From Paraburkholderia sp. D15 (GTDB lineage Bacteria; Pseudomonadota; Gammaproteobacteria; Burkholderiales; Burkholderiaceae): 64,000 nucleotides of DNA. The first letter of the stretch is position 1. Each line of letters opens with the position of its first letter. The notes below the pieces were generated by a model. It was not told where the DNA came from, made no database searches, and saw only the letters and a program-made list of their open reading frames with translations. Where the stretch lies: positions 2,914,001 to 2,978,000 of the forward strand of contig NZ_CP110396.1 of assembly GCF_029910215.1 (NCBI RefSeq), given 5' to 3'. This document shows, one piece after another, positions 1-64,000 of this stretch. The position numbers were made by a program, and so were the translations under genes.

Positions 1-742
1 GTTCGGTGCACAGGTGATAGCGCACCGCGCGCATCGTCGCGCTTTCGCCTGCGGCCCACACGTAGCCTTCGCCGTCCTCGGGCAGATAGGTTTCGCGCAC
101 CGCCTGCAGCAGCGGTTCGCCGCGATAGCCGGTGTCGTTGCGATAGCACCAGACCAGATGCAGCTCGGCGCGCGTGTCGAATTCGATGCGCGCCGACGCG
201 TCGGCCACTTCGATCACGGCGGCGGCGCGCGTGCCGGGCGGCAGTTCTTCCAGACGACGGGCGATGGCCGGCAACGCGGTGTCGTCGCCGATCAGCAGAT
301 GCCAGTCGAAGCCGGTCGGAATGACGAGCGAGCCGCGCGGGCCGCCCACGCCGAGATATTGACCGGGCTTGGCCTGCGCCGCCCACGTGGCGGCGGGACC
401 GGCTTCGTGCATCGCGAATTCGATGTCGAGCTCGCGCGCTTCGCGATCGAAACGTCGTGGCGTGAAATCGCGCGCGACCGGACGCTGGCCTGCCGGGAAC
501 ACGGGACCGTCGGGTCCGGCTTCCGGCAACGCCGGTTTGTCCGCACCGGGTTCGGGGAAGAACACCTTCATGTGGTCGTCGAACGACGCGGAAACGAAGT
601 CGTGCAGGTCGTCACCGGTGAAGGTGACGCGAATCAGATGCGGCGTCAGCGCCTGCACCTGTTTGACCTGCAGCAGGCGGAACTTCAGCGGATGCCGTAC
701 GCGCTGGACGGCCAGGTCGGTTCGGTGATCATGAGTCTGCAT
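1..742 (-). CDS. Siderophore-interacting protein (FAD/NAD(P)H ferric reductase), 3' end beyond window
   Basis: Cytoplasmic flavoprotein of the SIP/ViuB/YqjH family, which reduces ferric iron in siderophores to release it. The visible 247 residues begin MQTHDHRTDL. They hold the FAD-binding beta-barrel half with the RDFTPRRFD motif near residues 90-100 (family R-x-Y/F-T-x-R), then PGQYLGVGGPRGS, then the NAD(P)-binding half with the GDDTALPAI segment and the late WAAGESATMRAVR motif. A good Shine-Dalgarno (AGGAG, 9 nt) sets the start at 742. The gene lies 91 bases downstream of the His-rich PadR gene on the same strand and is probably co-transcribed with it. The C-terminus is missing because the window begins here. 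Family assignment is firm; the substrate siderophore is unknown. Confidence 0.88.
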   Translation of the reverse strand, partial: MQTHDHRTDLAVQRVRHPLKFRLLQVKQVQALTPHLIRVTFTGDDLHDFVSASFDDHMKVFFPEPGADKPALPEAGPDGPVFPAGQRPVARDFTPRRFDREARELDIEFAMHEAGPAATWAAQAKPGQYLGVGGPRGSLVIPTGFDWHLLIGDDTALPAIARRLEELPPGTRAAAVIEVADASARIEFDTRAELHLVWCYRNDTGYRGEPLLQAVRETYLPEDGEGYVWAAGESATMRAVRYHLCTE

Positions 743-833
743 AGGGTGATGCTCCTGTTGGTTGGCGTGGCGCCCGTGGGCGCCTGACTGCGTTCCCCCG
801 GCGCGAATGCGCGCGGGGACGGGTGGCGCGATG

Positions 834-1784
834 TCAGGGCTTCGGTGCTGCGTCGCCTGGCTCGCCGCTCGGGTCGTGACTGCCGGTATTGGGGGTGTCG
901 GGGTTGGCGGGGTTGGGATGGCTTTCGATTTCCCGTGCCGCGCGCATCAGGATCACGGCGATACGCCGTTGTTCTTCCGCCGGTGCGTTGCCTCGGAGCA
1001 CCAGCAGATTCTTCAGCTTGCGGCGCGCTTCGGTCAGCTCGGGCAGCCAGCCGCCTTCGCTGATGTCGGCCGGTTCTTCACCGGCAAAGGCGCGGCGCAC
1101 CGAATCCATCTTGCGGGCGAAGTGATTCAGCTTCGCGAACATCAGTTCGACGCGATCGCGGTTCGTGCTCAGATAGTCGCGGCCCGTTTCCGACAATGCG
1201 TAGCGCTTGCGATTGCCTTCGAGCTGGACCGTCACGTAGCCGATTTCCTCCAGATACGTGAGCGCCGGGTAGACCATGCCGGGGCTCGGCGTGTAGAAGC
1301 CGTTCGAGCGCGTTTCGAGCGCCTTGATCAATTCGTAGCCGTGGCTCGGCTGGGCGTCGATCAGGGAAAGCAGCAGCAGTTGCAGGTCGTCGGACGTGAA
1401 TTTGCGGCCGCGCGGGAAACCTTCGCCGTCGCCGTTGAAACCGCCGCCACCGCCGCCGCCGAAGCGCCCGCCACGGTCGCCGCCGCGATGCTCGTGATGG
1501 CGGCCGATCGCATGCCAAAGCGCGTGCAGCGAGAAGCGGTCGTGGCCGTGACGGCCGTGGGGGTGGGCGTCGCCGTGCGAGTCAGCATGGCCGCGGCGGC
1601 CGTGGTGATCCGCGTGGTCATGAAACGCGTGACGGCCACGCGGGCCGCGCGAACCGTCCGAACCGGCGAAGTCGGCATCACGCATGAACGCGTGCCACAG
1701 CGCATGCAACGACGCGCGTTGGGGATGGCCGTGGAAGCTGTCGTCCGAATGGTGCGAGCGGGAAAAACGATGGTGGTGACGCAT
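834..1784 (-). CDS. PadR-family regulator with long His-rich N-terminus (YqjI/NfeR-like)
   Basis: DNA-binding repressor of the PadR family. Residues about 128-210 form the winged helix (DDLQLLLLSLI, SHGYELIKAL, YPALTYLEEIGYV, KRYALSETGRDYL), followed by a helical dimerisation tail and a Pro/Asn-rich end. Residues 1-105 are low complexity with about 25 histidines plus many Asp and Gly, and contain SLHALWHA twice (near 25-33 and 85-93), which suggests internal duplication. In Enterobacteria the His-rich PadR protein YqjI (NfeR) senses nickel and represses the ferric reductase gene yqjH. Here the same two families sit in tandem, so the same circuit is likely, although the order differs from the divergent E. 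coli arrangement. Shine-Dalgarno GGAG lies 8 nt before the ATG. Metal identity is inferred. Confidence 0.85.
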   Translation of the reverse strand: MRHHHRFSRSHHSDDSFHGHPQRASLHALWHAFMRDADFAGSDGSRGPRGRHAFHDHADHHGRRGHADSHGDAHPHGRHGHDRFSLHALWHAIGRHHEHRGGDRGGRFGGGGGGGFNGDGEGFPRGRKFTSDDLQLLLLSLIDAQPSHGYELIKALETRSNGFYTPSPGMVYPALTYLEEIGYVTVQLEGNRKRYALSETGRDYLSTNRDRVELMFAKLNHFARKMDSVRRAFAGEEPADISEGGWLPELTEARRKLKNLLVLRGNAPAEEQRRIAVILMRAAREIESHPNPANPDTPNTGSHDPSGEPGDAAPKP

Positions 1785-1803
1785 CTTGAGTGCTCCATGT
1801 ATG

Positions 1804-1848
1804 TCTTAAGATGCATCGTAAGATATATATCTAAAGATAGTTTGTCAA
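1804..1848 (-). promoter_or_regulatory. Promoter and stacked palindromes upstream of the PadR/SIP operon
   Basis: On the minus strand a perfect -35 TTGACA (1843-1848) is followed after 17 bases by TATCTT (1820-1825). Three palindromes overlap this promoter: TATCT-AA-AGATA (1828-1839), GATATATATC (1822-1831) and a near-perfect 20-bp palindrome centred on GATGCATC (1804-1823, one mismatched pair). The AT-rich block stands out in this GC-rich region. Placement over the -10 and spacer suits repression by the PadR protein itself; that is an inference. Confidence 0.65.
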
Positions 1849-2027
1849 AGTTTTTTTCGCGATACCCGGCGATGCACCGAAGCTTTCCGAAACGTAAGAA
1901 TCGGCATCCGGACGTGACAAAGCGAGCGGCCACCGCATCCGGTGGCCGCTCCAAAGCGTGAAATCGATTGGGTTCGTGTTACCTGGCGTTCGAGGATGAA
2001 CGGCGTTGCATCAACCGCGCGATGAGT

Positions 2028-2795
2028 TCACGCAACGGACGAAGCCGATGGCGGTTCCGATTCCGCGCGTCGAAGCGATCGGAACGCTTCCGGCTCCCAC
2101 GCTCGCGCAGTCAGAAGCAGCGCAGTCCCACGCCGGTCGGCAAGCGGTGCATCGACGGATTGATCGTGCAGCGCCGAGAACCGCGCGCGCAGCTTGCGCA
2201 TCTCGATCTGCAACTGCTCGTACGCGCTCTGCGTCAACATGCCGTGAGCGAATCCCATGACTTCGCCGGGCACATCGAAGCGGCTTTTCATGAAGTCCGG
2301 CAACGCCTGCTGAAGGAAGAAATTCCGGATCGGCCCATCGGGAAGCCAGTCGAAATCTCGCGCCACGCGCAGCCGGATGCGGTTGCCGGGTTTCAGTTCG
2401 ATGATCTCCATGCGGTCCAGCACGAGCAGGTACTTCACGCACTCCGCTTCCGACAACCGGTAGGCCGAAACGATATCGTCGATCGACCAGTGACTGAGCG
2501 CGCATACCGTGACGAGCAGCTGCTTTTCGCTCGCGACCAGCGCGGCTTCCTGATCGGCGCTCAGTCCATGAAGCAGTGTGACCGGCGCCTCGGCTTCCAT
2601 CAGCAACTCCGACATGGTCATGGACAGCAATTCGGAGAATTGCGCGAGCCGATCGACGGTCAGACGTCCCTCGGACAGCAGCCGCTTGATGCTCGGCTCG
2701 GACAGATCGAGTGCCTGCGCAACATCCCGATAGGTCAGGCCGGCCGCCTTGAGCTTGCGTTTGATGGTGGCGATCAGCCGGGTGACCTCGGTCAT
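2028..2795 (-). CDS. XRE-family helix-turn-helix regulator
   Basis: Cytoplasmic DNA-binding protein of 255 residues. Residues about 8-60 form a Cro/CI-type helix-turn-helix (TYRDVAQALDLSEPSIKRLL, then RLTVDRLAQFSELL). The remaining 190 residues are mostly helical, contain a winged-helix-like stretch (WSIDDIVSAYRLSEAECVKYLLVLDRMEIIEL), and match no ligand domain I can name. The C-terminal 25 residues are Arg/Ser-rich. It stands alone between an AT-richer spacer and a divergent-facing regulator gene. No clear Shine-Dalgarno precedes the ATG. Target genes are unknown. Confidence 0.72.
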   Translation of the reverse strand: MTEVTRLIATIKRKLKAAGLTYRDVAQALDLSEPSIKRLLSEGRLTVDRLAQFSELLSMTMSELLMEAEAPVTLLHGLSADQEAALVASEKQLLVTVCALSHWSIDDIVSAYRLSEAECVKYLLVLDRMEIIELKPGNRIRLRVARDFDWLPDGPIRNFFLQQALPDFMKSRFDVPGEVMGFAHGMLTQSAYEQLQIEMRKLRARFSALHDQSVDAPLADRRGTALLLTARAWEPEAFRSLRRAESEPPSASSVA

Positions 2796-2978
2796 AGGTA
2801 TCGGGATTCGAAATGGGATGCCCGATTCTATTCAAAAAGCGGCCTGGCAACCGGTTGCCTGGTGTTCGCGGGGCGAAAAATTCGTGGGCTATCGGCTGAA
2901 GGAATTGCGCGGTTCGGCCCTGCGGCGAAGCTGAACCGATAGCACCGATAGCACCGAGACCACAGCGCTGGTCGGCGC

Positions 2979-3863
2979 CTATCGATGATGCCAGCGCGAC
3001 CGGTCGCAGATCGCGCCGTAGTCGCTGACCGTCGGCGCGTCGCCGTCGCCGAAGCTCGTCAGGTTCAACTCGATGTTGCCTTTGCGGTAGTAGTAGCTGC
3101 AGAACGCGAATCCCGTTCCAGCACAATCGCTGACTTCGACGATTCCGCTTGCGCGCAGCTCTTTCGCGAGCGGGTCGCTGGCTGTCGATCTGACCGGCGT
3201 CCATCCCTGCGCGATCAGTGTCTTGCGAGCCTGACGCACTGATTGCCCGTACACGTTCGGCGCTGCGCCGCGGCCATCGCAAATCGGATCTTCAGCGGGC
3301 AGCGGATCGACCTCGATCGCGTTGCCGCCCGCAAGCCGCAGATCGGCGACCGGCATCGGCACGAGATCGCCGTCGAGAATGCGGATGCCGCCGTTGACCG
3401 GACTGGTCACGATATTGCTGATGGTCTGTTTCGAATGACTGGCCGCATAGACGAGCGCCACGAGTTGACGTCCGCGGAAAAGCGCGACGTTGCCCGCATC
3501 GATATCGCACGACCCGCTGGTGCCCGCCTCGAATTTGCCCGCGAAGCTGACCACGTCATAGCTGCCGAGTCTTGTTTCGCCGGTGACACCCCAGCCTTGG
3601 GCGTCGGCGATCTTTCCGCCTTCGCTTTTGAGCCTGGTCAGCGTTTGGCAATCGCGCCGCGACGATGCCGAAGCCGGCGCTTTGGGCAAGGCCGAAAGCT
3701 TCGCGATCTCGATGCCCGGCACTTTCGACGCGACGCTTGGCGAAGCGTCACCGTCCGCGCCTTGCTGTGCGAAGACGGGCGTATTCAGCGCGGCAATGCA
3801 CAGTGCGGGAATGGCAAAACGGCAATATCGGCGGAATGAGGAAAGCAGGGGTTGAGTAATCAT
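2979..3863 (-). CDS. Secreted Cys-containing protein of unknown function
   Basis: The 294-residue product begins with a signal peptide (RRYCRFAIPALCIAALNTPVFA, cleavage near residue 32). The mature part has six cysteines (DCQ, SCD, ICD, DCA, FCS, ICD contexts), compatible with three disulfides in the periplasm. Residues about 205-230 (NVYGQSVRQARKTLIAQGW) resemble the start of a PASTA-like unit, a small beta fold, but the match is weak. The neighbours give no functional hint and I do not recognise a family. Confidence 0.6.
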   Translation of the reverse strand: MITQPLLSSFRRYCRFAIPALCIAALNTPVFAQQGADGDASPSVASKVPGIEIAKLSALPKAPASASSRRDCQTLTRLKSEGGKIADAQGWGVTGETRLGSYDVVSFAGKFEAGTSGSCDIDAGNVALFRGRQLVALVYAASHSKQTISNIVTSPVNGGIRILDGDLVPMPVADLRLAGGNAIEVDPLPAEDPICDGRGAAPNVYGQSVRQARKTLIAQGWTPVRSTASDPLAKELRASGIVEVSDCAGTGFAFCSYYYRKGNIELNLTSFGDGDAPTVSDYGAICDRSRWHHR

Positions 3864-4075
3864 TGGGACGAGCGGGTTGGAGTAATGGATCGACGCGGCA
3901 AAACAGATAAATTAATCGTCTCTTCACGTGGGACGCGCGCTCGATTCGAATGACACTTCCTTAATTCATGGCGCGACCCGCGTAAATCCAGATTCAATGC
4001 CTGAACACCGCGGCGATGATAGTACAGCGATCAAATGCCGGAAAGATCAAGCCGATAGCGTCGACTGCCGATACG

Positions 4076-4100
4076 TCCGGTATCGCGTTCCGATACCGGA
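4076..4100. other. Perfect 10-bp inverted repeat in a 371-base intergenic region
   Basis: TCCGGTATCG and CGATACCGGA are exact inverted arms around a 5-base loop. No T-run follows on either strand, so this is more likely an operator or RNA hairpin than an intrinsic terminator. The rest of the intergenic region 3864-4234 between the divergent secreted-protein gene and the membrane-protein gene shows no convincing gene. Confidence 0.45.
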
Positions 4101-4234
4101 TCGAAAGCCGATCGGCATAACTGGTCAAGCCGCCGGGACATGGTCATAATGCGGTTGCATTCAATCCGGGTTATCGATCCCGTCGATCGAGAAAAAAAGA
4201 ACTTCGCGCGACAACCGCGCCAGGGGGTATTTCA

Positions 4235-4648
4235 ATGACCACGATTCCCGAAGCAATAACGATCAAAAGACCGGTTTCGCTGACCATCGTCGGATGGCTG
4301 TTAATCGTGCTGGATGCGGCGAATCTCATTTTTGTGCCGCTGATGCTGTCAAACCCGATAACGCTCGCTGTGCTCAGCGAATACCGCGTGCCGCCCGGCG
4401 TGACGATTCTGATCGGATTGATCGTTTCGGTGCTCTGCATCGTCGCGGGAATCGCCGTTCTCAAGGGCCGGCAGTGGGGACGTACCTTGTATGTGGGCGC
4501 GACGCTGGCCGGTTACATCATTTCTCTGGCAACCATGCCCTCGCACTCGCTGGTGCCGCTTTTGCCGTCGTTTCTCGTCTTCGTGCTGTTCGCCTTTCTG
4601 CTGTTCCGGCGACCCGCCACTGCGTATTTCCGCCGCGCGAAAGCGTGA
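4235..4648 (+). CDS. Small multi-pass membrane protein
   Basis: 137 residues with four predicted membrane segments (about 15-37, 52-74, 84-103 and 108-124) and an Arg/Lys-rich cytoplasmic tail. The strong purine-rich Shine-Dalgarno GGGGG precedes the ATG by 8 bases. It sits 55 bases before the DUF805 gene on the same strand and may share its transcript. I recognise no functional family; it is probably an inner-membrane protein. Confidence 0.6.
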   Translation: MTTIPEAITIKRPVSLTIVGWLLIVLDAANLIFVPLMLSNPITLAVLSEYRVPPGVTILIGLIVSVLCIVAGIAVLKGRQWGRTLYVGATLAGYIISLATMPSHSLVPLLPSFLVFVLFAFLLFRRPATAYFRRAKA

Positions 4649-4703
4649 ATACATGAATGTATGAATGCGTGAATGACTAACCGGACCTGAATCCCCCGTC
4701 ACG

Positions 4704-5075
4704 ATGCGATACCTTCCTCTTCTTTCGGCTTTCTTCCTCCCGCATGGCCGCATCACGCGAGGCGAGTGGTTGACGCGCGTCGTCATCGCGGCGCTCGTCT
4801 GCACGGCATTCGGCACGCTGGCCGGCGAATCGTTCGGCGCGGCCGGCTCGGGGCTCTTCGCGCTGCTGTTCATCTGGATCGCCATCGCGCTCGCCACCCA
4901 GCGGCTTCACGACATCGGCCGGCGCGGCAATGCGCTGTTCGCGGCGATCGTGCCCGTGATCGGTCCGCTCTGGGTGCTGGTGCAACTGCTCAAACGCGGC
5001 GCCGATCATCCGAACCGTTTCGGTGCCGATCCGTCGAGCCGCGCCGATTATCTCCAGGTCAACATCGCCGGATGA
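4704..5075 (+). CDS. DUF805 inner-membrane protein (YhaH-like)
   Basis: 123-residue membrane protein with the DUF805 signature: N-terminal GRITRGEWL, three hydrophobic helices, and QRLHDIGRRGN near residues 72-82, which matches the family RRLHDIGRSG motif. DUF805 proteins have no established activity. Its TGA stop shares the ATGA with the start of the next gene, so translation is probably coupled with the FAD-oxidase/methyltransferase fusion. Confidence 0.8.
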   Translation: MRYLPLLSAFFLPHGRITRGEWLTRVVIAALVCTAFGTLAGESFGAAGSGLFALLFIWIAIALATQRLHDIGRRGNALFAAIVPVIGPLWVLVQLLKRGADHPNRFGADPSSRADYLQVNIAG

Positions 5076-7396
5076 CACGCGCCATGACGACAGTCAACGA
5101 CGTTACGCAACTCAACCGTATTCCGGTCCTGTCCATCGTGACGCCGAACTCGACGCAGGACGTGGTCGACGTGTTCACCCGCACGGACCTGCCGGTGTCG
5201 GTCGGCGGCGGGCACTTCAGCATGGGCGGCCATACGGCCAGCCCCGGCACGCTGCATCTCGACATGCGGCAGATGAACCGCGTGCTGCGCTTCGACCCGC
5301 AGGCCGGTCTGATCCGCGTGCAGGCGGGCATCCGCTGGAGCGATATCCAGCGCTTCGTGGATCCGCATGGCTTCGCGGTGAAGATCATGCAGACCTACGC
5401 GAACTTCACGGTCGGCGGCGCGCTGTCGGTGAATGCGCATGGGCGCTACATGGGGCTCGGCCCGGTCGTGCTCTCGGTGCGTTCGATCACGCTGGTGCTG
5501 GCGAGCGGCGAAGTCGTCGAAGCGTCGCCCACGCACAATGCGCGGTTTTTCAGCGCGGCGATCGGCGGTTACGGCGGCATCGGCGTGATCGTCGAGGCGG
5601 AGCTCGAACTCGCGTCGAACACGCGGGTCGCGCGCAGCGACCGGAAGATGAACACGGTCCAGTACAAGGCGTGGTTCGACGCCAATGTGCGCGGTCACGA
5701 GGACGTGGTGTTTCACAACTTCGACCTGTACCCGCCGCATTACACCCATGGCCGCGCGGTGAGCTGGACCGTGACCGACGCCCCGGCCACCGCACCGCGG
5801 CTGCAACCGCTCTCGCGAGGTTTCTGGATCGCGAAATACCTGCTCTGGGCGATCACCGAAACGCCGCTCGGCAAGTTCCGCCGCGAGTATCTGTACGATC
5901 CGCTGCTGCATCTCGGCACCAAGGTGCACTGGCGCAACTACGAAGCCGGCTACGATGTCGCGGAGCTCGAACCCGTCGGACGTTCGCGCCGTACGTACGT
6001 GTTGCAGGAGTACTTCGTGCCGGCCGATGCGGTCGGCGATTTCGCGCGGACAATGGGCGCGATCCTCGCGAAGCATCGGGTGAATGTCGTCAATATTTCG
6101 GTGCGTCATGCACTCGGCGACGACCGCACGGTGATGGCGTGGGCGCGCGGCGAGACCTTCGCGTTCGTGCTGTATTACAAGCAACGTACGCGTGAAAGCG
6201 CGAAGGCGCGCGTGGCCGTGTGGACTCGCGAACTTATCGACGCGGTGCTGGCCGCGGGCGGGACCTACTACCTGCCGTATCAGTTGCATGCGACCGGCGC
6301 GCAGTTTCATCGCGCGTATCCGCGCGCGCGAGAGATGTTCGCGCTGAAGGCCGAACTGGACCCGCGGTACCGGCTGCGCGGTGCGTTGTGGGACCGGTAT
6401 TACGCGCCGGTTTTTGCGGGCGCATCGAATGCATCGGCCACGTCGAATGCATCGGCCTTGGCGACGGCACCGAGCGTCGCGCACGATACGATCTCGCTTC
6501 TGGCATCCACGCACGCATCCACTCACGCGGCCTGCACACCCGCCACCTCGCTCTTCGCCACCATCTACCGCGACGAGCGCGAGGCCGACCGCTTCTACGC
6601 GTTCCTGCAGAACATCTTTCACGTGCTGCCCGAGGATCGTCTGCACATGCTGATCGGCCAGGAGACCGACCGGCACGCGGACAATGACGAGGCGATCTAC
6701 CGGGGCATCCAGACCGGTCTGAAGTCGATCACGCCGCCGCTGGCGATGCTCACGCACGCACTGCCGTCGCTCGCGACGCAGAAGGCCGAGATGGGCCGCC
6801 AGGCCGCCACGCTGATCGGCGACAAGGCGTTGCGCGACTATGTCGAGATCGGCACGACCGGACGTTACGTGCGGGCGATGAAGAAACATCTGCGTCTGAC
6901 CGGCAGCGTCACCCTCGTCAACGATGTTTCGCCCGGCATGAGCCCTGTCGATATCGTCGAGCGCGGACAGTTGCGCGGCATCGGCGATTGCGTGCCGCTC
7001 AACGACTACGCGCCCATTGCGTTGCCGGCCCAGAGCGCGGATCTGGTCAGTTGTTTCGTCGGCCTGCATCACATGGCGCCGGAACGGCTCATGCCGTTTC
7101 TCGAATCGATCGCGCGCATCACGCGGCCGGGCGGCTATTTCATCGTGCGCGACCACGACGTGACGACGCCCGCCATGGACGCATTCGTCGCGCTCGCCCA
7201 TACGGTGTTCAATGCCGGCCTGGGCGAATCGTGGGAGACCAACCGCAAGGAGTTGCGCCATTTCGCCAGCGTCGACGAGTGGATCGCGCGTATCGAGGCG
7301 GCGGGTTTCCGTCATACCGGCTTGCGCCTCGCGCAGGAAGGCGACCCCTCGGACAATCTGCTGCTTGCGTTCGTGCGTCACGGAGAGCCGGCATGA
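5072..7396 (+). CDS. FAD-linked oxidase fused to SAM-dependent methyltransferase
   Basis: A 774-residue protein with two enzymatic halves. Residues about 15-450 are a VAO/FAD_binding_4 oxidase: PVSVGGGHFSMGG (45-53, with His48 in the position that binds FAD covalently in aldonolactone oxidases), GGALSVNAHGRYMGLGPV and GGYGGIGVIVEAEL, ending with the substrate-domain segment DPRYRLRGALWDRYY. A low-complexity Ala/Ser/Thr linker follows (about 458-505). Residues about 520-774 look like a class I methyltransferase: YVEIGTTGRYVRAMKK (motif I, near 590), LVNDVSPG, DLVSCFVGLHHM and RITRPGGYFIVRDH. The start ATG overlaps the DUF805 stop, and the end overlaps the next start. The substrate is unknown. 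A longer upstream open frame exists but would overlap the DUF805 gene almost fully. Confidence 0.82.
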   Translation: MTRAMTTVNDVTQLNRIPVLSIVTPNSTQDVVDVFTRTDLPVSVGGGHFSMGGHTASPGTLHLDMRQMNRVLRFDPQAGLIRVQAGIRWSDIQRFVDPHGFAVKIMQTYANFTVGGALSVNAHGRYMGLGPVVLSVRSITLVLASGEVVEASPTHNARFFSAAIGGYGGIGVIVEAELELASNTRVARSDRKMNTVQYKAWFDANVRGHEDVVFHNFDLYPPHYTHGRAVSWTVTDAPATAPRLQPLSRGFWIAKYLLWAITETPLGKFRREYLYDPLLHLGTKVHWRNYEAGYDVAELEPVGRSRRTYVLQEYFVPADAVGDFARTMGAILAKHRVNVVNISVRHALGDDRTVMAWARGETFAFVLYYKQRTRESAKARVAVWTRELIDAVLAAGGTYYLPYQLHATGAQFHRAYPRAREMFALKAELDPRYRLRGALWDRYYAPVFAGASNASATSNASALATAPSVAHDTISLLASTHASTHAACTPATSLFATIYRDEREADRFYAFLQNIFHVLPEDRLHMLIGQETDRHADNDEAIYRGIQTGLKSITPPLAMLTHALPSLATQKAEMGRQAATLIGDKALRDYVEIGTTGRYVRAMKKHLRLTGSVTLVNDVSPGMSPVDIVERGQLRGIGDCVPLNDYAPIALPAQSADLVSCFVGLHHMAPERLMPFLESIARITRPGGYFIVRDHDVTTPAMDAFVALAHTVFNAGLGESWETNRKELRHFASVDEWIARIEAAGFRHTGLRLAQEGDPSDNLLLAFVRHGEPA

Positions 7397-8475
7397 CGCG
7401 CACCCTTGCACGCAAGGCCGCCGCGCTGATCGCGATGCTGCTGGCGAGCGTATCCGCTTTCATTTTCGCGGTTGCCCTTGCTTTCGCGGAGGCGCCGCAA
7501 AACGGCAGCGTGGTGCCGCCCGACGCGCGGCGCGACGTCGAACAAACCCTGCTGACTTTCCCCGAGTGGTATCTGGTCCATAGTCCCGCCGAATACGCGC
7601 GCATCGTCCAACGCGAACCGGCGCACGCGTTTCCGTTCATCGGGCAGATCGGCCAGCTCTGGTCCAGCTACCGCACGGTCACCACGGAGCAACTTCACGA
7701 TCGCTATCCGCTGAACCTCGGCTATCACGTGATGATTCTCGTGATCGCGACCAGCACCACGGTCGAATACGCGCTGCGGGCCGTGTACGAAAACACGCTC
7801 GGACGGGCGAGCTGGCTGCTCGACGGCGGCCGGCTCACCGACGAGGACCGGTTCGGTGCGCAGGCGGCGCAGGACTACGTCGACTTCATCCGCCAGGAGC
7901 CCTGGTACCTGTTCGATTTCGGCTCGCGGCTCCGGCATCTGTGGACCGACGTGCCGTTCTGGGGCCCGGGCCTCGTGCGCAAGTGGGAGCGGCGGTATGC
8001 GCTCACGAGCGAATACGCGGTCAAGGCGGTGTACGGCAAGCTGATCGAAAAGGCGACCCGCGCGGCCTACACGCCGGCATTGATGACCACCGACGTGGTG
8101 GTCGATCGCCTGCCGGACGGCTGGACGCCGCCCGCGCGCGTCAGCGTGCTGCGACGTCTGCCCGATGGGCGCGCGCTGCTGGCGCTGCCGCGCTACTTCG
8201 ATTTCCGCATCGCGGCCACGGCGCTGGCGCAGCAAGGCGTGACGATCGACGACATCGCCGGCAACGGCGCATCGGCACCGGTTCTCGTCACCGTCTGGGT
8301 GGGCGACGGCACGAAGCTGCCGGCCGATGCCGGGCGCGTGCTGTTCGAGCAAGCGCTCACGATGCCCGCCGCGACGCGGCGCGTGGCCTTGCTGACGCCG
8401 GTCGGCCGGTTGTCGAAGCTGCTGGCGCAAGCGCCCGCGATGGGGCTGACGGTCGAGCACGTGTATGACTACTGA
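7393..8475 (+). CDS. Membrane-anchored protein of unknown function
   Basis: 360 residues starting MTRTLARKAAALIAMLL, with an N-terminal signal anchor or signal peptide (about 8-30, ending ALAFAEA). A second hydrophobic stretch, YHVMILVIATSTTVEYALRA, lies near residues 112-132. The central region is rich in aromatic residues (EWYLVHSPAEYARIV, PWYLFDFGSRLRHLW). The start lies in the ATGA overlap with the fusion enzyme gene, so it is very probably translationally coupled and works with that enzyme at the membrane. No family was recognised. Confidence 0.7.
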   Translation: MTRTLARKAAALIAMLLASVSAFIFAVALAFAEAPQNGSVVPPDARRDVEQTLLTFPEWYLVHSPAEYARIVQREPAHAFPFIGQIGQLWSSYRTVTTEQLHDRYPLNLGYHVMILVIATSTTVEYALRAVYENTLGRASWLLDGGRLTDEDRFGAQAAQDYVDFIRQEPWYLFDFGSRLRHLWTDVPFWGPGLVRKWERRYALTSEYAVKAVYGKLIEKATRAAYTPALMTTDVVVDRLPDGWTPPARVSVLRRLPDGRALLALPRYFDFRIAATALAQQGVTIDDIAGNGASAPVLVTVWVGDGTKLPADAGRVLFEQALTMPAATRRVALLTPVGRLSKLLAQAPAMGLTVEHVYDY

Positions 8476-8629
8476 TGGCGGCGGGGGCGCGTATCGTTCA
8501 GCTTCGCGATGCCATGACGCAATGACTTGATGGCATTAAACAAATGACATTCATGCTCTCGTGAAATACCGTCGATACGCCGAGAATGCAGGCCAACGCG
8601 GCATCGGCCGTATTCGAGGAGTAGCGAAC

Positions 8630-9505
8630 ATGTATGCGATCACGGGTGTGACAGGGCAGGTTGGCGGTGCGGCGGCGCGTGCGCTGCTGGCCGCAGGGCA
8701 TGCGGTGCGCGCGGTGCTGCGCGATCCGGCCAAGGCTGCGCAGTGGCGGGAGCGCGGCGCCGAGGTCGCCATCGCGTCGTTCGAGGATGCCGATGCGCTC
8801 GGCGCTGCATTCGCGGACACGTCAGGCGTGTTCGTGATGGTCGCGCCGAATTTCGCGCCGCAGCCGGGCTATCCGAATGCGCACGCGACGGCCAGGGTGC
8901 TGAAGGAAGCGCTGACCCAGGCAAAGCCCGCGCGGGTGGCGGCGTTGTCGTCGATCGGCGGACAGCGGGAGTCGGGGCTCGGCCTCATCACGCAGGTGCA
9001 TATTCTCGAGCAGGCGCTCGCCGGACTGCCGGCGCCGATCGCGACCGCGATCATGCGGCCGGCGTGGTTCATGGAGAACTCGCTGTGGGACATCGCGCCC
9101 GCGCGCGAAACCGGTGCGATGCCGGGTTTCCTGCAACCGCTGGAGCGCGCTTACCCGATGGTGGCGACCGCGGATATCGGCAAGGCGATTGCCGACACGC
9201 TGGTTCAATCGTGGCAGGGGCGCCGCATCATCGAGATCGAGGGGCCGCGGCGTTATTCGCAGCACGACATTGCCGCTTTGCTCGCCGACGTGCTCGGCCG
9301 CGAGGTGAGCGTTCGACCGGTGCCGCGCGAGCAGTGGGAAGCGGCGTTCCAGGCACAGGGCGCGACGTGGCCGGCGCCGCGCATCGAGATGCTCGACGGC
9401 TTCAACGCGGGCTGGATCGATTTCGAAGACGGCGCGCACGAGCGCGTGATTGGCACGACGGAATTTCGCAGCGTGCTGGCGGAACTGGCGACGCGGGTAG
9501 CGTAA
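8630..9505 (+). CDS. NmrA-like NAD(P)-binding protein (atypical SDR)
   Basis: 291-residue Rossmann protein starting MYAITGVTGQVGGAAARALL, with the nucleotide-binding GxxGxxG near residues 6-12. It has ALSSIGGQ and IMRPAWFMENSLW segments typical of the NmrA/HSCARG and quinone-oxidoreductase-2-like group. The catalytic YxxxK of classical SDRs is not evident, as is usual for NmrA proteins, which may act as redox sensors or quinone/NAD(P)H oxidoreductases. GAGGAG lies 8 bases before the ATG and rules out the longer upstream frame. It is probably transcribed alone. Confidence 0.8.
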   Translation: MYAITGVTGQVGGAAARALLAAGHAVRAVLRDPAKAAQWRERGAEVAIASFEDADALGAAFADTSGVFVMVAPNFAPQPGYPNAHATARVLKEALTQAKPARVAALSSIGGQRESGLGLITQVHILEQALAGLPAPIATAIMRPAWFMENSLWDIAPARETGAMPGFLQPLERAYPMVATADIGKAIADTLVQSWQGRRIIEIEGPRRYSQHDIAALLADVLGREVSVRPVPREQWEAAFQAQGATWPAPRIEMLDGFNAGWIDFEDGAHERVIGTTEFRSVLAELATRVA

Positions 9506-9756
9506 GCGGCCGCGGCATCGAACGGAAGTCGACGCCTGCAACGCGACCGTGAGTGGCCGCGTTGCAGGTCGATGCCGGACAATGCAGCTCGATGCAGGTT
9601 GGCGCGACGACGGAAACGATAACGTTGCACAATGCGATGGTCGAGACAACCATCCATGCGGGCGCCCGCGCTTCACATACCGGGACGCCCGCCAACCTGA
9701 CCGGCCGCGTGCCGCCACACTGGCTGCAGGCCGCCGGCTTCCGACGGAGAGAGACG

Positions 9757-11565
9757 ATGAACGAGTCCCATGGCCGCCGCGCAAAGCATCTGCGCTCGCA
9801 GGAGTGGTTCGACAACCCGGGCAATCCGGGCATGACGGCCATCTACCTGGAACGCTATCTGAACTTCGGGCTGACGCGCGCGGAGTTGCAGGCCGGCAAA
9901 CCGATCATCGGCATCGCGCAGACGGGCTCGGATCTGTCGCCGTGCAACCGTCATCATCTGGAACTCGCGAAGCGCGTGCGTGACGGCATCGTGGCGGCCG
10001 GCGGCGTGCCGCTCGAATTCCCCGTTCATCCGATTCAGGAAACCGGCAAGCGCCCCGGCGCCGCGCTGGACCGTAACCTCGCGTATCTCGGCCTCGTCGA
10101 ATTGCTGTTCGGCTATCCGATCGACGGCGTCGTGCTGACCATCGGCTGCGACAAGACCACGCCGGCGATGCTGATGGGCGCCTCGACCGTCAACATTCCC
10201 GCGATCGCGCTGTCGGTCGGGCCGATGCTGAACGGCTGGCATCGCGGCGAACGCACCGGGTCGGGCACCATCGTGTGGAAGTCGCGCGAGCGCTTCGCTG
10301 CCGGCGAAATCGACTACGACGAGTTCATGGACGCGGTGGCGTCGTCGGCGCCGTCCGTGGGGTATTGCAACACCATGGGCACCGCGTCGACGATGAACTC
10401 GCTTGCCGAAGCGCTCGGCATGGAACTGCCGGGCGGCGCGGCGATTCCCGCGCCGTACCGCGAGCGCGGCCAGCTTGCGTTCGAAACCGGCAAGCGGATC
10501 GTGCAGATGGTGCGCGACGATCTGAAGCCGTCCGACGTGATGACGCGCGCGGCGTTCGAGAACGCCATCGTCGTGAATTCGGCGATCGGCGGCTCGACCA
10601 ATGCGCCGATTCATCTGAACGCGATCGCGCGGCATCTCGGCATCGAGCTCACCAACGACGACTGGCAGCAGGTCGGCTACGACGTGCCCTTGCTGCTCAA
10701 TCTGCAACCCGCCGGCGAATATCTCGGTGAAGATTATTTCCACGCGGGCGGCGTGCCGGCCGTGGTGGCCGAACTGATGAAGGCCGGCCGGCTGCCGCAT
10801 CCGGATGCGGTCACCGTCAACGGAAAAAGCATCGGCGAGAACTGCGCGGCCGCGGAAAATCTGGACCCGAAGGTGATTTATCCGTTCGACGCGCCGCTCT
10901 TGCGTAAAGCCGGTTTCATCAATCTGCGCGGCAATCTGTTCGACAGCGCGATCATGAAGACGAGCGTGATCTCGGACGAATTCCGTAACCGCTATCTGTC
11001 GAATCCCGACGATCCCGAGGCGTTCGAAGGCCGCGTCGAAGTGTTCGACGGTCCCGAGGACTATCACGCGCGCATCGACGATGCCGCGCTCGCGCTGGAC
11101 GAACACACGATTCTCGTGATGCGCGGCGCGGGCCCGATCGGCTATCCCGGCGCGGCCGAGGTGGTCAACATGCAGCCGCCCGCGTATCTGATCAAGCGCG
11201 GCGTTCATACGCTGCCGTGTCTGGGCGACGGCCGTCAATCGGGCACGTCGGGCTCGCCTTCCATCCTGAATGCGTCACCGGAGGCGGCGGTGGGTGGTGG
11301 TTTGGCGCTGCTCAGATCGGGCGACCGCGTGCGCATCGACCTGGCGCGCGGCACCGCCGATGTATTGATCGATGCCGCCGAGCTGGAGCAGCGCCGCGCC
11401 GCGCTGGCCGCTGCCGGCGGGTATCGGTTTCCGGCCAGTCAGACGCCGTGGCAGGAGATGCAGCGCGCGATGGTGGGGCAACTCGCGCAGGGCATGGTGC
11501 TGGAGCCCGCGCTCAAGTATCAGCAGGTCGCGCAGAAGGTCGGGGTGCCGCGCGATAACCATTGA
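9757..11565 (+). CDS. IlvD/Edd-family dehydratase (sugar-acid type, e.g. arabinonate or xylonate dehydratase)
   Basis: 602-residue Fe-S dehydratase. The three cluster cysteines are visible: Cys63 ([10 protein letters not shown]), Cys131 ([10 protein letters not shown]) and Cys204 ([10 protein letters not shown]). Their spacing matches [2Fe-2S] L-arabinonate/D-xylonate dehydratases. Other family marks are [41 protein letters not shown] and the C-terminal [24 protein letters not shown]. The enzyme removes water from an aldonic acid to give a 2-keto-3-deoxy sugar acid. It is not housekeeping IlvD by overall motif pattern (SGTIVWK, DGRQSG), but the substrate cannot be set from sequence alone. No transporter or aldolase gene lies beside it. 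The start was chosen at the ATG after CGGAGAGAGACG. Confidence 0.85.
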
Positions 11566-11583
11566 GTGGTGAGGGGGATGAAG

Positions 11584-11611
11584 ACGGGGCGGCTTGGATA
11601 AGACGCCCCGT
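11584..11611. terminator. Hairpin between convergent genes
   Basis: ACGGGGCG and CGCCCCGT form an 8-bp perfect stem with a 12-base loop, between the dehydratase (+) and the hydrolase (-). Only a short T tract follows, so it is a weak intrinsic terminator candidate. Confidence 0.4.
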
Positions 11612-11670
11612 TGCGGCAACGCGCAGCAAATCGCAGTAGCGCGCGGCACCTTTGCAGCGACTCGCAGCCG

Positions 11671-12369
11671 TCAGCGCCGAGCCGACTCGCGGGCCGCTTC
11701 GTCGATCAGCGCCGCGACTTCGGCCGGCATCGACGCTAGCGACGCGTGGCTCGCCGCAAGCGTGATCACCTTTTTCGCGCCGAGCCGCGCGGACATCCTC
11801 TGCTCGTTCTCCGGCGCGATCATCCGGTCCTCGCTGGAGATCTGATACCACGACGGTTTTTTCTTCCACGCCGGCGCCGTGATCGTGTCGCCGAACGTGC
11901 TGGCAAGCGGCGCCTTCTGCGTGACCGCCATCACCAGCGCTTCGTCCGGCGTGAGATCCTGGCAGAAGCTCTCGTGAAACTTGTCGGGCTTGATCCACAG
12001 GTAGCCGTCGCTGTCCGGCGCGAGATTGGCTGCCGCGGCCGGAAGATGCTGCTGGGTGATGCCGCCGGGGCTTTCACCCGCATCGGGCGCGAAGGCGGCA
12101 ATATAGACGAGCCCGGCCACGTTCGGCTGATCGCCTGCTTCCGTGATGACGGCGCCGCCGTACGAGTGACCGACCAGCAGGACAGGCCCCTGTTGCTGCG
12201 CGATCATCTTGCGGGTGCGCCCGGCGTCGTCGGCTAGCGACGTCAATGGCAATTCGACCGCGTGAATCGACGTGTAGCCCTTGCGCGCCAGTTCGACGAT
12301 GACCTTCGCCCAGTGCGCCGCGCCACCCCAGAAACCGTGTACCAGAACCACTGCAGGTTTATCGCTCAT
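11671..12369 (-). CDS. Alpha/beta hydrolase (EstC / hydroxynitrile-lyase-like esterase)
   Basis: 232 residues beginning MSDKPAVVLVHGFWGGAAHW. The fold marks are the oxyanion HGFWGG (10-15), nucleophile elbow VGHSYGGAV (Ser about 71), the acid in SSEDRMIAP and the catalytic His in LAASHASLAS near the C-terminus. These suit the small salicylate-esterase/hydroxynitrile-lyase branch. Probably cytoplasmic; substrate unknown. GGGAG lies 6 bases before the ATG. The frame stays open far upstream, but that extension runs antisense over the glutaminase and is rejected. Confidence 0.82.
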   Translation of the reverse strand: MSDKPAVVLVHGFWGGAAHWAKVIVELARKGYTSIHAVELPLTSLADDAGRTRKMIAQQQGPVLLVGHSYGGAVITEAGDQPNVAGLVYIAAFAPDAGESPGGITQQHLPAAAANLAPDSDGYLWIKPDKFHESFCQDLTPDEALVMAVTQKAPLASTFGDTITAPAWKKKPSWYQISSEDRMIAPENEQRMSARLGAKKVITLAASHASLASMPAEVAALIDEAARESARR

Positions 12370-12539
12370 GCTTGACTCCCGGTTGAACCGTCCCGCCGGC
12401 GCAGATGCGATTCGATAGCCTGCCGGCGTAAGGGCTATTGACGACACGAAGCCGAAACCAGAAACCATCGTAGGACATTCGACCAGGCTTTGAGCGCCGT
12501 TCCGAAGCGTGAGCGTGTCGCGCGCGGACGGCCTGGCCG

Positions 12540-13454
12540 TCAGAAAATCGACTGCCCCGTCAACGTAGTCAACTGCTCCAACGCACGCGCGCCGGCCAGC
12601 GAATTGCCGTTCGCGTCGAGTCCCGGCGACCACACGCACACCGCCATCTCGCCCGGCAGCACCGCGACGATCCCGCCGCCCACGCCGCTTTTCGCCGGCA
12701 AGCCGACGCGATAGACGAAGTCGCCGGCGGCGTCGTAGGTGCCGCAGGTGAGCATCAACGCGGAGAGCCGCTTGGCCGAACTGGTGTCCAGGATCCGCTC
12801 GCCGGTGGCGGGCGCCACGCCGTGATTCGTCAGAAACAACGCCGCCTTGGCCAGCTCGACACAACTCATCGAGATCGCGCATTGACGGCAGTAGGCGTCG
12901 ACCACCACTTCCGGCGGCATCTCCATGTTGCCGAAGCTCGCCATGAAATGCGCCATCGCGCGGTTGCGGTGCGCGTGCTGCAACTCCGATTGCGCGACAC
13001 GCAGGTCGTAGTCGATCGTGATCTCGCCGGTCAGCCGCCGCATGAATTCGACCAGCGCGGTTTCGGCCTGCACGAAGCGGCGGCACAGCACGTCGGTGAC
13101 GACCAGCGCGCCCGCGTTGATGAACGGATTGCGCGGCTTGCCGTGCTCCGCTTCGAGTTGCACCAGCGAGTTGAACGCGTTGCCCGACGGCTCGCGTCCC
13201 ACGCGTTGCCAGAGTGCGTCGCCGAGCAGGCGGAACGCCATCGTGCAGGCGAACAGCTTGGAAATGCTCTGGATCGAGAAGCGCGTATCGGCCTGGCCGG
13301 TGCGGAACACCTCGCCCGCGGCCGTGACGATCGCCATGCCGAAACTGTCGGCGGGGACGTTCGCGAGTTCGGGGATGTAGTCGGCGACCTTGCCGGTGCC
13401 CAGATAAGGCCGCAGATCGCGGTGAATCTGTTCGAGGATGGATGCGTAGTTCAT
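12540..13454 (-). CDS. glsA: Glutaminase
   Basis: 304-residue serine-dependent beta-lactamase-like glutaminase that converts L-glutamine to L-glutamate and ammonia. The SxxK catalytic pair is in SIQSISK (Ser63, Lys66), with NPFINAGALV, YDLRVAQSE and the late LPAKSGVGGGIVAVLPG. The length fits the family (about 305-310). The start MNYASILEQI aligns with family N-termini; an upstream in-frame start adds 12 residues without support. The gene stands alone. Confidence 0.93.
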   Translation of the reverse strand: MNYASILEQIHRDLRPYLGTGKVADYIPELANVPADSFGMAIVTAAGEVFRTGQADTRFSIQSISKLFACTMAFRLLGDALWQRVGREPSGNAFNSLVQLEAEHGKPRNPFINAGALVVTDVLCRRFVQAETALVEFMRRLTGEITIDYDLRVAQSELQHAHRNRAMAHFMASFGNMEMPPEVVVDAYCRQCAISMSCVELAKAALFLTNHGVAPATGERILDTSSAKRLSALMLTCGTYDAAGDFVYRVGLPAKSGVGGGIVAVLPGEMAVCVWSPGLDANGNSLAGARALEQLTTLTGQSIF

Positions 13455-13612
13455 GGGCTCGGACCGTTGAAGGCGCGATTCTACTGGCAAGCGGCGGCAA
13501 ATGGCACATCGCGCGGGCGGTGGCCGGATGGGGTCGACGCAGAAGGGGCCAGGTCCGCCGATATGCTAATCTCGCTGCCTTTCCATCAATAACCGGGCAA
13601 AACGGACACCGA

Positions 13613-14386
13613 ATGGCAGGCCCCGATCCAGACTTCGTCGGCAACACGCCGTTTGTCATCCGCGAGAGCCATGACGCGCTCGATGAACCCTGGCGTGCGT
13701 ATCGGCGCGCGCGGCTGATCCACGCCGGCGCGGGCGTGTTGACGGTGCGCACCGAGACGCAGCGCTGGGTCGTGCCGTCCGGGCACGCGGTCTGGCTGGC
13801 GCCGGGCGTGCTGCACTGTCTGCATGCGGGCGGGCCGGTGCGCTTCGATTCCTTGTATGCCGGCGACGAGGCGGCATCGATGCCGCTGCCGCCGCCCGGC
13901 TCGTCGGCGGAGCAAAACGGCGCGCTGGTTATCGATCCGCTGGTGGACGCGTTATTGGCCGCTGCCGCCGAGATTCCCCACGATCGACCCTTCGACGCGC
14001 CCGCCGAGCGTCTGCTGCATGTGCTGCTGGATCGCCTCGCGCATCTGCGCGCCGCGCCGTTAGGGCTGAACTGGCCACGCGATTCGCGCATCCGGCAGAT
14101 CGCCGATACGCTCGGCAGCGATCCGGCGCAGTCCGCGGTGCTCGACGATCTGGCGGCGGGCGCGGGCGTGACGTCGCGCACGGCGGCGCGTCTGTTCGTC
14201 AAGGAGACAGGGCAGACCTTCGGTCAATGGCGTCAGCAATTGCGCCTGCTGGTTGCGCTGGAGCGGCTTGGTGCCGGGGCGAGCGTCACGCAGGTGGCGC
14301 TCGAGGTCGGCTATCAGGACGTGTCGTCGTTTATCGCGGTGTTTCGCGATGCGTTCGGCGACACGCCCGCGCGGTATTTCCGCTAA
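13613..14386 (+). CDS. AraC-family transcriptional regulator
   Basis: 257 residues: an N-terminal cupin-like sensor (RARLIHAGAGVLTV, WVVPSGHAVWLAPGVLHCL) and a C-terminal AraC double helix-turn-helix (about 155-257: LDDLAAGAGVTSRTAARLFVKETGQTFGQWR, then VALEVGYQDVSSFIAVFRDAFGDTPARYFR). This cupin/AraC type resembles the RmlC-like one-component regulators of drug or stress genes. It converges on the EmrB-type pump gene with a 4-base overlap of the two stops, so the pump is not an obvious divergent target. The start ATG lacks a clear Shine-Dalgarno. Confidence 0.85.
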   Translation: MAGPDPDFVGNTPFVIRESHDALDEPWRAYRRARLIHAGAGVLTVRTETQRWVVPSGHAVWLAPGVLHCLHAGGPVRFDSLYAGDEAASMPLPPPGSSAEQNGALVIDPLVDALLAAAAEIPHDRPFDAPAERLLHVLLDRLAHLRAAPLGLNWPRDSRIRQIADTLGSDPAQSAVLDDLAAGAGVTSRTAARLFVKETGQTFGQWRQQLRLLVALERLGAGASVTQVALEVGYQDVSSFIAVFRDAFGDTPARYFR

Positions 14387-15984
14387 TGCGCGCCCGCCGC
14401 ATCGGGTCCGCCGCCGCCTTTGGCCGGTCGTGTGATCCAGATTAGCGGAATGATCAGCACGAAAATAATCGCCGACACGAAGAAGATGTCGTTCAGTCCC
14501 ATCATCGCGGCTTGCGTGTTGACGGTGAAATCGAACAGCGCGTGCGCCGATTGCGTATTCAGATGCAGCAGCGACTGGGTCGAATCGATCTGCTGATTGA
14601 ACAACGGATTGGTCACGCTGGCCTGTTCGGTGAGCCGTGCATGATGCAGCACGGTGCGGTTATTCCACTCGTTGCCGGCGATCGACGTGCCCACCGCGCC
14701 GCAGAAGACCCGCGCGAAATTCGACAGACCGGCGGCCGCCGGAATCCGGTTCGGCGGCTGACCCGACAGAATGATCGAGGTCAGCGGCACGAAGAACAGC
14801 GCCATCGGAATGCCTTGCAGCAGCGTCGGCAGCACGAGGTGCCACGTGTCGATCTCGATCACGTACTTCGAGCGCATGTAGAACACGATCGCGAAGCCGA
14901 CGAAGGCCAGCGTCGCGATCACGCGCGCGTCCGAGCGCGGCAGCACGCGGCCCATGACCGGCGCGAGCAGCACCGCGAACACACCGAGCGGCGCGGTGAC
15001 GAGACCGGCATCGACCGAACGGTAGTTCAGGTACTCCTGCATCCATTGCGGCAGCAGCACGAGGTTGCCGAAGAACACGCCGTACGCGACCGAAATCGCG
15101 ATCGTGCCGCCGAGAAAATTGCGCTGCTGGAACAGCCGCAGATCGACGATCGGATTCTCCTCGGTCAATTCCCACACGAGGAAGAACGCAAAACTGATCA
15201 GCGCGGTAATGCCCAGGATCACGATCACCGGCGAGGAAAACCAGTCGAGGTCCTTGCCCTTGTCGAGCATGATCTGCAGCGACGCGACCCAGGTGATCAG
15301 CAGGCCGAGGCCGACCACGTCGATCGGCGGTTTGCGGGTGGGGGATTCGCGGGTGCGGTAGATCATCCACGTGACGCCGGCCGCGAAGATGCCGACCGGT
15401 ATGTTGATGTAGAAGATCCACGACCAGCTGTAGCTGTCCGTGATCCAGCCGCCGAGCGCCGGGCCCGCGATCGGGCCGACGGTCGCGGTCATCGCCCACA
15501 GCGCGAGCGCGGTCGACGATTTCTCCTTCGGATACGAGCCGAGCAGAATGGCCTGCGAGAGCGGAATCAGCGGACCGGCCACCGCGCCCTGGAAGATCCG
15601 CGCGAGCAGCAGAATGGGCAGCGTCGGCGCGATCCCGCACAGCCACGAGGCCAGCACGAACGAGAGAATCGCACCGACGAACAGCTTCACCTGGCCGATG
15701 CGCTGCGTGAGCCAGCCGGTCAACGGAATCGAGACGGCATTGGCGGCGGCGAATACGGTGATGACCCACGTGCCTTCATCGACGGAGACGCCGAGGTTGC
15801 CCGAGATGGTCGGGATCGCGACGTTCGCGATCGACGTGTCGAGCACGTTCATGAAGGTGGCGAGCGCGACGGCGATGGTGGCCAGCACCAGTTGACCGCC
15901 TTGCAGCGGTGGCGGCGGCGCGGGCGGTGCAGGTGGGGCGGCGGGCGAGGACGAGGCGGCGGGCGCTGACGGGGGCTGGCTCAA
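14383..15984 (-). CDS. DHA2-family multidrug efflux MFS transporter (EmrB/QacA type)
   Basis: About 533 residues with a Pro/Ala-rich cytoplasmic N-terminus and 14 expected membrane helices. DHA2 marks are MNVLDTSIANVAIPTISG (motif D1), WLTQRIG, RIFQGAVAGPLIPLSQA and GPALGGWITDSYSWSWIFYINIPVG (motif C). EmrB-type pumps expel drugs by proton antiport, usually with an EmrA membrane-fusion protein, but no EmrA gene is visible nearby. The preferred start is TTG at 15984, with GGAGAG 4 bases before it. The frame also has a TTG start at 16065 that would add 27 residues but has no ribosome-binding site that I can see. Confidence 0.85.
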   Translation of the reverse strand: MSQPPSAPAASSSPAAPPAPPAPPPPLQGGQLVLATIAVALATFMNVLDTSIANVAIPTISGNLGVSVDEGTWVITVFAAANAVSIPLTGWLTQRIGQVKLFVGAILSFVLASWLCGIAPTLPILLLARIFQGAVAGPLIPLSQAILLGSYPKEKSSTALALWAMTATVGPIAGPALGGWITDSYSWSWIFYINIPVGIFAAGVTWMIYRTRESPTRKPPIDVVGLGLLITWVASLQIMLDKGKDLDWFSSPVIVILGITALISFAFFLVWELTEENPIVDLRLFQQRNFLGGTIAISVAYGVFFGNLVLLPQWMQEYLNYRSVDAGLVTAPLGVFAVLLAPVMGRVLPRSDARVIATLAFVGFAIVFYMRSKYVIEIDTWHLVLPTLLQGIPMALFFVPLTSIILSGQPPNRIPAAAGLSNFARVFCGAVGTSIAGNEWNNRTVLHHARLTEQASVTNPLFNQQIDSTQSLLHLNTQSAHALFDFTVNTQAAMMGLNDIFFVSAIIFVLIIPLIWITRPAKGGGGPDAAGAH

Positions 15985-16117
15985 CGGACTCTCCAGTTCG
16001 AGGTGCGGCGACGAAGTGCAACGGCCCGGCGGGGCGACCGCATGCTGGTCAAAGGATACCTGCAATCATTCGCGGGTGTCGGCGGGGCGGGCAGGTGGAG
16101 CGGGCAGGGGCGAAACA

Positions 16118-16157
16118 GAAGCGGCGAGAACGAAGCGGCGAGAACGAAGCGGCGAAA
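16118..16157. repeat. 14-bp tandem repeat, 2.9 copies
   Basis: The unit GAAGCGGCGAGAAC occurs at 16118 and 16132 exactly, and at 16146 as a 12-base partial copy with one change at its end. It lies in the 336-base spacer (15985-16320) between the divergent efflux pump and esterase genes; I see nothing else there. A changeable spacing element in a divergent promoter is possible. Confidence 0.8.
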
Positions 16158-16320
16158 TCCTGTCCGCCAGCGTATGCTCGCGGCTGAAGCAGAATGCGTA
16201 CGCCGTAAGCACCGCAAGCGTCACATGCCGAGGGCCACGCGCTGCATGCACACGCTCCAGTGGCATATAAAAAACAACCAACGAACAACCACGATTCATC
16301 AACCACACAAAGGACGCGAC

Positions 16321-16989
16321 ATGACCTGGGAGCAATTCGAACATGGCTGGCGGCGCGCACCGCTCACGGCGCCGGCGAAAGGGCTCGTCGTGCTGCTGCA
16401 CGGCGTCGGCAGCAATGCGCGCGATCTGATGCCGCTCGCCGACATCTGGAGCGAGAGTCTGCCGGACGTCGCGTTCGCATCGCTGGACGGCACCGATCCG
16501 TTCGACGGCGGCTTCGGCGGCCGTCAATGGTTCAGCCTGCGCGATGTCGACGAGAGCAACCGCGTGGCCCGCGTGAGCGCGGCCTATCCGGCGCTGCGCG
16601 CGGTGCTCGACGCCGAACTGGCGCGTTACGCGCTAGCTTTCGACCGGCTTGCGCTGGTGGGCTTTTCGCAAGGTTCGATCATGTCGCTGCACCACGTGGC
16701 GGCTAGCGCGGAAGGCGCGGCCGGCGTGGTCGCCTACTCGGGGCGGCTCGCCTCGACGATCGTCGCGCGCAACGGCACGCCGCTCACGCTGATCCACGGC
16801 GAAGACGACGAAGTGATTCCGGTACGCGAACTCGAACACGCGGCGGACGCCTTCAATGCCGCCGGCTACCCGGTCGACGCGTACGCGTTGCCCGGCATTG
16901 GTCATACGATAAACGCGGACGGCGTCGCGCTCGGTCACGAGGCGCTGGAGCGCGCGCTGGGCGCGCGAAGCCCGTTGTCGCGCGGCTGA
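16321..16989 (+). CDS. Phospholipase/carboxylesterase-family hydrolase
   Basis: 222-residue alpha/beta hydrolase of the carboxylesterase 2/YpfH group. It has VVLLHGVGSNARDLMPLA (oxyanion region, about 23-40), nucleophile elbow GFSQGSIMSLH (Ser about 117), the acid in IHGEDDEVIPV and the His in LPGIGHTINADG. It hydrolyses short acyl esters in other bacteria; the natural substrate here is unknown. The AT-rich leader before it contains CACACAAAGGACGCGAC, which supplies the Shine-Dalgarno (AAGGA). It is divergent from the efflux pump. Confidence 0.85.
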   Translation: MTWEQFEHGWRRAPLTAPAKGLVVLLHGVGSNARDLMPLADIWSESLPDVAFASLDGTDPFDGGFGGRQWFSLRDVDESNRVARVSAAYPALRAVLDAELARYALAFDRLALVGFSQGSIMSLHHVAASAEGAAGVVAYSGRLASTIVARNGTPLTLIHGEDDEVIPVRELEHAADAFNAAGYPVDAYALPGIGHTINADGVALGHEALERALGARSPLSRG

Positions 16990-17179
16990 CACGGCCCCGA
17001 TTGAAAAGTGGCCCTAAAGAATCCTGTCTGCTTGCCGTTAACTGCTCATTAGCATGAAAATCACCCCCGCCGCGCGGACCGCATCACGTCCTCAAGGGCG
17101 TGCCAGCTGGCTCGGGTGACCGGGGGCGCACTTTCAGACTGCCCGGAATGGGCGGATAACGACACAACAGAGCCTTCCT

Positions 17180-18232
17180 ATGGCCAAACCGACGCCGCAT
17201 TACCCGCTTTTCGATCGACTGTTCCGTCATTCCGTGGCGGTGGACCTCGGCACGGCCAACACCCTGATCTATACCGACGACGGCGGCATCGTGCTCAACG
17301 AGCCCTCGGTCGTCTGCTTCGAGAAAGACCCCACGGCCGGACCCAAGCGCGTCGCGGCGGTCGGCACCGAGGCGCGTCAACTGCTCGGCCGCGCGCCGCG
17401 CAACCTCGAAGCCGTGCGGCCGATGCGCCACGGCGTCATCGCCAACTTCTCCGCCGCCGAACACATGATCCGGCAATTCGTCGACATGGCGCGGCCGCGG
17501 CCGCTGTTCAGCCGGCGTGCCGCGTTCACGCTGTGCGTGCCGGCCGGCGCGACCCAGGTCGAGCGGCGTGCGATCAAGGAAGCGGCCGTCGCGGCTGGCG
17601 CGTGGAAGGTGAGTCTGATCGGCGAATCGCTGGCGTCGGCGGTCGGCGCGGGGTTGCCGGTGTCGGAAGCGACCGGGTCGATGGTGGTGGACATCGGCGG
17701 CGGCACCACCGAAGTCGGCGTGATCGCGCTCGGCGGCATGGCGTACAACGGCTCGATCCGCGTCGGCGGCGACGCGTTCGACATGGCGATCGTCAGCTAC
17801 GTGCGCAATCTGTACGGCGTGCTGCTCGGCGAGCAGACCGCCGAGCACGTGAAGAAGAACATCGGCTCGGCCGTGCGCGACGTGCCGCACGAGCATATGA
17901 ATGCCACCGGCCGCAGCGTCGACGATGGGCTGCCGCGCACGGTCCAGTTGAGCAACCACGATATCGCCGACGCGATCGAGGGCCCGCTGCGCCAGGTGAT
18001 CGGCGCGGTGAAGCGCGGCCTCGAACAGGCGCCGGCCGAACTGGTGACGGACATCGCGCACAACGGCATCGTGCTGACGGGCGGCGGTTCGTTGCTTGGC
18101 AACCTGAGCCGCCGGCTCAGCGATGAAATCGGTCTCGACGTGCGCGTGGCCGACGAACCGCTGACCTGCGCGGTACGTGGTGCGGGCGCGGCCGCAAGCG
18201 CCGGTCTGCTCGACGAACTCGCGTACGAGTGA
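17180..18232 (+). CDS. MreB/Mbl-family actin homologue (stand-alone paralogue)
   Basis: 350-residue actin-fold ATPase that normally forms membrane-bound filaments directing cell-wall synthesis. It has phosphate-1 VDLGTANTLIY (about 21-31), the connect-1 region VCVPAGATQVERRAIKEAA, phosphate-2 MVVDIGGGTTEVGVIALGG (about 172-190) and the adenosine motif GIVLTGGGSLLGNLSRRL near residue 300. It is not followed by mreC/mreD, so it is likely a second copy besides the cell-shape operon. The start MAKPTPHYPLFDRLFRHS carries an amphipathic N-terminus as in membrane-binding MreB. Confidence 0.85.
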   Translation: MAKPTPHYPLFDRLFRHSVAVDLGTANTLIYTDDGGIVLNEPSVVCFEKDPTAGPKRVAAVGTEARQLLGRAPRNLEAVRPMRHGVIANFSAAEHMIRQFVDMARPRPLFSRRAAFTLCVPAGATQVERRAIKEAAVAAGAWKVSLIGESLASAVGAGLPVSEATGSMVVDIGGGTTEVGVIALGGMAYNGSIRVGGDAFDMAIVSYVRNLYGVLLGEQTAEHVKKNIGSAVRDVPHEHMNATGRSVDDGLPRTVQLSNHDIADAIEGPLRQVIGAVKRGLEQAPAELVTDIAHNGIVLTGGGSLLGNLSRRLSDEIGLDVRVADEPLTCAVRGAGAAASAGLLDELAYE

Positions 18233-18344
18233 GGCTGAAGTTGAATGCCCACTGACCTCGTCTGACGTTCCCTGAAGTCCAAACCGCGAGTTGGCGGCAT
18301 CACGGGCCGCCACGCGCTTTCAACGGCTGTGTGACAATACGCCA

Positions 18345-18394
18345 CGCGTCCCATTTGCAGGGACGCGAGCGCGTTCCCGACGCGTTCCTTTTTT
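18345..18394 (+). terminator. Terminator with an alternative upstream hairpin
   Basis: GGGACGCG (18360-18367) pairs with CGCGTTCC (18381-18388, one G-U) and is followed by six Ts, an intrinsic terminator shape after the mreB-like gene. The same left arm also pairs perfectly with CGCGTCCC at 18345-18352, giving a mutually exclusive hairpin. This could simply be a terminator or could work as an attenuator ahead of the hydrolase at 18458. Confidence 0.55.
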
Positions 18395-18457
18395 CAATTC
18401 AATTTTGAAGCCGGCCATGCCCTCTGTGCGTGCCGCCGCGCTGTCCGTGAACCACCC

Positions 18458-19315
18458 GTGAATCAATCCGTTTCCGCTTCGCCCCCGTCGTCGTTTTCCT
18501 TTATCGAACTGCAAAGCGGTTTGCGCATGCCTTACGTCGAAGCCGGCGAAGGCGAATTGCTGTTGTTCGTGCATGGCTCGCTGTGCGATTACCGTTACTG
18601 GCAACCGCAACTCGCGGGCTTGTCGAAGCACTATCGTTGCGTGGCGGTCAGCCTCACGCATTACTGGCCGGTGACCGATACCGAAGCCGGTTTGCCGTTC
18701 AGCTGGAGCGAGCATGCGGATGAAGTGGCCGAATTCATCGAACGCTTCGGCATGGGGCCGGCGCATGTCGTCGGTCATTCGCGCGGCGGTTGTGTCGCCT
18801 ATCATTTCGCGCGGCGTCATCCCGCGCAGGTGCGGACCTTGACGCTTGCCGATCCGGGTGGTCCGTTGCAGATCGCCGGGCGCCCGCCCGCGAGTCTGCC
18901 GGAAACGGTCAACGCGTTACGCGCCAAAGCCGCGCAGCTGATCGAAACGGGCGAGGTGGAAGCGGGCTTGCAGCTATTCGTCGATTCGGTGAGCCGGCCG
19001 GGTTTCTGGGCGATGAGCACGCCGGGTTTCCGGCAGATGGCGACCGACAACGCGCACACGCTCGCGCGGCAATTCCGCGATCCGTTGCCGGCTTATGTGC
19101 AGGAAGATGCCAGTGCGGTTCGCTGCCCGGTGCTGCTGATCGACGGCGAGAAGAGTCCGCTGATGTTTCGTCGCGCGGCGGACGCGCTCCAGCAGTGGCT
19201 GCCGGATGCGCGCCGCGAAACGGTGCGCGGCGCGTCGCATGGGATGAACCTCGCGCATCCGTCGGCGTTCAATCGCTTCGTTCACGAGTTCATCGGCGCG
19301 ACGAACGCCGGCTGA
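18458..19315 (+). CDS. Alpha/beta hydrolase
   Basis: 285 residues beginning with a GTG codon (MNQSVSASPPSSFSF). Hydrolase landmarks: LLLFVHGSLCDYRYWQPQL (oxyanion), VVGHSRGGCVAYHFA (nucleophile Ser about 110), LLIDGEKSPLMF (acid region) and RGASHGMNLAHP (His). Resembles the broad epoxide-hydrolase/haloperoxidase-like set; substrate unknown. It converges on the small 133-residue gene with a 2-base gap. Confidence 0.8.
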   Translation: MNQSVSASPPSSFSFIELQSGLRMPYVEAGEGELLLFVHGSLCDYRYWQPQLAGLSKHYRCVAVSLTHYWPVTDTEAGLPFSWSEHADEVAEFIERFGMGPAHVVGHSRGGCVAYHFARRHPAQVRTLTLADPGGPLQIAGRPPASLPETVNALRAKAAQLIETGEVEAGLQLFVDSVSRPGFWAMSTPGFRQMATDNAHTLARQFRDPLPAYVQEDASAVRCPVLLIDGEKSPLMFRRAADALQQWLPDARRETVRGASHGMNLAHPSAFNRFVHEFIGATNAG

Positions 19316-19317
19316 GT

Positions 19318-19719
19318 TCAGGCCTTGCGGTGCGCGTCCTTGTCGAGCGCGAGTTCCGCCGCTTCGCCGACGAGGCCGTGATAGTACAGATGCACGCCGA
19401 TCGCGAGCGAATCGTTGCGGATCTCGTGAAACGCTTTCCACGCTTTCACGGGGTCCTTGAACAGCAGGTAATGCGCTTCCTGCGCGATCAGATCGGCGAC
19501 TTCGTGCAGGCCGTGACCATGCAGCACGTCGACCAGCATGTCGAGGCTGCGATGCGTGCGCGCATCGGTGCGCGGATAGAGCATGTGCAAAACCGCCACG
19601 TCCTGCGTCTTCAGCGCCGCCGATAACGCGACCACGATGTCCTGATGATTCAGCGCGGAGACGACGTTGTCTTCGCTATGGACGTGGTCGGGAAACAGCG
19701 TTTCGAGAGAGGCGTTCAT
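19318..19719 (-). CDS. Conserved-looking small cytoplasmic protein, function unknown
   Basis: 133 residues, helical, with many His (DHVHSED, ALNHQD, HGHGLHEVAD, HLYYHG) and conserved-looking segments such as DVLHGHGLHEVADLIAQEAHYL and DPVKAWKAFHEIRNDSLAIG. A strong Shine-Dalgarno (GGAAGGA) supports ATG 19719 rather than an upstream frame that runs through a terminator hairpin. I recognise no domain. Confidence 0.65.
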   Translation of the reverse strand: MNASLETLFPDHVHSEDNVVSALNHQDIVVALSAALKTQDVAVLHMLYPRTDARTHRSLDMLVDVLHGHGLHEVADLIAQEAHYLLFKDPVKAWKAFHEIRNDSLAIGVHLYYHGLVGEAAELALDKDAHRKA

Positions 19720-19746
19720 CGGGTCCTTCCTTTGTTCTGGCTGATT

Positions 19747-19774
19747 AAAAAGGCCCACCGTATGCCGGTGGGCC
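19747..19774 (-). terminator. Intrinsic terminator upstream of a minus-strand gene
   Basis: On the minus strand GGCCCACCG and CGGTGGGCC form a perfect 9-bp stem with a 5-base loop, followed by TTTTTAA. It lies 27 bases upstream of the start of the 133-residue gene. No minus-strand gene sits between it and citrate synthase (20143, plus strand), so it ends an unseen transcript, either a small RNA or an attenuated leader. The rest of the 423-base spacer 19720-20142 must also hold the citrate synthase promoter. Confidence 0.75.
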
Positions 19775-20142
19775 AAAGACAGCATTGTGTTCAGCAGGGG
19801 AAGCAAAACACGAGAGCCAGTATCTCAGATGGATCTCGCCGCCGCAGCCCGGGCGCCGCAAAACATTGTTGCAGCAGGCGCTCTAACTTTCATTTGGCTG
19901 GCAGTCGTGCGGTTATTGCACGAAGCTTGCGCGTGCAACCATGGAGCGGGTGTTGGAGCGGATCGGCAGGCAACGAATGTTGCGCCAGCGGAGATGGATT
20001 GTTGCGGCCAATCGTCGCAATCGCACGGGCGCTGGACCTTAGAATGCGAAGCGGAGCCTGAGCATGCCAACCCGTTCGTATCACGTTATGACGATCGCGC
20101 ATGCCGGCACGTGTGCGATGTGAAAGTAAAAGGAACGTCTAG

Positions 20143-21441
20143 ATGAACTCGAAGACACACGCAACGCTGAGCTTTTCCGACAGCGACCAGACGATCGAAC
20201 TACCGATCTATCAAGGCTCGCTCGGGCCGGATGTGATCGACATCCGCAAGCTGTACGGCCAGACCGGCAAGTTCACGTACGACCCGGGCTTCATGTCGAC
20301 GGCGGCCTGCAATTCGGAAATCACGTATATCGACGGCGACAAGGGCGAGCTGCTGTATCGCGGTTATCCGATCGACAATCTGGCGCAGAACGCCGACTTC
20401 CTCGAAACCTGCTATCTGCTGCTGAAGGGCGAACTGCCGAACGCGCAGCAGAAAGAAGAGTTCGTCAAGACCGTCACGCAGCACACGATGGTGCATGACC
20501 AGATGCACTTCTTCTTCCGCGGCTTCCGTCGCGACGCACATCCGATGGCGATCCTGGTCGCGGCAGTCGGCGCATTGTCGGCGTTCTATCACGACTCGCT
20601 CGACATCAACAACGCGCAGCACCGCGATATCTCCGCGGTCCGGATGATCGCGAAGCTGCCGACGCTGGTGGCGATGGCGTACAAGTACACGGTCGGTCAG
20701 CCGTTCGTCTATCCGAAGAACGATCTGTCGTACAGCGCGAACTTCATGCGCATGATGTTCGCCAATCCGGCCGAGGAGTACAAGGTCAACGACGTGCTGG
20801 TGCGAGCGCTCGACCGTATCCTGATCCTGCACGCGGACCACGAGCAGAACGCGTCGACTTCCACCGTGCGTCTCGCGGGTTCGTCGGGCGCGAATCCGTT
20901 CGCGTGTATCGCGGCCGGTATCGCGTGTCTGTGGGGCCCGGCGCACGGCGGCGCGAACGAAGCCGCGCTGAACATGCTGGAAGAAATCGGCTCGGTCGAC
21001 AACATCCCCGAGTTCATCGCGAAGGTGAAGGACAAGAACTCCGGCGTGAAGCTGATGGGCTTCGGCCACCGCGTGTACAAGAACTACGATCCGCGCGCGA
21101 AGCTGATGCGCGAAACCTGCCACGAAGTGCTGGAAGAACTGGGCCTGCACGACGACCCGCTGTTCAAGCTGGCGATGGCGCTGGAAAAGATCGCGCTGGA
21201 AGACGAGTACTTCGTGTCGCGCAAGCTGTACCCGAACGTCGATTTCTATTCGGGCATCGTGCAACGCGCGCTCGGTATTCCGACCGCGATGTTCACCTGC
21301 ATCTTCGCGATGGCACGCACGGTCGGCTGGATCGCGCAGTGGAACGAAATGATCGCCGATCCGGAACAGAAGATTGGCCGTCCGCGTCAGCTGTTCGTCG
21401 GCGAAACGCAGCGTGAGGCGAAGCCGTTGGCGAAGCGTTAA
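20143..21441 (+). CDS. gltA: Citrate synthase (type II)
   Basis: 432-residue citrate synthase, the entry enzyme of the TCA cycle (acetyl-CoA plus oxaloacetate to citrate and CoA). Family marks are [32 protein letters not shown], the [23 protein letters not shown] segment, [15 protein letters not shown] (catalytic His) and [15 protein letters not shown], with Asp in the late [10 protein letters not shown]. The length matches the hexameric NADH-sensitive group. AAAGGAACG precedes the ATG by 8-9 bases. Unlike many Burkholderia copies, it is not next to sdhCDAB here. Confidence 0.97.
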
Positions 21442-21512
21442 AAACGCACGGCGACGAGCCGATAAAACATGTCGCTTGCTGCTTCGTTTAACGGAGAAGG
21501 CAAGCGGGCAGA

Positions 21513-21538
21513 AAGGGCGCGAGCAATCGCGCCTTTTT
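21513..21538 (+). terminator. Intrinsic terminator after citrate synthase
   Basis: GGCGCGA-GCAA-TCGCGCC (21516-21533) forms a 7-bp GC stem with a tetraloop, followed by five Ts. It is well placed 75 bases after the gltA stop. Confidence 0.85.
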
Positions 21539-21643
21539 CATTTGCGCGTCACAGCGGACCACGACAGGCCACGGTGGCCTGGACCCAGCGCACTCTGCAT
21601 GTCCCATGCCACGGAAAATAATCCGAAACTCCGCGGCGATAAG

Positions 21644-21673
21644 TTCGTCTGACGCGGGCAGACCCTCTACAAT
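21644..21673 (+). promoter_or_regulatory. Candidate promoter for the GDE-type glucosidase gene
   Basis: A -10-like TACAAT (21668-21673) lies 18 bases after a weak -35 TTCGTC (21644-21649), within the 308-base spacer 21442-21749. Low certainty, as only the -10 is a good match. Confidence 0.35.
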
Positions 21674-21749
21674 CGGAAGCGATCGGGCAGTACCAGCGGT
21701 ATCCGAATGTGACACTGAACGCACAAGCGAATCCATAGGAGTGACTCTG

Positions 21750-24023
21750 ATGCAGCAGCCAGAAGCCCTCGGCGGCCTGTCGGGCGGAATCGATCATCAC
21801 GAATCCGAGCCGGACGGCGCATTCATCCCGACGGAAAACCTCAACGTCGCGAGCGCGGCCCAGCATGTGCTGAAGTCCGGCGACACCTTCATCGTCAACG
21901 ATCCCCTCGGCGACATCACCGGTCATGACGACGGCCTGTTCGTCAACGACACCCGCGTGCTGTCGCAACTGCGCCTGACCTTCGGCGGGCGCGCGCCGTC
22001 GCTGCTCTCGGGCAGCGTCAGCAGCGACAACACGTCGTTCACCGCGCATCTGACCAACCGTCCGTTGCCGCCGCTCGGCGGCGACAGCACGCCCGAGGGC
22101 GTGATTCACGTCGAGCGCGTGCGCGTGCTGTCGGGCACGGTGCTCAACGAAGCGATCGAACTCACCAACTACGGCACCAGCGACGCCGTCGTGCCGCTGT
22201 CCATTTCGTTCGCCAGCGACTTCCGCGACATGTTCGAAGTGCGCGGCCTGAAGCGCGACAAGCAGGGGCGGGTCGAACCCGCGCGCGTCGAGAACCGCGA
22301 GGTGCTGCTCAACTACATCGGCCTCGACGAAGTGGCGCGCCACGTGCAGATCGCGTTCTCGCCCGAGCCCGACAAACTGTTCGCCGATCGCGCGGACTAT
22401 ACGGTGAAGCTGCCCGCGCAGGCGTGCGTGTCGATCTATCTGTCGGTGGCGGTGAAGGTCGTACCGCAAACCGACAAACCTGCCGCCGACGTCTCGCAGC
22501 CCATGCATGCGCTGAGCGAGGCGCATCTGTCGCAGATCGATGCGGAGCGTCCGCGGGTGGGCCGCGCGGCGGTGCGCGCGGCGCTCGTCGACGCGCATCT
22601 GGTGATGCGCGAGCGCCGTCGCGTGACGGCGCGCGTGCGTTCGAGCAATCCGCTGTTCAACGCGTGGATCGACCGTTCGCTCGCCGATCTCGGGCTGTTG
22701 ACCACGGACCTTGCCACTGGCCCGTATCCGTACGCGGGCATTCCGTGGTTCTCCACGCCGTTCGGCCGCGACGCCGTGATCACGTCGTTGCAGACCTTGT
22801 GGCTGCAGCCGCAACTGGCCGCCGGCGTGCTGCGTTTTCTCGCCGAACATCAGGCGCGCGAGAACTCGCCGTTCCGCGACGCCGCGCCCGGCAAGATCAT
22901 GCACGAGATGCGCAAGGGCGAAATGGCCGCCACCGGCGAGGTGCCGTTCGCGCTGTACTACGGCGGCGTCGACACCACGCCGCTGTTCATCGTGCTGGCA
23001 GGCGCTTATGTGGGCCGCACCGGCGACCTCGCGCTGATCGACGAATTGTGGCCGGCGCTGGAGCGCGCGGCGGCGTGGGTCGCGGGCGTCTGCGACAAGA
23101 ACCGCTTCGGCCTGCTCGACTACCAGCGCGAGTCGGACGGCGGTCTCGCGAATCAGGGCTGGAAAGACAGTCACGACTCCGTGTTTCATGCCGACGGCCG
23201 CTTTCCCGACGGGCCGATCGCGCTCGTCGAAGTGCAGGCCTACGCGAGCGCCGCGTTCGACACGATGGCGCACTTCGCGAAGCTGCGCGGCCTGCACGAC
23301 CCGGCCGACCAGTACCGCGAACGCGCGAAGAAGATCCGCCAGTGCGTCGAGGAAAAGTACTGGATGGAAGAGTCCGGCTTCTACGGCATCGCGCTCGACG
23401 GCCACGGCGAGTTGTGCCGCGTGATGGCGTCGAATGCGGGGCATCTGCTGGCGTTCGGACTGCCGGCCCGCGAGCGTGGCGAAGCGGTGGTGCGCGCGCT
23501 CGATTCCACCTTGTTCCACACCGGCTGGGGCGTGCGCACGCTGGCCGCAAGCCAGGCGCGCTTCAATCCGATGGCGTATCACAACGGCTCGGTCTGGCCG
23601 CACGACAACGCGCTGTGCGCGCGCGGCCTGTCGCGTTACGGCGGCAAGGCGGCGGCCGTGCGGCTTTTGCAGGCGCTGTTCCAGGCGGCCGTGAACTTCG
23701 ATATGCGTCTGCCCGAGCTGTTCTGCGGCTTCCCGCGCCGGCGCGGCGAGCCGCCCACCGCGTATCCGGTCGCGTGCCTGCCGCAGGCATGGGCGGCGGG
23801 TTCGCCGTTCATGATGCTCGAAGCCTGCCTCGGCATCACGATCGACGCCGAACGGCGCGAGGTGCTGATCGAACAGCCGATGCTGCCCGAAGGCATCGAC
23901 TGGCTCGAAGTGGGCGATCTGCGCGTCGGCGACGCGTCGGTGACGATCACGTTCCGGCGGATTGGCGAGAAGGTGGTGGCCTCGGCCGAGCAGGGGGACG
24001 TGCGCGTCGTCGCGCTGCTTTGA
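21750..24023 (+). CDS. Glycogen debranching-type glycosidase (GDE N-terminal domain, amylo-alpha-1,6-glucosidase fold)
   Basis: 757 residues with an N-terminal beta domain (about 35-250: GDTFIVNDPLGDITGHDDGLFVNDTRVLSQLRL) typical of the bacterial GDE_N family, and a six-hairpin helical catalytic domain (about 295-740: GIPWFSTPFGRDAVITSLQTLW, DYQRESDGGLANQGWKDSHDSV, NGSVWPHDNALCARGL). Such proteins are annotated as amylo-alpha-1,6-glucosidases; activity on trehalose- or glycogen-derived oligosaccharides is assumed, not shown. AGGAG sits 8 bases before the ATG. No other glycogen gene is beside it. Confidence 0.85.
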   Translation: MQQPEALGGLSGGIDHHESEPDGAFIPTENLNVASAAQHVLKSGDTFIVNDPLGDITGHDDGLFVNDTRVLSQLRLTFGGRAPSLLSGSVSSDNTSFTAHLTNRPLPPLGGDSTPEGVIHVERVRVLSGTVLNEAIELTNYGTSDAVVPLSISFASDFRDMFEVRGLKRDKQGRVEPARVENREVLLNYIGLDEVARHVQIAFSPEPDKLFADRADYTVKLPAQACVSIYLSVAVKVVPQTDKPAADVSQPMHALSEAHLSQIDAERPRVGRAAVRAALVDAHLVMRERRRVTARVRSSNPLFNAWIDRSLADLGLLTTDLATGPYPYAGIPWFSTPFGRDAVITSLQTLWLQPQLAAGVLRFLAEHQARENSPFRDAAPGKIMHEMRKGEMAATGEVPFALYYGGVDTTPLFIVLAGAYVGRTGDLALIDELWPALERAAAWVAGVCDKNRFGLLDYQRESDGGLANQGWKDSHDSVFHADGRFPDGPIALVEVQAYASAAFDTMAHFAKLRGLHDPADQYRERAKKIRQCVEEKYWMEESGFYGIALDGHGELCRVMASNAGHLLAFGLPARERGEAVVRALDSTLFHTGWGVRTLAASQARFNPMAYHNGSVWPHDNALCARGLSRYGGKAAAVRLLQALFQAAVNFDMRLPELFCGFPRRRGEPPTAYPVACLPQAWAAGSPFMMLEACLGITIDAERREVLIEQPMLPEGIDWLEVGDLRVGDASVTITFRRIGEKVVASAEQGDVRVVALL

Positions 24024-24041
24024 TGGCTGCGGCGGCGAGAT

Positions 24042-24102
24042 TTGCAACCGGTTTGGATTTAAGCGTATGATTTATCATAAATTTCGGCTAAAAATTATGA
24101 TA
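24042..24102 (+). promoter_or_regulatory. hipBA promoter with autoregulatory palindromes
   Basis: A -35 TTGCAA (24042-24047) and a -10 TATGAT (24066-24071) are 18 bases apart. The -10 is the left arm of the 14-bp palindrome TATGAT-TT-ATCATA (24066-24079). TATCATAA (24073-24080) recurs inverted as TTATGATA (24095-24102), ending on the first base of hipB. HipB-type antitoxins bind such inverted sites and repress their own promoter; binding here is inferred. Confidence 0.7.
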
Positions 24103-24392
24103 TGTCATTCCTGCCCCAGATTAAATTGCTGCTGAGCGAGCGCGCGATATCGACAACCGCCTTGGGCGAGTTGCTCGGCATCGCGCGTTCTAACCTGTCC
24201 GCGACGCTCGCCGGCAAGCACGACGCCCGCAGTTCGACGCTGGAAGCGCTGGCCGCCGGGCTGGAGGCGGAGTGGGTGCTGGTGCCGAAGGAGCATCTGG
24301 CGGCGGTCACGCAGGTGCTGGAGGGCAAGGGCGCCGGCCCGGATCTCGACGCGAAGAGCGCCGCTGAGCTATTCCTGCAGGGGCGCAAGTGA
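24102..24392 (+). CDS. hipB: HipB-like XRE antitoxin
   Basis: 96-residue antitoxin with an XRE helix-turn-helix: LLLSERAISTTALGELLGIARSNLSATLAGKHDARSSTLEALAAGL (about 8-55). A flexible tail follows, ending LFLQGRK, as in HipB, whose tail contacts HipA. It neutralises the downstream kinase and represses the operon. The start ATG lies within the right half-site of the operator. Its TGA overlaps the GTG start of hipA (GTGA), so translation is coupled. Confidence 0.85.
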   Translation: MSFLPQIKLLLSERAISTTALGELLGIARSNLSATLAGKHDARSSTLEALAAGLEAEWVLVPKEHLAAVTQVLEGKGAGPDLDAKSAAELFLQGRK

Positions 24393-25690
24393 ACAGCGCG
24401 CCGCGTCCCCGCTATCTGGAAGTTCTGCTGTACGGCCAGCTTTGCGGCTATCTGTGCGAGCTTGGCGGACACTGCCGGTTCGTGCCGTCCGAGGCGTTCA
24501 AGGCCGCGGATGCGGAGCCGACGTTGTCCCTGTCGATGGCCGTGCCGGGCTCGCCGGCCATTGCGGCCGAAATTTTCGCGAATCCGTTTCATCCCGCGCT
24601 TTACAACACGGGCGGCAGGCTGCCGCCGTTTTTTGCCGGACTGCTTCCCGAAAGCGAGCTGCGTCAGCGGCTCGAAGCGACACGCCATAACCCCGAAGAT
24701 CGCGACGACTTCGGCGTGTTGTCCGCAGCGGGCGAGGATCTGCCTGGCGCGGTGGTCGTGCGGCCGCCGCGCGATCCGTACGATATCCCCGAGTACGCGC
24801 GCACGTTCGGCGTAACCGGCGGCGCCGACAATGTCGAGATGAGTGTGATCGAAGGCGCGGCCGAGGGCGCGGCATCGGTCTCCGGCGTGCAGAACAAGCT
24901 CGCGCTATCCACCGTGCAGAAGGGCAAGCGCTACACGATGCCGGGACACGGCACGCTCTCCGATGTGATCGCGAAGCTGCCCGCGCGTAACGACGACTCG
25001 CAGGTGTTCAACGAATACGTGGCCATGCAGCTCGCGAAGGCGGCGGGTGTGGATGTGGCCGCGTGCGAGCCGATGCCGTTGTCGGCGATCGCGATCGACG
25101 GGCTGGCGGAGGTCGCGGGCAGTGCCACATCGTTTCTCGCGGTCGAGCGTTACGACCGGCGCGCTAACGAACGCATTCACGTGGAGGATGCGTGTCAGAT
25201 GCTCGGGCGCATGCCGAGCGCCAAATATGCGAAGGCGGATCAATACCAGGTGCTGGTGCGTTTTCTCAAGGCGTTGAGTCCGCGCGGTGCGCGTGACATC
25301 CGTGAGTTTTTCGTGCGGCAGACGGTGAATACGCTGATCGGCAATAGCGATGCGCATCTGAAGAACTTTTCGGTGCTGTATGCGGATCGCTTGCATCCGC
25401 AATTGACGCCGGCTTACGACATCGTTTGCGTGTCGGCGTTGCCGGGGTTCGCGACGTACGGCACGAATGTCGCGATCGACCAGGCTCAGCGTGTGCAGAC
25501 GCTCGATGACTACAAGGCGATGGCGCGCGCGGCGGGGGTGGCGGAGCGGATTGCTACGGCCGCGGTGAAGGCGGCGGTCGAGGCGGCGAAGGAGCGTTGG
25601 CCGGCGATGCTCGATGATCTGCCGGCGCCGCGTGGGATGAAGGGGATTGTGCTGGAGAGGTTGGGGAGTTTGCCGCTGGCGAGGGGATAG
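24389..25690 (+). CDS. hipA: HipA-family serine/threonine kinase toxin
   Basis: 433-residue HipA kinase that in E. coli phosphorylates glutamyl-tRNA synthetase and induces persistence. It has N-terminal HipA_N (1-120), the flexible phosphorylation-loop motif SVSGVQNKL (163-171), catalytic loop GNSDAHLKNFS with Asp321, and the metal-binding YDIV (Asp344). All key kinase residues look intact, so the toxin is probably active. The start is GTG, overlapping the antitoxin stop. The 3' end of the gene is more G/T-rich in codon choice than its neighbours, which might reflect recent transfer. Confidence 0.9.
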   Translation: MNSAPRPRYLEVLLYGQLCGYLCELGGHCRFVPSEAFKAADAEPTLSLSMAVPGSPAIAAEIFANPFHPALYNTGGRLPPFFAGLLPESELRQRLEATRHNPEDRDDFGVLSAAGEDLPGAVVVRPPRDPYDIPEYARTFGVTGGADNVEMSVIEGAAEGAASVSGVQNKLALSTVQKGKRYTMPGHGTLSDVIAKLPARNDDSQVFNEYVAMQLAKAAGVDVAACEPMPLSAIAIDGLAEVAGSATSFLAVERYDRRANERIHVEDACQMLGRMPSAKYAKADQYQVLVRFLKALSPRGARDIREFFVRQTVNTLIGNSDAHLKNFSVLYADRLHPQLTPAYDIVCVSALPGFATYGTNVAIDQAQRVQTLDDYKAMARAAGVAERIATAAVKAAVEAAKERWPAMLDDLPAPRGMKGIVLERLGSLPLARG

Positions 25691-25717
25691 CGAAGGGTGA
25701 AAACGGGTGCTAACCCT

Positions 25718-25754
25718 TGTTGGCACCAACACCCCCAGTGGTAACATTTGTTGT
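25718..25754. promoter_or_regulatory. Two operator-like palindromes before the RpiR regulator
   Basis: TGTTGG-CA-CCAACA (25718-25731) and GTAACATTTGTTGT (25741-25754) carry CAACA/TGTTG half-sites. Their centres are about 23 bases apart. The second site is the same element found in the promoter at 26775-26788 (12 of 14 bases in the reverse orientation). The likely ligand is the RpiR protein encoded at 25790. Confidence 0.65.
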
Positions 25755-25789
25755 CATCTCATTCTTAACCGCCGCCACGGAAAACCCGC

Positions 25790-26644
25790 ATGCCAGACAG
25801 TTTCGACCAGCTCGCCGCCGTGATCCGCGCCCGCTTCTCCGAACTGAGTCCGCAGTTCCAGATGGGCGCGGGATTCCTGCTCGATCATCCCGACGAAGTC
25901 GCGGTGTCGTCCATGCGCAAGGTGGCCGAACGCGCGCAGGTGCAACCGGCTTCGCTCGTGCGACTGTCGCAGCAACTCGGTTTTCCCGGCTGGAACGAAC
26001 TGCGCGATCTGTTCGTCGCGCGCGTGCGCACGCGGCCCGAACCGCTGACCAATCGCGCCCGCTCGCTGGTCAAGTCGAAGGACGCGCTGGCGAACGATCT
26101 GCTGGCCGCGCAACAACACAATCTCGACGTCACCGCCGCGCACAACGGCCGCATGATCGTGGACGCCGCGCGCGTGCTGCGTCGTGCGCCCCACGTGCAT
26201 GTCGCGGGTTTCCGTTCGTGCTACGCGGTCGCGTTCGGCTTCGTCTACGAATACCGGCTGTTCCGTTCGTCCGTGTCGTTGATCAACGGCGAGGCGGGCA
26301 CGCTGGAAATGCAGTTGCGCTCGATCGAACGCGACAGTGCAACCGTCGTTGTCAGCTTCGCGCCGTATTCGGTCGAGGCGGCGCGCGTGGCCGAAGCCGC
26401 GCAGGAAAAAGGCAGCAAGCTGATCGCGATCACCGACAGCGCCGTGTCGCCGATCGCGCTGAATGCCGACAAGGTGCTGATCTTCTCGCACGAGAGTCCG
26501 TCGTTCTTTCCGTCGCTGGTGGCGGCGACCGCGATCACTGAGTCGCTGGTTGCGCATTTGTTGGCGCTGGAAGGCAGCGATGCGGTCGAGCAGCTTGCGA
26601 TTGCCGAGCAGTCGTTGCATGCGAAGGGTGCTTACGTCGCCTGA
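25790..26644 (+). CDS. MurR/RpiR-family regulator (HTH plus SIS domain)
   Basis: 284 residues: an N-terminal HTH_6 domain (about 1-80, FLLDHPDEVAVSSMRKVAERAQVQPASLVRLSQQLGFPGWNELRDLF) and a C-terminal SIS sugar-isomerase-like sensor (about 120-260, HVHVAGFRSCYAVAFGF, TVVVSFAPYSVEAARVAEAAQEKGSKLIAITDSAVSPIALNAD). SIS domains bind phosphosugars or related ligands. It lies just before a C45 acyltransferase and an aminotransferase gene whose promoter holds the same operator, so it probably represses them and itself. Effector unknown. Confidence 0.88.
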   Translation: MPDSFDQLAAVIRARFSELSPQFQMGAGFLLDHPDEVAVSSMRKVAERAQVQPASLVRLSQQLGFPGWNELRDLFVARVRTRPEPLTNRARSLVKSKDALANDLLAAQQHNLDVTAAHNGRMIVDAARVLRRAPHVHVAGFRSCYAVAFGFVYEYRLFRSSVSLINGEAGTLEMQLRSIERDSATVVVSFAPYSVEAARVAEAAQEKGSKLIAITDSAVSPIALNADKVLIFSHESPSFFPSLVAATAITESLVAHLLALEGSDAVEQLAIAEQSLHAKGAYVA

Positions 26645-26771
26645 TTGTTGTGTTCGCTGGCGTTGCATGCATCTGAGTCAGCCTGGCGCTGAACGCCGAA
26701 ATCTCGCCTGATCACCGAACCGAGTTCCGCGGTGGAGCACAACCGCTCCGTCCGTATCACACACACGCCAT

Positions 26772-26806
26772 TTGACAACAAATGTTGTATTGACGTATAA
26801 ATACGT
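26772..26806 (+). promoter_or_regulatory. Promoter of the C45/aminotransferase cluster with embedded operators
   Basis: A perfect -35 TTGACA (26772-26777) is followed after 18 bases by TATAAA (26796-26801). The palindrome ACAACA-AA-TGTTGT (26775-26788) overlaps the -35 and fills much of the spacer. A second palindrome, ACGTAT-AA-ATACGT (26793-26806), covers the -10. The start codon at 26823 leaves a leader of roughly 15 bases. A strong promoter blocked by a repressor is the simplest reading. Confidence 0.75.
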
Positions 26807-26822
26807 ATCGATTGTTGAATGG

Positions 26823-27929
26823 ATGCAAACCGTGGTGTCGAAGCAGGATGCAAAAGTAATTCAGGTCAGCGGCACGCCCTATGAAATCGGCCGTCAGTTG
26901 GGCGAACTCGCCCGTCCAGTTTTCGACGACTACATGGACCAAAGCCGCGCATGGCGCGAAGTACGGCGCTGGCGTGGCGCATCGTTCGTACAGCGCTTGC
27001 GCGATGCGTCACACGCGCATTGCCCCGCATTGCTGGATGAACTCGACGGCATGGCCTCGGCGTTGAGCTGGCCGGCCGAAGACCTGTTTCTATGGAACTG
27101 CCGCGGCGAACTGATCCACAACGCGCCGGACGGTTGCACCACACTCGCGGCCAACCTGAACAACACGCGCTTCATCGCGCACAACGAAGACGGCGATCCG
27201 TTTCTACGCGAGCGCTGCGTGCTGGTCGACGTGCAACCCGCCGGCAAACCCGGCTTCGTCAGCTTCTACTATCCGGGCTCGCTGCCGGGACATACCTTCG
27301 CGGTCAATCGCGCCGGCATCGTGCAGGCCATCAACAATCTACGTATCCGTGTGCCGACGGCCGGCGTGCCGCGCATGCTGCTCGCGCGTGCGGTGCTCGA
27401 TTGCGGTTCGCTCGACGAAGCGCTCATGCTGTTGCGCGATACACCGAAAGCGAGCGGCTTCCATCACACGCTCGGCGGCGCGGGCGATCCGCGACTCTTC
27501 AGTGTCGAGGCAAGCGCGCGGCGTTGTTCGGTGCAACCCGTAGAACCGCTGACCGTGACCGGTCACGCAAATCATTTGATTCATCCGGGCTGCGCGGCCG
27601 AAGCGCAGATCGTCACGGACTCGTCGCGCGACCGGCAACATCGTGTGGATGCGTTGGTGTCTTCGCTGAACCGTCCCGTGCAACCGGCGGCGCTGCTCGA
27701 CGTATTGCACGATCGCGCGCCGTCGGGTTTGCCGATCTATCGCGACGACCCGCACGATCCCGACGACGAAAACACCCTCGCCACCGCGCTATTCGACATC
27801 CGCGAAGACGGCGTTGCGATGAAGGTCTATCGGCAGGCGCAGGGCGAGTTCGAGACTTTTGTCGCTCGCTCCAGGATTGCCGCCGCTGCCACTCGATCCG
27901 CTGACCGCGGCGCCGGAACCGCTAGCTGA
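26823..27929 (+). CDS. C45 family autoproteolytic acyltransferase/amidohydrolase
   Basis: 368-residue N-terminal-nucleophile protein related to penicillin acyl-CoA:6-APA acyltransferase. The autocatalytic site DGCTTLA has the nucleophile at Cys105, followed by FIAHNEDGDPF (residues 118-127), as in family members that cleave before Cys and then use it to move or remove an acyl group from an amide. Later marks are GFVSFYYPGSLPGHTFAVNRAGIVQAINNL and TGHANHLIHPG. The start at ATG 26823 fits the short leader from the promoter. It shares a transcript with the aminotransferase 67 bases downstream. Substrate is unknown; an N-acyl amine or amino acid is plausible. Confidence 0.82.
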   Translation: MQTVVSKQDAKVIQVSGTPYEIGRQLGELARPVFDDYMDQSRAWREVRRWRGASFVQRLRDASHAHCPALLDELDGMASALSWPAEDLFLWNCRGELIHNAPDGCTTLAANLNNTRFIAHNEDGDPFLRERCVLVDVQPAGKPGFVSFYYPGSLPGHTFAVNRAGIVQAINNLRIRVPTAGVPRMLLARAVLDCGSLDEALMLLRDTPKASGFHHTLGGAGDPRLFSVEASARRCSVQPVEPLTVTGHANHLIHPGCAAEAQIVTDSSRDRQHRVDALVSSLNRPVQPAALLDVLHDRAPSGLPIYRDDPHDPDDENTLATALFDIREDGVAMKVYRQAQGEFETFVARSRIAAAATRSADRGAGTAS

Positions 27930-27996
27930 ACCCACAACCGAATCCAGAACTGAATCCAGGCCCGAAGCTCCACTCCCCACCAGGAACCCGATCACC

Positions 27997-29325
27997 ATGT
28001 CCACCGTCTTTCATCGCTCGCCGAAACAGTCGCTGCCGATCGCCGTCGCGGGCGACGGCATCGAGATCATCGATTCCACCGGCAAGCGCTATATCGACGC
28101 CTCCGGCGGCGCCGCGGTCTCGTGTCTCGGTCACAGCAACCAGCGCGTGATCGACGCGATCAAGCGGCAGTCGCAGCAATTGCCGTACGCGCACACGTCG
28201 TTCTTCACGACGGAGGCGGCGGAGGAACTCGCCGCCCGTCTGGTCGACGGCGCGCCGGCCGGGCTGGAGCACGTGTACTTCGTGTCGGGCGGATCGGAGG
28301 CGATCGAGGCGGCGCTGAAACTCGCGCGTCAGTACTTCGTCGAGAAGGGCGAGCCGCAGCGCCGGCATTTCATCGCGCGTCGGCAGAGCTATCACGGCAA
28401 TACGCTGGGCGCGCTGGCGATCGGCGGCAATGCATGGCGCCGCGAGCCGTTCCTGCCGATCCTGATCGAAGCGCATCACGTGAGTCCGTGTTACGCGTAT
28501 CGCGAGCAGCGCGCCGATGAAACCGAAGAAGCCTTCGCGCAGCGTCTCGCGGACGAACTCGAACAGAAGATCCTCGAACTCGGCGCCGGCTCGGTGGCCG
28601 CCTTCGTCGCGGAGACGGTGGTGGGCGCCACGGCCGGCGCGGTGCCGCCGGTGCGCGAGTATTTCCGCAAGATCCGCGCGGTGTGCGACCGCCATGGCGT
28701 GCTGCTGATTCTCGACGAGATCATGTCGGGCATGGGCCGCACCGGCTATCTGTACGCGTGCGAGGAGGACGGCGTGGCGCCGGATCTGCTGACCATCGCG
28801 AAGGGGCTCGGCGCCGGCTATCAGCCCATCGGCGCGACGCTGGTGAGCGAGCGGATCTACCGGACGATCGTCGACGGTTCGGGTTTCTTCCAGCACGGGC
28901 ACACCTATATCGGCCACGCAACCGCGTGCGCGGCGGCGCTCGAAGTGCAGCGCGTGATCGCCGACGAGCATCTGCTGCCCAACGTGCTCGCACGCGGCGA
29001 GCAGTTGCGTGGCCGCCTGCGCGAGCATTACGCGCAGCATCCGCATATCGGCGACGTGCGTGGACGCGGGCTGTTCGTCGGTGTCGAACTGGTCAAGGAT
29101 CGCGCGAGCAAGACACCGTTCGACGCGGGCCTGAAACTGCACGGGGCGATCCGTCGCGAGGCCTTTGCGCGTGGCCTGATGGTGTATCCGATGGGCGGCA
29201 CGGTCGACGGCAAGATCGGCGATCATGTGCTGCTCGCGCCGCCGTTCATCTGCACGGCAAGCGATATCGACGAAATCGCCGGGCGGTTGACGGATGCGAT
29301 CGGCGCGGCACTGGCAGGCGCTTGA
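27997..29325 (+). CDS. Class III PLP-dependent aminotransferase
   Basis: 442-residue fold-type I transaminase of the omega-amino-acid/adenosylmethionine group. PLP lysine is Lys269 (LLTIAKGLGAGYQPIGA), the PLP-ring Asp is Asp240 (LLILDEIMSGMGRTG), and the phosphate cup includes VSGGSEAIEAALKLAR (about 97-111). C-terminal DVRGRGLFVGVELVKD is typical. It likely acts on the amine released by the upstream C45 enzyme, with 2-oxo acid as acceptor. The shared RpiR operator supports joint control. The start was set by AGGAACCC ahead of the ATG. Confidence 0.88.
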   Translation: MSTVFHRSPKQSLPIAVAGDGIEIIDSTGKRYIDASGGAAVSCLGHSNQRVIDAIKRQSQQLPYAHTSFFTTEAAEELAARLVDGAPAGLEHVYFVSGGSEAIEAALKLARQYFVEKGEPQRRHFIARRQSYHGNTLGALAIGGNAWRREPFLPILIEAHHVSPCYAYREQRADETEEAFAQRLADELEQKILELGAGSVAAFVAETVVGATAGAVPPVREYFRKIRAVCDRHGVLLILDEIMSGMGRTGYLYACEEDGVAPDLLTIAKGLGAGYQPIGATLVSERIYRTIVDGSGFFQHGHTYIGHATACAAALEVQRVIADEHLLPNVLARGEQLRGRLREHYAQHPHIGDVRGRGLFVGVELVKDRASKTPFDAGLKLHGAIRREAFARGLMVYPMGGTVDGKIGDHVLLAPPFICTASDIDEIAGRLTDAIGAALAGA

Positions 29326-29396
29326 TGTTGCCGATGTCGCTTATCGCTCTCACCGCCGCTGCCGCGCTTTCCACGCACGCCACTCCGCCACTCCAA

Positions 29397-29432
29397 CCCA
29401 CGCCACGACCCACGCCACGACCCACGCCATGA
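29397..29432. repeat. 12-bp tandem repeat containing the start codon of the next gene
   Basis: Three copies of CCCACGCCACGA at 29397, 29409 and 29421. The third copy has C changed to T, creating the ATG (29429) of the CMD-family gene. No Shine-Dalgarno is visible in the repeat. Confidence 0.8.
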
Positions 29433-29995
29433 CCGACCGCCTCCCTCCGTTCGACCCCACGAACGCCACGCCCGAACAGAAAGCCGTGCTCGACGAGATC
29501 CTGTCTGGTCCGCGCGGCAATCTGAACGGCCCGTTTCTCGGCTGGATCCACAGTCCCGAACTCGCCCAGCAGGCGCAGCGGCTGGGCGCATTCTGCCGCT
29601 ACCAGACCGGCCTGCCGCTGCGCCTGTCGGAACTGGCGATTCTGGTGACCGCCGCGCGCTGGCAGGCGCAGGCGGAGTGGTACATCCACTATCCGATCGC
29701 GCTGCAGGCCGGCGTGCGCGAGGCGGATGCCGAGGCGCTCCGCGCGGGCAAGCGTCCCGAATTCGCCGACGCCGACGACGCGTTGATCCACGATTTCGCG
29801 AGCGAGTTGTACGACTCGAAGCGTGTGTCGGACGCGACGTACGCGCAGGCAGTCGAGCGTTTTGGACATACGGTGGTGATCAATCTCGTCGGCCTGCTTG
29901 GCTATTACGCGCTGGTGGCGATGACGCTGAACGTGTTCGGTATGCGGGCGATCGGGCAGGAGAATTTGCCGTTCGCCGAGCCGTCCGCGGACTAG
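29429..29995 (+). CDS. Carboxymuconolactone decarboxylase-family protein
   Basis: 188 residues of the CMD/AhpD-like helical fold (LRLSELAILVTAARWQAQAEWYIHYPIALQAGV near 70-102, then the helix pair with TVVINLVGLLGYYALVAMTLN near 145-165). The CxxC pair of peroxide-reducing AhpD proteins is absent, which fits a CMD-like lyase or structural relative rather than a thiol peroxidase. It follows the aminotransferase by 103 bases and may belong to the same transcript. Substrate unknown. The start codon comes from the tandem repeat. Confidence 0.75.
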   Translation: MTDRLPPFDPTNATPEQKAVLDEILSGPRGNLNGPFLGWIHSPELAQQAQRLGAFCRYQTGLPLRLSELAILVTAARWQAQAEWYIHYPIALQAGVREADAEALRAGKRPEFADADDALIHDFASELYDSKRVSDATYAQAVERFGHTVVINLVGLLGYYALVAMTLNVFGMRAIGQENLPFAEPSAD

Positions 29996-30165
29996 GCGCA
30001 GCACCTTTTACGTCATACGAACACAGCCGCGCCTCACCGCACCCGTCGACGCGCTTCAAGTTGTGGCACTTCACGACACCATCACACGGAAGCGCCTATG
30101 ATGAAGTCCGTTTCCCGCCCGCGGCATGGGCACTAACCGCAACGACGTTGCATGGGAGAAAGACG

Positions 30166-30591
30166 ATGAAGCGCAAGGCATCGGCAGTTTGGCAAGGCGG
30201 TCTGCAGGACGGCAAGGGCACGATTTCGAGCGACAGCGGCGTCCTTAAAGACACGCAGTATTCGTTCGCGACGCGTTTCGCGGACGGCATCGGCACGAAT
30301 CCGGAAGAACTGATCGCGGCCGCGCATGCGGGGTGTTTCTCGATGGCGCTGTCGGCGGAACTCGGCAAGGCCGGCATCACGCCGGAACGCATCGCCACCA
30401 CGGCGGCCCTCACGCTCGACAAGGACGGCGGCGGCTTTTCGATCACCGCGGTGCACCTCGACGTGACGGTGAAGATTCCCGGCGGCGACAAGGCCGCGTT
30501 CGAGAAGGCGGCCGCCGACGCCAAGGCGGGTTGTCCGGTTTCGAAAGTGCTGAAGGCCGACATCACGATGGACGCGAAACTCGAAACCTGA
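30166..30591 (+). CDS. osmC: OsmC-family peroxiredoxin
   Basis: 141 residues that align nearly end to end with E. coli OsmC in memory (GKGTISSDSGVL, TRFADGIGTNPEELIAAAHAGCFSMALS, KAGCPVSKVLKADITMDAKL). Catalytic cysteines are Cys57 and Cys123. It reduces organic hydroperoxides in the cytoplasm and is typically stress-induced. GGGAGAAAGACG precedes the ATG. Transcription ends at a strong hairpin downstream. Confidence 0.92.
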   Translation: MKRKASAVWQGGLQDGKGTISSDSGVLKDTQYSFATRFADGIGTNPEELIAAAHAGCFSMALSAELGKAGITPERIATTAALTLDKDGGGFSITAVHLDVTVKIPGGDKAAFEKAAADAKAGCPVSKVLKADITMDAKLET

Positions 30592-30623
30592 GTTCACGCA
30601 TTCAGCCGCGCTGTCATAATGAC

Positions 30624-30661
30624 AAGCCGGCGAGCGGGCATTGCCCGCCGCCGGCTTTTTG
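30624..30661 (+). terminator. Intrinsic terminator after osmC
   Basis: AAGCCGGCG (30624-30632) pairs with CGCCGGCTT (30649-30657), and an inner GCGGGC/GCCCGC extends the stem. A T-run follows. Confidence 0.85.
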
Positions 30662-30757
30662 TTGTTCCGCTTTTCGTTGTACAGCTTGTCCACCCAACGA
30701 TTCACCGCCGCGCCGCGGTCATGTCTGCCGGGCCGGCGGTCTTGCATGGAACCGTCA

Positions 30758-31606
30758 ATGACAACGCAATCCGACAAAGCACGGCAATTCCAGTCGTATC
30801 ACGCCGCCGGCGAATCCTTCATCATCCCCAATCCGTACGACATCGGCACCGCGCGCCTGCTCGCGCTCGCCGGTTTCAAAGCGCTCGCCACCAGCAGCGC
30901 CGGCTACGCATTCACGCGTGGCCTGCCCGACAACGCCATCGGCCGCGAGCAGATGATGGTGCATCTCGCCGAGATCGTCGGCGCCACCGATCTGCCCGTG
31001 AGCGCGGATCTGGAAAACGGTTTTGGCGACTCGCCCGAAGCTTGCGCGGAAACCATCCGCCAGGCGGCGGCGGCGGGCGTGGTCGGCGGCTCGATCGAGG
31101 ACGCGACCAACCGCGCCGACGCCCCGATCTATTCGCTGGACGCTGCGGTGGAACGCGTGCGCGCTGCCGTCGAAGCGGCTCGGGCGCTGCCGTTTCCGTT
31201 CACGCTGACCGCGCGCGCGGAAAACTATCTGAACGGCCGCCCGGATATCGACGACACGATCCGCCGCCTGCAGGCGTTCCAGGAAGCGGGCGCGGACGTC
31301 CTGTACGCGCCGGGCCTGAAGACTCGCGACGAGATCGCGGCGGTCGTCAACGCGCTGGACAAGCCGGTCAACGTGCTGATGGGCCTGCAAGGCGTGGTGT
31401 TGAGCTTCGACGAGCTGCGCACGCTCGGCGTGCGGCGGGTCAGCGTGGGCGGGTCGCTGGCGCGCGCGGCGCTGGGCGCATTTCTGCGTGCCGCGAACGA
31501 ATTGCATGACCATGGCACGTTCGGCTACACGAAAGACGCGGCGAGCGGCAACGAGCTCAATCAGTCGTTTGCCGGGGCGGAGCAGAAGTGGGGCAAGCAA
31601 GGCTAA
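30758..31606 (+). CDS. Isocitrate lyase/PEP mutase superfamily protein
   Basis: 282-residue TIM-barrel enzyme of the PEP mutase/isocitrate lyase superfamily. Marks: FIIPNPYDIGTARLLALAGF, ATSSAGYAFTRGLPD, the metal-site VSADLENGFGD (about 81-91), GGSIEDATN (about 111-118) and ADVLYAPGLKTRDEI. The KKCGH-type catalytic loop of true isocitrate lyases is not seen, so a carboxyphosphonoenolpyruvate-mutase-like, oxaloacetate-decarboxylase-like or related lyase is likelier. Start ATG 30758 follows GGAACCG; an ATG four codons upstream is possible. Confidence 0.8.
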   Translation: MTTQSDKARQFQSYHAAGESFIIPNPYDIGTARLLALAGFKALATSSAGYAFTRGLPDNAIGREQMMVHLAEIVGATDLPVSADLENGFGDSPEACAETIRQAAAAGVVGGSIEDATNRADAPIYSLDAAVERVRAAVEAARALPFPFTLTARAENYLNGRPDIDDTIRRLQAFQEAGADVLYAPGLKTRDEIAAVVNALDKPVNVLMGLQGVVLSFDELRTLGVRRVSVGGSLARAALGAFLRAANELHDHGTFGYTKDAASGNELNQSFAGAEQKWGKQG

Positions 31607-31702
31607 GCCGTGCGGCTTATCGCCTGGCTCGCAGGCGGCCGGATCTCGCGCCGCCTGATCTACGAAAACTCGCTGCTGAAGACCTGCTACGAAAACTCGC
31701 CC

Positions 31703-31731
31703 TTGATTTCTTGAACGGGTAGTCATAATAT
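31703..31731 (+). promoter_or_regulatory. tetR promoter with operator copy 1
   Basis: TTGATT (31703-31708) and TAATAT (31726-31731) are spaced 17 bases. Between and over them lies TTGAACGGGTAGTCAT (31711-31726), nearly identical to the element before the MFS gene at 32392. Probable binding site of the TetR protein encoded just downstream. Just upstream, CTACGAAAACTCGC is present twice (31660 and 31687). Confidence 0.65.
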
Positions 31732-31738
31732 TCGCTGC

Positions 31739-32374
31739 ATGAAGCAACCCGGCAATCCCAATCAATCGGCGAAGAAGGGCGGCGTGTGTCCGCGGGGCCG
31801 GCCGCGCGAGTTCGATACCGGAACGGTGTTGGCGAGCGCGAGCCAGGTGTTCTGGAACCACGGCTATCACGCCACCTCGATCGACGACCTCTGCAAGGCC
31901 ACCGGCCTCCTGCGCGGCAGTCTGTACGGCGTGTTCGGCGACAAGCACGGCATTCTGCTGGCCGCGCTCGACCATTACGCGGAAGGTTCGGTCGCGCGGC
32001 TCGCCGAGCGCCTGAACGCGCCGGTGCCGGCCGACGAGGCGCTGCGCAACGCTTTGCTGCACTACGCGCGGGTCGCCTGCGCGCTGAACGGTCAGCGGAG
32101 CTGCTTCATCACCAACACCGCGCTGGAGATGCAGCAGGACGACGAGGAAACGCGTACCCGTGTCGCCGCGATCCACCGGCGCATGGCCACGTTGCTGGCG
32201 GCGTCCGTGATTCGCGGGCAGGCCAGCGGCGTCTTCAATTCCACGCTCGACGAAAAAGCGGTCGGCGATTTCCTGCTGTGCATCATGCAAGGGCTGCGTG
32301 TGATGGGCCGGGTCGCGCATGAGGAAGACGCGCTGGAACGCATCGTCGATGTTGCGATGCGCGCCGTCGTCTAA
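31739..32374 (+). CDS. TetR-family regulator
   Basis: 211 residues. Residues about 20-70 are the TetR helix-turn-helix (GRPREFDTGTVLASASQVFWNHGYHATSIDDLCKATGLLRGSLYGVFGDKHGIL). The rest is an all-helical ligand-binding domain (about 85-205). It is 31 bases upstream of the MFS exporter on the same strand, and both have the same repeated operator, so it likely represses itself and the pump. Ligand unknown. Confidence 0.88.
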   Translation: MKQPGNPNQSAKKGGVCPRGRPREFDTGTVLASASQVFWNHGYHATSIDDLCKATGLLRGSLYGVFGDKHGILLAALDHYAEGSVARLAERLNAPVPADEALRNALLHYARVACALNGQRSCFITNTALEMQQDDEETRTRVAAIHRRMATLLAASVIRGQASGVFNSTLDEKAVGDFLLCIMQGLRVMGRVAHEEDALERIVDVAMRAVV

Positions 32375-32391
32375 ATTTTTTTGCCTAATTT

Positions 32392-32410
32392 TTGAACGGT
32401 TAGTCATGAA
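32392..32410 (+). promoter_or_regulatory. Operator copy 2, overlapping the MFS start codon
   Basis: TTGAACGGTTAGTCAT (32392-32407) matches the copy at 31711 in 15 of 16 bases. It overlaps the MFS start ATG at 32406, so TetR binding would also sit over the translation start region. Confidence 0.65.
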
Positions 32411-33869
32411 TAGCGAAGCGATCAAGTCCGCTCCGGCGGTATTGGACAAGGCGAAGGGCGGGCATCAGGGGCTCGCGCTGGCCGTGCTGTTCGTCGGCGC
32501 GTTTCTCGCACCGCTGGATTACTTCATCGTCAATCTCGCGCTGCCGTCCATCCACACCGGCCTGAACGCGACCGACGCGCAGTTGCAGCTCGTCGTCTCC
32601 GCCTATGCGTCGGCGTACGCGGTGCTGCTGATCACGGGCGGCCGCCTCGGCGACCTGTACGGCCGGCGCCGCATGTTCATGACCGGCATGGCCGCGTTCG
32701 TGGTCGCGTCGGCGTTGTGCGGCTTCGCCACCAGCGGCCATATGCTGGTGATTTCGCGGATCGTGCAGGGCATCGCCGCCGCGGTGATGGCGCCGCAGGT
32801 GCTCGCCACCGTCCGCGCGGTCGTGCCCGTGCATCGGCAAACCAAGGTGATGAGCCTGTATGGCTTCATGTTCGGCTTGTCGTCGATCGTCGGGCAACTG
32901 GGCGGCGGCGCGTTGATCACCTATCACCCGTTCGGGCTCGACTGGCGGATCATTTTCCTGCTCAACATTCCGATCGGCATCGTGGCGTTCATCGGCACGT
33001 GGAAGTTCGTGCCGGAGAATCAGCCGGCCACGCGGGCGGCCATCGACCTGAAGGGCTCGGCGCTGCTCTCGGCGGTGCTGTTGCTGATCATTTACCCGAT
33101 GACGCACGGCCGCGAAGCGGGATGGCCGGCCTGGACCTTCGTGATGTTCGCGCTCGCGGTGCCGGTGTTCGCGCTGTTCATCGCCACCGAGCGGCGCGTG
33201 GAGCGCAAGGGCGGCGATCCGCTGGTGGATCTGCAATTGTTCCGTAATCCGGCGTTCGCACTCGGGCTCGTGCTGGCGTTCCTGTTCTACTGCAACAGCG
33301 CGTTTTTCCTGACCTACGGCATCTTTCTGCAAACCGGCCTGCACTGGAGCCCGCTCGCGTCCGGCATCGCGATCATGCCGTTCGCGCTGGGGTTCGTCGC
33401 CGGGCCGCTGACGTCGCCGGCGGTGGTCAAGCGCATCGGCAGTCATGTGCTGACGCTCGGCTTCTCGATGATGGCGGTCGGCTTCGCGATCATCGGCTGG
33501 TCGTCCGTGCAGTCCGTCACGCCGGCGTTGCCGTTTTACTGCGGGCTGGTGCTCGCGGGCATCGGGCAAGGACTGTTGCTGCCGTCGATCGTGCGTATCG
33601 TGTTGCTCGAGGTGGTGCCGGAGAAGGCGGGGCTGGCGTCCGGCGTGGTGTCGTCGACCTTGCAGATCGGCTCGGCGTTCGGCACCGCGGCGATCAGCGG
33701 CGCGTTCTTCGCCGCGATCGGCAGCCGTTCGACGGCAAGCGCCTACGCGCACGGCTTCCAGTTCAGCCTTGCGATCAACGCGCTGCTGATGGTGGTATGC
33801 ATCGGCCTGAGCGTGTTGCTGGTGCGGCATCAGCAGCATGCGTTGCGGCGCGTCGCGCAGCCGGCTTGA
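32406..33869 (+). CDS. MFS transporter (DHA2-like, drug or metabolite exporter)
   Basis: 487 residues, 14-helix MFS protein: FLAPLDYFIVNLALPSIHTGL (helix 1 motif D1 variant), TGGRLGDLYGRRRMF (motif A, about 75-90), RIVQGIAAAVMAPQVLATV (motif B) and GGGALITYHPFGLDWRIIFLLNIPIG (motif C). It is related to EmrB/QacA exporters. It is the likely target of the adjoining TetR repressor. Substrate unknown. Confidence 0.88.
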   Translation: MNSEAIKSAPAVLDKAKGGHQGLALAVLFVGAFLAPLDYFIVNLALPSIHTGLNATDAQLQLVVSAYASAYAVLLITGGRLGDLYGRRRMFMTGMAAFVVASALCGFATSGHMLVISRIVQGIAAAVMAPQVLATVRAVVPVHRQTKVMSLYGFMFGLSSIVGQLGGGALITYHPFGLDWRIIFLLNIPIGIVAFIGTWKFVPENQPATRAAIDLKGSALLSAVLLLIIYPMTHGREAGWPAWTFVMFALAVPVFALFIATERRVERKGGDPLVDLQLFRNPAFALGLVLAFLFYCNSAFFLTYGIFLQTGLHWSPLASGIAIMPFALGFVAGPLTSPAVVKRIGSHVLTLGFSMMAVGFAIIGWSSVQSVTPALPFYCGLVLAGIGQGLLLPSIVRIVLLEVVPEKAGLASGVVSSTLQIGSAFGTAAISGAFFAAIGSRSTASAYAHGFQFSLAINALLMVVCIGLSVLLVRHQQHALRRVAQPA

Positions 33870-33887
33870 AAATCATGCGCGAGTAAT

Positions 33888-33926
33888 CGTTTTCAATGAG
33901 CGTTTTCAGTGAGCGTTTTCATCAGG
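33888..33926. repeat. 13-bp tandem repeat, three copies
   Basis: CGTTTTCAATGAG, CGTTTTCAGTGAG and CGTTTTCATCAGG lie head to tail just after the MFS stop. The following 480 bases (up to 34411) are AT-richer than their surroundings and show no convincing gene; short open frames there lack ribosome-binding sites. Confidence 0.7.
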
Positions 33927-34411
33927 CATTCCCAGCGAACGGGTGAAGGCCGAACCTATCCGCCAGCTTATTGTGGATTTTAAAAACCATAATTGCGCGT
34001 AGCGTGAATTTACCGATGAGCGTTGCGTTCATAGGTAATCTCGGCATGCAGGTTGACGTGGGTCATAAATAAACGCCGAATAAATCCTGTAAGCGTTTTA
34101 AATATGATGAAAGACAACCCGCATTTTCTACTGCAAACCAGGGTAATCGACAGTAACTCTTTCGATCATGCGGTGCCGCATAAGGGTCATGCCTGGCGGG
34201 CGATTGAAGGGTTTTCCCTGCTTTATGTGCGGTAACGCGCCATGCGAAACCTATTGCAGTTCCACTGAAAACGATGTCATTAAAAAGCACTTGCTTCGAA
34301 TAAATTCGATTGTTAATCTGGCCGGACTTTAGAGGCTTCCCTCAGTAAGTTGCACATGAGAAACCCGGTGCAGCGACTGAATACCGCTCAACGGTTCCCA
34401 AGGGATTGAAT

Positions 34412-34687
34412 ATGCTCACCGCTACCATTGAGGCACTCGATATTCCGCCCGCCGCCAGTTTTGCTGTCGGCGACGTCGTGACGTTGAAGGAAGGCGGCTC
34501 GCGCATGACGGTGACGTACGCGGGGCCGGTGGCGCTCAATCCGGGCGACTGGCTGATCTGCGAGTGGTTCGACGATCACGGCGAACTGCGCCGCGAGATG
34601 TTCGCGCCGTCCAGCGTGCGCGCCGAACCGCGTTCGATCCCGGCCGCGTCCGTGCAATGGAACCGCGTGGGACGCCGCGCGGCTTGA
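34412..34687 (+). CDS. YodC-like DUF2158 small protein
   Basis: 91 residues. The segment FAVGDVVTLKEGGSRMTVTYAG (about 17-38) and WLICEWFDDHGELRREMFAPSSV (about 48-70) matches the DUF2158/YodC pattern (GDvVxLKsGGpxMTV ... WFd). Small cytoplasmic protein of unknown role. AAGGGA lies 6 bases before the ATG. Confidence 0.8.
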   Translation: MLTATIEALDIPPAASFAVGDVVTLKEGGSRMTVTYAGPVALNPGDWLICEWFDDHGELRREMFAPSSVRAEPRSIPAASVQWNRVGRRAA

Positions 34688-34807
34688 ATCTGCCGGTCAT
34701 GAACGGACATGGCCGCGTCGGAACGCGTGCCGCGTTCTCGTGACAGTTGCACCGAGCCTTCTCACACCGCTCCGGTTTTACTTCTCGCTGTACTCGCCTC
34801 TAACGCT

Positions 34808-35119
34808 TCACTTCTTCACACCGTCCCGCGCTGTCGCCCGTCTCTGCACGCGTGCGAGCAGCGCGCTCGAAAACGCCTTCATCCGCACGATCTTGCGTGT
34901 CGCGACGACCTCGCCGGCGATGTTTTTCGGCGGATTGGGTTGCAGCGACCAGTACAGCGCCAGCAGCCAGCCGAAACCGGTCCAGCCGAGGCACGCGTTG
35001 AAGAGCGCGAGCGTCAGCACGTCGTGGCGCTTGCGCCGGTCCGCGAGAACGGCCGGCAGAAAATAGAGCGTCAGCGCGAGTACGGCCGCGACGATCTGCA
35101 CGACAACATTGCCCGCCAT
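34808..35119 (-). CDS. Superinfection-immunity-like small membrane protein
   Basis: 103 residues with two hydrophobic helices: VVVQIVAAVLALTLYFLPAVL and ALFNACLGWTGFGWLLALYWSL. The pattern YFLPAVLADRRKRHDVLTLALFNACLGWTGFGWLLALYWSL matches the superinfection-immunity (T4 Imm-like) domain often found in bacterial chromosomes. AAGGAG precedes the ATG by 6 bases, which excludes the longer frame. The function in cells is not established and there is no phage gene nearby. Confidence 0.75.
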   Translation of the reverse strand: MAGNVVVQIVAAVLALTLYFLPAVLADRRKRHDVLTLALFNACLGWTGFGWLLALYWSLQPNPPKNIAGEVVATRKIVRMKAFSSALLARVQRRATARDGVKK

Positions 35120-35350
35120 GGGCTGCTCCTTACCTGCCACGTAAGCCACGATTGTCGCGCGATTGCGCGGGGCGCGCAGCAATTGCGCGAGGATCGGATG
35201 AAGGCTGTGCGATGGCCGCGCGGACATCGTTCGCCATCGCGGTGAATGACCAGGGCGTCCGTCCGTCTGGATGCCGCCAGGGGTTCAGCGTATCCCGCAT
35301 CGGGACTATCATGTCCGTTTCGACCGACCAGATCCGCCACGGACGCCATC

Positions 35351-36823
35351 ATGATCTCCGACGATACGACCCAACCGACCGAAACGACCCCACACATCGA
35401 CCACGACAAGCTCCGCGAATTCGTCGACCGTAAATGGAACGACGAGATCGTGCCCGCGCTGACCGACTACATCGCGGTGCCGGCCAAGAGTCCGGCGTTC
35501 GATCCCGAGTGGGTCAAGCACGGCTATCTGGAACGCGTGATCACCGACGCCGCGCAGTGGGCCGAGCAGCAGGCCGTGCGCGGTCTCAAGCTCGAAGTGA
35601 TCCGCCTGCCGGGCCGCACGCCGGTGATCTTCTTCGAAACGCCCGCTACTCGTTCCGGCAGCGACGAAACCATCGTGCTGTACGGTCACCTCGACAAGCA
35701 GCCCGAGTTCGACGGCTGGCGCAACGACCTCGGTCCGTGGACGCCGAAGCTCGAAAACGACAAGCTCTACGGCCGTGGCGGTGCCGACGACGGTTACGCG
35801 ATCTACGCGAGCATCACCGCGCTCGCGGCGCTGGATACGCAAGGCGTCGAACGTCCGCGCTGCGTCGGTCTGATCGAAACCTGCGAGGAGTCGGGCAGCT
35901 ACGATCTGCTGCCGTACGTCGATGCGTTGCGCGAACGTCTCGGCAAGGTCGGACTCGTCGTGTGTCTCGACTCGGGCGCGGGCAATTACGACCAGCTTTG
36001 GCTGACCACCTCGCTGCGCGGCCTCGTCGCCGGCGACCTCGAAGTGCAGGTGCTCGACGAAGGCATTCACTCGGGCGGTTACGGCGGCATCGCGCCATCG
36101 AGCTTCCGCATCATGCGGCAACTGTTCGACCGTCTCGAAGACTCGGCGAACGGCACGCTGCTGCCGAAGGGTTTCCACGTCGACATTCCGGCCGACCGTC
36201 TGCGCGAAGCGGAAGCCACCGCGAAGATTCTCGGCGACGACGTCTGGAAGAAACTGCCGTGGGCCTGCGGGCAGGAGGGTCGTCAGGTGCTGCCCACCAC
36301 CACCGATCCGCGCGAGGCGCTGCTCAACTCGACGTGGCGTCCGTCGCTGTCGGTGACGGGCGCGGCCGGCATGCCCGCACTCGCCGATGCGGGCAACGTG
36401 CTGCGTCCGCGCACCGCATTCAAGCTGTCGCTGCGTCTGCCGCCGATGGTCGAGGCGGAGAAGGCCGTCGCCGACCTGAAGGCGCTGCTCGAAGTCGATC
36501 CGCCGTACAACGCGAAGGTGACGTTCAAACCGGACGCGGGCGCGGCGAGCGGCTGGAGCGCGCCCGATCTCGCGCCGTGGCTGTCCACGGCGTTGAACGA
36601 CGCGTCGCGTCAACACTTCGGCGCCGACGTCGCCTACATGGGGCAGGGCGGCACGATTCCGTTGATGAACGTGTTGAAGGCGGGCTTCCCGAGCTCGCAG
36701 TTCATGGTGTGCGGCGTACTGGGACCGAAGTCGAACGCGCACGGCCCGAACGAGTTCCTGCATGTGCCGTACGGCAAGAAGCTGACGGCGGCGGTGGCCG
36801 ACGTCATCGCCGCCGCGCCGTGA
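35351..36823 (+). CDS. M20-family metallopeptidase
   Basis: 490 residues of the ArgE/DapE/CPG2/carnosinase group. Metal-ligand motifs: ETIVLYGHLDKQPEF (His), LYGRGGADDGYAIYAS (bridging Asp), GLIETCEESGSYD (catalytic Glu pair), VVCLDSGAGNYDQ (Asp) and LGPKSNAHGPNEF (His). A lid domain lies at about 210-370. It hydrolyses peptides or N-acyl amino acids in the cytoplasm; the actual substrate is not fixed. Likely monocistronic, ending at the hairpin at 36935. Confidence 0.9.
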   Translation: MISDDTTQPTETTPHIDHDKLREFVDRKWNDEIVPALTDYIAVPAKSPAFDPEWVKHGYLERVITDAAQWAEQQAVRGLKLEVIRLPGRTPVIFFETPATRSGSDETIVLYGHLDKQPEFDGWRNDLGPWTPKLENDKLYGRGGADDGYAIYASITALAALDTQGVERPRCVGLIETCEESGSYDLLPYVDALRERLGKVGLVVCLDSGAGNYDQLWLTTSLRGLVAGDLEVQVLDEGIHSGGYGGIAPSSFRIMRQLFDRLEDSANGTLLPKGFHVDIPADRLREAEATAKILGDDVWKKLPWACGQEGRQVLPTTTDPREALLNSTWRPSLSVTGAAGMPALADAGNVLRPRTAFKLSLRLPPMVEAEKAVADLKALLEVDPPYNAKVTFKPDAGAASGWSAPDLAPWLSTALNDASRQHFGADVAYMGQGGTIPLMNVLKAGFPSSQFMVCGVLGPKSNAHGPNEFLHVPYGKKLTAAVADVIAAAP

Positions 36824-36934
36824 CGATCTACGCGGCGCGTCGGGCATGACCGCGCCGCGTCAGCATGACCGCGGCGCTTAACGATTCAATTTGAATAGCT
36901 TATCCGCTGCGCCGCCATTCGAAATTCGAAATTC

Positions 36935-36992
36935 GAGCGCCCGCCAGTCACCATTTTCGAATGGATGACTTAAGCGGGCGCTCTTTCTTTTT
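36935..36992 (+). terminator. Long-loop hairpin plus T-tract after the M20 peptidase
   Basis: GAGCGCCCGC (36935-36944) and GCGGGCGCTC (36974-36983) are exact 10-bp arms with an inner CATT-TTCG-AATG hairpin, followed by TTTCTTTTT. It ends the M20 transcript. The rest of the 475-base spacer 36824-37298 must hold the rpfF promoter but shows no other feature I can support. Confidence 0.75.
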
Positions 36993-37298
36993 CACTCCCA
37001 TTCGGCCAGGGCATGGCCTTTTTGTCTTTTGCCCTTTGTCTTTTTGCCCTCCGCCTGTTCCGCGCTCGATTCGCGGCGCGACGCTCATCGGCGGTGCAAC
37101 GTCGCCCATCTTCCGTGCGCAATCGTTTTGCGCGTTCGTCATCGTGCGTGGACCGTGCACGTCGTCGGCCAGACGCCATCTTCCGTAAATTCAATAGACG
37201 ACTGCATTCATCTGTTGGTAACGCCGCACCCATCCGCTTCAGGTCTGCTTTAGGCTCGCATTGCATTACCAGTGTTTAACCTTAAAGGACCGCTCAAA

Positions 37299-38186
37299 AT
37301 GAATCTGCATAGCCACCACGCCTGCCGGCCGTTCATCGAAGCCGGCAACCTGTCGCAAATCTCGGCGTACTACGAAGAAGGACGCAACGTCATGTGGATG
37401 ATGTTGCGCGCGCAACCACGACCCTGCTTCAACCTCGATCTGGTGCACGACATTCTCGGTCTCGCGCAGGCGGCACGAGAGTCGGGATTGCAGATCGATT
37501 TCTGGGTGACAGGCTCACTGATTCCGTCGATGTACAACGTCGGCGGCGACCTCGATTTTTTCGCGGAGACGATCCGCGCCGGCCGGCGTCAGGCGCTGGT
37601 GGCCTATGCGCGCGCCTGTGTCGATTGCGTGCATGCGGCGGCGCGCGGCTTCGACACCGGTGCGATATCGATCGCGATGGTCGAGGGCACCGCGCTCGGC
37701 GGGGGCTTCGAGGCGGCGCTCGCGCATCACTTCCTGCTCGCGCAAAGCGATGCGCGTCTGGGTTTCCCGGAGATCGCGTTTAACCTGTTTCCCGGCATGG
37801 GCGGGTATTCGCTGGTCGCGCGCAAGGCCGGCATGCGGCTCGCCGAGGAACTGATCGGCGTGGGGGAATCGCATACGGCGGAATGGCACTACGCCAAGGG
37901 TCTCGTCGATCAGGTGTTCGAACCCGGCGACGCTTATCTGGCCACGCGCACCTTCATCGATACGCTCAAGCCGAAAATGAACGGCATCCGCGCGATGCTG
38001 CGCGCGCGTCAGCGCGTGCTGCAACTCTCGCGGGCGGAATTGATGGAGATTACCGAGGACTGGGTGGACGCCGCCTTCACGATCGAGGAGAAGGACCTCG
38101 CGTTCATGGAGCGGCTGGTGACGCTGCAAAACCGGCGCACGTCGAATCTGCGGCAGACGGCTTCGAGCGCGGCGAACTTTGCCTGA
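37299..38186 (+). CDS. rpfF: DSF/BDSF synthase, crotonase-fold (RpfF)
   Basis: 295-residue crotonase-superfamily enzyme that makes cis-2-unsaturated fatty-acid signals (dehydratase and thioesterase on 3-hydroxyacyl-ACP). The RpfF signature is clear: YNVGGDLDFFAETIR, the oxyanion/active-site IAMVEGTALGGGFEAALAHHF with Glu138, and GFPEIAFNLFPGMGGYSLVARKAG with Glu158. These two Glu match the catalytic pair of Xanthomonas RpfF (Glu141/Glu161). C-terminal ELMEITEDWVDAAFTIEEKDLAFMERLVTLQNRR matches too. AAAGGA precedes the ATG. It converges on the RpfR gene with a 14-base gap, as in Burkholderia. Confidence 0.93.
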   Translation: MNLHSHHACRPFIEAGNLSQISAYYEEGRNVMWMMLRAQPRPCFNLDLVHDILGLAQAARESGLQIDFWVTGSLIPSMYNVGGDLDFFAETIRAGRRQALVAYARACVDCVHAAARGFDTGAISIAMVEGTALGGGFEAALAHHFLLAQSDARLGFPEIAFNLFPGMGGYSLVARKAGMRLAEELIGVGESHTAEWHYAKGLVDQVFEPGDAYLATRTFIDTLKPKMNGIRAMLRARQRVLQLSRAELMEITEDWVDAAFTIEEKDLAFMERLVTLQNRRTSNLRQTASSAANFA

Positions 38187-38200
38187 AACGCGGCGGAAGC

Positions 38201-40204
38201 TCAGGCGATCAACCTGAGCTTCTGCCGGTCCTGCAGCCAGCGTTCGAATTCGGCGGCCGGCATGGCCTGACCGTACATGAAGCCCTGCACGTAGTCGACG
38301 CCGAGCCCTTTCATGAACACCTCTTCCGCTTCATTCTCGATGCCTTCGGCGACCACCTTCAGGTTCAGCTCCTGAGCCACCGCGACCATCGAACGCACCA
38401 GCGCCTGCGCCTTGGTGTCCGTGTTGATGGAGCGCACGAAACTGCGGTCGAGTTTGATCAGGTCGAGCGGAATCCGGCCCAGTTGCGACAGCGACGAATA
38501 GCCGGTGCCGAAGTCGTCCAGATGCACCTGCGCGCCGAGCAGCCGGAACTGCTTGATGAGTTCGAGCGCCGCCGCTTCGTCTTCGATCAGGCAGCTTTCG
38601 GTCAGTTCGAGATCGATCAGGCACGGGTCGAGATCGGCGTTGCGCAGCGCCTCGGTGAAGTGGCGCACCACGGCGGTGTCCGCCAGTTGCCGCGCCGACA
38701 CGTTGATCGCGATACGCAGATTGAAGCCGGCCGCTTTCCATTGCGCGGCCTGTTTGGCGGCGGTATTCATGACCCAGCGGCCGAGCACGCCGATCAGCCC
38801 GGATTCCTCGGCATACCGGATGAATTCCGTCGGCATGATCTGCCCGCGTTCCGGTGAATTCCAGCGCACCAGCGCCTCGGCCCCTTGCACGACGCCGGTG
38901 GCGAGCGAGAGCTTCGGCTGGTAATGCAAGGTCAGCTGGCCTTCGTCGAGCCCGCGCCGCAGATTGGTGTCGAGCCACATGAACTCGGCGACGCGGCGGT
39001 TCATGTCCGGCGAGAACACGCGATGCGTGCGTTTGCCTTCGTCCTTGGCGACGTACATCGCGGTGTCGGCGGAACGGATCAGCGATTCGAGACTGTCGCC
39101 ATGCTCCGGATAGCGGGCGATGCCGATCGAACAGCCGGTGTAGACCTCGATGAGCCCCAGCGCGAACGGCGTGCGCAGACGTTCGAGAATGCGCTGCGCG
39201 GTGCCTTCGAGTTCGTGCGCGGTGCCTTTGGCCGCCAGCACGATGAACTCGTCGCCGCCGAGACGCGCGAGCACGTCGCCCTCGTTCAGGCAGGTGGCGA
39301 TGGCCGAGGACACGTCCTGGATCAGCCGGTCGCCGAACACGTGACCGTAGTGGTCGTTGACCTTCTTGAAGTTGTCGAGATCGAGGAACAGGATGCCGAC
39401 TTCCTCGCCGGGCGCCGTTTCCTCGATCGCGACGCGGATCTTGTCCTGGATCGCGTTGCGATTCGCGAGACCGGTGAGCCCGTCGGTATTGGCCAGTTCG
39501 ATCAGACGTTCCTGCGCGAGCCGTTCCTCGGTGATGTCCGTGCCCGAGCAGATGAGGAATTGTTCCTCGACGCCGCTGCCGCTATGCACGAACTTATTGC
39601 GGAACAGAAACAGCCGTTCGCCGTGCACCGTTTTAACTTTGCGTTCGACTTCATACGACACGCCGCGATTGAAGAAACCGGCAATGTTCTGGCTGGAGGC
39701 CGCGCCGTCTTCACTGGACATGAACAGCGCCCACACGTTGCGGCCGACGATCTGTTCTTCCTTGACGCCCGTGAGTTCTTCGGCGAGCCGATTGAAACGC
39801 TGTATCCGGCCGTGCTTATCGACGATCACGACGACCGAATTCACTTCGGACACGACCTGTTCCGCGAACGACAGGCCGTGCATCAGATCGCGCGCGACCG
39901 ATTCGGTGTCGTCGTACGCGCAGGCCGTACCGGCCCAGGTATTGCCGCTGATTTTCTTGCCGACCAGATGCAGACGCAACGGTTCGCCGAACAGGCGCAC
40001 GTCGACCACCATATGCGAGGTAATGCCGGTCAGGCAGCGGATTTGCGACGCTTGTTGAGGATTCAGCGGAATGGCGACATTGGCGGGCACTTCGCCGGTG
40101 ACGGGCGTGAGTTCGAGCGCGTTGCTGTCGGTCGACAGACGCCAGCATGGGCTGCTTGTGCCGAACTGCGCAAAAAGCACCTGGTCGTGTTGGTCGTCAT
40201 TCAT
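38201..40204 (-). CDS. rpfR: BDSF receptor / c-di-GMP enzyme, PAS-GGDEF-EAL (RpfR, Gmr-like)
   Basis: 667-residue regulator. Residues 1-100 form the N-terminal RpfF-interaction-like region (FGTSSPCWRLSTDSNALELT); about 110-230 is the PAS domain that binds BDSF in Burkholderia; about 235-400 is GGDEF with intact RLGGDEF (316-320); and about 405-660 is EAL with intact GAEALVRW (443-445), DDFGTGYSSL and the EGIENEAEE motif. It lacks membrane helices, so it is cytoplasmic. In B. cenocepacia, BDSF binding raises its phosphodiesterase activity and lowers c-di-GMP. It starts at ATG 40204 after CCGGGGATCAC. Confidence 0.93.
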   Translation of the reverse strand: MNDDQHDQVLFAQFGTSSPCWRLSTDSNALELTPVTGEVPANVAIPLNPQQASQIRCLTGITSHMVVDVRLFGEPLRLHLVGKKISGNTWAGTACAYDDTESVARDLMHGLSFAEQVVSEVNSVVVIVDKHGRIQRFNRLAEELTGVKEEQIVGRNVWALFMSSEDGAASSQNIAGFFNRGVSYEVERKVKTVHGERLFLFRNKFVHSGSGVEEQFLICSGTDITEERLAQERLIELANTDGLTGLANRNAIQDKIRVAIEETAPGEEVGILFLDLDNFKKVNDHYGHVFGDRLIQDVSSAIATCLNEGDVLARLGGDEFIVLAAKGTAHELEGTAQRILERLRTPFALGLIEVYTGCSIGIARYPEHGDSLESLIRSADTAMYVAKDEGKRTHRVFSPDMNRRVAEFMWLDTNLRRGLDEGQLTLHYQPKLSLATGVVQGAEALVRWNSPERGQIMPTEFIRYAEESGLIGVLGRWVMNTAAKQAAQWKAAGFNLRIAINVSARQLADTAVVRHFTEALRNADLDPCLIDLELTESCLIEDEAAALELIKQFRLLGAQVHLDDFGTGYSSLSQLGRIPLDLIKLDRSFVRSINTDTKAQALVRSMVAVAQELNLKVVAEGIENEAEEVFMKGLGVDYVQGFMYGQAMPAAEFERWLQDRQKLRLIA

Positions 40205-40412
40205 GTGATCCCCGGGCGATGTGTGCCGGTGGCCGCGTGAAGGCGGGAGGCGGCATACAGTCTTCATCATACTTAAGACTGGCCTCATTGTAGCGAAGCG
40301 GCTGCTATTCGGGCTTATAAACAATAACGGGCTAATGGTCCATCGTCTTTAGGCTTGCTTCAAAATTGCTTCGATGTTTTATGCGACGTCCTGGCAAGGC
40401 GGTCCATGAAAT

Positions 40413-43400
40413 CTAGAACTTCCTCGCTAGCCAGCTGCGTGCCCGCTCCCGCTCGACCGGGTCGTCCGCCAGCGGCGGTGCGAACCAGAAGGCGCCCGCC
40501 ACCAGCGTCGCGACCACGATGCCGTCGCGATACAGCACGCGATTGCCGGCCACGGCCGGCACGCGTTCGCCGACGAGCAAAGTCCCAGCCAGATTCAACG
40601 GATCGGTGCCGGCGACACACATAAAAGCACCATCGTTCGCATGACGGCGCGTTTCCCTTAAGACGGGAATGGCCTCGGGCAATGCAAATTGTTCGCCCGC
40701 AAGGCCGTTCACGAAGCGGCCGCCGCGAATCACGCCGCGCGCTTCGAGCCGTTGCAGCACGCGCAGCAGATCGCGCCATGGCGGCAGCCAGTCGGCTTCG
40801 CGTTCGAGCAGACGCCAGAACACCACGCCGTAGCGGCGCAGCAAGGTCATCGCGACGTGTTCGAGCACGTCGGGCGGCAATTGCCGGCGGCGTTCCGGGG
40901 TGGGCGGCAGTGGGGTCGTCCCGGGGCGGCTCACCAGCGCCCAGCGCCCCGCATCGTCCATTCCTCCGATCAATGCGCTCGCGCGTGAGCGCCGGTTGCT
41001 CGCGAACGCGTGGCGTTTCGCGACCGGCTTCAGCAACGCGCGCAAGCCGGCAAAGCTATCCGAATTCACCAGGCCGGCCGCGACGAGTTCGCCTAATGCG
41101 TTCTCCAGTTCCATGCGCAGCACACGGACTTCGCTCAGCAATTCGTCGAAGAACATCGCGCCGTGCCGGGCGAGTGCGTCGTACACGCTTTGCGCGCGCG
41201 CCGACAGTTCCATCGGTTTCGATCCGTCGATCAGCGCGCTCCAGACGCGCACCTGCGCGCGCGGCAGCAGCACGATCGGCGTGCTGCGCACGGGACCGGC
41301 GGCGCTGCGGGGCCGGTCGGTCAGACGGGTCCAGACGATCTTGCCGGCGCGGCATAGTTCGTCGAGCGAAGTGTTGGAATAGGCCTTCACGCGTGCGGGC
41401 AGCAGGTCGTCTTCCCACGCGCCGGCGGCGGCCTGGAAACCTTCCATCTGTTCGAGCACGGCGGCCAGCGCGTCGCGGCCTTCGCCGCGCGTGTCCGGCG
41501 TCAGATGCTGCCAGGCGAACAGGAAGCGCATGAAATCGTGTCGTTCCACCGGCTCGATTTCACGGCGCAGCCGTTTCACCGTGTAGCGATGAATCCGCGC
41601 GAGCAGGTGGCGTTCGCACCATTCGTCGTTGCCGGCATGCGGCGTGAAGCGGCCGCGCATCACATAGCCTTCCGCTTCGAGACGAACGAGCGCGCGTTCG
41701 ACCGACGCCGCCGGCAAACCCAAGGGCTTCGCGATGGTCTCGACCGGTAGCGGGCCGAAGCCGGTCAGGCGGGCGCGCAGGACGTCGACGAGCGCGTCGT
41801 CGGCGGTCCATGTGTCGGCAAAGCCTTTGGGTGCGGCGATGGAGGGCGTGTAGCGGGTCGCATCCGCGTCGGGGTAGAGCGCCTGGAAGCAGGTCAGGCG
41901 CTCGGCGGGCAGCCAGAGGGCGGTGTCCGCATCGACCTGAAGACGTGTCGCGCGGCCCGATGCGGCTAGCGAAGCGAGCCATGCGGGCCACTGCGCCTGC
42001 GTGTTTGCCTCGGCGTCCGTCGTAGTGTCGGTTTTGGTTTCGGTTTCGGCTTCGGCCTCGGTCACGCACGCGAGACCCGTCAACGCCTCGTGCATTTCGT
42101 CGAGGCTGCGCGCTTGCGGCCATGCTTCGTCGCGCACGCTGTCGATCGCGTCGGGGTCGAGCGCGCCAAGGTCGCCGGCGCTTTCCGGATCGCTCCAGCG
42201 GCGATTCTGCACGGCCTGCGTGCGGCGCTCCTCGATCGGTGCGTCGTCGAGATACGCGTACGGTTTCGCGGTGAGGATTTCGGCGGCGAGCGGCGACGGC
42301 GCGGGCAGGTCGCGCGCGATCAGCCGCACGTCGCCCTGTTCGATACGGCGCAGCAGCGCGAGCCACGTGTCGCTGTCCATCGCCTCGTGCAGGCAATCGT
42401 CGACCGTCTGGTCGACTAATGGATGGCGCGGCAATTCGCGTTCGCCGACGATGTTCTCCAGACACGCGGCCTGCTCCGGAAACACGCTCGCGAGCAGATC
42501 CTCGCTGCGCATGCGTTGCAACTGCGGCGCGGTTTTATGGCCGCCCGTGTAACGCGGCAGGCCCAGCGCGGTGGTCGCGTTCCAGCGCCAGCGCACGCCG
42601 AACAGCGGCGCGTCGAGCAGCGCCTGGATCAGCAGATATTCGGCGCTGTTCGAATGCAGATAGCGCCACACGTCGTCGAGCACGAACGAATGGCTGCCGG
42701 TCAGCGAGAGCACGATCGCGTCTTCGGTGGCGGCCGCCTGCAGCTCGAAATTGAAGGTGCGGCAGAAGCGCTTGCGCAGCGCGAGTCCCCACGCGCGGTT
42801 CACGCGACTGCCGAACGGCGCATGAATCACGAGCTGGGTGCCGCCGGATTCGTCGAAGAAGCGCTCCATCACCAGGGCGTTTTGAGTCGGCAGGACGCCG
42901 AGCGCGGACCGGGCGCGGGCGAGGTAATCGACAATCTGTTGCGCGGCGTCCGTGTTCAGACCGAGCGCGGTTTCGAGCCAATGGATCGCGCGGTCGAGAG
43001 AAGTGGGTTGCGGGGCGGTTGCTTCGTTCGCGTCTTCTACGTTGCCCGGCACATCCAGCAGCCCATCGATCTGTTCCCGCAGCCGCGCGACGCCGAACGA
43101 CAATTCGTCGCTGCGTCCCGGCGCTTCGCCGAGCCAGAACGGGATGTTCGGCGGTTGGCCTTGCGCGTCCTCGACGCGCACGCGGCCGCTCTCGATCCGC
43201 AGAATTCGATACGACGCGTTGCCGAGCTGGAACACGTCGCCGGCGAGACTTTCGACCGCGAAGTCTTCGTTGACCGTGCCGATGTTGAGCGCCTGCGGTT
43301 CGAGCACCACCGCGTAATCCGCGTTTTCGGGGATCGTGCCGCCCGACGTGACGGCGACCAGCTTGCCGCCGCGCCGGCCGCGCAGCGTGCCGCTCACCAC

Positions 43401-45005
43401 GTCGCGGTGCACGTAGGCGCCGCGCGGGCCGTTGCGGCCCGTGTAGCCCTCGGCGAGCATGCGCAGCACGGCGTCGTACTGGTCGCGCGCGAGGTCCGCG
43501 TAGGGCGCGGCGCGGCGGATCAGGTCGAACAGCGCGTCTTCGCTCCATTCGGCGTTCGACACTTCGGCGACGATCTGCTGCGCGAGCACGTCGAGCGGTG
43601 CGCGCGGGATTCGCAGCGCGTCGAGTTCGCCGCGCCGCACGCAGTCGAGCAGCGCCGCGCATTCGATCAGATCGTCGCGCGAGGTCGGAAACAGCCGCCC
43701 CTTCGGCATGCCGCCGACGTGATGGCCCGAGCGTCCAACGCGTTGCAGGAACGGCGCGATCGCGCGCGGCGAACCCATCTGGCAGACCAGATCGACGTCG
43801 CCGATATCGATGCCCAGTTCCAGCGAGGCCGTCGCAATCAGCACGCGCAGCTCGCCGCGCTTCAGACGCTGTTCCGCGTCGAAGCGATGTTCCTTCGCGA
43901 GGCTGCCGTGGTGCGCGGCGACCGCTTCCTTGCCGAGCCGCTCGGTCAGATGACGCGCGGCGCGTTCTGCCATGCGGCGCGTGTTGACGAAGATCAGCGT
44001 GGTGCGATGCATCGCGACGAGTTCGGCGAGACGGTCGTAGACGCGCTCCCACACTTCGTTGGGCATCACCGCTTCGAGCGGCACGGGCGGCAGTTCCAGC
44101 GCGAGATCGCGTTCGCGGACATGGCCGACATCGACGATCGCGCAATCGGCTTGCTGGTCGCTGTCGAGGCTCGCGCCGCCGACGAGGAAACGCGCGACCG
44201 CGCTCACGGGCTTCTGCGTGGCCGACAGGCCGATGCGCGGCAGACGGCGGCCGCATAACGCGTCGAGCCGTTCGAGCGTGAGCGCGAGATGGCTGCCGCG
44301 TTTGCTGTTCGCGAGCGCGTGGATTTCATCGACGATCACCGTGCGCGCCGTCGAGAGCATGCGGCGGCCGGAGTCCGAACCGAGCAGCACGTACAGCGAT
44401 TCGGGCGTGGTGACGAGGATGTGCGGCGCGCGTTTTCTGATCGCGTTGCGTTCCTGCTGGGTCGTGTCGCCGGTACGGACCGCGGTGCGGATGTCGAGCG
44501 GCGGCAGGCCGAGCGCGGCGAGTTCGGCGGCGATACCTGCCAGCGGCGTTTGCAGGTTGATGCGGATGTCGTTGGAGAGCGCCTTCAGCGGGGAGACGTA
44601 GACCACCAGGGTTTCGTCGGGTAGGGCGCCGCCGTGGGCGAGGCCTTGCTGGACGAGGTCGTCGAGCGCCGAGAGGAAGGCGGTGAGGGTTTTGCCGGAG
44701 CCGGTCGGGGCGGCGACCAGGGTCGAGCGGCCGTGACGGATGGGAGGCCATGCGGCGGCCTGCGCACCGGTGGGGGCTGGGAAGGTTTTCAGGAACCAGT
44801 TGGCGACGGCGGGGTGGAAGGTGTCGAGCGCTGCGGTGGCGGTGGGGGCGGCTACTGTGGCTACCGCGGCTAGCGTGGTTAAGGGCGCGGACATGCCCGC
44901 CGCCGACGCCGCCTTGCGCGGCTTCTTGCGGGTTCTGGCCGCGTCGGGCGCGGCGGTGGTCGGTTCCGAAGTCATGCCTGCGTAGATGGGGGCTCGGCGT
45001 GGCAT
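40413..45005 (-). CDS. lhr: Lhr-type giant superfamily-2 DNA helicase
   Basis: Very large helicase, about 1,520-1,530 residues, matching full-length bacterial Lhr (E. coli 1538). The N-terminal helicase core has Walker A APTGSGKT (99-106), VTTPESLY (near 198-205), DEIH (226-229), LSATQKPV and motif [13 protein letters not shown], then a winged-helix/DUF1998-like middle and a long C-terminal region conserved in Lhr-CTD. A low-complexity acidic Glu/Ala/Thr stretch ([18 protein letters not shown], encoded near 42,010-42,065) is a probable linker. The family unwinds RNA:DNA hybrids and DNA and is linked to repair. Its usual partner phosphoesterase gene is not next to it. The start could be MPRRAP (45005) or MTSEPT (44975). 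Confidence 0.93.
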
Positions 45006-45199
45006 ATCCAGAGTCGCTGGACGGTTGGCGTGGGGTGGTGGTGTTGGGGGCAGTCTGGCAGATTTTCTTGGGGGCGTGTTTGGGAAGCGGGAACAGGGTT
45101 TTAACGAACTGTCGCCGGCTGCCGCGCTCCCTGCCGACTTGCATCAATTGCAGTACTCTCTACGCCTCACCCATCCCCCAACCACGATGGAGTTCGACG

Positions 45200-46249
45200 A
45201 TGCGTTACAACCAGTTAGGCCGTACCGGGATTTTTGTTTCAGAACTGTGTCTGGGCACGATGACGTTCGGTGGCGGCGACGGCATCTGGAAACAGATCGG
45301 CGATCTCCAGCAAGCCGACGCGGAGCGGCTGGTCGGCCGCTCGCTCGACGCGGGCATCAATTTCATCGATACCGCCGACGTGTATGCCGGCGGTCTCTCC
45401 GAACAGATCACCGGTCAGGCGCTGAAAAACCTGAAAGTGCCGCGCGACCAGGTTGTGGTCGCCACCAAGGTGTTCGGCCAGACCGGCGAGTTTGCGAACG
45501 CGCGCGGTGCGTCGCGCTATCACATCATCGACGGCGTGAAGGCGAGTCTGCAACGTCTGCAACTCGATCACGTCGACCTGTATCAGATCCACGGTTTCGA
45601 TCCGGCGACGCCGATCGAGGAAACCGTGCGTGCGCTCGACACGCTGGTGCAGCACGGGCACGTGCGTTACGTCGGCGTATCGAACTGGGCTGCGTGGCAG
45701 ATCGTCAAGGCGCTCGGTATCGCAGAGCGGCTGGGCGCGGCGCGGTTCGAAACGCTGCAGGCGTATTACACGCTGGCGGGGCGCGACCTCGAACGCGAAC
45801 TCGTGCCGATGCTGCAAAGCGAAGGGCTCGGGTTGATGGTCTGGAGTCCGCTCGCGGGCGGGCTATTGAGCGGCAAGTATGGACGTGAGCAACAGGGCGA
45901 GGCGGGTAGCCGTCGCACGACGTTCGACTTTCCGCCGGTCAACCGCGAGCGCGCGTATGACTGCATCGACGTGATGCGCGAGATCGCTGAAGCGAAGCGC
46001 GTCTCGGTCGCGCAGATCGCGCTTGCGTGGTTGTTGCATCAGCCGGTGGTGACGTCGGTGATCGTCGGCGCGAAGAAGGTCGAACAGCTCGACGACAATA
46101 TCGCGGCCACGTCGGTCGAACTGTCCGCCGATGAGCTGACGAAACTCGATCGGGTCAGCACGTTGCCGGCGGAGTATCCGGGGTGGATGCTGGAGCGGCA
46201 GGGGGAAGTGCGGCGCAAGCAGCTGGAGGAAGCGCGGCACGGGAGTTGA
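45200..46249 (+). CDS. Aldo/keto reductase
   Basis: 349-residue NADPH-dependent oxidoreductase with AKR fold marks: GINFIDTADVYAGGLSEQITGQAL (catalytic Asp and Tyr), VVATKVFG (Lys), LYQIHGFDPATPIEE (His), YVGVSNWAAWQ, LMVWSPLAGGLLSGKYG and SVIVGAKKVEQLDDNI (cofactor 2'-phosphate). It belongs to the AKR11/YajO-like group. Physiological substrate unknown. GGAG lies 7 bases before the ATG; the long upstream frame is antisense to lhr. Confidence 0.9.
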   Translation: MRYNQLGRTGIFVSELCLGTMTFGGGDGIWKQIGDLQQADAERLVGRSLDAGINFIDTADVYAGGLSEQITGQALKNLKVPRDQVVVATKVFGQTGEFANARGASRYHIIDGVKASLQRLQLDHVDLYQIHGFDPATPIEETVRALDTLVQHGHVRYVGVSNWAAWQIVKALGIAERLGAARFETLQAYYTLAGRDLERELVPMLQSEGLGLMVWSPLAGGLLSGKYGREQQGEAGSRRTTFDFPPVNRERAYDCIDVMREIAEAKRVSVAQIALAWLLHQPVVTSVIVGAKKVEQLDDNIAATSVELSADELTKLDRVSTLPAEYPGWMLERQGEVRRKQLEEARHGS

Positions 46250-46311
46250 GGATGGTGAGGGAGAAGCTGCGGGTGCGTGCGGCTTCTCCTGTGAGATTAG
46301 TCTCCCGATGA

Positions 46312-46596
46312 TTAACTTTTTCGCTCGCGTGCACGGCGAAACGCACGTATCGCAATGGGCGCGCTCCACACTGCCAGCACTGCGATGGCAAAACTCAAAA
46401 CCAGCATGACTAGCACGAGGGGATCGTCGGCGCGCTCGCCGTCGACCAGATCGAATGGTCTCGACGCCTGGGCGAGTACCCAATGTCCTGCTGGGCTTTG
46501 CGCAAGTGCCCAGAACCAGTCAAAGAAGCCTAGCGTCCAGCCAATCGGGATGGTCAACGCGACGGATAGAACGAGTTTGATCAGGAAGGATTTCAT
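46312..46596 (-). CDS. Small two-helix membrane protein, putative immunity protein of the DUF2778 effector
   Basis: 94 residues with two membrane helices (about 5-25, LVLSVALTIPIGWTLGFF, and 60-82, LVLVMLVLSFAIAVLAVW) and a short periplasmic loop (WALAQSPAGHWVLAQASRPF). It overlaps the stop of the upstream DUF2778 gene by 4 bases (ATGA), as effector/immunity pairs often do. Immunity function is inferred from this position; no characterised family was recognised. Confidence 0.6.
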   Translation of the reverse strand: MKSFLIKLVLSVALTIPIGWTLGFFDWFWALAQSPAGHWVLAQASRPFDLVDGERADDPLVLVMLVLSFAIAVLAVWSAPIAIRAFRRARERKS

Positions 46597-47075
46597 CGCA
46601 CGTTGACTGTTCCGTAATAGCTGATGTTAGTTCCAGGAATAACGGCCCGTGGTTGTGACTTCAGAAATGTTCTAAGTTTTTCAAATTGAAATCGGTTGTG
46701 CACCGTTATACATCCCTTGCTTTGGTTAGTGCGGCCGGCAGGATGCAGACGAAACTCTCCACGCAGAACGCCGTTGATATATGTGTAGTCGTCGATCAGA
46801 CCGTCGTTTCGATAAAGGGCGAACCACCCGCTACGGCTGGTATGTGTAAAAGTATTCGCAATCGTATCGCGCAACCAACCTAAACGGCCGCCGCTCTCCC
46901 TGTCGACGATGAAATAAGTTCCGGCTGGAAGCGGCCCCTCATCTTTTTTCGCTGTCGCGCTCGGGTCGTCAACATAGATGCCGTCACCTGAGAAAGCAGC
47001 GATTCCACCAAGACCTGGGCAGAGTAAGACAGACATGCGTTGACCGTTGAGACGGAAAGAGCAGGACACCGGCAT
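46593..47075 (-). CDS. DUF2778 (Tlde1-like) probable type VI L,D-transpeptidase effector
   Basis: 160 residues matching the DUF2778 pattern: GIAAFSGDGIYVDDPSATAKKDEGPLPAGTYFIVDR, then GEFRLHPAGRTNQSKGCITVHNRFQFEKL with His111, Ser119 and Cys122. The His-x10-Cys with S-K-G-C matches the L,D-transpeptidase-like active site of Tlde1 effectors, which attack peptidoglycan peptides of rival cells. There is no signal peptide, as expected for injected effectors. GGAGG is 6 bases before the ATG. Base composition is visibly AT-richer than neighbouring genes, suggesting acquisition. Confidence 0.72.
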   Translation of the reverse strand: MPVSCSFRLNGQRMSVLLCPGLGGIAAFSGDGIYVDDPSATAKKDEGPLPAGTYFIVDRESGGRLGWLRDTIANTFTHTSRSGWFALYRNDGLIDDYTYINGVLRGEFRLHPAGRTNQSKGCITVHNRFQFEKLRTFLKSQPRAVIPGTNISYYGTVNVR

Positions 47076-47313
47076 GGGTTGCCTCCAAAGGATCAGGAGG
47101 AGGCGATTCCAGGCAATTGAATCGAACCGTCTATACGCTGTGGGTCGTGTTAACTGAGGATATGCGCTGTCGGTCGTGGGTCCTTATGTGTTGAGGCACT
47201 TCACTTCCGCGGAGAAGTCCGACCACAACGGACTCGCGTCACTTTGTCGACCACGAGAAAATGGATGCGACAATTCGCGCTTGTCGCACCGCAAACCGTC
47301 AACAACCGTCACA

Positions 47314-47353
47314 AACGAAAACGGTCGCGTGCCTTATCAGACACGCGACCGTT
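47314..47353 (-). terminator. Intrinsic terminator of the AhpD-like gene
   Basis: On the minus strand AACGGTCGCGTG and CACGCGACCGTT form a perfect 12-bp stem with a 10-base loop, followed by TTTTCGTTT. It sits 42 bases after the stop of the gene at 47395. The rest of spacer 47076-47394 shows nothing else. Confidence 0.88.
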
Positions 47354-47394
47354 CCTGGCAGAAAATCCCAATTTCCAGCACTAACGGCGGCCGG

Positions 47395-47754
47395 CTACTT
47401 CACCGCTTCCACCGCATCCTGCGCATAAGCCGCCACCGCATCCATCGTCCGCGCCGAATAAACCATCGCCGCGCCCGCATTGATCGCCACCGCGACGCCC
47501 AGCGCCTCGGCGATTTCCTCGCGCGTCGCGCCGTGCTTCAGCGCCTCGGCGGTGTGCACGGAAATACAACCGTCACAGCGCAAACTCACCGCGGCGGCCA
47601 GCGCAATCAACTCGCGCGTCTTCGCGCCGAGCAGGTTGGTTTTCTGACCGGCGCCCGACATCGTTTGATACGCCTTGAGCGTATCCGGCGACAGCTTGCC
47701 GATCTCGCCGATACGGCCGAACAATTCCTTGCGATACTCGATCCAGTTCAACAT
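47395..47754 (-). CDS. AhpD/carboxymuconolactone-decarboxylase-like protein
   Basis: 119-residue helical protein with the redox CxxC-H motif (CDGCISVHTAEALKHGAT, about 60-77) of AhpD-type alkylhydroperoxidases. It probably takes part in peroxide detoxification or thiol exchange. AAGGAG lies 7 bases before the ATG. It is divergent from the AraC regulator gene with a 116-base spacer, so the regulator probably controls it. Confidence 0.87.
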   Translation of the reverse strand: MLNWIEYRKELFGRIGEIGKLSPDTLKAYQTMSGAGQKTNLLGAKTRELIALAAAVSLRCDGCISVHTAEALKHGATREEIAEALGVAVAINAGAAMVYSARTMDAVAAYAQDAVEAVK

Positions 47755-47870
47755 GGCAGTGCTCCTTGGTCTGTTGCGCGTCGGCGGGTGCCGGCGTCGT
47801 GAGACAAGTATTGCGCCGCGCCGCGATATCCTGAATACTCGTTTCGCTCAACTTTTAGCGGGATCGTCTC

Positions 47871-48866
47871 ATGGACATGCTTAGCCGACTGCTCGATCTG
47901 GCCCGGCCGCAGGCAAGCCTGGACTTGCGCTGCCTGCTGTCGGGCGGCTTCGACATCGATCACGGGCCGCTTGAGGCGGGCATCGCGCCGTTTCATCTGG
48001 TGCTCGGCGGCGCCTGTCTGATCGAGGCCGACGACGGCACGGAGTTGCCCTTGCGTACTGGCGATTTCGTGCTGTTTCCACGCGGCGCCGCGCATCGCGT
48101 GCGGGACGTGGCGAGGTCCAGCGTGACGACGCCGATCACGCAGAGTCACGACGGCATGCTGCCGGTGCGGCAAAGCGGTAACGGTAAAAGCAACGGCAAC
48201 TCAAAAGCCAGCGCCAACCATGAAACCACCAACACTCGCGCGGCCGATGTCGACCTCCTGTGTGGCCGCTTTCTCTACGCGCCAGGCTCATCCGCGTTGC
48301 TGCTGAACGCGTTGCCCGATCCATTCCACGTCTCGCTCGAAGGCACGCAAGCGCTGGACTCGTTGCAAACCGTGACGGACCTGATGCGCACCGAAGCGGA
48401 ACGACGGCAACCCGGCGCGCTCGCCATCGTCACCGCATTGAGCCACGCGCTGTTCACCATGGCCTTGCGTGTGCACGGCGAACGCAACGCGTCGGGCTCC
48501 GGCGTGTTGACGCTGCTCGCCGACGCACGTCTGGGCGCGTCGGTGCAAAGCATGCTGAACGCGCCGGAACGCGCATGGACCATCGCGGAACTGGGGGACG
48601 TCGCGGCAATGTCGCGTGCGACCTACGCGCGTCACTTCAACGAGCGCGCGGGCATGACGGTGATGGATTTCCTCACGCAGATCCGCATGACGATCGCGTG
48701 CGATCTTCTGCGCCGCACGCAGCGCAGCGCGGCCGAGGTCGGCGAGATGGTCGGCTATCAGTCGGAAGCGGCGTTCGGCAAGGCGTTTCAGCAGAGCGTC
48801 GGCGTGACGCCTGGGCGGTATCGGCGTCGGCGGGAGGAGGGGGACGAAAAGGGGCAAAGCGAGTGA
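47871..48866 (+). CDS. AraC-family regulator with cupin_6 sensor
   Basis: 331 residues. The N-terminal cupin (about 10-160: HLVLGGACLIEADDGTELPLRTGDFVLFPRGAAHRV, FLYAPGSSALLLNALPDPFHV) contains an inserted low-complexity stretch (GNGKSNGNSKASANHET, about 103-122). The C-terminal AraC double helix-turn-helix is at about 225-320 (WTIAELGDVAAMSRATYARHFNERAGMTVMDFLTQIRM, EVGEMVGYQSEAAFGKAFQQSVGVTPGRYRR). It is divergent from the AhpD-like gene, its likely target. Confidence 0.88.
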   Translation: MDMLSRLLDLARPQASLDLRCLLSGGFDIDHGPLEAGIAPFHLVLGGACLIEADDGTELPLRTGDFVLFPRGAAHRVRDVARSSVTTPITQSHDGMLPVRQSGNGKSNGNSKASANHETTNTRAADVDLLCGRFLYAPGSSALLLNALPDPFHVSLEGTQALDSLQTVTDLMRTEAERRQPGALAIVTALSHALFTMALRVHGERNASGSGVLTLLADARLGASVQSMLNAPERAWTIAELGDVAAMSRATYARHFNERAGMTVMDFLTQIRMTIACDLLRRTQRSAAEVGEMVGYQSEAAFGKAFQQSVGVTPGRYRRRREEGDEKGQSE

Positions 48867-48892
48867 GCCGGACGCAACCACTCGAATCAACG

Positions 48893-49192
48893 ATGACCAG
48901 ACAAATCACCATCAAACTATTACTGATCGCAGTGCTGGTGGTCATCGCCGTGATTGGCGGATGGTATCTGACCTGTCTCTTCAGCCTGTTGCCGTTCAAC
49001 ATGCCCGATTTCATCGACAGCTTCATACGCTTCGCGTTGTCGATCACCGGTAACGACGATCTGGCGAATCCGGACGATATGGAAATGCTGTCTTTCCTTC
49101 TTTACTGGCTGGTTTTCACCATCCTGACCGGAACTCTCACCTTCTTCGGTTACCGCACCTTCCGTCATTACCGGCAAACTGTTCCGCGTTGA
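48893..49192 (+). CDS. Small membrane protein
   Basis: 99 residues with two helices (about 7-25, IKLLLIAVLVVIAVIGGWYL, and 66-88, MLSFLLYWLVFTILTGTLTFFGY), with an acidic loop (NDDLANPDDMEM) between them. It follows the AraC gene by 26 bases and may be co-transcribed. No family was recognised. Confidence 0.6.
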   Translation: MTRQITIKLLLIAVLVVIAVIGGWYLTCLFSLLPFNMPDFIDSFIRFALSITGNDDLANPDDMEMLSFLLYWLVFTILTGTLTFFGYRTFRHYRQTVPR

Positions 49193-49204
49193 GCGGCGTG
49201 CGCG

Positions 49205-49804
49205 TCAATTCTTAACGTCCTCCACCTCCCCAAACCACTTCCGCCCAACCTTCCCCATCGCCCACGCCATCAACAGCGCGCACACCGTTCCCAAGGTCAC
49301 TTCCCCCAACCGCAGCAGCGCCTTGTCCCAAGGCGGCCCCATCCCGGGCACCAGCAGCATGATGGTCGCGGTGATACCACCGAGCCGCGCCGCGCTGCCC
49401 ACGTTCAACACCCAGCACACGACGATCGCCACGCCGACCGTCGCCGCATAAGCCGCGAAATATCCGCCGCCGGCCAACGCGCCCACGAGCCCGCACAGTC
49501 CGCCGACCATCGCGCCGATGAACTGGTCGCGCGACAGATTGCGCGTGTCGATATAGCTATGTTGACTGACCGCGATCGCGGTAATCGCGGCCCAGAACGC
49601 CTGCTCGGTATGCAGCGCGCGGCCGATCGCGAAGGCGAGACTGGCGCCGGCCACCGCCTGCACGGCCATGAGGCCGCCCTCAATCAGCCGCTCGCCGAGC
49701 GGCAATGCCTTCAGAAAAGCGAACAGCGAGTTGGCCGCGCTCGTCCGCGCGCGATGGGTCGAACGGGGTGTCGAAGTGCGGGGCGAATTATCGGGTGGTG
49801 TCAT
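49205..49804 (-). CDS. FUSC-family membrane protein (aromatic-acid-exporter-like)
   Basis: 199-residue inner-membrane protein. LIEGGLMAVQAVAGASLAFAIGRALHTEQAFWAAITAIAVSQHSYIDTRNLSRDQFIGAMVGGLCG resembles the N-terminal membrane half of FUSC/AaeB-like transporters; it lacks the second half, so it is short for a full exporter. The stop of pelG is 27 bases upstream on the same strand, so it may be the last gene of the pel transcript. A role in Pel export is unproven. Confidence 0.7.
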   Translation of the reverse strand: MTPPDNSPRTSTPRSTHRARTSAANSLFAFLKALPLGERLIEGGLMAVQAVAGASLAFAIGRALHTEQAFWAAITAIAVSQHSYIDTRNLSRDQFIGAMVGGLCGLVGALAGGGYFAAYAATVGVAIVVCWVLNVGSAARLGGITATIMLLVPGMGPPWDKALLRLGEVTLGTVCALLMAWAMGKVGRKWFGEVEDVKN

Positions 49805-49831
49805 CGCGAGAAGCAGACCTCAAAGCCGCCC

Positions 49832-51202
49832 TCACTGGAGCATGAAGGTCTCGTATTCTAGCGACTCCAATTTACGATCCAGCAGATACAGGCTCGCCAG
49901 CACGACCACCAGCAACGCGCCCGCAAATCCATAGCCATAGAAAGCCGGATTCAACGCCAGCGTCATCGCCGTGAAAATCACGTTCAGCGCGACGAAGCCC
50001 GCCACCAGACACAGCACGATCTTGCGCTTGTCGAGATAGAAGAACACGTTGATCGTGCCCATGAACACGACCTGCATGCTGGCGGCGATCACGTCGATAT
50101 ACAGCAGCGGCAGATACAGCGTCGATATCTTCAGCCACGACAGCAGCACGGTGCCGGCGGCGAACAGCATCATCGCGGCGATGGTCTGCACCTTGATGAT
50201 CTCCCAGATGCCGTTACGCAGCGCCTCCACCATCGCGTTGCGCATGCGTTCAATATGCTGCAGCGACGCGCCTTCGCGCACCGCATCGTAGAACGCGTCG
50301 TAATACTCGACGAAGTCGGTCTCGATGCGCATCAGAAACACCGCCATGCCCGGAATGATCGCGAGGTACGCGAGAAACACGGGAATGTCGTAAATGATCG
50401 ACGCACGCAACGGCCCGATCACCGGCTGACCCGTCCCCGGCGAGTACCAGAACATGAACTTGTCGACCCAGATCCCGAGGTTGTACAGCAAGCCGGTCAA
50501 CATCAGCGACGGATAACGGTATCGCTTCCAGAACACCTCGAACGAAATGAAATGATCGCTGCGGTAGTCGCGATAGATCAGCGAGAGCAGGCCGACCAGC
50601 AGGATCGTCTGGCCGCTCACGAAGCCCGACAGCAGCCCCGTCAATCCATAGCGGTTCAGCGCGAGCGCGGCAATCGTCGTGAACGAGTAGCCGATAAAGA
50701 ACACGACGATGATCGACACATACTGCTTCATGCCCGACAGAAAAATCGTCGCGATCCAGATGTTGCTCATCACCACGAAGCCGGCCAGCATCAGCAGGCG
50801 GTAGGCGACGGTCTGCTGCGGAAACAGCAGCACGACGGCGAGCGCGCCGAGCACCGCCGAGGCCACCGTGACGACGAACGCCACCGCGTGATAGTTCGGC
50901 AGCACGAGGTCGTCGCGCTTCTCGAACAGACGGTCGGACGTGAAGCGCGTGTATGCGAGCTGCAAGGGGCCGGTCAGAATCAGCGACAGCGAAATCAGAT
51001 ACGTGACCGACACCTGGAACTGCGTGATAAGCCCCGTGGGCAGCACGAACGGCAGACTGAGCACGCCGATCAGCAGAATCCCGACGATCGACAGCACCCA
51101 GGGGCCCGCGCCGATCAGCCCCGCGTACGTATAAGCCTGCATCAGCCCCAGCAGCGTATTGCGGCGGAGCATCTTGCGCAGTTCGAACCCGATTCCGGCC
51201 AT
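49832..51202 (-). CDS. pelG: PelG, inner-membrane polysaccharide transporter
   Basis: 456 residues with about 12 membrane helices, of the PST/MOP-like flippase type. The N-terminus MAGIGFELRKMLRRNTLLGLMQAYTYAGLIGAGPWVLSI is characteristic of PelG. With PelD, PelE and PelF it forms the synthase complex that makes Pel and moves it to the periplasm. It follows pelF with a 134-base spacer containing an alternating purine-pyrimidine tract. Confidence 0.95.
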   Translation of the reverse strand: MAGIGFELRKMLRRNTLLGLMQAYTYAGLIGAGPWVLSIVGILLIGVLSLPFVLPTGLITQFQVSVTYLISLSLILTGPLQLAYTRFTSDRLFEKRDDLVLPNYHAVAFVVTVASAVLGALAVVLLFPQQTVAYRLLMLAGFVVMSNIWIATIFLSGMKQYVSIIVVFFIGYSFTTIAALALNRYGLTGLLSGFVSGQTILLVGLLSLIYRDYRSDHFISFEVFWKRYRYPSLMLTGLLYNLGIWVDKFMFWYSPGTGQPVIGPLRASIIYDIPVFLAYLAIIPGMAVFLMRIETDFVEYYDAFYDAVREGASLQHIERMRNAMVEALRNGIWEIIKVQTIAAMMLFAAGTVLLSWLKISTLYLPLLYIDVIAASMQVVFMGTINVFFYLDKRKIVLCLVAGFVALNVIFTAMTLALNPAFYGYGFAGALLVVVLASLYLLDRKLESLEYETFMLQ

Positions 51203-51280
51203 GGCAATGCGTTCCGTTTGTAAAGCGTTTGACTGGCGTGTTGCGTTTAGCGTGTGTATTGCGTCGAATCAGCGGCGTTC

Positions 51281-51310
51281 CACGCACGCGCACGCACACG
51301 CACACGCACA
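51281..51310. repeat. 30-bp alternating pyrimidine-purine tract between pelF and pelG
   Basis: Every step alternates C/T with A/G (CA and CG dinucleotides), so this stretch could adopt Z-DNA under torsion. It sits between pelF (stop 51337) and pelG (start 51202), in the 134-base spacer of the operon. Confidence 0.75.
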
Positions 51311-51336
51311 GGTCGCGGTTCGACCGCGCGGCCGTG

Positions 51337-52980
51337 TCACGACGCGGCCGGAGCCGCCGGCGCCGCACTTTGCGCCGCATCGTCGAGATCGGCCTGCGCG
51401 GTGAGCCGCGCATACAGCTCGCGATACGAACCGACCATCTGATCCTGCGTGTAAAACCGCTCGACGCGTGCGATCCCCGCTTTCTGCGCGGCGTGCCAGT
51501 TGTCCTCGTCGAGCAGATCGAGCGCGGCCTCGGCGAGCGCGCGCGGATCGGCAATCTGCACCACGCGGCCGGCCGCGCCGAGCGCCGCGTCTTCGCCATC
51601 GAGACCGTAGATCAACTGACGGCACGAACCGACATCCGTCGTCACCGACGGCACGCCCGCCGCGAAACCTTCGAGCACGACGAGCGGCAGCGCCTCGGAA
51701 ATCGAACTCAGCACCAGCACGCCGCACCTGGGCAGCAATTCGTCGATCTTCTGGAAGCCGAGAAACTTCACCTTGTCCTGCAAGCCCAGACTCTCGACCA
51801 GCGCGCGGCATTCGTTCGCGTACGACTCGTCCTCGTCCTCGGGGCCGGCGATCCACGCTTCGGCCTCGGGCATCTGGCGCACCACGGTCAGCATCGCGCG
51901 GATGAAGGTCTTGATGTCCTTGATCGGCACCACGCGGCCGATCAGGCACAGCGTCTTCGGCACCTGCGCGCCGCGTTGCGCGCGCAACGGCGCGAGCCGC
52001 GGCAGGTTTACGCCGTTCGGAATATTGGCGGTCTTGTATTCGGGCGCGCCGTCGACGATCTGCCGCCGCCGGTTGCCTTCGTACAGGGCGATGATGTCCT
52101 CGGCTGCGTCGTAGCACACGTGGCCGAGCGTTTCGAAGAAGCGCACCCACAGGTCGCGGAAATAGCCGATCTGCGAGACGTCGCGCTCGAAAATGCTGCG
52201 GTTGTCGCGAATCCACTGGCTCTGGAACAAATCGATCTTGCGTTCCTTCGTGTAGATGCCGTGTTCGGAGACGAGCAGCGGACGCCCGTGCCGATAGCGC
52301 AGCAGCGCACCGAGAAAACCCGCGTAACCGGTCGATACCGTATGGAACATCTTCACCGTGGGCAGCCCCTCGGCGATCCGCGCCAGTTGCCACAGCGGCT
52401 TGTGCATGATGCGCACGGTCCAGAAATAATCGACGAACGACGGGTCCGTGCAGAACTGCCGGTACTGGTCGGTCAGATAGGTCCACGACTCCTTCGAATA
52501 CAGGAATGCTTCTTCGCCGAGTGCGCCGCCGGGGCGCAGATCGTCGAGCATGTCCTTGAGCATGCGGCCGGCCGCCTGACGCATGGCCGGATTGCGCAGC
52601 TTGTCGTGCATCTGGCCGGCCTGCATGAAGGCGGCGGGGTCGCCCGCCTGGTGATGGATCAGCGGCGGCGGCGCGAAGTCGTACAGGTAGTGATTCTCCA
52701 GATGCACGACGTTGTCGGGCAGCGCGTACGACATCTTCGGATAGTCCTGCGGGCGGCTGCCGAGAAAGCACAGCGCGAACGAGTACTCCGGAAACGCGCG
52801 GATGATCTGGTTGACCCAGCTCGACACGCCGCCGCTTACATACGGAAACGTGCCTTCGAGCAGCAGCGCGATATCGGCGCGCGCGGCGCGCGGTAGCTTG
52901 ATCGAGGTTGGCGAGGCCGCAACGTTGGTGTTCGCGTTGGTGTTCTGAGCCGCGGGATTCGCGGTTCTGGATGCAGTCAT
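51337..52980 (-). CDS. pelF: PelF, UDP-sugar glycosyltransferase
   Basis: 547-residue soluble GT4-type glycosyltransferase that polymerises Pel. Marks: LLEGTFPYVSGGVSSWVNQIIRAFPEYSF, IPNGVNLPRLAP, TLCLIGRVVPIKDIKTFIRAM, and the EX7E-like SSISEALPLVVLEGFAAGVPSVTTDVGSCR. Its start overlaps the end of pelE by 4 bases, which gives translational coupling. A variable Asn/Ala-rich N-terminal stretch (NTNANTNVAAS) precedes the domain. Confidence 0.95.
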   Translation of the reverse strand: MTASRTANPAAQNTNANTNVAASPTSIKLPRAARADIALLLEGTFPYVSGGVSSWVNQIIRAFPEYSFALCFLGSRPQDYPKMSYALPDNVVHLENHYLYDFAPPPLIHHQAGDPAAFMQAGQMHDKLRNPAMRQAAGRMLKDMLDDLRPGGALGEEAFLYSKESWTYLTDQYRQFCTDPSFVDYFWTVRIMHKPLWQLARIAEGLPTVKMFHTVSTGYAGFLGALLRYRHGRPLLVSEHGIYTKERKIDLFQSQWIRDNRSIFERDVSQIGYFRDLWVRFFETLGHVCYDAAEDIIALYEGNRRRQIVDGAPEYKTANIPNGVNLPRLAPLRAQRGAQVPKTLCLIGRVVPIKDIKTFIRAMLTVVRQMPEAEAWIAGPEDEDESYANECRALVESLGLQDKVKFLGFQKIDELLPRCGVLVLSSISEALPLVVLEGFAAGVPSVTTDVGSCRQLIYGLDGEDAALGAAGRVVQIADPRALAEAALDLLDEDNWHAAQKAGIARVERFYTQDQMVGSYRELYARLTAQADLDDAAQSAAPAAPAAS

Positions 52981-54383
52981 GATGAGCGTCTCGACGAGGA
53001 GCCTGACGGCGGCGTGCCGTCGCGCGCGGCGCGGGATGCATCGCCGGTCTTCGGCGCGTGGGCGCCGGTAGCGGTAGCAGAAGCGGAAGCGGATCGAGCA
53101 GCGCCGCCGTGCGCCAGTTCGGCCACTTGCAGCACGCGCGGATCGGGGGCGTCGCGCGATTCGCGTCCCTGCCAGAACGCCAGCACCGCGTGCAGCGTCG
53201 AGCCGCCCGCATGGCTGTCCATCTCGCCGAGCAACCGACGCACGCGTGCAAAATCGCGGCGCAGATAGGCGGCTTCGGCGAGATACGGCAGCATCCGTTC
53301 GCGCGGGAACCCGCAGTCGATCGCGCGTTGCAGCATCGTGTCGGCGTCGTCGAGTTCGCGCCGGTCGAGCGCGAGGCGGCCACGCAGACGCCACAGCGAC
53401 GCGTCGTCGGGATCGGCGTCGAGCGCCGCGACGGCGAAACCGTCGGCCTGATCGGCGGCGTTGCGGTAGACGTCACCGGTCACGAGGTGTTCGTAGATCA
53501 GTTCGCTGTACAACTCGGCGAGCGTCTTGTTCGCGCGGCGGCGGTCGCTGTCGTTCAGCTCGGGGTGCAGCTTGCGATCGAGCTTCGGCCGCTCGACGAG
53601 AATCCGCTGCGTGAGCGCCTTCTCGCGGTTGTCGAGAATGCCGTACGCGAGCAGGCGGATGTCGTCCAGCGGATCGGCCAGCATGCCTTGCAGCAACGGC
53701 GAGACGGTGCGCGCGGGCATCGACTGCATGGCGAGCAATGCGGTCATGCGAAACGCGGTGCCGGCGTCGGCGTTCTGCAACTCGGCCTTCAGACGCGCGC
53801 CGCGGCCGTACGACACGTTGCCGATCAGGTTGGCGGCGAACTCGGGCTCCTCGACCTGAACCACCGGCGGGCGATCGGCGGGGCGCGGCAGAATCCGCGC
53901 GACGGCCAGCGCGCCAAGCGTGCACGCGACGCCGCCGACCGGCACCGCGAAGTTCAGGAACCACAGCGCGGCGAACAGGCCACGACGCGGCGCGCGATAG
54001 CGCGGCGGCATCGCACGCGCGATGGCGAACGAGATGAGCAACGCGGCGAGAGCCTGCACAAGCAGGCAGAGCAGCAGCGTGTGCGTGTTCAGATGCGCGG
54101 CGTCGCTGGAGGGGGCGTCCGTCGCCAGCGTGCCGAGCCATTGCGCGGACGGATCTGGCGCGCCGCGCGTGGCGAGTGCGAACACCGCGATTTGCAGCGC
54201 GATGCCGCAGAGTGCGGCGAGGGCCGCGAGCAGCGCGGACAACGCACGAGCGCCGGAGGCGTGCGGACGGGAGTCACCGGAGGCCGGGCCGGAGCCGTTG
54301 CCCGAACCCGATCCCTCCACGCGCGCCGCGTCTGCGTCGCCCGCCGGCCGTGCGGCGTTGGCGTTCGCGTCAGACGCGCGCAT
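52977..54383 (-). CDS. pelE: PelE, membrane TPR protein of the Pel synthase
   Basis: 468 residues: Gly/Ser/Ala-rich N-terminus (about 1-45), hydrophobic helices (about 47-72, 101-122 and 140-165), then TPR-type helical repeats (about 215-420, such as EHLVTGDVYRNAADQADGFAVAALDADPDDASLWRLRGRLAL). Known PelE anchors and organises PelD, PelF and PelG. It overlaps both neighbours (14 bases with pelD, 4 with pelF). Confidence 0.85.
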   Translation of the reverse strand: MRASDANANAARPAGDADAARVEGSGSGNGSGPASGDSRPHASGARALSALLAALAALCGIALQIAVFALATRGAPDPSAQWLGTLATDAPSSDAAHLNTHTLLLCLLVQALAALLISFAIARAMPPRYRAPRRGLFAALWFLNFAVPVGGVACTLGALAVARILPRPADRPPVVQVEEPEFAANLIGNVSYGRGARLKAELQNADAGTAFRMTALLAMQSMPARTVSPLLQGMLADPLDDIRLLAYGILDNREKALTQRILVERPKLDRKLHPELNDSDRRRANKTLAELYSELIYEHLVTGDVYRNAADQADGFAVAALDADPDDASLWRLRGRLALDRRELDDADTMLQRAIDCGFPRERMLPYLAEAAYLRRDFARVRRLLGEMDSHAGGSTLHAVLAFWQGRESRDAPDPRVLQVAELAHGGAARSASASATATGAHAPKTGDASRAARDGTPPSGSSSRRSS

Positions 54384-55848
54384 CGCAGCGCTCCAGCAGA
54401 TTCCGCAACGCGGCCACCGGTTCCGCGTCGGCGATCACCATCGCATGCACGGCGATCCGCGCCGACTCGAAGTCGACACCGTATTGCGCGCGCAGATTGT
54501 CTTCGATCCGCAGCAGATAACCGTCGATCGATCCCTCGCCGGACAGCGGCATCAGCGTCAGGATCGCGCGCTGACCGCCGTGATGACGCGCCCACTGCAC
54601 GTCGAGCGCGCGCCGCGTGCGCAGCACGTGTTCGTACCAGGTGGTGCTGGTCGTGCGGTCGTCGAACACCAGCGCGACCAGCGACGAGCGCACCTTCGTA
54701 TCGCGATGCAGATGCACGAGCCGCGCGTAATCCAGCGCGAAGTCGTACGGGCAATCGGGGAACGCCTGCAAGGTGTCGCGCGTGACTTCGGCGTGCTGCA
54801 CGCCGTCCGCGTAGTAGTTGCACAGCACCAGCAGGAACTGCAGGTTGTCACGCGTCAATGCAAGGAACGGCATGCGTTCGATCACCAGCAAACCGACCGG
54901 CTGCTTCAGCGCATCGATCAACGGCACGCACGCGATGTAGCGGCTTTGCGCGGCCTGCTGCTGGGTCGGCGATTCGATGTGAACCAGCGTGCGCGCTTCG
55001 AGCGCTTCGCGCACCAGCGGGTCCTGTGCATCGAGTTCGAATGCGGTGCCGATCCAGGCGGCCGCTTCGGCGTGCGGCGCGCCGTCGCGCCACGCGTAGA
55101 GGCGCGCGCCTTCGAGCTGGCACGCCTGCGCGGCGGTATCGAGAAACTGCTGCGCGCCGCGCAGATCGACCACGCCGCGCTGCGCGTTGCCGGGGTCCTG
55201 CGTCAGCGTGACCGCGCGCATGCGGCCGAGCGTATCGCGCAGCGTCGCGGGGCGGCCGAGCAGATCCTGTTCGAGACGCTCGTGCGAGAGCCGCAGCAGG
55301 AACTGGTTGCGCGTGAGGATCGAGAGCCGTTCGGCGAGGTAGTCGTTGGCCATGCGCGCCTGGCCCAGGCGCGTGATCCAGACATCGCCGAACTGTCCAC
55401 ACAAGAGCGTGAACACGAAGCCGCCGAAGAAGAAACCGACCGGAAACGGCTGCGTCTGCGCCTGCGGCTCGGCGAGCGTGTGCGCGATCGAACCGAGCGT
55501 GGCCGGATCGGCGCCCGGATAGAGCACGTACCACGCGGCCAGCAGGATCAGCCCCGAGAACGTGCCGGCGATCGACCCGTAGCGCAGCGCGAGGATCATC
55601 GGCACGATCCAGATCCACACGAAGCCGACGTGGATCAGCAGCGGGTTATGCGGCCGGAACAGCCAGCACAGGCCGATCGCGAGCAGCGTCGCGAGGATCG
55701 ATTCGAGCGTGGTGACGGCGCGCCGGCGCACCGAGCCGCGCGGCGGCGCGACGAGGCGCGCCCACCACGAGCCCGCGCCGACGCTTTGCGCCTGGCGGCG
55801 TTTGTGCCGCGACGGCGACGCCAGTTGATCCGGAGCACGCGTGTTCAT
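54370..55848 (-). CDS. pelD: PelD, c-di-GMP receptor of the Pel complex
   Basis: 492 residues: four membrane helices (about 48-160), GAF domain (about 200-330) and a degenerate GGDEF domain at the C-terminus (about 340-485). The inhibitory-site-like motif R-x-x-D is present as RALD (413-416), the c-di-GMP binding element of P. aeruginosa PelD, while the active-site GGDEF signature is replaced (SGEGS), so it binds but does not make c-di-GMP. It switches Pel synthesis on. This couples the operon to the RpfR enzyme at 38201. Confidence 0.93.
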   Translation of the reverse strand: MNTRAPDQLASPSRHKRRQAQSVGAGSWWARLVAPPRGSVRRRAVTTLESILATLLAIGLCWLFRPHNPLLIHVGFVWIWIVPMILALRYGSIAGTFSGLILLAAWYVLYPGADPATLGSIAHTLAEPQAQTQPFPVGFFFGGFVFTLLCGQFGDVWITRLGQARMANDYLAERLSILTRNQFLLRLSHERLEQDLLGRPATLRDTLGRMRAVTLTQDPGNAQRGVVDLRGAQQFLDTAAQACQLEGARLYAWRDGAPHAEAAAWIGTAFELDAQDPLVREALEARTLVHIESPTQQQAAQSRYIACVPLIDALKQPVGLLVIERMPFLALTRDNLQFLLVLCNYYADGVQHAEVTRDTLQAFPDCPYDFALDYARLVHLHRDTKVRSSLVALVFDDRTTSTTWYEHVLRTRRALDVQWARHHGGQRAILTLMPLSGEGSIDGYLLRIEDNLRAQYGVDFESARIAVHAMVIADAEPVAALRNLLERCDARV

Positions 55849-55881
55849 GGCGAAGGCTTCCTGATGTCGAAGGACAAACCG

Positions 55882-56451
55882 TTAGCGCGCCAGCGGGCTC
55901 AGCAACTCGCGTTCGAGTTTCTGCGCCACGCCGGACACCGCGTCGCGGCTCCAGCCGGTGCGGCTGCCGGTGCCGGTCCACACCACCTTGCCGCTTTGCA
56001 CGTCGAGCACTTCGAGCGTGATGCCGACGGCCGGCTCGCCGTCCACGCCGACCTTGTAGCGCCACTCGTTGACCGCGCCGGTCAGCGCGTAGTGGGCGTT
56101 CTGCTGCCGTGCCCAGTTCAACGCGTTCTGCTGCGCGTCGGGCTTGGCCGGATCGAACAGCGTTTCGTCGTCGGGGCTGGCGGGGTAGCGCGTGAGATTC
56201 GCGTAACCGTATGCGCTCAGCAGGCTTTGCGCGATCGACGCGGCACGCTGGCCCGCCTGCGGCGTCTCGGTGTTGTTGGCGATCGGCAGGATCGCCCACG
56301 TGTCGCTCTTCGAGAACGCGGGCGCGGTGCTGCGGTCGATCACCGAGCAACCGCCGAGCGTCGCGCCCAGCGCAGCGCCGAGCACGATCGACAGCAACGC
56401 GGCACGCAGGCGCGGCCGCTGGGTTCTGCGACTCTGTTTTGCTTGATCCAT
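55882..56451 (-). CDS. pelC: PelC, outer-membrane lipoprotein
   Basis: 189 residues with an N-terminal lipobox (GATLGGC, Cys35 lipidated) and the PelC domain (DTWAILPIANNTETPQAGQRAASIAQSLLSAYGYANL). PelC forms a ring at the outer membrane that guides Pel to the PelB barrel. GGAGAG lies 4 bases before the ATG. Confidence 0.93.
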   Translation of the reverse strand: MDQAKQSRRTQRPRLRAALLSIVLGAALGATLGGCSVIDRSTAPAFSKSDTWAILPIANNTETPQAGQRAASIAQSLLSAYGYANLTRYPASPDDETLFDPAKPDAQQNALNWARQQNAHYALTGAVNEWRYKVGVDGEPAVGITLEVLDVQSGKVVWTGTGSRTGWSRDAVSGVAQKLERELLSPLAR

Positions 56452-56467
56452 CTTGCTCTCCAGTCCT

Positions 56468-59400
56468 CTAGTACAGCCATTGATAACGCGCGCCGAGTTC
56501 CTTCACCGAGGTCGAATGATTCGACGACGCGCCTTGATACAAACCGTAGATCAGCACCTGATCGCCGCCGAACAGACTGCCGACCAGGCCGGCCATCACC
56601 TGGCCCGACCAGCCGGCGCGCGAGTCGCGCAGCGGCCCGGCGGAGAACATCGGCCGCCAGCCCTTCGAGTAGTTCTCCGGCAGGTCGTCGCCGAACGAGA
56701 ACAGCAGGCCGCCCTGCGTGAAGGTCTGCGGCATGAAGGCCTGCGCGTTGAAGCTCGTGCCGGCCGGCAGAATGTTCTGCAGCGCGGCGCCCGGCGTGCC
56801 GTCGGCGCTGTACTGACCGTGCGAGAACACCACGCGGACGGTGTAGTCCGGATAATCGGCCTTGATCTTGTAGCCGGCGTTCAACTCGACCAGGTGACCG
56901 TCGCCGAGCGACGAGCGGTCCTGGCCGTGGAAACGGTCGTATTCGTAACGGCCGCCGCCGAACCAGTGCGAGTCGAGCCGGTAATTGAAGCCGACCGAAG
57001 CAAGATCCTTCACGCCCGCCACCGTCAGCTGCGTGGTTTCGGTGGCCGCCTGGTTGTAACCCGCCGCATAGGTCAGCGTGAGTTTCGGGTTCACTGCATA
57101 AGTGCCTTCCACGCGCGCGGTCACGAAGTCCTTCAACGCCTCGCGGCGGCCGACGATCACGTGCTCCTCGTCGTATTGCCCCTTGTGCGAATACACGCCT
57201 TCGAGCAGGCGGTCGTGCTTTGGCGCGTTGGGCAGCGAGCCGGCGTCGGTGGTCTGATCGCGTTCCCGATAACGCAGTTGCAACGCCTGAGATGGCGTGA
57301 GCCGCACGCCGCCGGTGATCGATTCCTCGCTGAAGCGCAACGGCCCCTGGTCGCTGTAGCGCACCGAGGGCGCGACCGACTGCGCGTTGCTCAGCAGACG
57401 GTCGTGCAGCTGGCCGTGCATCACGCTGTCGTTGGGCAGGTTGGTGAGCGAGTCGAACGCGGTGGTCTGCGCATCGGCATTGCGGCCGGTCAGCGTTTGC
57501 GCATCGACCTTGTTCTGCCGCGGAATCAGATCGGGCAAGGTATCGAGCAGACGCGACAGTTCGTTGACGTCGCCTTCGTTGATTGCCAGTTGCGCTTCGG
57601 CATACACCGGCCGCGTGCTGCGCTGGATGTACTGTTTCTCCAGCCACGCGCGTTCCATGTCGGACGCGTCCTGCACCTGTGCCCACGAGATCGCCGCCTC
57701 GCGCGCGATGGCGGTGTAGACGAGACGTTCCTTCCTGATCGCATCCTGCTTCGCGGGCGGCAGCATGCCGATGTCGCCGAGTTCGGAGGTGGCCGCCGTC
57801 TGCGGGTCCGTTTGCCCCGCGCGGTCGGCGCGCAGCATCTCGATCAGCACCGCGCGCGAGCGGTCGCCGTTGTCGAACAGCGTGGTCAGCGCGACGTAGC
57901 GGCCGCGCAGATCGTCCTGCTCGGCGGCGGGCAGCGCGGGCGCGTGCTGCGGATCGCGGCGGCGGCGCGCGAGTTCGAGCCATACGTTGCGGCGCAATTG
58001 CCACGCTTCGTCGATGCGGCCGTTCAACTCCAGTGCATCCGCGTAGGTCAGACGCCAGAGCGGACTCTGCGCGGCCTGCGCCGATTGCCTGTGCAGATAG
58101 TGCAGCGCCGCGCGGCCGTCGCCGAGACGCATCGATGCCGCCGCGTAGGGCGCCCACAGTTGCGGGTCGTTGTCGGCGTCGCCGCCGTACGCACGCATCG
58201 CGTTGCGCAGATCGTAGTCGGTGCCGCGATCGATCAGCATCCACAGATACGCGGCGCGGGCCTCGGTGCTGTCGGGCGCGAGCGTGGCCGCTCGTTTGAT
58301 GTCGCGCGCGGCGTCGTCGATCGAACCGGTCTGCCGTTCGTAGTCGGCGCGCGCCAGCAGGAAGGTCGCGGACTGTTCCGCCGCTTTGAGTTCGTCCGGC
58401 GACAGCGACGCGAGCAGCGCGCGAATCCGGCCCCACGCGCGGGCCCGCTGATAGTTGTAGAGCGCCTGCGGCAACGCGCGCGGCGGGCCGCCGTGACGGT
58501 ACGCGAATTCGGCGAGGCGGCCGGCGTCGAGCGGCGAATCGCTGTAGAAGCCGGTCATCGCTTCGTAGTCGTCGGCATCGGCCTTGCCGCCGGCGATCAG
58601 TTCGCGATAGCCCTGGTTCGCCTCGTGCGGATGCTGGACCGTGTTGGCGAGCAGCGCGTAGAACCGCCAGAAGTCGCCGTCGGTGTTGGGTGCCGCGGGC
58701 TTCGCTTCGTTCATCGCGGCGAGCGCGGCATCGAACTGCGTGCGCGTGTAGAGCAGGGTGGCGATCTTCAGGCCATACGCGCCGTTGGGACCGTACTCGC
58801 GTTCGAGATCGCGCCATGAGCGCAGCGCGAGGTCGTCGTCGCCCTTGCGTTCGGCGAGCAGCGCGTAGCGTTCCATCACCGCGCGCCGTTGCGCGCCGTG
58901 CATGCGCGCTTGCAGGAAACGCAGCGCGCTGTCCGGATCGGCGAGCTGTTCGTACGAGAACACCACGGCGTCGATCAGTTTCAGGTTGTCAGGCTGCTGT
59001 TCCGACTGGTGCAGCGTGACGGCCAGTACGGCCGCGTTGTCGTTCAGGCCGGGCGCGAGCCGCGCGACCTGCTGCCATGCATTGGCGTCGCCGCCGGTCT
59101 GCGCGAGCGCGAGGTAATTGCGCAGCGCCACCTGCGGCTGATGATTCCATTCCGCGACCTGCGCGAGACGGCCGCGCCAGAGCGCCGATCGCGGGTCCTG
59201 GTCGAGCGCGGCCTGGGCGATGCGCTGCGCGTTCGCGACGTCGCCGTTGGCGAGGAACACGCGGTACGCGAGTTCGTGGTCGGTTTCGGCGGGGGCGGCC
59301 GAGGCCGGGTTCGAGGCGGTGGCGGGAGCGGGAGCGGGTGGCGTCGCCGACGGTGTTGTTGCCGATGTCGTTGTCGCCGGCGTGGGCGACGTGGTGCTCG

Positions 59401-60544
59401 CTGCGATCCGGATGAAACGGCCGCGCTCGCTCAGCGTATCGGACGGCCTATAGCTCAGCACGGCGTGGCGCAATTCACGCGCGCGATGCGCGGGCCCGGG
59501 CCCAAGCCGATACCATGCCGCGCGCTGCCAGACGCCGTGCGTGCCGCGATAGTCGACCGTGGCGCCGTCGGCCAGCGTCGTGGGTGACTCGCTCCTCAGC
59601 AATGCGGCTGATGGGCCGGTGGCAACACGCGCAGCCGAATCCCCCTTCGATTTCATTGCCGTTAGCCGCAGCCCTTCCGGCGCCACCGCCGACATCTTGA
59701 GCAGGCGCTTCACATACTGCTCGGCGAGATCCGGCCGCCCGGCGGCCAGCGCCAGATTGGCCAGATAGCGCAGCGTGGCGGGATCGTCGGCAAGGTCGCC
59801 GAGATGCGCATTCGCGGCCTGAATCGCGGCAACCGGATCGTTGCCGGCCTGCAAGGCCTTCACCCCGGCGATGAAACGTGCGCGCCGCTCGTCGAGGTCG
59901 CCGGCGTGGCGTTGCGCGTCGAACCACGCGTCGGCGGCCAGCGCGTAGCGGCCGCTACCGAGCTCCGTCTGCGCGAGGTCGACCAGCCAGCCGCTCGCAT
60001 GCGCCGGGTCGCGTTGCACCAGTTGCCGGTAATAACGCGCGGCCAGGTCGCTGTCGTTCAGCCCGCGCGCCTGACGCGCGAGCAGCGCAAGCTGCTCGTT
60101 GTCCCATCTGTAATCGACCGCCTCGCGCAGCAACGCGTCGAGCTCGCGCATGCGGGCCGCGCGCGCGGGGTCGTCGTTCTTCAGCGCGTACAGGCGCTGC
60201 TGTGCGATCGATACGCGAATCGCCAGTGCGCCTTGCCGCGCGGCGGGATCGCGCGATTGCTGCAGACGGTCGAGAATCCGCGACGCTTCCGCGATCCGCT
60301 GCCCCTTCAGGTACTCGCGCGTGAGTTCGGACAGCACGTCGGCATTGTCGGGATCGATGCGCAGCCACGCTTCCAGATAAGCGATGGTCAGGCCGTCGGC
60401 ATTCACGCCGCCGAGCAGGCGCGCCTCCAGCTTCTCGCGCGGATAGGCGAGCACCAGCATCAGCGCCGTCAAGGCGCCGAGCACGAGGATCACGGCTGGA
60501 GAAAACAGCCGTTGGCGTTCAGGTGTCGCAGGCGACGTCGACAT
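56468..60544 (-). CDS. pelB: PelB, TPR scaffold and outer-membrane export barrel
   Basis: 1,358 residues: N-terminal membrane anchor (about 13-33), a long TPR superhelix (about 60-1020) that grips PelA, and a C-terminal beta-barrel (about 1070-1358) ending in aromatic RYQWLY as in outer-membrane porins. The start overlaps pelA by 26 bases. The interrupting Ser/Thr/Ala/Pro-rich linker near residues 385-415 is low complexity (SPTPATTTSATT). Confidence 0.95.
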   Translation of the reverse strand: MSTSPATPERQRLFSPAVILVLGALTALMLVLAYPREKLEARLLGGVNADGLTIAYLEAWLRIDPDNADVLSELTREYLKGQRIAEASRILDRLQQSRDPAARQGALAIRVSIAQQRLYALKNDDPARAARMRELDALLREAVDYRWDNEQLALLARQARGLNDSDLAARYYRQLVQRDPAHASGWLVDLAQTELGSGRYALAADAWFDAQRHAGDLDERRARFIAGVKALQAGNDPVAAIQAANAHLGDLADDPATLRYLANLALAAGRPDLAEQYVKRLLKMSAVAPEGLRLTAMKSKGDSAARVATGPSAALLRSESPTTLADGATVDYRGTHGVWQRAAWYRLGPGPAHRARELRHAVLSYRPSDTLSERGRFIRIAASTTSPTPATTTSATTPSATPPAPAPATASNPASAAPAETDHELAYRVFLANGDVANAQRIAQAALDQDPRSALWRGRLAQVAEWNHQPQVALRNYLALAQTGGDANAWQQVARLAPGLNDNAAVLAVTLHQSEQQPDNLKLIDAVVFSYEQLADPDSALRFLQARMHGAQRRAVMERYALLAERKGDDDLALRSWRDLEREYGPNGAYGLKIATLLYTRTQFDAALAAMNEAKPAAPNTDGDFWRFYALLANTVQHPHEANQGYRELIAGGKADADDYEAMTGFYSDSPLDAGRLAEFAYRHGGPPRALPQALYNYQRARAWGRIRALLASLSPDELKAAEQSATFLLARADYERQTGSIDDAARDIKRAATLAPDSTEARAAYLWMLIDRGTDYDLRNAMRAYGGDADNDPQLWAPYAAASMRLGDGRAALHYLHRQSAQAAQSPLWRLTYADALELNGRIDEAWQLRRNVWLELARRRRDPQHAPALPAAEQDDLRGRYVALTTLFDNGDRSRAVLIEMLRADRAGQTDPQTAATSELGDIGMLPPAKQDAIRKERLVYTAIAREAAISWAQVQDASDMERAWLEKQYIQRSTRPVYAEAQLAINEGDVNELSRLLDTLPDLIPRQNKVDAQTLTGRNADAQTTAFDSLTNLPNDSVMHGQLHDRLLSNAQSVAPSVRYSDQGPLRFSEESITGGVRLTPSQALQLRYRERDQTTDAGSLPNAPKHDRLLEGVYSHKGQYDEEHVIVGRREALKDFVTARVEGTYAVNPKLTLTYAAGYNQAATETTQLTVAGVKDLASVGFNYRLDSHWFGGGRYEYDRFHGQDRSSLGDGHLVELNAGYKIKADYPDYTVRVVFSHGQYSADGTPGAALQNILPAGTSFNAQAFMPQTFTQGGLLFSFGDDLPENYSKGWRPMFSAGPLRDSRAGWSGQVMAGLVGSLFGGDQVLIYGLYQGASSNHSTSVKELGARYQWLY

Positions 60545-63467
60545 GCAGGTGGTGGGCGTCGTTGGAAAGAGGTCGGCGGCTCACGCGGCAGGCGCCCGCA
60601 TTGGCGAGGCGGTATTGCGGCGCGATCCGCGAATGCAGGTCGAACGAAAAGCCGCCGGGCGTGCGCTCGAAATGATCGAGGCGGCCGTTGGCGTCGGCGA
60701 GATAGGGCACGCGCGGCGCGGCGGCCGCGTCGATCACGGCGAAGCTGGCCTCGCCGCCGGTCAGATGCACGTAGGTGCCGCCCGGTCCGGGCAGATAGCC
60801 GGCCACGCCGGTCGCGCTCGCCATGTCCGGCACCTTGCCGGCCGGCAGACGCACGGTGCGCAGTTGACCGGCGTCGCGCACCACCCAGCGCGAGCCGTCG
60901 CGCGCGATGCTCATGTCGAGAAAGTCCAGCACCTTGCGCGCGTATTCGGAGGTGAACACCGGATTGACCGGCTGGCGCAGCACTGCGTCGAAGATCTGCT
61001 GCAACGCCTGGGCCGACGCGAACTTGGTACCGGAGAACATGTGGTAGTAGATGTCCATCGGCTTGAAGCGGATCGGCTGATCGGTCATCGCGAAGGTTTC
61101 GAGCACGCGCGTGAAGCCGTAGTACGGTCCATGCCACAGGTCGGTGTACAGCTCTTCGTTCTGGTTCGGCGCGAACACCTGGAAGTAGCCGTCCTTCATC
61201 ACGCCGAGCGGCGCGATCGCGGTCCAGCTCGGGTAGCTCTTCGTCATCAGCGTGTCGCCGCCGTTCATGTTCAGCACGCCGGCTTCGTACGCGGCCTTCA
61301 GCACCGGCGCGGGCACCTGGCAGTCGCCGCTCCACAGCACCATGCGCACCGGCTTGGCGGCGGTGGACACCTGTTTGTCGAGGTAGCCGATCGAGCCGCC
61401 GATCTCGCGGTCGATGCTGAAGCGGTAGCCCGGAATGTCGATCGACAGGCCGGTGCTGCTGGTCTGGCTGCCGCCCTCGGTCGGCACGTCCTTGTCGTTC
61501 GAGATGCCGAGGCCGGTCACGCGCATCCATTGCAGCGGGTGCGTGTAGGTGTGGGTCGCCACTTCCACGTTCGGCAGTTCGAAGATGCGCCGGCCGAGCG
61601 TGCGCAGATGCGCGGCGAACGCCTTGTACGGTCCTTCGTCGCTGACTTCGCCTTCGATCAGCGATACCGTGGTCGGCATGCCCGAATCGCGCAGCAGCCG
61701 GTACAGCACGTCGCCGGAATATTGCGGCGACGCGTCGGTGTTCGGCGTGCCGTGATCGACGAACTCCGAGCGCGACGCGAAACCGTCGCCGTCGATATGC
61801 GACATCAGCAGGCGGCGGCCGTTTTCCGTGGTGGTGTCGGGCACCGGCATGTCGGCGGGCAGGCGCAGCGCCGCTTGCAGGAACGCGATGGGTTGCGTGA
61901 CCCAGCGCGCCTGATTGACCGCGCCGAGATCGAACACGCCGAACGGCCGCATCGCGTAGCCGCCCCACGGCGTGAGCGCCGCGCCATCGATCACGAAGTC
62001 GCCGGAGCGCAGCCGCAGCAGCGAGCGGCTATGCGGCCCGACGCGCACCGCGGTGTAGTCGTGCGGGTCCGGGCGCGGCTTCATCTCGAAGCCCATCAGC
62101 TTTGGGTCGAACGATTCGACTTCGAGCTTGCCGTTGGCTGGCTGCCCCGGTACGACCTGCAGGTCGAGCTTCTGCGCGAGCGCGGGATCGAGCTGCGCGC
62201 CGAACGACGTGAACACGGCGATCGGCATGCCCGCGTCGACCTGGGCTGAGAGCCACGCGCGATAGTCGTTGGCGCGCGGCACGTCGTTGTTCATCCACAG
62301 CACGATGCCGGCGTAGCGCTCGCGCAGATCGCCCTGCGGCAGCGGCGCGCGCGCGTCGGCGTAGTCGATGCGGTAGCCGAGATAGTTCAGCGGCATCGCC
62401 AGAAAACGCACGCCGGGCGATACGTTCAGATCGGTGCGCGCGGGCGGGTCCTGGATCACGAGGATGCGGCGCTTCACCGGTTCGACCGCGCTCACGCCGA
62501 CGGTGGCGAGCGCCCCGTCCGTCACGTACGGCACGATGCCTTGCGCGCGGATTTTCGTCACGGCGTCGTGGGTGCACGCGCGGTCGGCGGGCGGGCAATA
62601 GTCGATCGAGATCGCCGGCAGTCCATATTGCTCGCGGATCGTTTTCGCCTGACCGAGCAGCCAGTCGCGATCGGCCTGCGGGACTTCGACATAGCGTTGC
62701 TGAGCCTGATTCCAGCCGCGATATAAAGACTCGAATGCGACCGCATAAGCGAGGTCGTGAATTTGCGGCAGAATTTCGAAGCCGCGATTCAGGATCAGTC
62801 TGGCATCCGGATAACGCTGTTTTATCGCGCGGATCACGGCGATCAGGCCGGCTTGCTGAGTCGCGCGATCCGCGTCCGTTTTGGCGACCAGTTGATAAGA
62901 GTCGAGCGTGTCGAGGAAAAAGCCGCGATAGCCTTTATTCCACAACGGCGCGATCACGTGCTCCACATACCAGGCGGGCCATTCGGGCTGGCTCTGATCG
63001 ATCACGCGCGAAGCCCACGCCTCGTTGTGACCCGCGAGCCAGGTCTTCGGCAACGCCGCGTAGTAGTCGCGCGAGGGCAATACCTCGCCGACGCTCGCGT
63101 AGGCGAACCAGGTGGTGTGCGGCAGCGCGTGCGCGAGCGGATTGAAACCGCTGTCGGGTTCGACCACGACGGCGTCGTACGCAGACAGCAATTCGACCGG
63201 CGGATTCTTGCCGTAGTAGAGCGCGAAGGAGGGTTGATGCGGTGTCGCGGCGGGGGCGGCAGTGCTGCCGCTCGCGGTTGTGGTCGTGACTGTGGTTATC
63301 GCACTCGCGGCATTCGCCGCATTCGCCGCATTCGCCGCATTCGCCGCATTCGCCACGCCGATCGTCAGCGAGACGGCGGCGATCAACGCGCTAAGCGCGA
63401 TGCATGCCGGTACGCACGCGGCAAGCCGCGACGACCCGGGCCACGATCCGTCATTTATACGTGGCAT
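60519..63467 (-). CDS. pelA: PelA, periplasmic Pel hydrolase/deacetylase
   Basis: About 982 residues, matching PelA (P. aeruginosa about 950). Signal peptide near 14-41, then the hydrolase TIM-barrel domain (about 80-330: FALYYGKNPPVELLSAYDAVVVEPDSG, with the likely catalytic Glu in AYAVAFESLYRG about 246), a reductase-like linker, and a C-terminal deacetylase domain with MSHIDGDGFASRSEF and VATHTYTHPLQW metal-site motifs. It deacetylates Pel so that it can be exported and can also cleave it. The start may be ATG 63467 or an upstream GTG (63497). Confidence 0.95.
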   Translation of the reverse strand: MPRINDGSWPGSSRLAACVPACIALSALIAAVSLTIGVANAANAANAANAANAASAITTVTTTTASGSTAAPAATPHQPSFALYYGKNPPVELLSAYDAVVVEPDSGFNPLAHALPHTTWFAYASVGEVLPSRDYYAALPKTWLAGHNEAWASRVIDQSQPEWPAWYVEHVIAPLWNKGYRGFFLDTLDSYQLVAKTDADRATQQAGLIAVIRAIKQRYPDARLILNRGFEILPQIHDLAYAVAFESLYRGWNQAQQRYVEVPQADRDWLLGQAKTIREQYGLPAISIDYCPPADRACTHDAVTKIRAQGIVPYVTDGALATVGVSAVEPVKRRILVIQDPPARTDLNVSPGVRFLAMPLNYLGYRIDYADARAPLPQGDLRERYAGIVLWMNNDVPRANDYRAWLSAQVDAGMPIAVFTSFGAQLDPALAQKLDLQVVPGQPANGKLEVESFDPKLMGFEMKPRPDPHDYTAVRVGPHSRSLLRLRSGDFVIDGAALTPWGGYAMRPFGVFDLGAVNQARWVTQPIAFLQAALRLPADMPVPDTTTENGRRLLMSHIDGDGFASRSEFVDHGTPNTDASPQYSGDVLYRLLRDSGMPTTVSLIEGEVSDEGPYKAFAAHLRTLGRRIFELPNVEVATHTYTHPLQWMRVTGLGISNDKDVPTEGGSQTSSTGLSIDIPGYRFSIDREIGGSIGYLDKQVSTAAKPVRMVLWSGDCQVPAPVLKAAYEAGVLNMNGGDTLMTKSYPSWTAIAPLGVMKDGYFQVFAPNQNEELYTDLWHGPYYGFTRVLETFAMTDQPIRFKPMDIYYHMFSGTKFASAQALQQIFDAVLRQPVNPVFTSEYARKVLDFLDMSIARDGSRWVVRDAGQLRTVRLPAGKVPDMASATGVAGYLPGPGGTYVHLTGGEASFAVIDAAAAPRVPYLADANGRLDHFERTPGGFSFDLHSRIAPQYRLANAGACRVSRRPLSNDAHHLHVDVACDT
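63311..63355. repeat. Five 9-bp tandem repeats in the pelA signal-peptide region
   Basis: CATTCGCCG occurs five times in a row (the last ends CCA). On the coding strand it adds alternating Ala-Asn-Ala residues (ANAANAANAANAAN) just behind the predicted cleavage site, so copy number alters protein length in threes without breaking the frame. Confidence 0.85.
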
Positions 63468-63497
63468 TCGTTGTGGACGGAAAAAATGACCCGGCAC

Positions 63498-63801
63498 TTT
63501 CGCATCGATGACGTCGCGCTCTCGGCAATGAGGTTGCGGCTATCTTAGATAAGAACGCCTGAAGCGACTAGCCTCGCTTTTGGGTTTTTTCGTATTCAGC
63601 TAATACGGCGTGGTGACTCATTTTTTCACCAATGCGTAACGCATCGGCATTCGCATTTGTATGCGAATGTTTAAGCCGTTGGTTTGAAACGGAATTGAGG
63701 TCGACTTACATTGACTCGCAATGGCGCATGCACATTGCATTGCGGCCTGCATAAGCGCCCGTGGGCGTTCGCTGGCGTGCCGCAATGCCGTGCGTTTCAA
63801 T
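63498..63801. other. Spacer between pelA and the antiporter gene, with weak hairpin
   Basis: About 300 bases, AT-richer than average, that should hold the pel promoter on the minus strand. On the plus strand AAGCGA-CTAGCC-TCGCTT (63562-63579) is followed by TTGGGTTTTTT, a terminator-like hairpin. No supported gene; a 60-codon open frame here has no Shine-Dalgarno and unusual codons. Confidence 0.5.
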
Positions 63802-64000
63802 TCAATTGTCGCGCTTACGCAACTGGTGATACCAATTCATTAGCGGCGTGGCCGATACACCATGAATTACTACAGATGCGGCAATTACCGCGAGCGTCAA
63901 TGGCACGAGCGGGGTGACGTCGGCGGCGGGACCGTTTTCGAGCGCATAGGCGAGGTAATAGAAAGAGCCGATGCCGCGTATGCCGAACCAGCTCATCAGC
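63802..64000 (-). CDS. Cation/proton antiporter, C-terminal end only
   Basis: The last 65 or so residues of a membrane antiporter of the CPA1 (NhaP-like) type: SWFGIRGIGSFYYLAYALENG, then LVPLTLAVIAASVVIHGVSATPLMNWYHQLRKRDN, with the final transmembrane helices and a short cytoplasmic tail. The gene continues beyond the window, so its start and full domain content cannot be seen. Confidence 0.8.
   Translation of the reverse strand, partial: LMSWFGIRGIGSFYYLAYALENGPAADVTPLVPLTLAVIAASVVIHGVSATPLMNWYHQLRKRDN

Follow-up and report, generated by a model that had tools for sequence, protein, structure and literature searches.

A convergent rpfF/rpfR pair in Paraburkholderia sp. D15, and changes in the RpfR sensor domains of relatives without the synthase

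Is the pair of genes at 37299..40204 of the analysed stretch of Paraburkholderia sp. D15 DNA (64,000 nucleotides; hereafter the window) a standard RpfF/RpfR signalling unit, and what becomes of such a receptor in relatives that have no synthase? An earlier note had described a convergent rpfF/rpfR pair here, and both open frames are indeed seen, on opposite strands. The rpfF gene (37299..38186, + strand), for a predicted cis-2 fatty-acid signal (BDSF-type) synthase of the crotonase family, encodes 295 amino acids between an ATG at 37299 and a stop codon ending at 38186, and an AGGA at 37286..37289 (+ strand) is its probable ribosome binding site. The rpfR gene (38201..40204, - strand), for a predicted BDSF receptor and c-di-GMP phosphodiesterase, encodes 667 amino acids between an ATG at 40204 and a stop codon at 38203-38201, so that exactly 14 bases (38187..38200) separate the stop codons of the two genes. 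An M20-family peptidase gene (35348..36823, + strand) lies on the rpfF side and an lhr-type helicase gene (40413..45005, - strand) adjoins rpfR, and each has this place in 48 of the 52 Paraburkholderia-type loci L001-L052. The genome comprises 8.33 Mb in three contigs, and a search of all of it shows rpfF and rpfR as single copies on the second contig. The next-best RpfF match in this genome scores 49 bits, and the next-best RpfR matches are other GGDEF-EAL proteins with at most 40% identity over long matches.

The 14-base junction contains no terminator-like site, and the rpfF and rpfR transcripts may overlap. On the rpfR strand, the nearest weak terminator-like match falls inside rpfF, at 37998-37984, some 200 bases beyond the stop codon of rpfR. 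Eight terminator-like sites were counted in the region, compared with 3.9 in shuffles, and a promoter scan found no promoter.

Residues 1-285 of RpfF match the solved RpfF of Burkholderia cenocepacia (6dgn, 5fus) with an E-value of ~1e-140. Both catalytic glutamates reported earlier for this protein are present in the open frame, as Glu138 (codon 37710-37712, + strand) and Glu158 (codon 37770-37772, + strand). The earlier note also named loss of acyl-pocket residues as a refutation; Phe44 and Phe88, the substrate-tunnel residues of RpfF (PMC6361424; articles are given by PMC number, and cited from parts of their text), are both present, and are conserved in 102 of 102 and 101 of 102 RpfF rows, respectively. 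RpfF passes the generic NCBIfam model PRK08788 (416 bits, cut-off 177), and its score of 190 bits with the NCBIfam RpfF model NF053515 is below the cut-off of 550. From this score we infer that NF053515 models Xanthomonas-type RpfF, and do not count it against a Burkholderia-type identity.

RpfR has the domain order FI-PAS-GGDEF-EAL and passes the NCBIfam model PRK10060 (1141 bits, cut-off 782). The FI (RpfF-interaction) domain, whose presence was to be checked, occupies residues 1-96 (39917..40204, - strand) and matches the whole length of 6dga (E 2e-22, 82 bits over 96 residues). Pfam recognizes the PAS, GGDEF and EAL domains, and the GGDEF and EAL motifs were read intact, in agreement with what had been claimed. 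The PAS domain spans residues 116-226 (39527..39859, - strand) in an alignment with 6dgg, the GGDEF domain residues 238-392 (39029..39493, - strand), with the motif itself at 316-320, and the EAL domain residues 414-646 (38267..38965, - strand). E443, E533, D563, D564, K584 and E620 of the EAL domain, presumably including its catalytic residues, are present along with their surrounding motifs. At residues 307-310 (39275-39286) RpfR reads NEGD, in the place where the inhibitory RxxD motif of GGDEF domains would be expected. Arg is found at position 307 in none of 103 receptors paired with an RpfF; the two instances among 86 rows of an earlier set came from two paralogues in that set. A PAS domain unable to align with known BDSF-binding residues would have spoken against the pair, and the 6dgg alignment shows the reverse: S169, N172, Y183, R187 and N202, which contact BDSF in the Cronobacter PAS domain (PMC6361424), correspond to S170, N173, Y184, R188 and N203 of the window RpfR, and all five are identical.

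The spacing of the two stops had been likened to that of the Burkholderia system. The convergence holds, being already published for Burkholderia (PMC4504480, PMC6361424) and present in all 80 loci that correspond to the best 80 of 349 RpfF matches. The spacing does not hold as a feature of the system, since the gap ranges from 10 to 1642 bases over these 80 loci, and we therefore rejected the idea that 14 bases are something special. The nearest named relative, P. bryophila (RpfF 97%, RpfR 93%), has a gap of 99 bases. One strain, Burkholderia sp. OK233, carries a second rpfF/rpfR pair (L051, 6001-8908), whose gap of 556 is an artefact of a broken reading frame; the matches for this rpfR fall in three separate frames, and the gene is broken or badly sequenced. 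The assembly that holds both OK233 copies, at the same coordinates (G124), is rated 9% contaminated.

Among 144 genomes of the genus Paraburkholderia, RpfF is found in 83 (E ≤ 1e-60) and RpfR in 105 (E ≤ 1e-200), and all of the 83 are among the 105. A sample of 398 genomes from the family, which includes part of the genus, has RpfF in 102 and RpfR in 109, and the seven genomes with RpfR only all belong to the window's genus. In the other genera of the family, all 74 genomes with RpfF also have RpfR, and vice versa, and the order is convergent in 20 of 20 loci picked from these genomes. RpfF is accompanied by RpfR in all 157 distinct family genomes that contain it (83 of the genus and 74 of other genera), a total that includes a truncated RpfF (G383) and an RpfF that lacks Glu138 (G156). 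This fits the proposal that the FI domain restrains a wasteful thioesterase (PMC6361424). The RpfF of G156 (locus L130, in another genus of the family) has Ala at position 138, and may be a synthase without the first catalytic Glu; the adjoining RpfR has Ser in place of Y184 and conserves S170, N173, R188 and N203.

Work on B. cenocepacia and Cronobacter suggests how the window pair would act. RpfF would dehydrate a 3-hydroxyacyl-ACP and hydrolyse the thioester, releasing a free cis-2 fatty acid that is most probably cis-2-dodecenoic acid (BDSF). Binding of this acid by the PAS domain of RpfR would switch on the EAL phosphodiesterase and lower c-di-GMP, and binding of RpfF by the FI domain would restrain synthesis. 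We hold it to be highly probable that the pair is a standard signalling unit of this kind, with a cis-2 fatty acid made by RpfF, sensed by RpfR, and kept in check through FI. A different reading would make RpfF a metabolic enoyl-CoA hydratase that stands beside RpfR by chance, and Pfam does call it an enoyl-CoA hydratase, just as the NCBIfam model that it passes names only the crotonase/enoyl-CoA hydratase family. However, a metabolic enzyme would hardly be expected to combine a full-length match to a solved RpfF with both glutamates and both tunnel phenylalanines, to accompany RpfR in every one of the 80 best-matching loci, and never to occur without RpfR in 157 genomes; we judge this reading extremely improbable. 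It is easier to imagine that the pair works, and that its main signal is a cis-2 acid that differs from BDSF in chain length, branching or saturation. The acyl-ACPs that RpfF enzymes can cleave are diverse (PMC6361424), and the sequence does not reveal the chain length of the signal. Nevertheless, the high similarity to the B. cenocepacia enzyme and the presence of the tunnel and carboxylate residues argue for BDSF, and we consider another main signal unlikely. Judging by its genes, Paraburkholderia sp. D15 is predicted to produce BDSF.

RpfR is found without RpfF in 22 of the 105 Paraburkholderia genomes that have RpfR (loci L094-L115). The helicase gene is beside rpfR in 21 of these loci and the peptidase gene in 19. 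The possibility that RpfF is present but diverged was rejected, as a search to E 1e-10 gave only crotonase-like proteins (best 1e-15) in 20 of the 22 genomes and nothing in two. In five loci that were inspected, rpfF is cleanly absent, and the interval from the peptidase gene to rpfR retains an open frame for a conserved 367-amino-acid protein, probably a dehydrogenase. In the paired locus L003 the same protein is encoded between the peptidase gene and rpfF. One locus without RpfF (L109, genome G129) seems to be decaying as a whole, with apparent breaks in both rpfR and the helicase gene next to it. Another genome (G103) has RpfR at the old locus (L116), with changed FI residues and an intact pocket, and an RpfF on a different contig (L117), 75% to that of the window and with Leu for Phe88; no RpfR is found in the surrounding 12.9 kb, and this RpfF is possibly a regained or moved synthase. 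Beyond the family, a class-wide sample of 143 genomes contained RpfR at E ≤ 1e-140 only in the window's own genome, and thus Escherichia coli K-12, whose receptor is PdeR (Gmr), is the sole RpfF-less row from outside the genus. A protein search with a Serratia RpfR, in which the best 120 of 3557 matches were listed, contributes no rows, as such matches carry no information on neighbouring genes. No blastn match to rpfF was found in E. coli genomes, and the DSF synthase is described as absent from E. coli in PMC6361424.

To compare the BDSF pocket, we used the 21 of 22 RpfF-less receptors that are readable in full (L109 is broken) and 103 paired receptors, of which 55 are from the genus, 28 from other named loci, and 20 selected among the family's other genera. 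Two paralogues from the window's own genome (L085, L086), a row identical to the window (L084) and two rows with an rpfR that is broken and too short (L109, L051) were removed, and L116 was placed in neither class. At least one of S170, N173, R188 and N203 is lost in 17 of the 21 RpfF-less receptors, compared with none of the 103 paired receptors. Y184 was left out of this count because it varies among paired receptors as well, differing in 14 of the 103 (Phe in 11). The strongest contrast is at N173 (codon 39686-39688), which is Asn in all paired receptors and in five of the 21 RpfF-less ones, where the replacements are Val (seven), Asp (three), Thr (three), Ala (two) and Arg (one). S170, R188 and N203, invariant in the 103 paired receptors, are conserved in 17, 20 and 20 of the 21, respectively. 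Some natural changes correspond to engineered ones: N171A and S168A in B. cenocepacia, equivalent to N173A and S170A, raised c-di-GMP (PMC6361424), and two RpfF-less receptors have N173A, and one combines S170A with N173D. Four of the 21 (L107, L108, L111, L114) retain all five contacts. The catalytic half presents a different picture, with E443, D563, D564, K584 and E620 of the EAL domain conserved in 21 of 21, and the first Gly of GGDEF replaced, by Ser, in one. In E. coli K-12 PdeR (L123, 6758-8743) the Ser, both Asn and the Tyr of the pocket are conserved, the R188 position is Leu, and FI positions D26 and A29 also differ.

These receptors are not independent, as 14 of the 21 belong to one clade. 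On a DNA tree of 72 rows (47 of 69 branches starred; L036, L051, L104 and L109 omitted), the starred branches force at least four changes in RpfF state, and a count that permits only losses gives five, in L107, in L108, in L096 with L097, in L099 with L114, and in L101 with the large clade. The DNA tree took the place of a protein tree built from the GGDEF and EAL domains only, which had low resolution (15 of 73 branches starred). Three changes at N173 are enough on the DNA tree, and counting the 16 rows that lack this Asn therefore exaggerates how many events took place. A test of N173 against rpfF loss by independent pairs, which has only four pairs and no power, was not significant (median p 0.5). 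Five of seven RpfF-less lineages, namely three of the five on the tree plus L104 and E. coli, have lost at least one of the four contacts; L107 and L108 have not, though L108 shows many FI changes (26:4). Within L099 and L114 the loss is confined to L099, and in the large clade L111 retains the contacts.

Substitution rates in the two halves of RpfR also differ with the presence of the synthase. In paired clades (40 of 55 paired rows, in six chosen clades), dN/dS is 0.04-0.11 for FI, 0.02-0.10 for PAS, 0.05-0.13 for GGDEF and 0.05-0.08 for EAL. In four RpfF-less sets, which hold 17 of the 21 rows (L104, L107, L108 and L111 omitted) and in which the set comparing L101 with the large clade has rows in common with the large-clade set, the corresponding values are 0.21-0.40, 0.19-0.45, 0.10-0.22 and 0.03-0.12. 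The ratio of sensor (FI and PAS) to catalytic (GGDEF and EAL) dN/dS is 2.0-3.6 in the RpfF-less sets, with lower bounds of 1.2-2.4, whereas in the six paired clades it is 0.6-1.4 and all intervals include 1. The sensor domains stay below a dN/dS of 1 even without RpfF, and are therefore not simply dead. Relative-rate contrasts lead in the same direction: pooled over seven lineages, with one chosen row for each and sites taken as independent, changes on the RpfF-less and paired sides number 233:38 in the sensor domains and 172:89 in the catalytic domains (p = 5e-8).

We read these patterns as an indication that RpfF and BDSF hold the FI and PAS domains constant, and that without the synthase these domains mostly wear down. 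On balance we favor a history in which rpfF was lost several times in the genus, after which the FI and PAS domains of RpfR were freed and the phosphodiesterase was kept; most receptors without a synthase, perhaps including E. coli PdeR, would then be blind to the signal or re-tuned, and a synthase would not be tolerated without its receptor. For the FI and PAS domains, adaptation to a different ligand or partner is as plausible as loss.

The faster change of FI and PAS might alternatively reflect nothing but a faster clock in the lineages concerned, instead of release from RpfF and BDSF. Their catalytic domains are indeed faster too, as the 172 changes against 89 show, and L107, the most recent loss, has no domain bias (8:1 in the sensor and 19:3 in the catalytic domains, p = 1). 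The dominance of one clade among the 21 receptors adds to this concern, as does the weaker pooled p of 2e-6 to 1.5e-3 for the five tree lineages that remain without L104 and E. coli, both of which are outside the tree. However, the pooled bias toward FI and PAS persists over all 56 choices of representatives (p from 1e-8 to 3e-6). Single contrasts reach p < 0.05 in four of the seven chosen rows and six of all 12, compared with none of nine paired controls, and the lost residues include BDSF contacts; we consider a clock effect by itself unlikely. The four receptors with all five contacts raise another possibility, that RpfF-less relatives are eavesdroppers that still sense BDSF made by their neighbours. 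That 17 of 21 have lost a contact that is intact in 103 of 103 paired receptors makes this improbable as an account of the group. Release of the sensor domains after loss of rpfF remains our preferred reading.

The window pair itself is ordinary and of a known kind. Such pairs are widely conserved, in Burkholderia, Achromobacter, Yersinia, Serratia, Cronobacter and Enterobacter (PMC4504480), a DSF system has been recognized in Paraburkholderia by genome comparison (PMC6692535), and the BDSF synthase is widely distributed in Burkholderia, Paraburkholderia and Caballeronia (PMC12838280). With the window, a further intact BDSF-type pair is recorded for a genus on which the literature search listed only six papers mentioning BDSF. 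According to work that PMC6335245 and PMC6361424 cite, mutations in the RpfR PAS domain arise during chronic infection. Our literature search, which covered titles and the beginnings of abstracts and left many subscription papers outside its scope, found nothing on wear in RpfR following the loss of rpfF. The natural rpfF deletions show which RpfR residues go with the synthase, and in this way the roles of FI and PAS become testable.

The closest of the known systems is RpfFBc/RpfR of B. cenocepacia (BCAM0581/BCAM0580), which has the same two proteins, domains and convergent order, with RpfR likened by description, and the same catalytic Glu and tunnel Phe residues in RpfF. The window represents another genus, its 14-base gap is its own, and its signal is predicted from its genes. 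RpfF/RpfR of Cronobacter turicensis, which PMC6361424 names as the source of the FI and PAS structures 6dga and 6dgg, shares five of five PAS contacts with the window, although the sequences of the two FI domains have drifted well apart (82 bits over 96 residues). Xanthomonas RpfF is related to that of the window (3m6m, E 6e-49), but the Xanthomonas receptor is the RpfC histidine kinase with the HD-GYP regulator RpfG, and the window RpfF is below the NF053515 cut-off. PdeR (Gmr) of E. coli K-12, with 661 amino acids, belongs to the same family as the window RpfR (PRK10060, as assigned from the window protein), and differs in having no rpfF partner by blastn, in the changed FI positions D26 and A29, and in its Leu at the position of Arg188. 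This Leu, at the carboxylate-binding position, bears on a suggestion made in PMC6361424, and left open there, of C12:0 as a possible regulator of E. coli Gmr.
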